Source of the DNA: Candidatus Gastranaerophilales bacterium
Lineage (GTDB): Bacteria; Cyanobacteriota; Vampirovibrionia; Gastranaerophilales; Gastranaerophilaceae
Direction of reading: 5' to 3'
DNA length: 38,024 bases
Assembly: GCA_944322675.1 (NCBI GenBank)
Contig: CALUPO010000016.1
Span: 1-38,024 of the forward strand
Numbering within the stretch: position 1 is the stretch's first letter; the number at the start of each line of letters is the position of its first letter. The translations under genes and the position numbers were made by a program. Of the stretch, positions 1 through 38,024 are shown piece after piece. The notes under the pieces are model-generated. The model was given only the letters and a program-made list of their open reading frames with translations, made no database searches and was not told where the DNA came from.

Positions 1-400
1 CTCAAAGCACTTCGCCTATCGCACTTCGTGCTGTCGGCTTTGGCTTTTTTCCGCCTGAGGTATCCGCCCTCATTTCAATCGGGCGTCTTTCCTACGGCGG
101 GAATTAGTAATATATGGGGGAGGCAAAGCCTCCCCCATATCCCCCACACGAAATTTAACGTCCTCCGGGTGGAGAAACTGTGTTTCACGATTTTTTTTAA
201 AATTTACTTAAAAATATTTTAACGTCCTCCGGACGGGGTTACTGTCTTGGATTTCGTCCCCCTCTCCTATTTTAGCGTGATGACCAGGGTGAGGATGATT
301 CTAATGCAGTTTTGCTTCACAATTTTTTAAAAATTAAATAGTTTGAGAATAAAATTAAAAGTTTAAGAGTAAAGTCCAGTATAAAAAATACAATAAATCA
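1..400. repeat. Repeat island A: dispersed GC-rich hairpin repeats, no credible gene
   Basis: This stretch is richer in G+C than the surrounding genes and is built from modules that recur at 26180-26380 and 36950-37250. The modules include a hairpin at 112-140 (13-bp arms, AAA loop, core GGGGGAGGC/GCCTCCCCC), a smaller CGCCC/GGGCG hairpin near 65-84, and two copies of the GTCCTCCGG box near 169 and 222. A degenerate GGTGAGGATG module lies near 290. The short ORF crossing it has no ribosome binding site and follows the repeat, so I do not call it a gene. The last 70 bases grade into AT-rich sequence ahead of the dnaX stop codon. The function is unknown. Confidence 0.85.
112..140. repeat. Perfect GC-rich hairpin within repeat island
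   Basis: Arms 112-124 and 128-140 are perfect 13-bp inverted repeats around an AAA loop. The same hairpin with a longer G/C run lies at about 26291-26323. It has no following T tract in either direction, so it resembles a REP-like palindrome more than a standard terminator. Confidence 0.8.
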
Positions 401-406
401 CAAAAA

Positions 407-2260
407 TTAAGTTATTATTTTCCCATCAAATAAATCAACAATCATTTTTTCCTGGTCAGATAAATTTACATTTTGGGAAGTTGATTTTGTTTTCTTTTTT
501 GTTTTATTAGTTATATCTTGTTCTTCTTTAAATGTATCAAGTTCATTTTGGCTTATTATTTTTTTTTCTTCTTGTTCTTCTTGTTCTTGAATCGATGAGG
601 AGGATATATTTTCATCTTCTTCTGATATTTCACTTAAATTTATTTTTTCGTTATAAATATCATCTTTTAGTCTGACATCCACTTCTATATTTTCAACACC
701 AAAATATTTTTTGCAAGCATCATAAAAAGCCTGACTTTTGTTTTTATCACGTGCTTGTTTTACAAATAAATCTTTTTTAAAGGAAATAATAACCTTTTCT
801 TTTGTCAAACATATAGGATGAGCCAAACTTGAATAAAAAGCACGACTTGGCATTGAATCAATATGTTTCAATAAATCTCGCCAATGATAATCACCATCTT
901 GAGTGTTATTTTTAACAACAGGTTTTTCAATCTCTTGTTTTTCTTGTTTTTTTTCTTCAACAATTTCTTCTTGTTTTATGATTTCTTTTTGAATTTTAAC
1001 CTCATCATGACTTTTCAAACCTTCAAACGAAGGTTTTATCAAAATTGGTTGTTGGGTATAAATATTAGTTGTCTCCTTAAAATCACCGGATTTTATAAAT
1101 GCTTCAAGTTTATTTACTTTTTCAACTAAATCCGAAATACTATTAAATTCAACTGATACAATATCAATAATACATAACTCAAGCCATAAATAACGATTTG
1201 TTACATTTTTTATTTCACGTGAATAATATGACAATTTTTCAATAATATAAATAATTTTTTCATTATTTAAATTTTCAATTTGTTTTTGAATTTTTTCAAT
1301 ATTTTTTGTGTCAATTAATGTTAATGCAGCCATTTGTTCAATATTTTTACAATTTTTGATAATAAGAAGATTACGAAAATATTCAATCAAATTGTTAACA
1401 ATCCTTAATGGTTCCATACCTTTATCAAACATTTTGTGAATATTTTCAATAAGTTTGTCAACATTATTCAATAAAATCTCGTTTGTAAAGCTATATAAAT
1501 CATCAATGGATATTTTACCCAAAAGTTCATTCACAACATTTGCGTCAATTGAAGTTTCAGAATTGCCATTTAACACAGACAACTGGTCAAGAAGGCTTAA
1601 TGCATCTCTCATACCGCCTTGTGAATTTTGAGCAATAATATGAAGAGCTTCATCATTTATATTTATTTTTTCAATATCTGAAATTTCTCTTAAACGCTTT
1701 ACAATGTCAGATATTTGTATTCGACGAAAGTCATAACGCTGGCAACGTGAAATAATAGTTTCCAAAACCTTATGAGCTTCAGTTGTTGCAAGGATGAAAA
1801 TCACGTTTTTGGGCGGTTCCTCAAGTGTTTTCAAAAGTGCATTAAATGCGTGGTTTGACAACATATGAACTTCATCAATTACATATATTTTAAACTTCCC
1901 ATGAATTGGAGCGTATTGTATTTTTTCTAAAATATTTTGAGTATCTTCAACATTACGATTACTTGCGGCATCTATTTCTATTACATCATTTGGAGTTGAA
2001 TTTAAAATATCAATACAACTAGGACACTTTCCACAGGGAGTTATTGTTGGCCCTTCAATGCAATTTAAGGATTTTGCAAGAATACGTGCTATTGATGTTT
2101 TTCCCGTACCTCGAGGACCGCAAAAAAGAAATGCATGTGCTATTTTGCCTAATTTTATGGCATTTGATAAAGCATTCACAACATGCTCTTGTCCGACAAC
2201 ATCAGCAAAAGCTTGAGGACGATATTTACGGTATAAAGGTATATAAGTTCTATTTTCCAT
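407..2260 (-). CDS. dnaX: DNA polymerase III subunit gamma/tau
   Basis: This is the ATPase of the clamp-loader complex, which loads the beta clamp on primed DNA and (as tau) links the polymerase cores to the helicase. The 617-residue protein has the Walker A motif GPRGTGKTS at residues 48-56. A zinc module uses C67, C76, C79 and C82, the DEVH Walker B motif lies at 129-132, and the sensor 1 region reads ISRCQRYDF. The clamp-loader fold covers about residues 1-365. A Lys/Glu/Gln-rich linker (about 405-455) precedes a C-terminal tau-like domain. The length is close to E. coli tau (643 aa). The ATG start has no clear Shine-Dalgarno sequence. An in-frame A8 run inside the linker could produce a truncated gamma form (separate entry). 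It is divergent from the phosphate-uptake pair. Confidence 0.97.
   Translation of the reverse strand: MENRTYIPLYRKYRPQAFADVVGQEHVVNALSNAIKLGKIAHAFLFCGPRGTGKTSIARILAKSLNCIEGPTITPCGKCPSCIDILNSTPNDVIEIDAASNRNVEDTQNILEKIQYAPIHGKFKIYVIDEVHMLSNHAFNALLKTLEEPPKNVIFILATTEAHKVLETIISRCQRYDFRRIQISDIVKRLREISDIEKININDEALHIIAQNSQGGMRDALSLLDQLSVLNGNSETSIDANVVNELLGKISIDDLYSFTNEILLNNVDKLIENIHKMFDKGMEPLRIVNNLIEYFRNLLIIKNCKNIEQMAALTLIDTKNIEKIQKQIENLNNEKIIYIIEKLSYYSREIKNVTNRYLWLELCIIDIVSVEFNSISDLVEKVNKLEAFIKSGDFKETTNIYTQQPILIKPSFEGLKSHDEVKIQKEIIKQEEIVEEKKQEKQEIEKPVVKNNTQDGDYHWRDLLKHIDSMPSRAFYSSLAHPICLTKEKVIISFKKDLFVKQARDKNKSQAFYDACKKYFGVENIEVDVRLKDDIYNEKINLSEISEEDENISSSSIQEQEEQEEKKIISQNELDTFKEEQDITNKTKKKTKSTSQNVNLSDQEKMIVDLFDGKIIT
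944..957 (-). promoter_or_regulatory. Candidate programmed frameshift or slippage site in dnaX
   Basis: On the coding strand codons 436-438 read GAA AAA AAA, giving an eight-A run (947-954) that contains the slippery heptamer A_AAA_AAA in the correct frame. A -1 shift reads six further codons (ACA AGA AAA ACA AGA GAT) and then stops at TGA. The product would have about 444 residues and end just after the clamp-loader core. E. coli gamma (431 aa) and Thermus gamma are made at comparable positions by frameshifting and transcriptional slippage respectively. No strong upstream Shine-Dalgarno stimulator or downstream stem was seen, so transcriptional slippage is as likely as ribosomal frameshifting. 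Confidence 0.5.
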
Positions 2261-2305
2261 AAATACATTATAATTAAAATATGTTAACTTAACAAATTAT
2301 TTTAT

Positions 2306-2357
2306 GGTTTTATATATTAGTTTACACTAAACTTAGTGTAAACTGATATATAAATCC
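2306..2357. repeat. Terminal-inverted-repeat-only element (MITE-like remnant)
   Basis: This is an almost perfect palindrome. Arms 2312-2329 and 2334-2351 (18 bp, one mismatch, 4-nt loop) extend outward to about 24 bp with two mismatches. The arm core TTTATATATWAGTTTACACT reappears once as the left edge of the repeat island at 36889 and once, inverted, as the right edge of the island at 27023. Here the two ends are fused back to back with no interior. It lies in the divergent dnaX/phosphate-uptake spacer, so it could also act as an operator or a transcript hairpin. Confidence 0.65.
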
Positions 2358-2476
2358 CTAAATAAATATATAATTTCTCATATTAGACTATCTTTCACCT
2401 TTAAAAAAATTTACTTTTAATATCATAATATTTAATATATTATATTTTTGTAAAACTAAATAGGAGTTAAAAATAT

Positions 2477-3118
2477 ATGACAAAGTTTAATTTAATGTCG
2501 TATCTTGTGCCACCAGAGGATGTCATGTTTTTCAATCAATTTCAGGAGAGTGCTCAAATTTGCAACAAGACAGCAATGCTTTATAATGAAATTCTAAAAA
2601 CGAGTCTTACACCTGAAAATAAAGAAAAAATTTTAAAATATAAGAAAAAAGGCGGAATTTCATTTAAACTTACACTAAAGCAATTAAATAAAAGTTTTAT
2701 AACTCCCATTGAACGTGAAGATATACAATATATAACAGTTCAACTTCATAAAATAAATAAAAAAATAATTAAGGCTTGTTTAAATTTAGAGGTATATAGA
2801 ATTACAACCTATACCAAAGAAATGTTAGAACAAGCCGAAACTTTAGTTAAAGCAACAGAAGCTTTGGGAGTTATTTTGAAAAAATTTAAAAAAGTAAGTG
2901 ATGTTGAAGATATAACTAAAACAAATATTGAAATGAAAAAACTTGAATCTCAAGGTGATGAAATTCATCTTCGTGCAATTGATGATTTATTTTCAGGAAA
3001 ATATGATGCATTAAGTGTTATAAAACTAAGAGATATGTATAAAGAAATAGAAAATGCACTTGATGCTTGTTTTTATGTTTCAGATACCATTTTAAACGTA
3101 GTTCTTAAACAGAACTAG
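2477..3118 (+). CDS. DUF47/PhoU-like protein paired with phosphate permease
   Basis: This is an all-helical cytoplasmic protein of 213 residues, the usual size for the DUF47 family (PhoU-related, often encoded next to PiT transporters). The family is thought to regulate or chaperone the permease. Supporting features are the helical, charged composition, the absence of membrane segments, and the position 16 bp upstream of the PiT gene on the same strand. The start is supported by AGGAG at about 2462, roughly 10 nt before the ATG. The two genes form one transcription unit. Assignment rests on overall character and gene pairing more than on a single motif. Confidence 0.8.
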   Translation: MTKFNLMSYLVPPEDVMFFNQFQESAQICNKTAMLYNEILKTSLTPENKEKILKYKKKGGISFKLTLKQLNKSFITPIEREDIQYITVQLHKINKKIIKACLNLEVYRITTYTKEMLEQAETLVKATEALGVILKKFKKVSDVEDITKTNIEMKKLESQGDEIHLRAIDDLFSGKYDALSVIKLRDMYKEIENALDACFYVSDTILNVVLKQN

Positions 3119-3134
3119 AGGTAAAGGAGAATTT

Positions 3135-4145
3135 ATGACAATAACTTTACTTATATTAATATCTGTTATAATAGTAGCTTTAATTTTTGAATATATAAAT
3201 GGATTCCATGATTGTGCAAATGCAATTGCAACTGTAGTTTCAACAAAAGTACTTTCTCCAAAGCAAGCTGTGTTTTATGCTGCATTTTTAGAATTTATTG
3301 GTGCATTAACAGGAACACATGTTGCAAAAACTATAGGAAATGGCATTGTTGATGGAGATATGATCACTTTATCAGTTATATTTTGTGCTTTATTAGCAGC
3401 TGTAATATGGAATTTATTTACATGGTTTTTAGGATTGCCTTCAAGCTCTTCTCATGCATTAATAGGCGGCTTGTTAGGGGCTGCCATTGTTAAAGCCGGA
3501 TTTGGTGTTGTTCATATTTTAACATTAATGGAAAAAGTTATTATACCTATGTTTACTTCACCAATTATTGGTTTTGCAGCCGGATTTTTGTTTATGCTTG
3601 GATTAATATGGATATTTTATAAATCAAATCCACAGGTTGTAAATAAAAAATTTCGTAAACTACAACTTATTTCATCAGGATTAATGGCAATAAGTCATGG
3701 TTCAAATGATGCACAAAAAACAATGGGTATTATTACTTTAGCATTATTATCAGGTGGTATTCTTAACAAGGCACCTTCAGGAGATTTTGAAATACCTGTT
3801 TATGTTATTATAATATGTGCATTAACAATGGCTGCCGGAACTATGAATGGTGGATGGAAAATAATAAAAACAATGGGGCATAAAATAATTAAACTTAAAC
3901 CAATACATGGTTTTGCAGCTGAAACATCTGCAGCTACAATAATTCTTACAGCTTCTCATTTCGGGATTCCGCTTTCAACAACACATGTTATTTCAACAGC
4001 TATAATGGGAGTAGGTTCCACACTTCATGCAAATAGCGTTAAATGGAGAATTGTTGGAAATATAATTACCGCATGGATTTTGACAATTCCTGCATGTATG
4101 TTTATTTCTGCTTTTACTTATTATGTTATAGAATATATATTCTAG
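3135..4145 (+). CDS. PiT-family inorganic phosphate transporter
   Basis: This is a low-affinity phosphate permease (in this family usually H+- or Na+-coupled uptake of phosphate as metal complexes) in the cytoplasmic membrane. At 336 residues it is a short bacterial form with about 9-10 hydrophobic segments. The duplicated PiT signatures are visible: NGFHDCANAIATVVST at residues 22-37 and SHGSNDAQKTMG at 187-198. LPSSSSHALIGG lies at 101-112, with a matching PLSTTHV in the second half. It has a strong Shine-Dalgarno (AAAGGAG around 3122-3128) and follows the PhoU-like gene by 16 bp, so the two are co-transcribed. A bidirectional terminator follows. Confidence 0.93.
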   Translation: MTITLLILISVIIVALIFEYINGFHDCANAIATVVSTKVLSPKQAVFYAAFLEFIGALTGTHVAKTIGNGIVDGDMITLSVIFCALLAAVIWNLFTWFLGLPSSSSHALIGGLLGAAIVKAGFGVVHILTLMEKVIIPMFTSPIIGFAAGFLFMLGLIWIFYKSNPQVVNKKFRKLQLISSGLMAISHGSNDAQKTMGIITLALLSGGILNKAPSGDFEIPVYVIIICALTMAAGTMNGGWKIIKTMGHKIIKLKPIHGFAAETSAATIILTASHFGIPLSTTHVISTAIMGVGSTLHANSVKWRIVGNIITAWILTIPACMFISAFTYYVIEYIF

Positions 4146-4190
4146 CGAATTTTTTAATAAATAAATCAATAAATAAATCTTATTATATAA

Positions 4191-4225
4191 AAAAATGGAA
4201 AATATGAAAAATATTTTCCATTTTT
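4191..4225. terminator. Bidirectional intrinsic terminator
   Basis: This is a perfect 15-bp inverted repeat (4191-4205 and 4211-4225, loop GAAAA) flanked by A runs on one side and T runs on the other. It sits between the converging phosphate permease gene and the gene at 4241-4900, so it can stop both transcripts. Confidence 0.85.
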
Positions 4226-4240
4226 AACTCTTAATAACTT

Positions 4241-4900
4241 CTAAAAAAGATTTGAAACAAATGAAGTTACTGGATTAAAGCTTGAAGCAGCGTTAATTAA
4301 TAAATCTGCATAGCTGTTAAAACTATTTTTTGATGATGACGTATTATTAACAACCTGAGAGCTGTTACGACTTGCATTTATTGTGTTCATGATATTATCA
4401 TTTATACTGTTTTGAAGATTACTTAGATAATTTAAATAATTATAACGATTACTTAATTCATTATTAATTAAACTTGATTGTTTATTTTGAAGATTAAGTG
4501 CAAGATCACTAATAGCATCTGCACGTTTTGATTCAATACTATTTAAATTATCCATAAAGATAGAATTATCAAGATTTCCAAAGCGTGAAGCAACATTTTC
4601 TTGTAATTCCTGCAACATAGGTGTATACATTTCATTAATATCGTTTATACCCTGTGTTTTAAAAGCATCAAGCTCTTTATAAATACTATCCATTGTCGTT
4701 GGAGAAAATACATTAATATTTTTTAAATTATCTTGAATTTGTGACTGAGTATAATTTAAAGTTTGTTCCTCATATGGTGACATACTATAATTTGTAACAA
4801 GATTTCCATTTTCATAATTTGTGCTGGCTTTTGATTGCCCATTTATTGATATATTTCCACCAATAACCTGAGGACTTGAAGATTTTGAAAATTTTCCCAT
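4241..4900 (-). CDS. Uncharacterised Asn/Ser-rich helical protein, possibly phage-derived
   Basis: I do not recognise a named family. The 219-residue protein has no signal peptide or membrane segment. It opens with a Ser/Asn/Gly-rich tail (about 1-40). An Asn/Gln-rich, mostly helical middle follows, including SRFGNLDNS near residues 108-116 and LNSIESKRADAISDLAL near 120-136. It ends in another Ser/Asn-rich stretch and a short hydrophobic tail. The composition and layout resemble structural proteins of podoviruses, but there are no neighbouring phage genes. The start is well supported: AAGGA lies 8-9 nt before the ATG. It is monocistronic, with its own promoter region upstream and the shared terminator downstream. 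Confidence 0.75.
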   Translation of the reverse strand: MGKFSKSSSPQVIGGNISINGQSKASTNYENGNLVTNYSMSPYEEQTLNYTQSQIQDNLKNINVFSPTTMDSIYKELDAFKTQGINDINEMYTPMLQELQENVASRFGNLDNSIFMDNLNSIESKRADAISDLALNLQNKQSSLINNELSNRYNYLNYLSNLQNSINDNIMNTINASRNSSQVVNNTSSSKNSFNSYADLLINAASSFNPVTSFVSNLF

Positions 4901-5142
4901 AATAAAATGTTCCTTTCTTAAATTATAACTAAATTAACTTTCAAATGGAACAGATTATAAATCAGATGCTATAAGTTATATTATAACATTTTAAGTTATA
5001 TTTATCTATTATTTCTTATATAAATTATCAAAATCCTTGATTTATAACATTTTACAACATATTTTTAAATTATATTAATTTTTTTTTATTTTTTATATTT
5101 TGTGTATAATATACATGTAACAAATAATTGAGGAGATTAATT

Positions 5143-5478
5143 ATGTCAAAAAAATTATTATCAACTTTATTTTTATTTGCATTTGTATTAACTTTATCAG
5201 GAACTTCAAGTGTTTTTGCGGCATCAAAAACTACAACACTTAAAACACCGTCTTCTGTTTTAAGTGATTATGCAAAGAAAATGGAACAAAAAGAATCTGA
5301 AGTTACAAAAAAACAACAAGAAAAAACAAAAGCAATAGAAAAAGCACGTCAAGAACGCCAACAAAAGCTTGAAGAACAAAAGAAAGCTTCTGAAGAAGCA
5401 AGAAAACAACGTCAACAAAACATTCAAAACATAAAAGATAATGCAAATAGTTTAAAAAATTCATTTAAGCTTAAGTAA
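5143..5478 (+). CDS. Small secreted charged coiled-coil protein
   Basis: The product is exported through Sec. A basic N-terminus (MSKKLL) leads to a hydrophobic core and a likely signal peptidase site after VFA (about residue 27). The mature part is about 85 residues, almost entirely Lys/Glu/Gln/Arg/Ala in long helical stretches (about 45-100) predicted to form a coiled coil. I chose the ATG at 5143 because GAGGAGA (5130-5136) lies just upstream; a TTG 15 bases earlier falls on that ribosome binding site. A TATAAT box lies at 5105-5110. The 3' end overlaps the convergent dehydrogenase gene by 18 bp. The function is unknown; it may be an envelope-associated or periplasmic linker protein. Confidence 0.8.
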   Translation: MSKKLLSTLFLFAFVLTLSGTSSVFAASKTTTLKTPSSVLSDYAKKMEQKESEVTKKQQEKTKAIEKARQERQQKLEEQKKASEEARKQRQQNIQNIKDNANSLKNSFKLK

Positions 5479-6321
5479 CTTTAATTTATATTGTATAAAG
5501 TTATTTAAAAGCTCGTAAGGTAAAAGTTTTGAAACAAAAAACGCAAAATGAGAATCCAAACCTATGTTATACCTAGTTTTTGGATTCTTATTTTTAAATA
5601 TTTTAATAATCAAACGAGCAACATCAATAGCAAATAATCCTTTACTTTCATTTTTTAAAGCATTATTTTTTAAAATATTAAGCTCATTTTGATAAGAGTT
5701 TATAGCACATGAATCATTGGTCTTTTTGATATTTTCAATACAAAGCTTTATAGACTTACCCCAAATTTTAGTTTGAACCACCCCTGGATTTATTTCAATA
5801 AATTTAATATTTTTGTTATTATTCATTAATTCATGATTTAATGCACAAAAAATAATAGATGTGGCACGTTTTGATGAACAATATGCTGCAATAAAAGGGA
5901 AAATACCTGTTTGAGCCATCGAATTAATATTTATTACCTTTGCATTTTCGCCTAAAAGGGGTAAAAAAGTTTTAATCAAATTCAAAGGTCCAAAAGTATT
6001 AACCTCAAATTGTGTTTTTATATCATTAATATTAAGTAACTCTAAAGGTCCTGCCACTGCAATACCGGCTGCATTTACTATCATATCAAGAGCTTTTGTT
6101 TTAGAAGATATAAATTTACAAGCTTTTGAAATACTATTTTTATTTGTAATATCTAAATACACACCTATAACATTTTTTGAAACACGTTCAATTAATGCTT
6201 TATCTTCTCGTTTACGTATTGCAGCAAAAATAACATCATTACTAAACTCTTTAGCAAGCTCGATAACTGTTTGCTTTCCAATTCCTGAAGAAGCACCTGT
6301 TACAAAAATATATTTTTTCAT
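5461..6321 (-). CDS. Short-chain dehydrogenase/reductase (SDR) family oxidoreductase
   Basis: This is a classical SDR enzyme of 286 residues, an NAD(P)-dependent oxidoreductase of unknown substrate. The cofactor-binding motif TGASSGIG is at residues 8-15, NAAG at 83-86, a structural Asn at 108, the catalytic Ser at 134 and YxxxK at Y147/K151. The extended C-terminal half is typical of membrane-associated steroid- or retinol-type SDRs. Its ATG immediately follows the TAA stop of rpsO (TAAATG), so it is translated from the rpsO transcript. The 3' end overlaps the convergent small secreted-protein gene by 18 bp. A ribosomal protein partner says nothing specific about its substrate. Confidence 0.92.
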   Translation of the reverse strand: MKKYIFVTGASSGIGKQTVIELAKEFSNDVIFAAIRKREDKALIERVSKNVIGVYLDITNKNSISKACKFISSKTKALDMIVNAAGIAVAGPLELLNINDIKTQFEVNTFGPLNLIKTFLPLLGENAKVININSMAQTGIFPFIAAYCSSKRATSIIFCALNHELMNNNKNIKFIEINPGVVQTKIWGKSIKLCIENIKKTNDSCAINSYQNELNILKNNALKNESKGLFAIDVARLIIKIFKNKNPKTRYNIGLDSHFAFFVSKLLPYELLNNFIQYKLKLLKLK

Positions 6322-6591
6322 TTAACCACGAATTTTTAAATCAGATATCAATTGACGATATTCTTCTACATTTTTATTTTTTATATAAGATAAAAATTGC
6401 TTACGTTTACCAACCATTTTAAGTAGCCCGCGGCGTCCTTGAAAATCTTTTTTATTCATTTTCAAATGTTCGGTAAGTTCAAGTATTTTTTGTGTCAATA
6501 AAGCAACCTGAACACGTGCAGAACCTGAATCTTTCTCATTTTTACCATATTTTTTAATGATTTCTTCTTTGTTTTTTAAATTAATTGACAT
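6322..6591 (-). CDS. rpsO: 30S ribosomal protein S15
   Basis: S15 binds 16S rRNA early in assembly of the 30S platform. The protein has the standard 89 residues. It carries the conserved GSARVQVALLTQKILELTEHL block in its first half, and the RGLLKMVGKRKQFLSYI region and the C-terminal YRQLISDLKIRG in its second. An AAAGGGA ribosome binding site lies upstream of the ATG. It heads a two-gene unit with the SDR gene, which starts at the base after its stop codon. The usual partner pnp is not next to it in this window. Confidence 0.98.
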   Translation of the reverse strand: MSINLKNKEEIIKKYGKNEKDSGSARVQVALLTQKILELTEHLKMNKKDFQGRRGLLKMVGKRKQFLSYIKNKNVEEYRQLISDLKIRG

Positions 6592-6714
6592 TTAGATTTT
6601 TCCCTTTAATTCGTTAATTATAGATTTATATTATCAATAACAAAAAACAAAATCAAGTTATTAATAAATTTTAAAGGAATTTGTTAATTTTTGTAAAAAT
6701 AATTCTCAAATGTA

Positions 6715-6741
6715 TAAAGTTTTAGTCATTATATCCGTTAT
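6715..6741 (+). promoter_or_regulatory. Sigma28 (FliA)-type promoter for flagellin
   Basis: TAAAGTTT at 6715-6722 matches the E. coli sigma28 -35 consensus in all eight positions. Eleven bases later 6734-6741 reads TCCGTTAT, which matches GCCGATAA in five of eight positions including the CCG core. It lies about 40 bases ahead of the flagellin start. A separate TATAAT at 6743-6748 lacks a good -35 partner. Confidence 0.6.
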
Positions 6742-6783
6742 ATATAATATGTATATAAAAAGGATATGTGAATTGGTGAAATT

Positions 6784-7590
6784 ATGGCTTTAACTTTTAA
6801 CACTGATGTTAGCTCCAAAATATTATCAAATCATTTAAGTAAAATTACAAAAGAAATAGAACTTAATACTTATAGATTGACAACCGGAAAAAAAATAAAC
6901 AAGCCATCTGATGATCCGGCTGGATATTTTATGATTGAAAATTTAAACAGGCAAATTTCCTCAAATGAAATAGGGCTTCAAAATGTTCAAATAGCCCAAT
7001 CCGAATTAACTTATCGTGAAGACACTTTAACTGCAATAAATTCTTCTCTTCAAAGTGCTCTGGATGCTTTAAAAGGTTATTCCTCTGCAACTGATGAAAC
7101 TGCAAAAGAGTCCATTCTTGCAACTGCTAATGCAGCTTTAAAAGGTGCTTTAGAATTAAAAAATACAGCTGAATTTAATGATAATAAATTATATCCTGGT
7201 ACTGCAACAGATATGACAATAAATTTAGGTGATGATACAAACAATATAATTATTGACAAAAGTGTACTTGATGTACAAATTAAAAGACAAACTGATATTA
7301 CAGATAGCGATGTATCAAGTGTTATATCACAACTTGAAGATGATATAAAAGCAAACACGGCTGCCATTTCGGGTTTGGGTGCTTATAATAATTTGTTATC
7401 TTCCACAGCTGATAATATAACCGGTAAAATTGAAGCTTATGAATCAACAATTGAAACAATATCCTCGGTTGATGTTGCAACGGAAACGGCAAAATTGACA
7501 CAAAATCAAATTCTGCAACAGGTCACAGCTGCATTATTATCTCAAAGTTCAAACAATGCATATCTTGCTTTATCCTTAATAACCGGTTAA
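6784..7590 (+). CDS. Flagellin-family protein (FliC/FlgL type)
   Basis: This is a filament or filament-junction subunit exported by the flagellar type III system. The N-terminal D0/D1 region contains RLTTGKKINKPSDDPAGY at residues 31-48, the conserved flagellin signature. The C-terminal region has KLTQNQILQQVTAALLSQ followed by an amphipathic tail ending LSLITG, matching the other half of D0. At 268 residues it is a short flagellin with almost no variable D2/D3 domain. The PSDDP spelling also occurs in the hook-associated protein FlgL, so FlgL is the main alternative. A sigma28-like promoter upstream supports late flagellar expression. GGTGAA (6775-6780) precedes the ATG. No other flagellar gene is nearby. 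Confidence 0.88.
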   Translation: MALTFNTDVSSKILSNHLSKITKEIELNTYRLTTGKKINKPSDDPAGYFMIENLNRQISSNEIGLQNVQIAQSELTYREDTLTAINSSLQSALDALKGYSSATDETAKESILATANAALKGALELKNTAEFNDNKLYPGTATDMTINLGDDTNNIIIDKSVLDVQIKRQTDITDSDVSSVISQLEDDIKANTAAISGLGAYNNLLSSTADNITGKIEAYESTIETISSVDVATETAKLTQNQILQQVTAALLSQSSNNAYLALSLITG

Positions 7591-7665
7591 TAAATATTTA
7601 TATTACTTTTAATATTACTCTAAAGCGGGATTAAATTTTTAAGGAAAAAGCCAATAATTTTCTAT

Positions 7666-9042
7666 ATGAAAAAAGTTATAATCATTGGCGGCGGAGCGGC
7701 AGGTCCAAAAGCTGCAGCTAAGTTAAGCCGGTTAAATAAAGATATAGATATTCACCTTTACACAGATTTAGACGTTGTCTCATATAGTGCTTGCGGCTTG
7801 CCTTTTTATATCGAAGGTTTAATAAGTGATATAAAAAGTTTAATAATTAGAACACCTGAAGAATTTGAAAAACAAGGGGTTAAAATTCACTTAAATGCAA
7901 AGTGCACAAAAATTAATCCAAACGATAAAACAGTCGAAATTTTTAATATTCTAACAAACGAACATATTCTTGTTTCATATGATGTTCTTGTCATTGCCAC
8001 CGGTGCAAGACCTTTTATACCACCAATTAATAATGTTGATTTAAATAATATATTCACACTTAAAACATTAAATGATGGTATTAAAATTCGGGAAAAAATG
8101 CAGAAATCTAAAAAAGCGGTTATTATTGGCGGAGGAAATATAAGTATTGAACTTTTATGGGCATTTGCTAAAAATAATATAGAGGTAAATGTTATTGAAA
8201 AAAGCCCGCATATGTTGAATATGCTTGATCCTGAAATGGGTGAACTTGTTGAAAATTATATTTTGGGCAATTTTGGTAATATAATAAAAATTCATACAAA
8301 TAAAGAAGCTTCTGAATTTATAGGAGATAACAATAAAAACGTTATTGCTGTTAAACTCAAAGAAGGTGAAGTTATTGACACTGACTTTGTTGTAATAGCA
8401 TCAGGCATAGTTCCAAATAGTGAAATTTTTAAAGAAGCAGGCGGAATTTTATCCGTTCGGGATACAATTAAAGTTGATACATACATGCAAACCAATTTAA
8501 AAGATGTTTATGCCTGTGGTGATGTTGTTGCCAATTATAACATTGTTTCACACAAGCCGGGCTGGATTCCTCTTGCGTCAACAGCAAACAAAGAAGGACG
8601 AATAGTTGCTTTAAATATTAATGGAATGAAAGAATCTTTTCATGGTGTTTTATCATCGGTTGTGACAAAATTTCATAACCTAACAATAGCTTCCTGTGGA
8701 CTAAGTGAAACTTATGCAGCCCAAAACGGTTTTACTCCTATTTCTGCAATGGTAACCAAAAAAGATAAAGCCGGTTATATGCCTGATGCTCAGGAAATAA
8801 CTTTAAAACTTGTTGTTGATTATTACTCCCAAAAACTTTTAGGAGCACAAGCTATAGGATCAGGTGATGTTCATAAACGAATAGGAACAGTTGTTGCTTG
8901 CATTATGTCTGATTTTCGTGTTAATGATCTGCTCCACCTTGACTTACCATATGCACCTCCATATTCCCCAACAATTGACCCGCTGCTTACTGTAGCACAA
9001 ATTATTAGTCAAAAAATATATAATGCTTTTAAACAAAATTAA
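7666..9042 (+). CDS. FAD-dependent pyridine nucleotide-disulfide oxidoreductase, CoA-disulfide reductase/NADH oxidase type
   Basis: This is a flavoprotein of the single-cysteine CoA-disulfide reductase / NADH oxidase / persulfide reductase group. FAD binding is shown by VIIIGGGAAG at residues 4-13 and by VYACGDVV further on. C43 in SACGLPFYIEG is the redox-active cysteine shared by CoADR and NADH oxidases. A second dinucleotide site, VIIGGGNISIE, binds NAD(P)H, with Asn-Ile where many relatives have Tyr-Ile. At 458 residues it has the core and the dimerisation domain but no C-terminal rhodanese domain. In an anaerobe it probably protects against oxygen or disulfide stress. The choice between oxidase and CoADR activity cannot be made from sequence alone. 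Confidence 0.88.
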   Translation: MKKVIIIGGGAAGPKAAAKLSRLNKDIDIHLYTDLDVVSYSACGLPFYIEGLISDIKSLIIRTPEEFEKQGVKIHLNAKCTKINPNDKTVEIFNILTNEHILVSYDVLVIATGARPFIPPINNVDLNNIFTLKTLNDGIKIREKMQKSKKAVIIGGGNISIELLWAFAKNNIEVNVIEKSPHMLNMLDPEMGELVENYILGNFGNIIKIHTNKEASEFIGDNNKNVIAVKLKEGEVIDTDFVVIASGIVPNSEIFKEAGGILSVRDTIKVDTYMQTNLKDVYACGDVVANYNIVSHKPGWIPLASTANKEGRIVALNINGMKESFHGVLSSVVTKFHNLTIASCGLSETYAAQNGFTPISAMVTKKDKAGYMPDAQEITLKLVVDYYSQKLLGAQAIGSGDVHKRIGTVVACIMSDFRVNDLLHLDLPYAPPYSPTIDPLLTVAQIISQKIYNAFKQN

Positions 9043-9063
9043 TTAAAGCTCAATTTTTTCTTT

Positions 9064-10305
9064 TTAAGTTAAAGCTAAATTTATGTCATTTCCCGCATTA
9101 ACAACATTCGATATTTGATTACTATCATCTTTAACAGGTATATTTTGACTGGCTTTATTATCATTTATAATATTTTCATTAACATTATTTTTATTTTCTA
9201 AATTTTTATCCTTTTTATAAAAAAGACCTGTAATCTTAAATGTTGTTTTAAAATGCTTAATATAATTAAGAATAGGATCAACTATTTTTTTAATAAGCAC
9301 TTCTTCCCCAAACTTATCAAGAATAGGAGATACAATAAATAAAGTTGCAAATCCTGATATAACAGTTAATAATATAGGTCCGCCTTTTAGCGATTTATTA
9401 TTCAAATCACTTCGTGCCATATCAGCAATAGCAAGCTTTTTTGCCCGTCCAGTTCCAATTGAAGGGTCTTTTGCATATTTTTGTATTTTATTAAAAAGTT
9501 TAGTGGCTTTAAACCTGCTTATTTTCTTACCCTGTTTTTTTACACCCTCCATTATACCCTTAACAGAACCGGTGTCACAAGCATCGAGCATTTTCATCAA
9601 ATCATACATATCATCAAATTGTTTTTTGGCATATTTAGTAAGATTTTTATATCCGACATCTTTAGGGTCTATTTTACCACAGTGTTTAAACTCTACATGA
9701 TTTCCCAAAGCTTCACTAAAACAACCTGTTATTTTCTTTAAATATTTCTTTAAAATACCACCTGAAGATTGTTTTTGATCACGATAATTTTTTATTTTCT
9801 CAAACATATTTTTACTTAAGCTATTAAATACCTTTTCTTTATCTTTTGATAAATCAAATTTTAAAGCTTGATCTTTTAAAAATACACTTACTTCATTTTT
9901 TGCACGTGCATCTATTTTGTCTCCTATAAATTTATTTAAACTGCAAGCAAAATTTTGACCTGCATGTATACATAATGTTGGCATAAGAACACTTGCAAAG
10001 CCTTGAAAAATTATCTCTTTTGCAAGCCTTGTTTTAGAGGGTTTTGAATAATCATCGTTATCTCCTCTAAGGTATTTATCATAACAATCCGCTCCAATAT
10101 AGCACATTGCCGGAAAATAACTCATTAAAGCTGCACTATGACCTATCAACGGTTCAATTGCAGCACCAACTTCATTTGAATACGCAAAAGGTCTCAATGG
10201 TGCTTTTAAAAATATATCATCATTCCCTTCTTTACATTCTTTTTCGACTCCTTTTTTTAAATGTATAAGATTTTTAAAATTTGTTTTTATTGTGTTAACG
10301 TTCAT
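9064..10305 (-). CDS. Uncharacterised membrane-associated protein
   Basis: I do not recognise a family. Counted from the ATG at 10305 (GGA about 10 nt upstream), the protein has 413 residues. A GTG five codons earlier is possible. There are hydrophobic segments at about 48-72, 97-116 and a clear one at 309-328 (LLTVISGFATLFIVSP), with a Lys-rich helical region between. Cysteines recur at 23, 68, 74, 112, 121, 195, 209 and 243. The last 60 residues are low-complexity Asn/Asp/Lys. It is a single-gene unit whose promoter shares a box and spacing with the promoters of the two kinase-like genes (28733 and 34513). That hints at co-regulation with the paralogue cluster. Confidence 0.75.
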   Translation of the reverse strand: MNVNTIKTNFKNLIHLKKGVEKECKEGNDDIFLKAPLRPFAYSNEVGAAIEPLIGHSAALMSYFPAMCYIGADCYDKYLRGDNDDYSKPSKTRLAKEIIFQGFASVLMPTLCIHAGQNFACSLNKFIGDKIDARAKNEVSVFLKDQALKFDLSKDKEKVFNSLSKNMFEKIKNYRDQKQSSGGILKKYLKKITGCFSEALGNHVEFKHCGKIDPKDVGYKNLTKYAKKQFDDMYDLMKMLDACDTGSVKGIMEGVKKQGKKISRFKATKLFNKIQKYAKDPSIGTGRAKKLAIADMARSDLNNKSLKGGPILLTVISGFATLFIVSPILDKFGEEVLIKKIVDPILNYIKHFKTTFKITGLFYKKDKNLENKNNVNENIINDNKASQNIPVKDDSNQISNVVNAGNDINLALT

Positions 10306-10339
10306 TACAAAAAATTCCACTTTATTTATATATTTCCTA

Positions 10340-10373
10340 AATATATAACATCCCTCAAAATATTTTTTGTTAG
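10340..10373 (-). promoter_or_regulatory. Shared-type promoter (CTARC box plus -10) for the gene at 9064-10305
   Basis: On the minus strand CTAAC (10369-10373) is followed by A/T-rich sequence containing TTTTGAGGG and, 23 bases after the box, TATATT (10340-10345) as a -10. The same arrangement occurs ahead of the kinase-like genes at 28733 and 34513. Upstream lies TTTGTAAA-like sequence, as in the other two. The leader would be about 28 nt. Confidence 0.5.
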
Positions 10374-10426
10374 TTTAACCAAATAAATGAAAAAAAAAAT
10401 TTACATTTTTTTACAAAAAAACATTC

Positions 10427-10455
10427 TTGCATTTGTTTTTTTATTGATATAGAAT
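10427..10455 (+). promoter_or_regulatory. Sigma70-type promoter for the tetra-winged-helix regulator
   Basis: TTGCAT (10427-10432), a 17-bp spacer and TAGAAT (10450-10455) lie about 40 bases before the ATG at 10493. It is divergent from the promoter of the 9064-10305 gene, which leaves room for the regulator to control both. Confidence 0.45.
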
Positions 10456-10492
10456 ATTTAATAAAGTAAAATGATAAATAAGAGACACAAAT

Positions 10493-11677
10493 ATGGATAA
10501 AATAAAAACATGTGAAAGTCAAAAAAATAATGACTTAAAAAAAATAGATTTCCAGACATTACCAAAAAAAATACCAGATTTCAAAAACACATTTGAATCA
10601 AAGGATAATATTGTCAAAAAATGGCTAATTGATTGGATTAACTCTATTTTAAAATCAAATGAAAATAATATAAATTTACTTTTACCATCAAAAAAGATTA
10701 TAGCCAAACATTTAGGGGTAAGTATAGGCACTATACAAAGTGCTATTCGTTATATTGAAGATTTAGGATACGTAGAATCAAAACAAAAAATAGGTACTGT
10801 CATTAAAACTTCAAGCTCACCTATTTTTAGAAAACTTACCTCAAAACGTGACTTAACCATTAACTATATCCGAAGGTATATTAAAGAACATAATTTGAAA
10901 TCAGGTGATGTTCTTCCTGATTTAGATTTTATTATTAAAGTTTTAAATATTTCTAAAAACACACTGAGACTTGCTTTAAACTTTATGGTTGAAAGTAATG
11001 AATTAAAACAAACAAAAACTAATATTAGCATAAATTATATAGTATCAAATGTCCAAAACCCGAAAGAATACAATACAAATGAATCTATTACTCTTGTTGA
11101 CAAGTTATATTATGATATTAAAAATTATATTAAAACAAACTATAAAACGGGAGATAAATTACCTTCAAATAGCGAACTTGGACAAATGTTTAATACAAGT
11201 ATCAAAACTATAAATGATGTTTGTAAAAAACTTGAAGTTGAAAATATTATTTGTGCAAAACGCGGCAAATATGGAACTATTGTCATTTATAATGAAAATA
11301 ATCAACATTCCAACATTAATTCAAAACCTGAGGAATATATTTTTGCTTCAAGTTTGGATGCTCAATTTTACTATTATCAAAAAATTGAAAAAAATGTATT
11401 AAAACTTATTCAAAACCAGTATTCACTCGGGGATAAACTGCCTTCAATATATGAACTTGCTAAAAGTTTTGATGTTTCAACAAATACAATTCGTAAAGCC
11501 TTAAACAATTTAAATAAAAAAGGCATAGTACAATTTTTACGAGGACGTTATGGAGGAACTTTTGTATCTTCCATTCTTGATGAAACATATTATGATTTAA
11601 ACACATCACAAAAAAGTGGTGAAGCTTATAAATGGTTAAGTTTAAATCCTGAATATTTTAACAAATTTATTAATTAA
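10493..11677 (+). CDS. Putative regulator with four tandem GntR-type winged-helix domains
   Basis: The 394-residue protein appears to be built from four successive GntR-like winged helix-turn-helix domains, at about residues 40-106, 119-185, 201-267 and 293-360. Domains 3 and 4 show the diagnostic pattern most clearly: GDKLPSNSELGQMFNTSIKTI and GDKLPSIYELAKSFDVSTNT, each followed by a wing with RGKYGT or RGRYGGTFV. Domains 1 and 2 are more diverged (LLPSKKIIAKHLGVSIGTI; SGDVLPDLDFIIKVLNISK). No effector domain (FCD, UTRA or aminotransferase-like) follows; only 34 residues remain. GntR regulators normally carry one winged helix plus an effector domain. It is probably a DNA-binding protein that contacts several half-sites. 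A TTGCAT/TAGAAT promoter precedes it, and a bidirectional terminator follows. Confidence 0.8.
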   Translation: MDKIKTCESQKNNDLKKIDFQTLPKKIPDFKNTFESKDNIVKKWLIDWINSILKSNENNINLLLPSKKIIAKHLGVSIGTIQSAIRYIEDLGYVESKQKIGTVIKTSSSPIFRKLTSKRDLTINYIRRYIKEHNLKSGDVLPDLDFIIKVLNISKNTLRLALNFMVESNELKQTKTNISINYIVSNVQNPKEYNTNESITLVDKLYYDIKNYIKTNYKTGDKLPSNSELGQMFNTSIKTINDVCKKLEVENIICAKRGKYGTIVIYNENNQHSNINSKPEEYIFASSLDAQFYYYQKIEKNVLKLIQNQYSLGDKLPSIYELAKSFDVSTNTIRKALNNLNKKGIVQFLRGRYGGTFVSSILDETYYDLNTSQKSGEAYKWLSLNPEYFNKFIN

Positions 11678-11717
11678 TCTTTATGAATAGTTTTTTTACT
11701 AAAGTGTATATAAAAAA

Positions 11718-11741
11718 GGGGAAAATTTAAAAATTTTCCCC
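11718..11741. terminator. Bidirectional intrinsic terminator
   Basis: Arms GGGGAAAATTT (11718-11728) and AAATTTTCCCC (11731-11741) form a perfect 11-bp inverted repeat. It lies between the converging regulator gene and adhE. A short A tract on one side and an A/T-rich tail on the other support termination both ways. Confidence 0.75.
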
Positions 11742-11776
11742 TAATAAATATAATTAGTATGTAAAAGCTTAATTGA

Positions 11777-14425
11777 CTAGTTTGTATCACCATTATAAGC
11801 TTTTTTAAATACCTCACGTATTTCATCCATCAAAGGATAAGCCGGATTTGCACCTGTACATTGATCATCAAATGCAAGTACAACAAGTTCATCTAACTTA
11901 TCATTAAAGTCTTTTTCAGAAATACCATATTCTTTAATTGATAGAGGAATATTTATGTCTTTCTTTAATTGTGTAATTGCATTAATCAACAATTCAACTT
12001 TTTCATTGTCATCTTTACCGCCTAAATTAAGTTCATCAGCTATTTGACCATATTTAGTTTTAGCATTCGGGAACTTATATTGAGGGAAAATACACTGTTT
12101 GCTAGGACAATCAGTTGAATTGTAACGTATTACCTGATTTATAATCAAAGCATTTGCTATACCATGAGGAATATTAAATGCCGCACCTAACTTATGTGCC
12201 ATTGAATGACATAATCCAAGAAATGCATTTGCAAATGCCATACCGGCTAAGCAGCTTGCATAGTGTATTTTTTCACGAGCAACAGGATCATTTTTACCTT
12301 CTTTATACGAACGTGGAAGATATCTAAAGATTAATTTTGTAGCTTCCAAAGCAGGTGAATTAGTAAAGTTTGTTGCAAGTGATGACACATAAGCCTCAAC
12401 TGCATGGGTTAAAGCATCAATACCTGAAGCTGCACATAACCCCTGTGGCATTGTGTCAACAAAATTTGGATCTATAATTGCCATATTAGGAGTTAAAGCA
12501 TAATCAGCAATAGGATATTTAACATGTGTTTCATCATCTGTTATAACAGCAAATGGAGTAACTTCAGACCCTGTACCTGATGTAGTTGGTATTGCAACCA
12601 TCATTGCTTTTTTACCTAACTCAGGTAATTCACAAATACGTTTGCGAATATCCAAAAATCTCATAGCGATATCCTCAAACACAGTATCAGGTTGTTCATA
12701 CATTAACCATACAATTTTAGCAGCATCAATAGGTGATCCGCCTCCAAGTGCAATAATTACATCAGGCTCATAAGTTTTAACCATTGCCAAAGCATCATTT
12801 ATTGTTGAAATTGTAGGATCAGGTTTCACATCAAAGAATATTTGATAATCAACGCCTATTTCTTCCAACACATTTGTTACATTATAAACAGTACCTGAAT
12901 TAAACAAGTATCTATCTGTCACAATAAATGCACGTTTTTTACCTTTTAGTTCTTTTAAAGCTAAATCGGTAGCACCTCTTTTAAAATAAACTTTAGGGGG
13001 AACTTTAAACCATAACATATTTTCTCTCCTCTCAGCAACTGTTTTGTAATTTAACAAATGTTTTACTCCAACATTTTCAGACACGGAATTGCCGCCCCAA
13101 GAACCGCAACCAAGTGTCAATGAAGGTTCTAACTTAAAGTTATACAAATCACCAATACCTCCTTGAGATGATGGAGAGTTTATTAAGATACGACTGGTAT
13201 GAAGTTTTGCTGCAAATTTATTTATACGCTCATCTTTGCGTTCATCGGTGTATAAAACAGAAGTATGACCGGCTCCACCAAGCACAACAAGTTCATAAGC
13301 TTTTTGTACAGCTTCATCAAAATCACTTGCACGATAAACTGCCAAAACAGGTGATAATTTTTCATGTGAAAATTCTTCAGATAAATCTATTTTTGTAACT
13401 TCACCCAATAAAACTTTTGTATGCTGCGGAACGTCAACACCAGCCATCTGAGCTATTTTATAAGCACTTTGACCAACAATACCTGCATTCAATTTGCCGT
13501 CAATAATTATTGTTTTTGCTACTTTTTCTTTTTCTTTTTTATTCAATAAATAAGCACCGCGGTATTGAAATTCTTTTAAAACTTCATCATATACACTATC
13601 TACAATAACCACAGATTGTTCGGAAGCACATATCATACCGTTGTCAAAAGTTTTAGACATCAATATTGATGATACTGCCATTTTTATATCCGCTGTTTCA
13701 TCAATTATAGCAGGTGTATTACCAGGGCCAACACCTAAAGCTGGTTTACCTGAAGAATAAGCAGCTTTCACCATTCCAGGGCCACCTGTAGCTAATATTG
13801 TAGAAACATCATCATGAGTCATCAACATATTTGTTAATTCAAGTGAAGGTGTATCTATCCAACCTATAATATCCTTTGGTGCTCCGGCTTTTACCGCTGC
13901 TTCCAAAACAACACGTGCTGCTTCAATTGTACATTTTTTTGCACGGGGATGTGGTGAAAATATTATACCATTACGTGTTTTTAAAGTTATTAATGACTTA
14001 AATATTGCAGTGGATGTAGGATTTGTTGTTGGTATTATACCTGCAATAACTCCCAATGGCTGAGCTACTATTTTTATTCCGTTTGGTTTGTCTTCTTTTA
14101 TAACACCACAAGTTTTAGCATTTTTATGTTTATTATAAATATACTCGGATGCAAAATGGTTTTTTATAACTTTATCTTCAACAACTCCCATTCCTGTTTC
14201 TTCAACAGCCATTTGTGCAAGTGGTATTCTCATTTTATTTGCTGCCAATGCTGCAGCTTTAAATATTTTATCCACCTGCTCTTGAGAATATGTCTCAAAA
14301 ATTTCCTGTGCCTTTTTTACACGCTTAATCAACGCATCCAAAGCTTCAGGAGTGTCAACTACATTTGACTTGTTAAAAACTTTTTCAAGTTTTTCAACAT
14401 TTTCATTTTTTGTCATTTTTGTCAT
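11777..14425 (-). CDS. adhE: Bifunctional acetaldehyde-CoA/alcohol dehydrogenase
   Basis: The enzyme reduces acetyl-CoA to acetaldehyde and then to ethanol, re-oxidising two NADH; it is the main ethanol branch of mixed-acid fermentation and forms spirosomes in other bacteria. The N-terminal aldehyde dehydrogenase half has the catalytic cysteine in FDNGMICASEQSV (about residue 266). The C-terminal iron-dependent alcohol dehydrogenase half has GGGSPIDAAK, SGIDALTHAVEAYVS and the metal-binding histidines in HSMAHKLGAAFNIPHGIAN. Full length (about 882 aa) matches the family. I prefer the ATG at 14425, with AGGAG 10 nt upstream. A GTG two codons earlier (14431) is the alternative, only 4 nt from AGGAG. 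It is a monocistronic unit. Confidence 0.97.
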   Translation of the reverse strand: MTKMTKNENVEKLEKVFNKSNVVDTPEALDALIKRVKKAQEIFETYSQEQVDKIFKAAALAANKMRIPLAQMAVEETGMGVVEDKVIKNHFASEYIYNKHKNAKTCGVIKEDKPNGIKIVAQPLGVIAGIIPTTNPTSTAIFKSLITLKTRNGIIFSPHPRAKKCTIEAARVVLEAAVKAGAPKDIIGWIDTPSLELTNMLMTHDDVSTILATGGPGMVKAAYSSGKPALGVGPGNTPAIIDETADIKMAVSSILMSKTFDNGMICASEQSVVIVDSVYDEVLKEFQYRGAYLLNKKEKEKVAKTIIIDGKLNAGIVGQSAYKIAQMAGVDVPQHTKVLLGEVTKIDLSEEFSHEKLSPVLAVYRASDFDEAVQKAYELVVLGGAGHTSVLYTDERKDERINKFAAKLHTSRILINSPSSQGGIGDLYNFKLEPSLTLGCGSWGGNSVSENVGVKHLLNYKTVAERRENMLWFKVPPKVYFKRGATDLALKELKGKKRAFIVTDRYLFNSGTVYNVTNVLEEIGVDYQIFFDVKPDPTISTINDALAMVKTYEPDVIIALGGGSPIDAAKIVWLMYEQPDTVFEDIAMRFLDIRKRICELPELGKKAMMVAIPTTSGTGSEVTPFAVITDDETHVKYPIADYALTPNMAIIDPNFVDTMPQGLCAASGIDALTHAVEAYVSSLATNFTNSPALEATKLIFRYLPRSYKEGKNDPVAREKIHYASCLAGMAFANAFLGLCHSMAHKLGAAFNIPHGIANALIINQVIRYNSTDCPSKQCIFPQYKFPNAKTKYGQIADELNLGGKDDNEKVELLINAITQLKKDINIPLSIKEYGISEKDFNDKLDELVVLAFDDQCTGANPAYPLMDEIREVFKKAYNGDTN

Positions 14426-14835
14426 TTTCACATTTCTCCTTTTTCATTTTTATATAATAAACTACAATTAATATTTTATATTTCTATTTTTTTAAGTTTT
14501 ATTAAATCGTATAAATTTACAAAAAATATAAATTTATAATACCTGAGTTAAACAAGGAAATTAATACAGACATCAAAATTTATAATTAATTAGAGAAAAA
14601 TACTTGTCCCTTATCATTTATAACCTTTTAAATCCAATTACTTTATTATTTTTAAAGGCTATTATAAACCTTTCATTATTAAAAAATAAACTTATAACCT
14701 TAGCCAAATTATTTATTTTTCAAATTTATAACAATAACATAATACCACATTCATTTTTATTAAATTTTTTATAATAAATAAAATTGATAAAATATTATTA
14801 TTTCTGTCAATACAGAGTGTATTTTTAATTTTTTT
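14426..14835. other. Long AT-rich spacer upstream of adhE
   Basis: About 400 bases of very A/T-rich sequence without a credible reading frame, repeat module or strong hairpin. It must hold the adhE promoter, but no convincing -35/-10 pair is visible. A weak AATAC/GTATT inverted repeat near 14807-14821 lies downstream of the small gene at 14836. Confidence 0.6.
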
Positions 14836-15021
14836 TTAAATATGCTTATTTTGAACTTCGCAAAATTCTTGAGCATTTTTATTAAGTTCTTTTACACTAT
14901 TATCTGTTGATTTTTGAGCAAGCAAAAAGTCTAAAAGAGCATAACTTGTGTGCCATGGTGCACTTAAGTAAGTTTGACTTTGATGTTGCTGCTTTTCTAA
15001 AATGTCTTCATTTTTTTTCAT
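14836..15021 (-). CDS. Small hypothetical protein (61 aa)
   Basis: The family is not recognised. I accept this short frame because AAGGAAA lies just before its ATG at normal spacing, a TATAAT-like box lies further upstream on the same strand (around 15043-15048), and the residue use is protein-like. The protein is hydrophilic, starts MKKNEDILEKQQHQ, has a central APWHTSYALLDFLLAQ stretch and one cysteine near the C-terminus. It has no signal peptide or membrane segment. It stands alone in an otherwise empty 1-kb spacer between adhE and the metal-efflux operon. Confidence 0.5.
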   Translation of the reverse strand: MKKNEDILEKQQHQSQTYLSAPWHTSYALLDFLLAQKSTDNSVKELNKNAQEFCEVQNKHI

Positions 15022-15382
15022 ATTATTTCCTTTTACTTTATATTATGGATTATATTTTGTTAATTTTCCAAAATAAATTTATTTTTTACTTTTTATATTA
15101 TATAACTTAATTAATATTTATTACAACTTTTCATTTATAATGATTATAAATTATTTATATAAAAAGTTTTGATAAAAAAACTTATAAAATTTAGTATTTT
15201 ATTTCTTTTTTATAATCCAAAACAATATTTTTTAACCTCATTCTCATTATATATTGGTTGTTACTTGTATTAAGAATTAAAATACGTTTTTTATTTCGTG
15301 ATTTTATTCCCTATTGATAGTATATGATAAATGTAAAACATTTGTCAATACCTTTATATAATATTTAAACTTTTTTTAAGAC
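15022..15382. other. AT-rich spacer upstream of the csoR operon
   Basis: About 360 bases of A/T-rich sequence with no reading frame or repeat module that I can support. It separates the divergent small gene at 14836-15021 from the csoR promoter, which starts at 15383. Confidence 0.6.
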
Positions 15383-15411
15383 TTGAATTTACAATTTAAA
15401 ACTATTATAAT
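15383..15411 (+). promoter_or_regulatory. Sigma70-type promoter of the csoR-ATPase operon
   Basis: TTGAAT (15383-15388), a 17-bp spacer and a perfect TATAAT (15406-15411). The expected start near 15418 falls inside the palindromic operator that follows. Confidence 0.8.
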
Positions 15412-15415
15412 AAAA

Positions 15416-15436
15416 ATATCCCCCATGGGGGGATAT
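15416..15436 (+). promoter_or_regulatory. Putative CsoR operator palindrome
   Basis: ATAT, five C, AT, six G, ATAT: a nearly perfect palindrome around CCATGG that overlaps the predicted transcription start and stands out in an A/T-rich spacer. CsoR-family operators typically have G/C tracts in dyad symmetry at this position. Repressor bound here would block initiation until metal is bound. Confidence 0.75.
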
Positions 15437-15464
15437 GAAAATGAATGGTAATAAGGAAAAAATT

Positions 15465-15746
15465 ATGTCAAATATTTCATCTTGTACACATAAACAAAAT
15501 AAAGCTATTATTAACAGAATTTCACGTGTTTGTGGTCATCTTGCTTCAATAAAAAAAATGATTGAAGAAAACCGTGATTGTAAAGATATTTTAATTCAAC
15601 TTGCTGCTTGCAAAATGGCTGTAAACAATATAGGTAAATTATATTTAAATGATCATATAAATAACTGTGTAAAAAATGCTATTAATCAAGGCGACCAAAC
15701 AATTATTGAAGATTTAAACGATATAATTAATAAATTTATAAAATAA
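15465..15746 (+). CDS. csoR: CsoR-family metal-sensing transcriptional repressor
   Basis: This is a small helical repressor that leaves DNA when it binds Cu(I) or a related ligand. Counted from the ATG at 15465 it has 93 residues, the family's usual size. The Cu-binding triad C39 (NRDC), H64 (NDHINNC) and C68 is intact, which separates it from the RcnR/FrmR (nickel, formaldehyde) and CstR branches. The fold pattern INRISRVCGHLASIKKMIEE is typical, though Cys replaces the usual residue before Gly. I chose 15465 because AAGGAA lies 6-7 nt upstream; the ATG 30 bases earlier lies within or next to the operator. It is co-transcribed with the ATPase gene, 24 bp downstream. Confidence 0.9.
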   Translation: MSNISSCTHKQNKAIINRISRVCGHLASIKKMIEENRDCKDILIQLAACKMAVNNIGKLYLNDHINNCVKNAINQGDQTIIEDLNDIINKFIK

Positions 15747-15770
15747 AGTAAAAAAGAAAGGATATATTTT

Positions 15771-17633
15771 ATGCTAAAAGAAAAAATTGACAAATTAAGC
15801 CGCTTACCTTTTGTTATAGTATCTGGATGTTTTTTATTTTTAGATTTTATTTTGATGATATTAAAAATTAAACCTCATATTAATCCTGTTTGGGTAACTA
15901 TATTCATTTCAGGATTACCATTATTTTATTATGCATTAAGAAATATAATTATAAATAAAAAAATAACCGTATCATTATTAATTTCAATAGCTATCATATC
16001 TTCCATATTCATTGGTGAATATTTTGCAGCAGGTGAAATTGCTTTTATTATGGCTTTGGGTGAATTGCTTGAAGATTATACAATAAAAAGGACTAATAAA
16101 GGTTTAAATAATTTAGTTTCAATTTTACCTCAAAAAGCTTGTCTGGTTAAAGATAACAATGAATATTATGTCGATTTAAATGAGGTTAAATTAGATGACA
16201 TCATAAGAATCAAAGAAGGTGAAACAATACCATTTGATGGCTTAATAATTAAAGGCTCAACACAGGTTGATGAAAGTGCCATTAATGGTGAATCCTTACC
16301 GAAAGATAAATTTGAAAATGATACCGTTTATAGTGGAACAATAAATGGTTTATACACTATTGATATAAAAGTTCAAAAATTATCAAATGATTCTCTATTT
16401 CAAAAAATGATTAATCTTGTTAAAGAAGCTGAAAAAAATAAAGCACCTCTTGCACGTATAGTTGACAAATGGGCTTCTTTTTTAGTGCCATTGGCTTTAA
16501 TTTTAGCAATTGTAACTTATTTTATAACACACGATATAACCCGTGCCGTTACAATACTTGTAGTATTCTGCCCTTGTGCTCTTGCTCTTGCTACACCAAC
16601 TTCAATAGCAGCTGCAATAGGTCATGCTGCTAAAAACGGAATAATAATTAAATCAGGTGAAGCTTTGGAACAAATGGGAAAAATTGATGTTGCAGCTTTT
16701 GATAAAACAAAAACATTAACTTATGGTCATTTGGGAATACATGATGTAATTTTATTTGATAATAGTATATCTAAAAATGATTTACTAACAAAAATAGCCT
16801 CCATACAAAAGTACTCCAATCATCCAATTGGTAAAGCTATCTATAAGTATGCAATTGAAAATAATTTAAAACTTTATGATAATGTTTCAAACTTTACATC
16901 TTATTTGGGAAAAGGAATAAAGGCAAATATTGGTGAAAGTACTATTTTGACCGGGAATATTGAGTTTATGAATGAGAATAATATACATATTAATTTACAA
17001 GAGCAAAATACTCTTAATAAATTACGAAATGAAGGCAAAATAGTTATATTAATTGCCATAGATAATAAAGTTCAGGGAATAATTGCACTAAGCGATATTA
17101 TAAAAAATGAAGCAAATTTTGTAATAAATTATTTAAAAAATTCAGCTATTGACGTAATCTTACTCACAGGTGACAATATAAAAACAGCACAGCATTTTGC
17201 AAAAATTTTAAATATAAAAAATATATATGCCAATTTATTGCCACACAATAAAGTTGAAATTATTAAAAAATATCAAAATAAAAATAAAATTGTACTTATG
17301 ACAGGCGATGGAATAAACGACGCAGCTTCACTTAAAACCGCAAATGTTTCCATATCTTTTGCAGATTTAGGAAGTGATATAGCACTTAATGCCTCAAGTA
17401 TTATATTGTTAAACAGCAATTTAAAAAATATTATATATCTAAAAAAACTTTCAAACTTAACAATAAAAACAATAACATTTAATATAAGTTTATCAATGTT
17501 AATAAATTTTATAGCTATATTTTTATCAATTTACGGAATTTTAACTCCGGTTTCCGGAGCATTATGGCATAATGCAAGTTCATTAATTGTTATTTTAAAT
17601 GCTTCAATGTTATATGGCAAAAAAATTAAATAA
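15771..17633 (+). CDS. P1B-type heavy-metal-transporting ATPase, probably copper efflux
   Basis: This is an ATP-driven metal exporter in the cytoplasmic membrane. The 620-residue protein has a CPC metal site in the membrane (C267-P268-C269) and the phosphorylated Asp at 311 in DKTKTLT. The actuator GES is at 173-175, the P1B signature SNHPIG at 349-354 and the hinge TGDGINDAAS lies near the end. It lacks the usual N-terminal HMA/CXXC metal-binding domain and starts directly with membrane segments. DKTK replaces the more common DKTG. The last membrane pair contains ALWHNASSLIVILNA, which is not the classic CopA MSSVSV motif, so Cu(I) is favoured mainly because csoR precedes it; Zn/Cd remains possible. 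GAAAGGA precedes the ATG. Confidence 0.9.
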   Translation: MLKEKIDKLSRLPFVIVSGCFLFLDFILMILKIKPHINPVWVTIFISGLPLFYYALRNIIINKKITVSLLISIAIISSIFIGEYFAAGEIAFIMALGELLEDYTIKRTNKGLNNLVSILPQKACLVKDNNEYYVDLNEVKLDDIIRIKEGETIPFDGLIIKGSTQVDESAINGESLPKDKFENDTVYSGTINGLYTIDIKVQKLSNDSLFQKMINLVKEAEKNKAPLARIVDKWASFLVPLALILAIVTYFITHDITRAVTILVVFCPCALALATPTSIAAAIGHAAKNGIIIKSGEALEQMGKIDVAAFDKTKTLTYGHLGIHDVILFDNSISKNDLLTKIASIQKYSNHPIGKAIYKYAIENNLKLYDNVSNFTSYLGKGIKANIGESTILTGNIEFMNENNIHINLQEQNTLNKLRNEGKIVILIAIDNKVQGIIALSDIIKNEANFVINYLKNSAIDVILLTGDNIKTAQHFAKILNIKNIYANLLPHNKVEIIKKYQNKNKIVLMTGDGINDAASLKTANVSISFADLGSDIALNASSIILLNSNLKNIIYLKKLSNLTIKTITFNISLSMLINFIAIFLSIYGILTPVSGALWHNASSLIVILNASMLYGKKIK

Positions 17634-17634
17634 C

Positions 17635-17670
17635 AAATTCCCTTATGAAATTTATTTCATAAGGGAATTT
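17635..17670. terminator. Bidirectional intrinsic terminator
   Basis: A 17-bp perfect inverted repeat (17635-17651 and 17654-17670; core TTCCCTTATGAAAT) with flanking A/T runs lies between the converging ATPase and secY genes. It fits termination of both the metal-efflux operon and the ribosomal-protein operon. Confidence 0.85.
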
Positions 17671-17699
17671 ATAACTAAATTAATTAAATATCACTATTT

Positions 17700-19043
17700 T
17701 TAATCTTTTAAGAAACTATCATAATTGCGAGCAAGTAAATGGGTTTTTATTTGATTAATAAAATCAAGAGCAACACCCACCATAATTATTAATGAAGTTG
17801 CACCAATTCCCTGTAAAGTTGTAATATTTGTAATGTAACTTGCAATTGATGGAATTAAAGCAATTATCCCAAGCCCCATAGCACCAATAAACGTTGTCCT
17901 TGATAATATTTTATCCAAAGCCTCAGCTGTAGGACGCCCTGGTTTTATGCCGGGTATTGATGAACCATATTTTTTTAAATTAGTAGCTATTTCTTTTGGC
18001 TGCATATTTGGCATAATTGATGCATAGAAAAAAGTCAAAGCTACAATTAAAACAAAATATATTATATAATACGATATTCCTTGTGGACTAAAAAATAAAG
18101 TAAGTTTAGTCACTATAGTTTTTAAAGTTTGTGATTGAACATGAATACTATTTGCAATGCTTAAAACCGTAGATGGAAAAAGCAAAATGGCAACAGCAAA
18201 TATTATAGGCATAACACCGCCCGGATTAAGTTTAAACGGAATAAATGTGCTTATACCGCCATATATTTTGTTTCCTACCTGACGTTTTGGATTAACAATT
18301 ATAACTTTGCGTATAGCTTCTTGCATTATAACGATAAATACCATTGTTGCAAAGAAAATAGCAAGCAAAACAAGAAGACCCAATTGCATTTTAGGATCAT
18401 AAGCAACAAGCTGTGATGTTCTATTTGCATAAACAGGTATTCCTGCAAGTATACCGCAGAATATAAGTAATGAACCACCATTACCAATACCTTTTTCAGT
18501 TATCAATTCAGCAAGCCACATAACAAAAACTGCACCGGCGGTTAAAATAAGCATGGAACCTGCAAAAAACATACCCTTATTCACACCTGGCAATATAGCA
18601 GCACTTGCTTGACTTGTCAAAAAAGCTAAAAACACAAACGATTGAAATGCAGCAATAATAACGGTAAAAACACGTGTATATTGTGATATTTTTCGACGTC
18701 CTGCTTCGCCTTCTTCTTTTTGAAGCTGTTCAAGAGAAGGAATTATAACAGCTAATAACTGCATTATAATTGAAGCTGTAATAAAAGGACCAATACCAAG
18801 AGCTATTATTGAAACATTACCCAAAGCACCACCTGAAAATAAATCTAAAAAACCTATTATATTATTTCCGGATGCTATATTTGCAAAAACTTCGTTATTT
18901 ATACCAAACAAAGGTATTTGTGCACAAAACCTAAATACCGCAACCATTGCAAATGTAAAAATAAGCTTAGCTTTTAACCCCGATGCTTGAAACATCGATA
19001 CAACATCCTCCATTGTAGGAGGCTTCATTTTTCCCATTTGCAT
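17700..19043 (-). CDS. secY: Protein translocase subunit SecY
   Basis: This is the channel-forming subunit of the SecYEG translocon. The 447-residue product has the expected ten hydrophobic segments. Conserved blocks include PLFGIN and LGIGPFITASIIMQLL in the plug/early region, GGISTFIPFKLNPGGVMPIIFA in the middle, and MQPKEIATNLKKYGSSIPGIKPGRPT in the long cytoplasmic loop that contacts the ribosome and SecA. It begins 3 bp after the rplO stop, with GGAG about 13 nt upstream of the chosen ATG. It ends this ribosomal-protein operon; adk, map and infA, which often follow, are absent here and a terminator comes next. Confidence 0.98.
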   Translation of the reverse strand: MQMGKMKPPTMEDVVSMFQASGLKAKLIFTFAMVAVFRFCAQIPLFGINNEVFANIASGNNIIGFLDLFSGGALGNVSIIALGIGPFITASIIMQLLAVIIPSLEQLQKEEGEAGRRKISQYTRVFTVIIAAFQSFVFLAFLTSQASAAILPGVNKGMFFAGSMLILTAGAVFVMWLAELITEKGIGNGGSLLIFCGILAGIPVYANRTSQLVAYDPKMQLGLLVLLAIFFATMVFIVIMQEAIRKVIIVNPKRQVGNKIYGGISTFIPFKLNPGGVMPIIFAVAILLFPSTVLSIANSIHVQSQTLKTIVTKLTLFFSPQGISYYIIYFVLIVALTFFYASIMPNMQPKEIATNLKKYGSSIPGIKPGRPTAEALDKILSRTTFIGAMGLGIIALIPSIASYITNITTLQGIGATSLIIMVGVALDFINQIKTHLLARNYDSFLKD

Positions 19044-19046
19044 TTT

Positions 19047-19502
19047 TTATATTAACTCCGCTTTGCCGTTTGCTTTTTCTATTTTTTCTTTTGCACTTTT
19101 TGTAAAATGACTTGCTTTAACAGTAACTGCTTTGTTCAATTCACCATTTCCCAAAACACGCAACACTTCACAATTAGGACGCACCTTTTTTAATGCTATA
19201 AGCACTTCCAAAGTTATCTCAGGTTCTTCAATATTATTCAAATCTCCAACATTAATTTCACCTGAAACAAGTGCATTAAAATTTTTAAACCCTTTAAGCT
19301 TAGGGAACTGACGATATGAAGGCATCTGACCACCTTCAAAGCCTCTTTTCTGACTTCTTCCGGATCTTTGACCTTCACCATTGTGCCCGCGTGTTGAAGT
19401 TTTTCCATGACCTGACGAACGACCACGTCCAACACGCTTCACTTTATGTGTAGAGCCGCATGCAGGCTTCAAATCTTCTATTTTTATTGTACTATCTGTC
19501 AT
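19047..19502 (-). CDS. rplO: 50S ribosomal protein L15
   Basis: L15 is a late-assembly protein of the large subunit. At 151 residues it is normal length. It has the Gly/Arg-rich N-terminal tail (RVGRGRSSGHGKTSTRGHNG), the signature KRGFEGGQMPSYRQFPKLKGF and a C-terminal globular half. A GGAAAGG ribosome binding site precedes the ATG. It lies between rpmD and secY in the order found in nearly all bacteria. Confidence 0.97.
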   Translation of the reverse strand: MTDSTIKIEDLKPACGSTHKVKRVGRGRSSGHGKTSTRGHNGEGQRSGRSQKRGFEGGQMPSYRQFPKLKGFKNFNALVSGEINVGDLNNIEEPEITLEVLIALKKVRPNCEVLRVLGNGELNKAVTVKASHFTKSAKEKIEKANGKAELI

Positions 19503-19529
19503 TTTTATTTTACCTTTCCTCTCAAAAAT

Positions 19530-19730
19530 TTATAACTCGGTCACATCTAATAAATGGGCAATTTTGTTTATCATACCCATAATTGTCGGATTTTTATAAT
19601 GTTCAACCGTTTGATTGGTCTTTTTTAATCCCAACGCCCGTGCAACACGCACCTGTGCTTCTGTTGAACCAATAAGGCTCTTTTTTAACGTTACTTTCAC
19701 TTTTGTGCCATTTTGTTGTTCATTTGTCAT
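19530..19730 (-). CDS. rpmD: 50S ribosomal protein L30
   Basis: This is a small large-subunit protein. Counted from the ATG at 19730 it has 66 residues, including a short Asn/Gln-rich lead and the conserved VKVTLKKSLIG, RVARALGLKKTNQTV and PTIMGMINKIAHLLDV blocks. I chose this start because AAGGAG lies 7 nt upstream. A longer frame beginning with TTG at 19748 would overlap that ribosome binding site. It sits between rpsE and rplO. L30 is missing from many cyanobacteria, so its presence is useful for placing the organism. Confidence 0.95.
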   Translation of the reverse strand: MTNEQQNGTKVKVTLKKSLIGSTEAQVRVARALGLKKTNQTVEHYKNPTIMGMINKIAHLLDVTEL

Positions 19731-19748
19731 AGCATTTCTCCTTTTCAA

Positions 19749-20429
19749 TTAGCTCAACATTTCCATTACACTTAAACCACGTGTTTTTGCAGCATCGCCA
19801 AACAATCTCAAGGATTTTAAAGCTTCCATTGTTGCATTTGCCGCATTTAACGGTGATTTTGAACCTAAAGATTTACTTAATATATTTTCAACACCTGCCA
19901 ATTCCAAAACAGCACGAACAGCACCGCCAGCAATAACACCGGTACCCTCAGAAGCCGGACGAAGCATAACAGCACCTGCACCACTTTTCCCAACAATAGG
20001 ATGAGGAATTGTTGTTTTAAATATAGGCACGCTTATCAAGTTTTTACGTCCATCTGCAATAGCTTTTTGAATGGCTATTATAACCTCACTTGCCTTTGCA
20101 CAGCCAACACCAACTTGACCTTTTTGATTACCCACTATTACAACGGCACGAAAACTTAACTTCTTGCCGCCTTTAACAACTTTTGTAACCCGACGAATTT
20201 GTATAACACGCTCTTGCCATTCACTTTGAGGTGCTTCAACATCTTTTTCATCATTACGACGACGATTGCGTCCTTTATTTTCACGATTTTTTCTTGATTT
20301 ACCCTTTGCCTCAGCTTCAATAGCGATTTGTTCAACCTCTGCACTTACAACATTTTCTTCATTTAATGTTTCTTCAGCTTCCTGTGCATCGTTTGAATCA
20401 ACTTCCATTATTTCTTTATTGTCTTCCAC
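19749..20429 (-). CDS. rpsE: 30S ribosomal protein S5 with acidic/basic N-terminal extension
   Basis: S5 contributes to decoding accuracy and mRNA unwinding. The conserved protein starts near residue 70 with [21 protein letters not shown] and continues through [16 protein letters not shown] and the C-terminal [17 protein letters not shown]. Ahead of it is an extension of about 68 residues, first Glu/Asp-rich and then Arg/Lys/Asn-rich, which most S5 proteins lack or have much shorter. The chosen start is GTG with AAGGAAGG about 11 nt upstream; an ATG at 20408 would shorten the extension by seven residues. It is the first gene of this operon fragment: rplR, rplF and the rest of the spc operon are not upstream. 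Confidence 0.96.
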
Positions 20430-20571
20430 GATTTTAAATACCTTCCTTTAAATTACTCTATTTTAACCTATCAAATACATAAAAACAACTACCCGCCTGG
20501 TTTATTGTAAAAACGGATATAAAATTGTATTTGTTGATGTTGGGTTTTTTTATTCTGACATTTTTTATTAT

Positions 20572-20577
20572 ATTATA
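20572..20577 (-). promoter_or_regulatory. Possible -10 box for the rpsE operon
   Basis: TATAAT on the minus strand, with no good -35 partner at 17 bp. It would give a leader of about 135 nt before the rpsE GTG. The spacer 20430-20742 contains no gene; apart from this box and the divergent promoter I see nothing specific in it. The assignment is weak. Confidence 0.3.
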
Positions 20578-20708
20578 GTAAATATTATTTTGCAATAACT
20601 TTTAAAATAAAAAACAACCGGAAAATAACCTTATATTAAGATAATGTTACATTTATTAACAAATAAACATACAAAAATGTGATGGCTACATAAAATTACA
20701 TATACAAT

Positions 20709-20736
20709 TTCACATAAATTTAATTTGTGGTATAAT
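20709..20736 (+). promoter_or_regulatory. Promoter placed for a leaderless transcript
   Basis: TTCACA (20709-20714), a 16-bp spacer and a perfect TATAAT (20731-20736). The ATG of the next gene is at 20743, exactly where transcription should start, and there is no Shine-Dalgarno sequence. The mRNA would therefore begin at or within a base or two of the start codon. Confidence 0.55.
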
Positions 20737-20742
20737 TTTTTT

Positions 20743-21594
20743 ATGAAAAGTCTATTTAGTGATGCTTGGAAAGTCTTAAGATTACATTCGCTTTTGACGG
20801 TACCTTTTATTTTATACTTATACTTTATGTCCTTAATTGTGACAAGAAGCCAAAATGTACCTTCAACTTTGATGTTTTATGTTTTCATGCTGACAGGTTT
20901 CTTGCTTACAGTATGTTTTCTTTCAGGCTGGTTTTATATGGCAAAAAATGCTATTAAAAATTATGAAGATATTCAAATAAATGGTGTGGACCCTCAAAAA
21001 GATTATGCTTTTACTAATTTAAGATTATTTTTTTCAGGAGTGGGTGAATATTGCTTGCCCGTTTTAGCAGCATTAATTTTATATTTTCTAGTTTTATTAC
21101 TATTTGCATATTGCATATATAATTTAGGTTTTCATGTTATTGGCAAATTTCCCATAACTTATGAGGAATTAAAAGTTATTTCAATAAATCCGCTTGAGGC
21201 AAACAAAATTATTAATGGACTAACACAAATTCAAATGACAAAGTTGTCGGCATGGAGTTTTTTATTTTTAAGCTCATATTTATTTTATTCCTTCTCGACA
21301 ATGTTTTATATTCCTTCATTATTTTTACATACAAAAAATCCATTAAAAGCCTTTTTTAAAGGATTTATATTTACATACCGAAATATAATTACAACATTTA
21401 TGTTGTTTATGTTTTATATTATGGCAAAAACAATACTTTCATTTTTAAACACAGCTTTTGCCTCTAATTTTTTACTTTCAACAGCTTCTTTACTAGTTGT
21501 TGTGTATTTTGCAGCGTTTTGGATAATATTAATATTTTATACATATGAACAAAAAGAACATTATCGCAATAACAGGTCCGACAGCCACCGGTAA
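20743..21594 (+). CDS. Polytopic membrane protein of unknown function
   Basis: The 283-residue protein has about six hydrophobic segments: near residues 15-35, 43-65, 100-130, 165-185, 215-240 and 248-270 (for example ALILYFLVLLLFAYCIYNLG and LLVVVYFAAFWIILIFY). It has no motif that I can tie to a transporter or enzyme; the layout resembles small DUF families of the bacterial inner membrane. I chose the ATG at 20743 (MKSLFSD) over a TTG 18 bases upstream because the TATAAT box occupies the latter region. Its 3' end overlaps miaA by 50 bp in another frame, so the two are transcribed together. Confidence 0.8.
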   Translation: MKSLFSDAWKVLRLHSLLTVPFILYLYFMSLIVTRSQNVPSTLMFYVFMLTGFLLTVCFLSGWFYMAKNAIKNYEDIQINGVDPQKDYAFTNLRLFFSGVGEYCLPVLAALILYFLVLLLFAYCIYNLGFHVIGKFPITYEELKVISINPLEANKIINGLTQIQMTKLSAWSFLFLSSYLFYSFSTMFYIPSLFLHTKNPLKAFFKGFIFTYRNIITTFMLFMFYIMAKTILSFLNTAFASNFLLSTASLLVVVYFAAFWIILIFYTYEQKEHYRNNRSDSHR

Positions 21595-22468
21595 AAGTGA
21601 GCTTGGATTTTATATTGCAAAAAAACTTAATACTCAAATTATCTCGGTTGATTCAAAACTTGTCTACCGTAATTTTGAAATAGCCGCCGCCAAGCCCGAT
21701 AAGGAAACTTTAAGTGAAGTCCAACATCATCTTATCAATTTTGTTGACCCGCATATGCAATACACAGCCGGAGATTTTGTTTTCCATGCAAGGCAAATAA
21801 TCGAAAATTTACATAATCAGGGTAAAATACCGGTGTTTGTTGGCGGAACCTATTTATATTATAAAGTTTTACTTGAAGATTATGATTTGCCTCTTTGCAA
21901 AATAAATTATGAATATCGCGATTATCTTGATAAAAAATCAGATATACAGCTTTATGATATTTTACTTAAGGCTGATTTTGATGCGGCACAAAAAATTCAC
22001 AGTAATAACCGTGTTAAAATCATAAGGGCTCTTGAGCTTATCAAGTTTTACAATAAGAAACTAAAGGATATAATGAAAGAGCGTGAATATGAAGCAAAAA
22101 ACAATGTAATATGGTTTGGATTAAATTCTAATAATCGCAAGTTTTTATATGATCGTATAAATAAAAGGGTCGATAGAATGATGGAAGCTGGCTTGCTTCA
22201 AGAAACTATTGAAAATTATAATAGATATGAAGAACTTGATACATTTAGAAATACAATAGGCTATTGCGAGCTTATTGATTATCTTCATAAAAACACTTCA
22301 CTTGATGAAGCTGTTGAGAAGATAAAACAACACACTCGAAATTATGCCAAAAGACAAATAAGTTTTATGAAGCCCAATCAAGATATAACCTGGTATGATA
22401 TTGAAGAAATGGATATTAATTCAATATTTGAAGAAGCATATAAAATTGTTACAAATGAATGTAATTAG
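21545..22468 (+). CDS. miaA: tRNA dimethylallyltransferase
   Basis: The enzyme transfers a dimethylallyl group to A37 of tRNAs that read UNN codons, the first step toward ms2i6A. The P-loop GPTATGKS is at residues 11-18, with the substrate-binding region ISVDSKLVYRNFEIAAAKP (DSxxxY) next and VGGTYLYYKVLL after it. The C-terminal half contains the usual RQISFMKPNQDITWYD. At 307 residues it is normal length. The start is fixed by the P-loop, so the 50-bp overlap with the preceding membrane-protein gene is real. Its 3' end overlaps the convergent BioD-like gene by 20 bp. Confidence 0.97.
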   Translation: MNKKNIIAITGPTATGKSELGFYIAKKLNTQIISVDSKLVYRNFEIAAAKPDKETLSEVQHHLINFVDPHMQYTAGDFVFHARQIIENLHNQGKIPVFVGGTYLYYKVLLEDYDLPLCKINYEYRDYLDKKSDIQLYDILLKADFDAAQKIHSNNRVKIIRALELIKFYNKKLKDIMKEREYEAKNNVIWFGLNSNNRKFLYDRINKRVDRMMEAGLLQETIENYNRYEELDTFRNTIGYCELIDYLHKNTSLDEAVEKIKQHTRNYAKRQISFMKPNQDITWYDIEEMDINSIFEEAYKIVTNECN

Positions 22469-23171
22469 GATAATAAATTTTTTGCCCCATAAGTTTTGAC
22501 ATGTTAATATTTGCTAAAATAAGATAAGCAAGTTTAACAGTGGGGATATATGTATTTTCGTTAAATTCTCGAATAATACCAAGAATAGGGCAGCTTGAAT
22601 ATTTTGCTATATTTTTAGGAACATTTAAAATATTATTTTTAGGGCAGCGTGGAAATCTTGTAAAAATTACACCTCTTAATCTTATACCCATCTCATTTAC
22701 ACAATTTATTGAATATAATAAACGTTCAAACCAATCATCACATGGTGATGTCACAAGGGCAACAGGGATATCAAGCATTTTTACAAGATCATAATTCAAA
22801 AGGTCATCATTCAAAGGTGTCATCAAAGTGTCTGTATCTTCAGAAATTATAGCATCATATTTTGAAAGCAACTCTCTATATTCAAAATAAACCTTTGTAA
22901 GATTTACTTCATCTTTAGATTGAGTGCTATTTTCACCTTCGGTAAATAATGAACCAAATTTATATGTATTTACGAAGTCAATATGTGTTTTATAACGATA
23001 ATAAAATTGATTATCAGGATCTTCCAGATCTTTCCTTTTAATATAAGATTGATTTAAAAAAGGATTATATAAACAAGTGTTATAACCCAGAGTTTGAACA
23101 GCAAGAGTGATAGCACATGTGAGCAAGGACTTGTTTGTGTATTTATTAACTTGAGTTAGCATTACATCCAT
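22449..23171 (-). CDS. BioD-like P-loop-fold protein with degenerate nucleotide-binding motif
   Basis: The 240-residue protein aligns by eye with the dethiobiotin synthetase / AAA_26 fold. The N-terminal QVNKYTNKSLLTCAITLAVQ sits where BioD has its GTDTxVGKT P-loop helix, and YDAIISEDTDTLMTPL where BioD has VEGAGG. IPVALVTSPCDDW followed by GIRLRGVIFTRFPR matches the LPVILV and GI.LAGVVLN region. Lys14-Ser15 remain, but both P-loop glycines and the GAGG motif are gone, so ATP-dependent synthesis is doubtful. It may be a regulatory or binding relative, like the BioD-like N-terminal domain of some phosphotransacetylases. There is no Shine-Dalgarno, and MLTQ at 23162 is an alternative start. Confidence 0.7.
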   Translation of the reverse strand: MDVMLTQVNKYTNKSLLTCAITLAVQTLGYNTCLYNPFLNQSYIKRKDLEDPDNQFYYRYKTHIDFVNTYKFGSLFTEGENSTQSKDEVNLTKVYFEYRELLSKYDAIISEDTDTLMTPLNDDLLNYDLVKMLDIPVALVTSPCDDWFERLLYSINCVNEMGIRLRGVIFTRFPRCPKNNILNVPKNIAKYSSCPILGIIREFNENTYIPTVKLAYLILANINMSKLMGQKIYYPNYIHL

Positions 23172-23337
23172 AGTTAAAATATATTAAAAAATAAATAAGA
23201 AATGTTTGACAAATTATATCACAATTTTATTTATAATTTTATCATATAAATAGTTTAGAAATAAAATTATAATTTATGGTATACTTAATTTCAAATAACC
23301 AATTAAAGTGAGATAAGTGGATATATAAAGTATAGTT

Positions 23338-23802
23338 ATGAAAAAAATTATATCATTATTATTAACATTGATATTTGTTTTTGGTTTATTTATCCTTGAT
23401 AAGCCGGTTGAAGCTGCAAGAAAAAACAGCAAAAAAACTGCCAAAGGAATGAATCTTGAAGAATTTGAAAAAATCAATCAAACAATTGACAAATTAACCA
23501 AAAAAGTTTATGCAAAATCATTATTTTCGCCACAAGAAAATGAAGAACTTATAGGAATAAAAATAAAGCTTGATAATGAACTATTAATATCACAAGAACC
23601 CGGTCTTTCGCAGCTTTATTATAAAGCAGGCAATTTATATAAATTGCGCGGCTTAAAAACTGCATCTTGTGATTGTTACCAGATAATACTTGAAAATTTT
23701 AGCGAAACACCTTTTGCGATAAAAGCCCGTCGTGAACTTGAAGACATGGGTATAAAAATAGAAATACCCCAAGATAATGTTGAAGAAGATGAGGAAGAAT
23801 AA
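23338..23802 (+). CDS. Secreted TPR-like protein upstream of the pilin fusion
   Basis: The 154-residue protein has a Sec signal peptide (MKKIISLLLTLIFVFGLFIL, cleavage likely after VEAA near residue 27). A basic stretch follows, then a helical domain. The segment LSQLYYKAGNLYKLRGLKTA with CYQIILENFSETPFAIKARREL (about residues 90-135) looks like one to one-and-a-half tetratricopeptide repeats of the YfiO/BamD kind. The tail is very acidic (EEDEEE). The stop is followed one base later by the ATG of the pilin-S74 gene, so the two are translationally coupled and may act together in pilus or envelope assembly. There is no clear ribosome binding site. Confidence 0.75.
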   Translation: MKKIISLLLTLIFVFGLFILDKPVEAARKNSKKTAKGMNLEEFEKINQTIDKLTKKVYAKSLFSPQENEELIGIKIKLDNELLISQEPGLSQLYYKAGNLYKLRGLKTASCDCYQIILENFSETPFAIKARRELEDMGIKIEIPQDNVEEDEEE

Positions 23803-23803
23803 A

Positions 23804-25378
23804 ATGATGAAAATAAAAAGAAATAATAAAAAAGCGGGATTTTCACTTGCTGAAATTATGATAGCACTTGTTATTGTAGCTATTTTGATGGCAGCAAGCG
23901 CTCCTCTTGTCAATCGTCGAGCAAGCATTGATAATGGTTTTAATTGTTATTGGAAAAGTCACTCACTGGATGATGGCATATATTTTAATGAAGGTGGTCA
24001 AGGTCATGTTGGAATTGGTACTGATACACCCTCTCAAGATGCAATATTATCATTAAAAGCAACAGGTGAGCAAAGCAATAATTCCATTGCTTTCTTTAAT
24101 AATAATGGAAATATTGTAGGAAAACTTGGAATTTCAGGCACAAATATATTTATAAGTACGGATGATATATCATTAGGTGCTTCACAAAATAATATAATTC
24201 TAGGTAAGCAAGCAGATAATGGACTTCAGAATCATGTTTTATCAATATGCGGTATGGAGAACACAATACCATTATTATATGGTCAATTTAGTGACACAAC
24301 AAATGAACAAATTTTAAAAGTTAATGGTATTTTATTTACAGGCATAAATTTTAATACAAGTATTTTTTCGTCACCAATTGAAAACTATTCACTAATAGCA
24401 CAAGATGGCATTTTAGTTATAGATAATGCAAATCCAACAATGGCAACAAACCAGGTCTCAATAGAACCTTCACTAATACAAGTGGGGTCAAGTTCATCAT
24501 CAGATTCTTCATTATGTGAATTAAGAAGAGATGCAATTAGACTATCTTATGGTGGGGCAGAAACGGTAGCATTATATGCAAGCACAGGGAATATAGAAAC
24601 ACAAGGACAAATCCAAGCCTTAGGAAATATTTCAACAACCGCAGGTGATATATTGGCTAACGGCGATGGAACAACAGGCGGGAATATCATAGCAGGTGGA
24701 ACTATTACAGCAACAGGGGATATATCAACAAGTGCAGGGAATATATTGGTAAACGGCGATGGAACAACAGGCGGAAATATCTCTGCAGGCGGAAATATCT
24801 CAGTAAGTGGAAGTATAACAGCACGTGGCAATATAATTGCAAGTGATGGTTATATTGACACAGAAGAATGTGGAGAAAATTTAAAAAATATAATTATAAA
24901 CATTGCATCTACCAATGTCTCTGATAGCAAACTTAAGGATGTTGTTGGGGAAACAAAATATGGTTTAGACAAAGTGCGGAAAATGAAAATTGTTGAATTT
25001 AAGTTTAAAGATGAAAAAAAATATGGTGAAGGGGTTCGCTTTGGTGTCATTGCACAAGATCTTCAAAAAAATATGCCCGAATCCGTTGTCGAAAACAAAG
25101 AAGGCTTCCTTTCCATACGCCAAAATAACATTTTCTTTGTCGCAATAAATGCCATCAAACAACTGGATAAAGAAATTCAAAATATAAAACAATTGCTAAA
25201 TTTGGAGGAGTTCAAACTTGATTGTGGCAAGTTGTCATCTTTAAAAATAGTTGCTCAAATTAACAAACTAAAAGATGAAAATAAAGAACTTAAAAATGAA
25301 ATAAAACTCTTAAAAGAACAAAATGCAAATCTTGAAAAAAGATTAGATGATATTGAGTTGATGATGTTTTCAAAATAA
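23804..25378 (+). CDS. Prepilin-type N-terminus fused to a fibre with C-terminal S74 chaperone domain
   Basis: The 525-residue protein starts as a type IV pilin-like prepilin: the basic leader NKKAG is cut before FSLAEIMIALVIVAIL (processed Phe followed by Ser, with Glu at +5). The central part is Gly/Thr/Ser/Asn-rich, contains GHVGIGTDTPSQDAILSLKA typical of phage tail fibres, and has two 31-residue tandem repeats (about residues 276-337). The C-terminal part is a peptidase S74 intramolecular chaperone: SDSKLK from S373, then GLDKVRKMKIVEFKF and RFGVIAQDLQKNMPESV. A coiled coil (about 455-525) ends it. The S74 domain normally trimerises the fibre and cuts itself off. The start at 23804 has GAGGAAG upstream. 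Confidence 0.88.
   Translation: MMKIKRNNKKAGFSLAEIMIALVIVAILMAASAPLVNRRASIDNGFNCYWKSHSLDDGIYFNEGGQGHVGIGTDTPSQDAILSLKATGEQSNNSIAFFNNNGNIVGKLGISGTNIFISTDDISLGASQNNIILGKQADNGLQNHVLSICGMENTIPLLYGQFSDTTNEQILKVNGILFTGINFNTSIFSSPIENYSLIAQDGILVIDNANPTMATNQVSIEPSLIQVGSSSSSDSSLCELRRDAIRLSYGGAETVALYASTGNIETQGQIQALGNISTTAGDILANGDGTTGGNIIAGGTITATGDISTSAGNILVNGDGTTGGNISAGGNISVSGSITARGNIIASDGYIDTEECGENLKNIIINIASTNVSDSKLKDVVGETKYGLDKVRKMKIVEFKFKDEKKYGEGVRFGVIAQDLQKNMPESVVENKEGFLSIRQNNIFFVAINAIKQLDKEIQNIKQLLNLEEFKLDCGKLSSLKIVAQINKLKDENKELKNEIKLLKEQNANLEKRLDDIELMMFSK
24629..24814 (+). repeat. Two 93-bp tandem repeats inside the pilin-S74 gene
   Basis: Unit 1 is 24629-24721 and unit 2 is 24722-24814; both encode 31 residues with the shared core NGDGTTGGNI. 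The high DNA identity suggests recent duplication and potential copy-number variation that would lengthen the fibre. Confidence 0.85.
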
Positions 25379-25765
25379 GCTTAAACTCAAAACCTATTTA
25401 AAAATATATTAATGTCCTCCAAGTGGGATTACTTTGTTTATTTTTTTAAAATTTACTTAAAATTAATTTAATGTCCTCCGGACGGGGCAACTTTTACGCA
25501 AAAGTTGCACAAAACCTCAACCCACTTGGTTTTCGTATATTCACACGACTCAACTTGAGCCTCCTTAACTCGTGCACTTTGTGCACTCAAACAAAAGGAG
25601 GCTTTGACAACGTTTCGTCTGTGACTATTACTCAAACCTGCGTATGGGGTGGCATTGTTGATCTCATTCTCTAACTTTTTTATTCCATCCTCTCTCTTTT
25701 TAGCTTGAGGGCGGGGGTGAGGGTGACATCTCATGCCCCCTCTCTAAAGAGGAAGAGGGGAACAA
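25379..25765. repeat. Repeat island B, left part
   Basis: This part follows the pilin-S74 stop codon. It contains two GTCCTCC boxes (about 25411 and 25471), one full 128-bp repeat (25521-25648), and a GGGCGGGGGTGAGGGTG module with a CCTCTCT/AGAGG hairpin (about 25690-25757). Reading frames on either strand simply follow the repeat modules and recur with them elsewhere, so none is called as a gene. Confidence 0.85.
25521..25648 (+). repeat. 128-bp dispersed repeat, copy 1
   Basis: It is identical over all 128 bp to 37343-37470 and 37747-37874. It holds a stem AGCCTCCTT (25558-25566) / AAGGAGGCT (25595-25603) enclosing a smaller GTGCAC...GTGCAC hairpin, and ends CCTGCGTATGGG, the inverted form of a box found in a neighbouring module (for example 37972-37985). 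A diverged, partly inverted relative lies at about 26565-26745. Confidence 0.95.
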
Positions 25766-25771
25766 AAAGTC

Positions 25772-25800
25772 TTGAAAATATACAAAAAAAATGATATAAT
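25772..25800 (+). promoter_or_regulatory. Consensus sigma70 promoter of the structured RNA
   Basis: TTGAAA (25772-25777), a spacer of exactly 17 bp and a perfect TATAAT (25795-25800). It is one of the best promoters in the window and no protein-coding gene follows it. Confidence 0.8.
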
Positions 25801-25806
25801 AAAAAT

Positions 25807-26020
25807 AGGGTGAGCGGTTTGAGACCCGCTCTTTGAAAACCCTAATAGATTTATCGTAGCGCTAGTATTATTAGTAAAATCAATATTAGCGCTTTTACAC
25901 TAATTACGATAACCACTTTTGACATCACCTTCTTTCATAGCATCGATTAAATCTTAAAATTATCCGTTTCGTGCTATCTTAGAAAGCTTAGTCATAGGGT
26001 TTACCCTATTTTATTTTATT
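25807..26020 (+). ncRNA. Unidentified structured RNA of about 210 nt
   Basis: The segment runs from the predicted start of a consensus promoter to a rho-independent terminator and has no reading frame. It can fold into successive stems. Stem 1 is TAGGGT (25806-25811) / ACCCTA (25839-25844) around GAGCGG/CCGCTC. Stem 2 is TTATCGTA (25851-25858) / TACGATAA (25905-25912) around AGCGCTAGTATT (25858-25869) / AATATTAGCGCT (25882-25893), which has one wobble pair. Stem 3 is ATAGCA (25937-25942) / TGCTAT (25972-25977). A terminator hairpin with TAGGGT/ACCCTA ends it. Because TAGGGT and ACCCTA each occur twice, the 5' end can instead pair with the 3' end. I do not recognise tmRNA, RNase P, SRP or T-box motifs. 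6S-like RNA is possible but not supported by a motif. Confidence 0.7.
25994..26020 (+). terminator. Intrinsic terminator of the structured RNA
   Basis: ATAGGG/CCCTAT (25994-25999 and 26004-26009) with a TTTA loop is followed by a T-rich run, TTTATTTTATT. It defines the 3' end of the RNA at about 26015-26020. Confidence 0.8.
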
Positions 26021-26054
26021 ATACTGAAAATATATATAATTGTAAAGTTTTTTA

Positions 26055-27023
26055 ACTTTTCGCCCCATCCCTTTTTTAGCTTGATGGTTGGGGTGAGGGT
26101 GATTTTAATGCAGCTTTGTTTCACATTTTTTCAAGAATTATTTAAAATTAATTTAATGTCTTCAAGACGGGGTTACTCTGTTTAACTTCGCCTGTCGTAC
26201 TTCGTGCTGTCGGCTTCGGCTTTTTTCCAGCCTGTGGTATCCGCCCTCATTTCATTCGGGCGTCTTTCCTACGGCGGGAATTAGTAATTTATGGGGGGGG
26301 AGGCAAAGCCTCCCCCCCCCATATCCCCCCACACGAAATTTAATGTCCTCCGGACGGGGCAACTGTATTTATTTTTTTTCAAAAAATTAAACAGTTGTAG
26401 AATAAAGTCAATAAATGTAACCCATACGCAGGCACGAACAATTATCACTCTCTTGAATTTCCTTCAAGCTCAAAGCACTTCGCCTATCGCACTTCGTGCT
26501 GCCGGCTCCGGCTTTTCGCTCCCCGGGACTTCGCCCGTCCGGAAATTCGCTTTACGAAACAACAACAGGCAGCCTTCTGTTTGAGTGCGAAGCACGAGTT
26601 AAGGCTGCTTGGGTTGAGTTTAGTGAGAATGTGAGTGCCAAGTCGGGTTACGATTTTGGGCACTTTGTCCACACAAAGTGCCTCCGCCTGAAAGGCTTTA
26701 TATTTTTATTATTATTTAAAGACTATTATTCAAACCTGCATATGGATTGCCATTGTTGACCTCTTTCTCCAATTTTTTTATTCTCCCTCACACTAAAAAG
26801 AGGAAAGGGAGAAATAATACAAGATGGTTTCCACATCCGTAGGACGTTAATATATTTAATTTGTTGAAGTTTAAACAATTTTGTCACCCTCACCCATACC
26901 CTCACGCTTATAAGGGATAGGAGGAAATAACCCAAAACAGTTGCTCCATCTGAAGGGCATTAAAACATTGGAACTTATATACAACTTTATACAAAGTTCA
27001 GTGTAAACTGATATATAAAGCCC
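26055..27023. repeat. Repeat island B, right part, ending in a terminal inverted repeat
   Basis: This part is made of the same modules as the window ends. It has a GGGGTGAGGGTG module (about 26090), GTCTTCAAGACGGGG and GTCCTCCGGACGGGG boxes (26158, 26346), and the G8/C9 hairpin at about 26291-26323. The module with AACCCATACGCAGG is near 26419, and the junction matching both window ends is near 26469. An inverted diverged copy of the 128-bp repeat follows (about 26565-26625), then further inverted boxes (26852, 26950). It ends at the 24-bp terminal inverted repeat 27000-27023. Frames of 60-97 codons here are repeat-borne and I do not call them genes. Between 27024 and 27110 I see nothing but A/T-rich sequence. 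Confidence 0.85.
27000..27023 (-). repeat. 24-bp terminal inverted repeat, right end of island B
   Basis: Read on the minus strand this is GGGCTTTATATATCAGTTTACACT, in two parts GGGCTTTATATAT and CAGTTTACACT. It matches the left end of the island at 36889-36912 and both arms of 2306-2357. The adjoining 50 bases inward also match the inward flank of 36913. Confidence 0.75.
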
Positions 27024-27110
27024 AAATTTTTTATTAAAATTTAGTTTTTATTTTTTATTTTTTATAACATTTAAAGAGTACAAGGATGGTTATTTATTTT
27101 TTTACTTAAA

Positions 27111-27150
27111 AATTGATTGACCAACATGTTTTTATGCCAGTCAATCAATT
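27111..27150 (-). terminator. Probable terminator of the gene at 27165-28733
   Basis: Arms 27111-27121 and 27140-27150 (AATTGATTGAC/GTCAATCAATT) are a perfect 11-bp stem with an 18-nt loop, starting 14 bases after the stop codon. A T run follows in the direction of transcription. Confidence 0.55.
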
Positions 27151-27164
27151 AATGAAAAACATAA

Positions 27165-28733
27165 TTATACAAGCACATCTGAAATTAAAGATGACACTTT
27201 TGTTTTTAAGTTTCCTACTTCATAATAAGAATTGTTACTTGCAGCATTTTTAAGATTTATAAATGTATTTTCTAAACCTTTTATATTTGCTTTTAGATTA
27301 TATTTATCTTCATTTTTTATATAATCTCTCCTTGCTCCATCTGATAACACAGAAGTTAATTTTGTATTATCCATAACATAGAAATTTTTGGAGTCATTCA
27401 AGTTTTTTCCAAATTTTTCAGGAAAATAAAAATAACCGCTTAATGTTGTTTGATAGTCATCACCTGATACAAGTTTTTTCATCCAATTCATTGAACCACT
27501 ATACCAATCTTTTGTAATGGAATGCCAATCTTTTCCAAAATCTCGCATTTTTTCAAAATATTTATCCTCTGCATAAGAAGTTTCTGAATAAGGACGCTGT
27601 GGTTGAAATTCACTTAATTGTTTTGCTGAAAAATTTGCATATGCCTGATACCTTATCATTTTTAACATATCACGTGGCTCTTCATTGTTTTTATCCGTAT
27701 ATAAAAACTGATGAATATGGTTTTTCAATATTGATAATCTTAATATTTCAGCATCAAGAACATCTTCTGTCGGATTTTGATAGACATTTTTTCGAATTTC
27801 TTCAAATCTATTTAATGTATCACAATGATTAGCCCGTTCTTTTAAATACATTCTTAAAAAATCTCTTGTTTGATTTTTTGAACCTGTTTTGTCATATAAA
27901 TGAGTCATATACGACCCTATTGTTCCCATTTCGTATGATGCCATATTTGTTTCAGTTTCACCTGGTACAAAATGAAAATAGTCACGTGCAGTATATTTTG
28001 GATAAGCCCATTGCAAATCTAACATTTTGGGATAATAGTTATCTCCTTTATAAAATATATTACCTATATTCCAATCAGAATTAAACACATCAACTTTATC
28101 CATTCCTTCAAGAATGTTTAAAGTATCTTTGACTCCTTCATGAGTTAAAACATTAAAATCATATTTATTTGCACCTGCAGGATTACCTTCTTCAAATTTT
28201 GAAACCATGTAGTAATTTCCATTTTGTGTTTTCATTAATGATATACCTTGCTGAAATCTACTGTCATCTTTAAACATATCAAGCATTTGAAATTCATGTG
28301 TTATTCCACCAGGACCCCAAACAGTATCACTGCAACGTTTTGACTTTGGTTCTTTAATAACATATTTTGAATCTCCATCAACGGATACCTTATAGGCATC
28401 ACCTGAAACTCCACCACCTAAATATGTGGCACTATAAGTATCTGCATTAATATTTGTCGAATAATTATATCCATTCCTTACATTGGATTTACCATAATCC
28501 TCAAACTTATCAATAAATCTTGCGATTTTATCAATAAGCTCACTTGTTGCATTCTTCCAAATGACACTTTTGTCAATAACAGGACTTCCAAAACTTATAG
28601 TATCTTTTTGTAAGTTTCCATTTTTTAACTTAATACTCCCTAAAAAATTTTTTTGTTGCGATTTCAAACCGGCTTTTTTAAATTGTTGAGTTTGTTTTCC
28701 ATTGTCTAAACTAACATTTTTCTGAATTTTCAT
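27165..28733 (-). CDS. Kinase-fold protein, paralogue 1 of the cluster
   Basis: The 522-residue protein appears to contain a protein-kinase/APH-like fold. A Gly-rich loop GGGVSGDAY spans 106-114, a candidate ATP-anchoring Lys127 lies in YVIKEPK, and alpha-C Glu147 in THEFQ. A catalytic-loop equivalent DWNIGN lies at 220-225 (Asp220, Asn225) and the metal-binding Asp239 in LDLQ, where classical kinases have DFG. The region after about residue 300 (VLDAEILRLSILKNHIHQFLY, YANFSAKQLSEFQPQ) is shared with the three genes at 30385-34513. The N-terminus carries the motif KDTISFGSPVI, also in paralogue 4. No signal peptide or membrane segment is seen. AAGGAG precedes the ATG at 9 nt. The substrate is unknown; pseudokinase activity cannot be excluded. 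Confidence 0.8.
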   Translation of the reverse strand: MKIQKNVSLDNGKQTQQFKKAGLKSQQKNFLGSIKLKNGNLQKDTISFGSPVIDKSVIWKNATSELIDKIARFIDKFEDYGKSNVRNGYNYSTNINADTYSATYLGGGVSGDAYKVSVDGDSKYVIKEPKSKRCSDTVWGPGGITHEFQMLDMFKDDSRFQQGISLMKTQNGNYYMVSKFEEGNPAGANKYDFNVLTHEGVKDTLNILEGMDKVDVFNSDWNIGNIFYKGDNYYPKMLDLQWAYPKYTARDYFHFVPGETETNMASYEMGTIGSYMTHLYDKTGSKNQTRDFLRMYLKERANHCDTLNRFEEIRKNVYQNPTEDVLDAEILRLSILKNHIHQFLYTDKNNEEPRDMLKMIRYQAYANFSAKQLSEFQPQRPYSETSYAEDKYFEKMRDFGKDWHSITKDWYSGSMNWMKKLVSGDDYQTTLSGYFYFPEKFGKNLNDSKNFYVMDNTKLTSVLSDGARRDYIKNEDKYNLKANIKGLENTFINLKNAASNNSYYEVGNLKTKVSSLISDVLV

Positions 28734-28824
28734 AACAAAAATCTCCTTCTTTCTATTTAACCATTAATTACTACAAAAGCACTACTAATCTAACCGTACT
28801 TTATTCTAAAAATTAAATTGTTTA

Positions 28825-28858
28825 ATTATAATAAACTCCTCAAAAAATAATTTGTTAG
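28825..28858 (-). promoter_or_regulatory. Shared-type promoter (CTARC box plus -10) for the gene at 27165-28733
   Basis: On the minus strand CTAAC (28854-28858) leads into CAAATTATTTTTTGAGGAG and, 23 bases after the box, TATAAT (28825-28830). The upstream flank TTTTTGTAAATATT also matches the promoter at 34589-34623. The leader would be about 85 nt. Confidence 0.6.
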
Positions 28859-28958
28859 TTTTTAGCTACAATATTTACAAAAATTTACAAAAAAAGTAGT
28901 AAACCATAAAAAATCAAGTTTACTACTTTATAAAATTTTTTTTAATTACTGTTATTTT

Positions 28959-30200
28959 CTAAATATTGCCGGCATAAGAGTATTTGATCATTTGAAGCAA
29001 CAACTCCTGAGCTTTTGCAAGCTGTTTATCATTTTTATTTTTAATATCCTCCTCAGTAAGTTCAACAACAACATCCGGCTGAATACCCTTTTTATTTATA
29101 TCAGTACCATTTGGAGTTAAATACTTTTGAATAGTAATATTCATACCGGCACCGCCCATTAAAGTATTAACTTCTTGCACAAGTCCCTTACCAAATGAAC
29201 CTTCCCCTACAATTAAAGCACGGTTATTATCCTTTAATGCACCTGAAAATATTTCACTAGCCGATGCACTACCTTTATTAATTAATAATATAACAGGCTT
29301 ATTTGTCACATATTTTCTTGTGGCACGTATGTTTTCTTTATAACCATCACGATCAACAGTGGAAACAATAACACCACCATTTAAAAACATATCCGATATA
29401 AAAATCGCATTTGAAAGCAAACCACCGGGATTAGATCTTAAATCAATTATATATCCTTTTTTATCAGATAATTGTTTTAAAGCATTTTGAAACTCTGATG
29501 TTGCATTTTTACTAATAAAAGAACTTAATCGAATATAACCAATTTCAGGTGATATTTTAGCATTTTCAGGTATTTTTAAAGAAACTGACTTTAAATTTAT
29601 TTCAGCACGCACAACACGATAAACTTTATTTTCAACACCTTTACGTTTTATTAACAACTCAACGACAGTACCTTCTTTTCCACGAATCTGATCAGCAGCT
29701 TTATCAACTGTGATACCTTTTGTTGACTTACCGTTTATTGCAAGAATTTCATCTTCAGCTTTCAAGCCGGCTCTTTCACCAGGCGTATCTTCAAGTGGAG
29801 CAATAATTAACAATTTGCCGTCTCTCACACCAATTTGAACACCTATACCTTTTAATGAACCTTTTATTGAGCTTTTTTCTTCCTCAAATTCTTTTGGATC
29901 TAAAAATTTTGTATAAGGATCATTTAAACTTGCAAGCATTGTATCAATAGCCACGTAACAATCTTCAGGTGATTTGATATACTTTGCATACCTATTTTTC
30001 CATCTCAACCAATTCTGTTCATTATTTGATTTATCCACATACTTTTGATTTATATTATTCCAAGCTTGATCATATAAATCAAATTCCGCAGCAGCATAAC
30101 AATTCATACCGCCTAAAATGCCAAATCCCAGAATAATACCTGATAACAAACCTATTTTTAACTTTTTTGATAAACCTGCCAAAATAATACCCTCACTCAT
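28959..30200 (-). CDS. S41-family C-terminal processing peptidase with PDZ domain
   Basis: This is a serine protease acting outside the cytoplasmic membrane, related to CtpA/Prc. The 413-residue protein has a signal peptide or membrane anchor (about 14-38) and a PDZ domain at about 115-195 (GIGVQIG, DEILAINGKST). The S41 catalytic domain has nucleophile Ser313 in GSASASEI and general-base Lys338 in GKGLVQ. The Ser-to-Lys distance of 25 residues matches E. coli Prc. The ATG at 30200 has no Shine-Dalgarno. An in-frame TTG at 30182 has GAGGG 7 nt upstream and would still keep the signal peptide, so it may be the true start. The gene separates paralogue 1 from the rest of the kinase-like cluster. 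Confidence 0.94.
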   Translation of the reverse strand: MSEGIILAGLSKKLKIGLLSGIILGFGILGGMNCYAAAEFDLYDQAWNNINQKYVDKSNNEQNWLRWKNRYAKYIKSPEDCYVAIDTMLASLNDPYTKFLDPKEFEEEKSSIKGSLKGIGVQIGVRDGKLLIIAPLEDTPGERAGLKAEDEILAINGKSTKGITVDKAADQIRGKEGTVVELLIKRKGVENKVYRVVRAEINLKSVSLKIPENAKISPEIGYIRLSSFISKNATSEFQNALKQLSDKKGYIIDLRSNPGGLLSNAIFISDMFLNGGVIVSTVDRDGYKENIRATRKYVTNKPVILLINKGSASASEIFSGALKDNNRALIVGEGSFGKGLVQEVNTLMGGAGMNITIQKYLTPNGTDINKKGIQPDVVVELTEEDIKNKNDKQLAKAQELLLQMIKYSYAGNI

Positions 30201-30313
30201 CTATTATATAAGAATATTATATCGCATTTTTAATTTTTTTTTTCAAATATATATGTGATTTTTGTTAAGTTATGTTGAGTTAGTTTATTTTTTCAATAAC
30301 TTTTTTTAAATAA

Positions 30314-30388
30314 TTAATTAAATTTTCTTTTTACTTTTAAAGGGGAAGCAGGGTAATCCCTGCTCCCTTGAATATTATTGATTATCAT
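30314..30388 (-). pseudogene. Truncated start of another copy of the membrane paralogue
   Basis: Immediately at the stop of the gene 30385-31584, a new ATG opens with the same 18 residues as both full copies (MIINNIQGSRDYPASPLK). It then diverges and stops after 24 codons. The DNA match extends from the ATGA overlap through about 60 bases. It looks like the leftover of a further tandem copy lost by deletion. Confidence 0.75.
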
Positions 30389-31584
30389 AGTAAAACCTTA
30401 GGAATTAAATTTTCGATATAATTTTTTAAATTAGAATTTTTTTTATCAACTACTTGTTTTAAACCAATAAATGAGCTTTCTAGTTTTATAATATTATCTT
30501 TTAAACTAGGTAAAGTTATATTTCTACCTTTATAATTTATAGTTTCAGTTTTTTCCATAACTTCATCCCATTTTGCTTTTGCTTTACCAGACAACATTTC
30601 ATATAAACTTTTAAAATAATTAACTTTGGGAATTCGTCTTGGGTCATGCCCTTGTTGACCATAACATTTTGGAGCTTTCACTTCACCGGTTATAATCTTT
30701 ACAAAATTTGGCAATTTTTCATTTGCTTCTTTTTTTAATCTATCATGCCAGAAAGCTCCTAGTTTGTTCATATATTCAAAATATTTCTTTTCATTTTCGG
30801 TCATGTCTTTTTGAGGTTTTTGAGGTTTAAATTCTTCAAGCATTTTGGCACTAAAATTGGCATAAAGTAATGGACGCACAAAATTTATCATATTATGCTT
30901 TTCTTCAACACTTTTATCCGAGTAAAGAAATTGTCTTGTATTATTTGCAAGCATATATAATCTTAGGGTTTCAGCATCAACAACATCATCGTTTGGATTC
31001 TTTAACACTTCACTTCTGATGACATCAAACTCATTATCTTTATCAAAATATTCACTTCTTAGTTTTAAATATTCAATAAAAGTTTCTTTTTCATTAGATT
31101 TTGATTCAACATTTCCATTTTTAAGTAATTGTTGTTTTCTTCCCAAAAGCTGTGGTACAAGTGTTTTCATTTCATATAATTGAAAATCATTCTTAGCTTC
31201 AAATGGTGCAAGCACATTTGGCACAATTTTTACCATTTCCCATTTTGGCTTAAATTCTTTTAAAGTTATGTTTACAAAATGTTTTTGCATATTTTTTTCA
31301 AGATCTTTGACTTGTTCTTGAGGATTAAGCTTTGACTTATCAATCGTTTTTATAACTTCGCTTGTTTTTGTTTTTTTTGAACATGCCCAGACAACTAAAC
31401 CAATTACAACGCTTGCAACAGCTGTTAAACCAACACCAAGCCATGTTTTTTGTTCATCTGTCATTCCTTTACTTTCACCGGTTGGTGATTTAATGTTTTC
31501 ATACGCTTTAAAGCTTTTTTGCTTATTTATTTTTAAAGGGGAAGCAGGGTAATCCCTGCTTCCTTGAATATTATTGATTATCAT
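30385..31584 (-). CDS. Single-pass membrane protein, paralogue 2 of the cluster
   Basis: The 399-residue protein has a short cytoplasmic or signal-like N-terminus (about 1-45, with SFKAYENI) and one membrane segment at about 48-68 (LGVGLTAVASVVIGLVVWAC). A large domain follows (about 140-399) that matches the C-terminal part of the kinase-like genes: VVDAETLRLYMLANNTRQFLY, YANFSAKMLEEFKPQKP, and the final repeat-like coiled region ending NYIENLIPKVLL. It lacks the kinase domain. The first 330 or so residues are identical to paralogue 3 except one position, whereas the last 70 instead resemble the end of paralogue 4 in part. The start overlaps the paralogue 3 stop (ATGA). The function is unknown; it may anchor or regulate the kinase-like partners. 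Confidence 0.85.
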   Translation of the reverse strand: MIINNIQGSRDYPASPLKINKQKSFKAYENIKSPTGESKGMTDEQKTWLGVGLTAVASVVIGLVVWACSKKTKTSEVIKTIDKSKLNPQEQVKDLEKNMQKHFVNITLKEFKPKWEMVKIVPNVLAPFEAKNDFQLYEMKTLVPQLLGRKQQLLKNGNVESKSNEKETFIEYLKLRSEYFDKDNEFDVIRSEVLKNPNDDVVDAETLRLYMLANNTRQFLYSDKSVEEKHNMINFVRPLLYANFSAKMLEEFKPQKPQKDMTENEKKYFEYMNKLGAFWHDRLKKEANEKLPNFVKIITGEVKAPKCYGQQGHDPRRIPKVNYFKSLYEMLSGKAKAKWDEVMEKTETINYKGRNITLPSLKDNIIKLESSFIGLKQVVDKKNSNLKNYIENLIPKVLL

Positions 31585-31690
31585 ACTAAAACCTCAGAAA
31601 TTAAATCTTCAATATCCTTTAATATTTTACATTTTAAATTAGAATTTTTTTCTTCAACTACTTTTTTTAAAGCCATAAATTTAGCTTCGA
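30591..31690 (-). repeat. Long direct repeat, downstream unit
   Basis: It corresponds base for base with 31799-32898 (constant offset 1208). The block 30591-31584 shows a single substitution that I could find, and the match runs on across the gene junction into the 3' end of the upstream gene (31585 to about 31690) with a few differences. It is a recent tandem duplication of one gene-sized unit. Confidence 0.9.
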
Positions 31691-32792
31691 ATGTTCTAAT
31701 TGTTTCTTTTAATGCGGGTATTTTAAAAGTCCTTCCCCTAATAACTTCTTTTTCTTCTTGTTCCATAACTTTATCCCACTTTGCTTTTGCACCATCTGAC
31801 AACATTTCATATAAACTTTTAAAATAATTAACTTTGGGAATTCGTCTTGGGTCATGCTCTTGTTGACCATAACATTTTGGAGCTTTCACTTCACCGGTTA
31901 TAATCTTTACAAAATTTGGCAATTTTTCATTTGCTTCTTTTTTTAATCTATCATGCCAGAAAGCTCCTAGTTTGTTCATATATTCAAAATATTTCTTTTC
32001 ATTTTCGGTCATGTCTTTTTGAGGTTTTTGAGGTTTAAATTCTTCAAGCATTTTGGCACTAAAATTGGCATAAAGTAATGGACGCACAAAATTTATCATA
32101 TTATGCTTTTCTTCAACACTTTTATCCGAGTAAAGAAATTGTCTTGTATTATTTGCAAGCATATATAATCTTAGGGTTTCAGCATCAACAACATCATCGT
32201 TTGGATTCTTTAACACTTCACTTCTGATGACATCAAACTCATTATCTTTATCAAAATATTCACTTCTTAGTTTTAAATATTCAATAAAAGTTTCTTTTTC
32301 ATTAGATTTTGATTCAACATTTCCATTTTTAAGTAATTGTTGTTTTCTTCCCAAAAGCTGTGGTACAAGTGTTTTCATTTCATATAATTGAAAATCATTC
32401 TTAGCTTCAAATGGTGCAAGCACATTTGGCACAATTTTTACCATTTCCCATTTTGGCTTAAATTCTTTTAAAGTTATGTTTACAAAATGTTTTTGCATAT
32501 TTTTTTCAAGATCTTTGACTTGTTCTTGAGGATTAAGCTTTGACTTATCAATCGTTTTTATAACTTCGCTTGTTTTTGTTTTTTTTGAACATGCCCAGAC
32601 AACTAAACCAATTACAACGCTTGCAACAGCTGTTAAACCAACACCAAGCCATGTTTTTTGTTCATCTGTCATTCCTTTACTTTCACCGGTTGGTGATTTA
32701 ATGTTTTCATACGCTTTAAAGCTTTTTTGCTTATTTATTTTTAAAGGGGAAGCAGGGTAATCCCTGCTTCCTTGAATATTATTGATTATCAT
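31581..32792 (-). CDS. Single-pass membrane protein, paralogue 3 of the cluster
   Basis: The 403-residue sister of paralogue 2 has the same N-terminus, one membrane segment (about 48-68) and shared domain. The only difference in the first 330 residues is Glu for Gly in QQEHDPRRIP. The last 70 residues are different: EQEEKEVIRGRTFKIPALKE is unique to this copy, while the terminal KCKILKDIEDLISEVLV matches paralogue 4 exactly. The coding start overlaps the paralogue 4 stop by ATGA, and the paralogue 2 start overlaps its own stop the same way, so translation is coupled along the operon. No ribosome binding site of its own was seen, which fits re-initiation. The role is unknown. Confidence 0.85.
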   Translation of the reverse strand: MIINNIQGSRDYPASPLKINKQKSFKAYENIKSPTGESKGMTDEQKTWLGVGLTAVASVVIGLVVWACSKKTKTSEVIKTIDKSKLNPQEQVKDLEKNMQKHFVNITLKEFKPKWEMVKIVPNVLAPFEAKNDFQLYEMKTLVPQLLGRKQQLLKNGNVESKSNEKETFIEYLKLRSEYFDKDNEFDVIRSEVLKNPNDDVVDAETLRLYMLANNTRQFLYSDKSVEEKHNMINFVRPLLYANFSAKMLEEFKPQKPQKDMTENEKKYFEYMNKLGAFWHDRLKKEANEKLPNFVKIITGEVKAPKCYGQQEHDPRRIPKVNYFKSLYEMLSDGAKAKWDKVMEQEEKEVIRGRTFKIPALKETIRTFEAKFMALKKVVEEKNSNLKCKILKDIEDLISEVLV

Positions 32793-32898
32793 ACTAAAAC
32801 CTCAGAAATTAAATCTTCAATATCCTTTAATATTTTACATTTTAAATTAGAATTTTTTTCATCAACTGCTTTTTTTAAAGCCATAAATTTACCTTCAA
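31799..32898 (-). repeat. Long direct repeat, upstream unit
   Basis: Partner of 30591-31690 (offset 1208). The unit covers most of paralogue 3 plus the last 100 bases of paralogue 4, so the duplication breakpoints fall inside conserved 3' coding sequence, as expected for unequal exchange between paralogues. Confidence 0.9.
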
Positions 32899-34513
32899 AA
32901 GTAATTATTTGAGTTTTTAAACTAGGTAAAGTTATATTTCTACCTCTATAATTTATGGTTTCAGTTTTTTCCATAACTTCATCCCATTTTGCTTTTGCAC
33001 CATCTGACAACACATCGGATAACATTGTTTTATCTGGTACAAGGTTTTTAGCAGGATGTTTATCCCCATCAACTCCTGTTCCAAAAAGTTTAGGCCAATA
33101 AAATAAGCCGGTGCTACGATATAGACCTGTTGTTTGTTTTTCTTCACCTGTCACAAGTTTTCTCATCCATTCAATTGAGCCTTTATACCAACTTTGACAT
33201 CTGTTATGCCAATATGTTCCAAAATCACGCATTTCTTCAAAATATTTTTTCTCATCATCGCTTATCTGGTTTTCAGGTTTTTGTGGTTGAAATTCTGATA
33301 ACATTTTTGCTGCAAAATTAGCCCGTGCTTGATAACGAATCATTTTTAGCATATCACGCGGTTCTTCATTCTTTTTATCTGTGTATAAAAACTGATGAAT
33401 GTGATTTTTTAATATACTCAATCTTAATATCTCTGCATCTAAAACATCCTCAGAAGGTTTTTGATAAACAGCCTTTCTTATTTTCTCAAATCTATTTGAT
33501 GTGTCACAATAATTTGCACGTTCTTGTAAGTACATCTTTAAAAAATTTCTTGGTTGAGTTTTTGACTTGGTATAATAATATAAATGATGAATATATGAAG
33601 CTATAGCCCCACCTTCAAATGGAAGAAAGTTTGTTATATTTTCTTCGGAAGTAAAACAAAAAAGACCTGATGCCCAACTTTTGGGGTATGCCCATTGCAA
33701 GTCTAAAACTTTTGCTTCATTATTATCATAAAATATATTACCCAAATTCCAATCAGGATTGAATATATCTTTATTATCCATCTCTTTTAAAATATCTAAA
33801 GTATTTTCTATATTTTTCTGATTCATTGTTTTAAAACTATTTTCATTTATTCCTGCAGATGAACCATTAGCAAAATGAGATACTAGAAAATAATTGCCAT
33901 CTTCGGTTTTCATTAATGCTATGCCTTGTTGAAAGTTAAGGTTAGGTTCAAATTCTTCTAACATTTCAAACTCATGCTTAATGCCGCCATGACCATCAAC
34001 GTTATCACTACATTTTTTATCTTTTGCTTCTTTGATTACATATCTAGTTACACCATCAACTCGAACAAGATATGCATCACCTGAAACCCCTCCTCCTAAA
34101 TATGTAGCATTGTATTTATCATGTGAGAAAAAACCGGTGCTAATTGATTTTTCAAATTCTATCTTAGGAGATGAAACATGATTCCTTTCTGCAACTTTTC
34201 TATCCTCAATTGTATCTTTGACTAATCTTCGACCCAAATCACTTTTTCGCATCCAGGCTGTGTTCTCTTCAAATTTATCAATAAAACTTGCAAGATTGGA
34301 AATGACATCTTCATTTGTATTTCTCCATATTACTCTTTTATTGATTACGGGGCTTCCAAAACTTACAGTATCTTTTTCTAAATTACCTTTTTGCATTTTG
34401 GGTAAACTAAATTTTGGTATTGTTAAATCCTTTTTACTGTTGCTTTGTTTTTTTACATTATTGTTGCTTAAGCCTAGCTCAACTCTTCTAATTTGTATAA
34501 AGTCTCCTTTCAC
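32789..34513 (-). CDS. Kinase-fold protein, paralogue 4, first gene of the cluster operon
   Basis: The 574-residue protein has the same design as paralogue 1: Gly-rich loop GGGVSGDAY (140-148), Lys161, Glu181, DWNLGN with Asp254 and Asn259, LDLQ with Asp271, then the shared C-terminal domain. The conserved lead GNLEKDTVSFGSPVI is at about 43-57. It heads a three-gene operon with paralogues 3 and 2. The start is uncertain: the frame opens with GTG at 34513, but AAGGAG lies inside the first codons. By alignment with paralogue 1 translation would start at 34498, where the codon is ATA (ATT is two codons on). Either the GTG is used without a Shine-Dalgarno, or a rare start codon is used. The substrate is unknown. 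Confidence 0.82.
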   Translation of the reverse strand: MKGDFIQIRRVELGLSNNNVKKQSNSKKDLTIPKFSLPKMQKGNLEKDTVSFGSPVINKRVIWRNTNEDVISNLASFIDKFEENTAWMRKSDLGRRLVKDTIEDRKVAERNHVSSPKIEFEKSISTGFFSHDKYNATYLGGGVSGDAYLVRVDGVTRYVIKEAKDKKCSDNVDGHGGIKHEFEMLEEFEPNLNFQQGIALMKTEDGNYFLVSHFANGSSAGINENSFKTMNQKNIENTLDILKEMDNKDIFNPDWNLGNIFYDNNEAKVLDLQWAYPKSWASGLFCFTSEENITNFLPFEGGAIASYIHHLYYYTKSKTQPRNFLKMYLQERANYCDTSNRFEKIRKAVYQKPSEDVLDAEILRLSILKNHIHQFLYTDKKNEEPRDMLKMIRYQARANFAAKMLSEFQPQKPENQISDDEKKYFEEMRDFGTYWHNRCQSWYKGSIEWMRKLVTGEEKQTTGLYRSTGLFYWPKLFGTGVDGDKHPAKNLVPDKTMLSDVLSDGAKAKWDEVMEKTETINYRGRNITLPSLKTQIITFEGKFMALKKAVDEKNSNLKCKILKDIEDLISEVLV

Positions 34514-34588
34514 TTTTGTATCAACTTAACACTAAAATTAAGCACAAATATCACATTTGTCCCATTTAAATTAGCACTTAACCTATTT

Positions 34589-34623
34589 ATCATATTAAAA
34601 CCCCTAAAAAAATAATTTGCTAG
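34589..34623 (-). promoter_or_regulatory. Shared-type promoter (CTARC box plus -10) of the paralogue operon
   Basis: On the minus strand CTAGC (34619-34623) leads into AAATTATTTTTTTAGGGG and, 24 bases after the box, TATGAT (34589-34594). The flank TTTTTGTAAATATTATT upstream is almost identical to that of 28854. The leader would be about 70 nt. Confidence 0.6.
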
Positions 34624-34714
34624 TTTTAAGAAATAATATTTACAAAAATTTACATTAAATAAGGATTAATATGTTTCTATAGTATTTTTTTACAAAAGTT
34701 AAATAAAACACACT

Positions 34715-35287
34715 TTAAAACCTGATAAAGAAAGCATAAATACCTATAAAAATAATACACAAAATTGAAAACAAAAGAAATATTCCTATAGACTCAAAAA
34801 TACTTGCTATTTTTGCAGGATTATTCAAGAACGTTTTATTCATTATATCTTTTGAAAAATTTTTAGGAATTTCTTTTTTCACATTTGAATAATTATCTTT
34901 TAACAATTTTTCAAGTTTAATATAAGGTTTTATAGTGTCTGTTGCTGATTTTATATTTTTACAATAATTTTTAAATTCAATCATCTCAACTTCATTTAGC
35001 TCATCATCTAAAAAAGCTGATATATTTTTTTTGAATTTTTCATGTTCATTAATTTTAAAATTACAATTTTGTGACTGCTTATCATTTATCGTATAAACTT
35101 CCGTTTTTATTTTATGATACGAATCTCTTAAACTTCCTATCATTGATTTAAGTTCTTCATATTTCATTTTACACCTCGTACACGATGCAAGGTGAAGTCC
35201 AACAGATGCTTCTAAATCTGCAGTTAGTTTCCTATCAATGTACATTGATAATAAAGCTTGAATTTTATTACATGTTAAAAATGTCAT
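34715..35287 (-). CDS. Membrane-anchored anti-sigma factor with zinc-finger (ZAS) domain
   Basis: This is the predicted partner of the sigma factor encoded just upstream. The N-terminal domain has the ZAS pattern: Cys6 and HLASCTRC (about residues 27-34, HxxxCxxC). A second, degenerate ZAS-like segment (KKNISAFLDDELNEVEMIEF with one Cys) follows near 85-110. One membrane helix at about 163-187 (SIGIFLLFSILCIIFIGIYAFF) ends the 190-residue protein, so the sigma-binding part faces the cytoplasm and only about four residues lie beyond. It starts 33 bp after the sigma gene, with AAGGAT before the ATG. Release would need proteolysis or a change at the zinc site; the signal is unknown. Confidence 0.85.
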   Translation of the reverse strand: MTFLTCNKIQALLSMYIDRKLTADLEASVGLHLASCTRCKMKYEELKSMIGSLRDSYHKIKTEVYTINDKQSQNCNFKINEHEKFKKNISAFLDDELNEVEMIEFKNYCKNIKSATDTIKPYIKLEKLLKDNYSNVKKEIPKNFSKDIMNKTFLNNPAKIASIFESIGIFLLFSILCIIFIGIYAFFIRF

Positions 35288-35320
35288 ATCTTTAAATCCT
35301 TTCTTTTTTTATATTTAACT

Positions 35321-35929
35321 TTAAGCTACATATCCTTTTAAATATTCCTGAAGTTTATTTCTGGCACGTGAAATTCTAGACTTTACCGTCCCTACATTTA
35401 CATTTGTTAACTTTGCAATTTCATCATAACTTAGCCCTTGAAACTCTCTCAAAACAAGAGCAAGACGAAACTGGTCAGGAAGTTTATGGATGGATTTTTT
35501 TATTAAATCATTCAATTCCAAAGATAATGTATGTTCCAAAGGTCGTGGATGGTAATCCTCAAGTTGAATAGGCGATGAGACACTAATATGGTTGTTATCC
35601 TTTTCATCATTATTTGCATCAATTGAAATAATATTTGGTTCACGATATTTTTTTCTCATATCATCATAAAACATATTCGTAATTATTTGGTTTAACCAGG
35701 ATTTAAATAGTTTTGGATTTTTTAAACTTTTTATATTTTTTACAACTCGCAATAAGACTTCTTGGGTAAAATCATTAATATTTTCTTTTTTGGGGTCAAG
35801 ATAAAAAATAGTTGCATATATTGAACTTTGAATCCGCTTAACAAGCTCTTCAATAGCCTTATTATCATTATTTTGAGCAAGTTCAATTAAATTTGTCATA
35901 TTTAAACTTTTATATTTTTTTTTAAACAT
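35321..35929 (-). CDS. ECF-type RNA polymerase sigma factor
   Basis: This is a group IV (extracytoplasmic function) sigma factor of about 202 residues. Region 2 is visible in FTQEVLLRVVKNI and FKSWLNQIITNMFYDDMRKKY (-10 recognition). Region 4 is LPDQFRLALVLREFQGLSYDEIAKLTNVNVGTVKSRISRARNKL (-35 recognition helix-turn-helix), split here only by description. A linker of about 40 polar residues separates them. I chose the ATG at 35929, with GAGGAAA upstream; a TTG one codon earlier is less likely. It is followed by its anti-sigma gene in the same transcript. Which promoters it reads is unknown; the shared promoters of the kinase-like genes are one candidate set. Confidence 0.93.
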   Translation of the reverse strand: MFKKKYKSLNMTNLIELAQNNDNKAIEELVKRIQSSIYATIFYLDPKKENINDFTQEVLLRVVKNIKSLKNPKLFKSWLNQIITNMFYDDMRKKYREPNIISIDANNDEKDNNHISVSSPIQLEDYHPRPLEHTLSLELNDLIKKSIHKLPDQFRLALVLREFQGLSYDEIAKLTNVNVGTVKSRISRARNKLQEYLKGYVA

Positions 35930-36104
35930 CAAAAAATTTCCTCAAAACTAAAATATCTTAAAATTAAAAATAAAACTTTAAACACTCAGGTAAAGATATA
36001 TTATACTATCGAGCTAATTATCAAAATACAAACATTCATTATTGATTTATTCATATTTTTTAACTAGAATTTAAATGTAGTTAAAGTAATGAGGAGAAAA
36101 TAAA

Positions 36105-36884
36105 ATGACAAGACGTCCCATAATAGCAGGCAATTGGAAGATGCATAATCTAGTTAGTGATTCAATTGCTCTAGTTCAGGAAATTATGAACAAACTAAGC
36201 GATGAAAATATAAATGACCTTCCTACGATTGTTGTTGCACCTGTTTATACTTCGCTTTATAGCGTAAATGAAACTATTAATAAATGTGGATGCGGAAAAA
36301 TAAAATTAGGTGCACAAAATTGTTACTTTGAAGAAAAAGGTGCTTTTACAGGAGAAGAATCAACTCAAATGCTAAAGGATGTAGGATGTGAATATATAAT
36401 TATAGGGCACTCTGAACGCCGGGGATATTTTAATGAATCCGATGAGATGATTAACAAAAAAGCAAAAGCTATTTTAAATAACGGTTTAATACCTATAATT
36501 TGTTGTGGTGAAAGTTTAGAGCAACGTGAAAATAATGAAACTGATACACACATTGCCTCTCAAATTAAAGCAGCTTTAAATGGTCTTACAAACGAAGAAA
36601 TAGAAAAATCTGTTATTGCTTATGAACCTATATGGGCTATTGGTACCGGTAAAACTTGTGATGCTATTGAAGCTAATAGAACAATAAAAGAAATAAGAAA
36701 AACTATAGCTCAAATATCAAATGAAAATACAGCTCAAGCTGTTCGTATTCTTTATGGAGGAAGTGTTAAACCTGAAACTATAAAAGAACAAATGGCTCAA
36801 TCTGATATTGATGGTGCATTAGTTGGCGGTGCAAGTTTAAAAGCTCAAAGTTTTGTTGATATTGTATTGGGTGCTAAAAAATAA
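36105..36884 (+). CDS. tpiA: Triosephosphate isomerase
   Basis: The enzyme interconverts dihydroxyacetone phosphate and glyceraldehyde 3-phosphate in glycolysis. The 259-residue barrel has all active-site elements: Asn10 and Lys12 in GNWKMHN, His102 in GHSERR, Glu174 in YEPIWAIGTG (with the flexible loop following) and the phosphate-binding YGGSVKP near the end. A strong GAGGAG lies before the ATG. It is a single-gene unit; no other glycolytic gene (gapA, pgk) adjoins. A repeat island with strong hairpins starts four bases after the stop codon and may serve as its 3' end. Confidence 0.98.
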   Translation: MTRRPIIAGNWKMHNLVSDSIALVQEIMNKLSDENINDLPTIVVAPVYTSLYSVNETINKCGCGKIKLGAQNCYFEEKGAFTGEESTQMLKDVGCEYIIIGHSERRGYFNESDEMINKKAKAILNNGLIPIICCGESLEQRENNETDTHIASQIKAALNGLTNEEIEKSVIAYEPIWAIGTGKTCDAIEANRTIKEIRKTIAQISNENTAQAVRILYGGSVKPETIKEQMAQSDIDGALVGGASLKAQSFVDIVLGAKK

Positions 36885-36888
36885 TTAA

Positions 36889-36912
36889 GGGATTTATATA
36901 TAAGTTTACACT
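36889..36912 (+). repeat. 24-bp terminal inverted repeat, left end of island C
   Basis: It is GGGA followed by TTTATATATAAGTTTACACT. It matches, in inverted orientation, the right end of island B (27000-27023) and both arms of the palindrome at 2306-2357. The inward flank to about 36960, including the GTCCTCC box, also matches the flank of 27000. Confidence 0.75.
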
Positions 36913-36970
36913 AAGTTTTGTGAAAAGTTGTATACAAGTTTTAATATTTTAATGTCCTCCAGAGGTGACT

Positions 36971-36998
36971 CGCCCTCTCCCTTTTAAGGGAGAGGGCG
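36971..36998. repeat. Perfect 13-bp GC-rich hairpin downstream of tpiA
   Basis: Arms 36971-36983 and 36986-36998 (CGCCCTCTCCCTT/AAGGGAGAGGGCG) with a TT loop. No T run follows it. It may protect or end the tpiA transcript, and it is also part of the dispersed repeat family. Confidence 0.8.
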
Positions 36999-37342
36999 GG
37001 GGTGAGGGTGGATTTATTAGTTTAACTTCAATAAATTAATCGCTTTTTAATTCCAACCTTAAGTGTATCTTAAACACTCATTTTTTTAAAAATTAAACAG
37101 TTGTAGAATAAAGTCAATAAATGGTAACCCATACGTGGCACGAACAATTATTTTCAAAAAATTATTTAAAAATATATTTATGTCCTCCAGACGGGGTTAC
37201 TGTCTTGGATTATGCAGCGTTCGGAACTATGCAACTCCGTTTCACAATTTTTTTAAAATTGTTTCACTCCGTTCAGTTCCTCACAATCAGGCAAAGCCAA
37301 CTGCAAATCCGCTTGAAGCCAAAAGTAACCAAAACCTTTCAA

Positions 37343-37470
37343 CCCACTTGGTTTTCGTATATTCACACGACTCAACTTGAGCCTCCTTAACTCGTGCACT
37401 TTGTGCACTCAAACAAAAGGAGGCTTTGACAACGTTTCGTCTGTGACTATTACTCAAACCTGCGTATGGG
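37343..37470 (+). repeat. 128-bp dispersed repeat, copy 2
   Basis: Identical to 25521-25648 and 37747-37874 over the full 128 bp. Confidence 0.95.
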
Positions 37471-37746
37471 TTGTCATTGCTGATCTCATTCTCCGACTTT
37501 TTTATTTTCCACTTTCTTTTTTTAGCTTAAGGGCGGGGGTAAAAGTCTTTTCCTATCTCCCTCTCCCTAAAGGGAGAGGGTTGGGGTGAGGGTGGCAAAA
37601 TTGTTAAATCTCAACAAATTAAATATTTTAACGTCCTCCGGACGGGGCAACTTTGTGTGGACAAAGTTGCACAAAACCATACCCTAAAGGGCATCCTCCC
37701 TTGTACGACTCAGCCTTTTAGGCATCGTCTACAAGAGGAGCTACAA

Positions 37747-37874
37747 CCCACTTGGTTTTCGTATATTCACACGACTCAACTTGAGCCTCCTTAACTCGTG
37801 CACTTTGTGCACTCAAACAAAAGGAGGCTTTGACAACGTTTCGTCTGTGACTATTACTCAAACCTGCGTATGGG
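37747..37874 (+). repeat. 128-bp dispersed repeat, copy 3
   Basis: Identical to the other two copies. Its right edge CCTGCGTATGGGTT (37863-37876) forms a perfect 14-bp inverted repeat with AACCCATACGCAGG (37972-37985), enclosing 95 bp of otherwise unique sequence. Confidence 0.95.
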
Positions 37875-38024
37875 TTGTATATTTTAATTATACTCAACAA
37901 CATTTGGTTTATTTCAACACTTGTCTTTTTCAAGACTTATTAAACAGTTGCAGAATAAAGTCAATAAATGTAACCCATACGCAGGCACGAACAATTATCA
38001 CCCTCTTGAATTTCCTTCAAGCTC

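What the first reader, a model, noticed from the sequence alone, without database searches (positions are those of the whole stretch)
25772..26020. Unidentified structured RNA with consensus promoter and terminator
TTGAAA-17-TATAAT leads into about 210 nt of non-coding sequence with three nested stems and an intrinsic terminator. The 5' and 3' ends each hold TAGGGT and ACCCTA twice, allowing two mutually exclusive pairings (local hairpins or a long-range closing stem). It lies alone in an island of repeats, and I recognise no tmRNA, RNase P, SRP or T-box signature. It may be a housekeeping RNA diverged beyond recognition (6S?), a switch, or a repeat-linked regulatory RNA.
Basis: partly seen in the sequence, partly recalled or inferred. 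Interest (0 to 1): 0.72.

Follow-up and report, generated by a model that had tools for sequence, protein, structure and literature searches.

The report
Palindromic-gene toxin–antitoxin family of gut bacteria
The unidentified structured RNA is most likely the RNA antidote of a previously undescribed, very widespread family of tiny self-poison genes in uncultured gut relatives of cyanobacteria; the poison gene sits hidden on the opposite DNA strand and its own coding sequence is a near-perfect RNA hairpin.

Summary
The + strand RNA (promoter 25772-25800, transcript about 25807-26017) is the full-length antisense of a convergent minus-strand gene. That gene has its own promoter (26046-26018), a Shine-Dalgarno site (25934-25926) and a 21-codon ORF (25916-25851) for a hydrophobic peptide, (M)VIVISVKALILILLIILALR. 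This is the layout of a type I toxin-antitoxin locus, most like E. coli Ibs/Sib. A covariance model finds relatives in 133 of 288 genomes of the same family and in other families of the order, often in tandem. The toxin frame is open in 47/47 aligned copies with pN/pS 0.36. The antitoxin promoter is near-consensus in 79 of 83 copies. The mRNA 5' and 3' ends covary (permutation z about -9) and the SD is predicted sequestered in the 5' UTR, much as in Helicobacter AapA. Unusually, the toxin ORF itself is a covarying RNA hairpin, far beyond what the peptide requires (mean z -4.8; ordinary gene pieces 0; E. coli Ibs/Ldr/TisB +0.4 to -1.9). 6S and all Rfam identities fail. Transcripts, toxicity and neutralisation are untested. 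I judge it a new type I TA family with a new structural twist.

The parts
25772..25800 (+). antitoxin promoter TTGAAA-17-TATAAT
   Evidence: in 79 of 83 copies the best promoter here scores at least 10 of 12; 12 of 166 shuffled stretches do
25807..26017 (+). antisense (antitoxin) RNA, about 211 nt, complementary to almost the whole toxin mRNA; ends inferred from promoter and terminator
25994..26020 (+). antitoxin terminator ATAGGGTTTACCCTATTTTATTTTATT; its hairpin is the 5' hairpin of the toxin mRNA on the other strand
26018..26046 (-). toxin promoter TTTACA-17-TATAAT
   Evidence: weaker and more variable across copies than the antitoxin promoter
25801..26011 (-). toxin mRNA, about 211 nt; ends inferred
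25995..26007 (-). 5' segment AGGGTAAACCCTA: local hairpin, or pairs with the 3' end (long-distance interaction)
   Evidence: covariation across 83 copies; G-U 10 against A-C 0 on the toxin strand
25926..25934 (-). Shine-Dalgarno AAGAAGGTG (AAAGGAGGTG in most copies), predicted paired with CTTTCT upstream in the 5' UTR
25851..25916 (-). toxin-like ORF, GTG start, 21 codons, (M)VIVISVKALILILLIILALR; coding sequence forms an RNA hairpin (AGCGCTA...TAGCGCT)
25801..25844 (-). toxin mRNA terminator TAGGGT-TTTCAAA-GAGCGG...CCGCTC-ACCCTA-TTTTT; its outer arms are the alternative partners of the 5' segment

Best explanation
This is a type I toxin-antitoxin locus. The minus strand encodes a 21-aa hydrophobic, membrane-type peptide, the presumed toxin. 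Shown in silico: two convergent promoters, SD plus ORF under coding selection, hundreds of related copies, covarying 5'-3' pairing, covarying hairpins inside the ORF, and predicted sequestration of the SD by the 5' UTR. Inferred: the full-length toxin mRNA folds into a closed, translation-inert form (long-distance 5'-3' helix plus SD:anti-SD helix); the strong antisense promoter keeps the RNA antidote in excess; sense-antisense pairing blocks the SD and exposes the duplex to RNase III; when the antitoxin falls or the mRNA is trimmed at its 3' end, the peptide is made and acts on the membrane.
For: Minus-strand promoter, SD and ORF at fixed positions. 133 of 288 genomes of the same family carry copies, and the order has more. 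SD plus short hydrophobic ORF was found in 87 of 98 distinct copies. The toxin frame is open in 47/47 copies with pN/pS 0.36; the two other sense frames are stopped in 46-47 of 47. The antitoxin promoter is near-consensus in 79/83 copies, the toxin promoter weaker, as expected if the antidote is in excess. LDI covariation: native -11.9 against swapped -10.0 kcal/mol, permutation z about -9, reached in none of 20,000 permutations. SD unpaired 0.19 against 0.30 with shuffled UTR, lower in 68/83 copies, partner in the 5' UTR. ORF hairpin covariation: 48 cells changed on both sides against 15.0 +/- 3.0 shuffled and 3-11 slid. Same antisense-over-ORF layout, in tandem pairs, at ibsA/sibA, ibsB/sibB, ibsD/sibD and ibsE/sibE of E. 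coli K-12.
Against: No transcript, toxicity or neutralisation data are available. The peptide matches no Pfam, NCBIfam, PHROGs or PADLOC family, though such short peptides are poorly detected. The window copy has a weaker SD (AAGAAGG) and a GTG start, so this copy may be weakly translated. The SD stays paired in the fold even when the local 5' hairpin is forced, so how the mRNA would be switched on is not explained by these folds. The ORF-hairpin pairing shows no strand preference (18 G-U against 22 A-C), so it cannot be assigned to mRNA rather than antitoxin. Related copies are not independent, which inflates the permutation statistics.
Confidence: 0.87

Rival explanations
1. A small membrane peptide with a normal, non-toxic function whose synthesis is tuned by a cis-antisense RNA.
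For: Toxicity is untested; pN/pS 0.36 fits any conserved small protein.
Against: Multi-copy tandem arrays, patchy presence (133 of 288 genomes), strong predicted translational shielding and a stronger antisense than sense promoter are typical of type I toxins rather than housekeeping peptides.
Confidence: 0.08
2. A short non-autonomous mobile element (MITE/REP-like) with terminal inverted repeats; promoter and ORF are incidental.
For: Dispersed copies, inverted ends (AGGGT...ACCCT), location in a repeat-rich island.
Against: Coding selection and conserved SD, two promoters, 5' and 3' ends that covary as RNA with G-U but no A-C on one strand, and synonymous sites shaped by RNA structure. The copies in the own genome are 76-88% alike over the full query, too divergent for very recent transposition.
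Confidence: 0.03
3. A stand-alone structured housekeeping or regulatory RNA (diverged 6S, switch).
For: Stable fold and strong promoter and terminator.
Against: No Rfam match; no 6S in the genome; up to 10 divergent copies per genome and absence from many genomes; coding frame on the opposite strand.
Confidence: 0.02

Closest known systems
Ibs/Sib of Escherichia coli (type I TA)
   Same: About 20-aa hydrophobic peptide ORF lying wholly inside an antisense RNA gene on the other strand; tandem pairs of loci in intergenic regions.
   Different: No Pfam or Rfam match to the Ibs/Sib families; different peptide motif ([ST]EKALxIILLIILALK); antisense about 210 nt and covers almost the whole mRNA; Ibs ORFs are not significantly self-complementary (z -0.7 to -1.9).
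AapA/IsoA of Helicobacter (type I TA)
   Same: 5'-3' long-distance interaction closing the toxin mRNA and SD-sequestering hairpins with an upstream anti-SD (PMC6733600); several chromosomal copies.
   Different: No sequence relation found; here the SD is paired by the 5' UTR (78% of partner probability) and hardly by the ORF or 3' end, and the whole ORF is a hairpin. AapA3 has an SD-sequestering hairpin embedded in the ORF.
MsoT1/MsoA1 of Microcystis aeruginosa (candidate type I TA)
   Same: The only type I TA candidate described from the cyanobacterial phylum (PMC12390103).
   Different: MsoT1 is predicted to have two transmembrane helices, against one roughly 15-residue hydrophobic stretch here; homology was not tested because its sequence was not retrieved.
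Hok/Sok (type I TA)
   Same: Metastable hairpin and a translation-inert full-length mRNA (described in PMC6733600).
   Different: Different peptide; from general knowledge Hok is about 50 aa with an overlapping mok reading frame. No such frame was sought here.

Membership tests
Type I toxin-antitoxin system (class) | small (<60 aa) hydrophobic membrane-type peptide ORF with SD | tested here: met
   21 aa in the window; SD plus ORF in 87/98 copies; pN/pS 0.36
Type I toxin-antitoxin system (class) | antisense RNA gene with its own promoter overlapping the toxin mRNA | tested here: met
   promoters and terminators in silico; transcripts themselves not seen
Type I toxin-antitoxin system (class) | peptide is toxic when made without the antitoxin | not testable with these tools
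   needs an expression assay
Type I toxin-antitoxin system (class) | antisense RNA represses the toxin by base pairing | not testable with these tools
   complementarity is complete by position; repression needs experiment
Ibs/Sib | sequence membership of Ibs peptide or SIB_RNA family | tested here: not met
   no Pfam or NCBIfam hit; SIB_RNA 14.2 bits, gathering score 56
Ibs/Sib | toxin ORF contained in the antisense RNA gene | tested here: met
AapA/IsoA | 5'-3' long-distance pairing of the toxin mRNA | tested here: met
   covariation, z about -9; G-U 10, A-C 0
AapA/IsoA | homologous AapA peptide | tested here: inconclusive
   no Pfam, NCBIfam or PHROGs family matched, but AapA was not compared directly
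6S RNA (RF00013) | covariance-model match | tested here: not met
   no match in the window or genome
tmRNA / tRNA | ARAGORN match | tested here: not met

The most novel reading that the evidence does not exclude
A lineage-wide type I toxin family whose coding sequence is itself a conserved RNA palindrome. Selection on RNA pairing, in mRNA, antitoxin or both, sets synonymous codons and even forces paired amino-acid changes (F-S-I-T-E, F-T-I-S-E, F-A-I-S-E), so the same helices serve as a translation brake and as matched docking hairpins for sense-antisense recognition.
Probability: 0.45. Interest if true: 0.8.

Novelty: new variant of a known kind. Interest (0 to 1): 0.71.

Why it matters
Type I toxin-antitoxin loci were reported only from Proteobacteria, Firmicutes and Tenericutes, plus one 2025 candidate in Microcystis (PMC12390103). 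This family would place them, in large numbers, in the non-photosynthetic gut lineage next to cyanobacteria, where searches based on known toxins could not see them. The palindromic ORF is a clear case of RNA structure shaping both codons and residues of a protein, and it gives a searchable signature (self-complementary mini-ORF under a full-length antisense RNA) for finding type I loci in other phyla.

Tried and rejected
Rfam at gathering and at E<=10: only chance-level matches. tRNA/tmRNA: none. 6S in the own genome: none. Pfam, NCBIfam, PHROGs, PADLOC for the peptides: none. Assigning the ORF hairpin to one strand by G-U/A-C asymmetry was inconclusive. An antisense reading frame is also open in 47/47 copies; I saw no SD before it in the window and it is expected from the palindrome, so it was not pursued as a second gene. 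Papers on toxin-antitoxin loci in Melainabacteria or Gastranaerophilales: none relevant found.

Full report
WHAT IS THERE. No Rfam family, tRNA or tmRNA is found. The minus strand was not read in stage one. It carries TTTACA-17-TATAAT at 26046-26018, a 5' hairpin AGGGTAAACCCTA, an SD AAGAAGGTG at 25934-25926, and a GTG ORF 25916-25851 encoding (M)VIVISVKALILILLIILALR, followed by a terminator ending at about 25801. The two predicted transcripts, both about 211 nt, overlap almost completely.

RELATIVES. A blastn search found four further matches in the same genome and matches in 10 to 11 other genomes. In nearly all, the opposite strand has AAAGGAGGTGAT or a close variant, a start codon and a 20-25 aa hydrophobic ORF ending in IILALK or similar. 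A covariance model from 21 copies then gave 133 of 288 genomes of the same family and 29 of 41 genera. It also matched other families of the order and nothing outside the order among the matches listed for the class and phylum samples. Genomes carry up to 10 detected copies, often in tandem about 300 bp apart. The window's own genome has seven, including a second subfamily of 33-36 aa peptides. A degenerate codon pattern run over 84,980 genomes hit 47 stretches. The named ones are Candidatus Gastranaerophilales or Melainabacteria; one is labelled Heliobacteriaceae (its match coordinates equal those of G121, placed in the same family as the window), and the rest are unnamed MAGs. The same-genus genome G001 has a 38,557-base contig matching CALUYS010000016.1, a Gastranaerophilales MAG, so I infer the window is Gastranaerophilales too.

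CODING. In 47 aligned copies the toxin frame is open in all, with pN/pS 0.36; the other two sense frames are stopped in 47 and 46. SD plus ORF was found in 87 of 98 distinct copies; the ORF picker preferred hydrophobic ORFs, so this figure is descriptive, and at least two picks are visibly wrong starts.

PROMOTERS. The best promoter on the antitoxin side scores at least 10/12 in 79 of 83 copies. On the toxin side 46 of 83 reach 10, and 12 of 166 shuffles do.

RNA STRUCTURE. (i) Pairing of the 5' segment with the start of the 3' terminator is better in native than in swapped combinations (-11.9 against -10.0 kcal/mol, z about -9, none of 20,000 permutations). Types include AAACCC/GGGUUU, AAGCCC/GGGCUU, AUACCC/GGGUAU, AUGCCC/GGGCAU and AAAGUC/GACUUU. 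In 48 canonical copies this helix has 10 G-U and 0 A-C cells on the toxin strand, which favours the mRNA as the folded molecule. (ii) The SD is predicted largely paired (unpaired 0.19 against 0.30 with shuffled UTR), with 78% of partner probability in the 5' UTR. (iii) The ORF is a hairpin. With peptide held fixed and codons redrawn, the real sequences are more stable by a mean z of -3.3 (family codon usage) or -4.8 (window gene usage). Ordinary gene pieces give -0.01, and E. coli ibs, ldr and tisB give +0.4 to -1.9. Two helices covary: 48 cells changed on both sides against 15.0 +/- 3.0 in shuffles and 3-11 in slid controls. Residue pairs move with the helix: S-I-T, T-I-S and A-I-S in the N-terminal hairpin. 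Strand cannot be assigned for this hairpin (18 G-U against 22 A-C). The window copy is among the weaker ones on the mRNA strand (z -0.5 by family usage, -2.5 by window gene usage) and stronger on the antitoxin strand (z -2.7).

MECHANISM. Best reading: a type I toxin-antitoxin locus with constitutive full-length antisense RNA, a closed inert mRNA (5'-3' helix plus SD:anti-SD helix) and a membrane peptide. The layout is that of Ibs/Sib, where the ORF lies inside the antisense gene and loci come in tandem pairs. The closed-mRNA logic is that of AapA/IsoA, where a 5'-3' interaction and metastable hairpins block translation until 3' trimming (PMC6733600). Toxicity, antisense repression, trimming and RNase III action are inference. 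In the window copy the SD remains paired in the predicted fold whether or not the 5' and 3' ends are joined, so the activation step is the least certain part.

NOVELTY. No family library or paper in the held collection describes it. The literature places type I loci in three phyla plus one Microcystis candidate (PMC12390103). Most subscription papers and T1TAdb itself could not be searched.

LIMITS. All evidence is comparative. Copies are related and unevenly sampled, so the permutation figures overstate significance. Transcript ends are inferred from promoter and terminator positions.

Noticed in passing
window 218-239, 25467-25488, 26152-26173, 26339-26360, 37176-37197, 37627-37648: Dispersed repeat TTTAATGTCCTCCGGACGGGGY, six copies in the window, none expected by chance; nature unknown.
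   Followed up: partly
window 25623-25685 and 26721-26783; 26185-26224 and 26477-26516: Direct repeats of 63 nt (86% alike) and 40 nt (90% alike) flanking the locus in the repeat island.
   Followed up: no
G000:C9:34636-34762, C9:35174-35306, C32:10335-10490 (L122, L120, L119): A second subfamily of the peptide in the same genome, 33-36 aa with two hydrophobic stretches and a shared C-terminal part (N[TN]KEL...IL.II.AL), also in tandem.
   Followed up: partly
L086:2465-2634, L068:1549-1712, L044:1213-1386: Copies with the same RNA frame (5'-3' pairing, SD, terminator) but different peptides such as MNRKIIKSALVVLDALLKLVIIYL and MSKRMIKTVITVIITVLEIILKRM, also self-complementary at RNA level.
   Followed up: partly
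G000:C1:208602-208725 (L004/L121): A copy in the own genome in which no short ORF of the expected kind was found; probably decayed.
   Followed up: no
window 30385-31584 and 31581-32792: Two neighbouring minus-strand ORFs of 399 and 403 aa that are nearly identical over most of their length, a recent tandem duplication.
   Followed up: no
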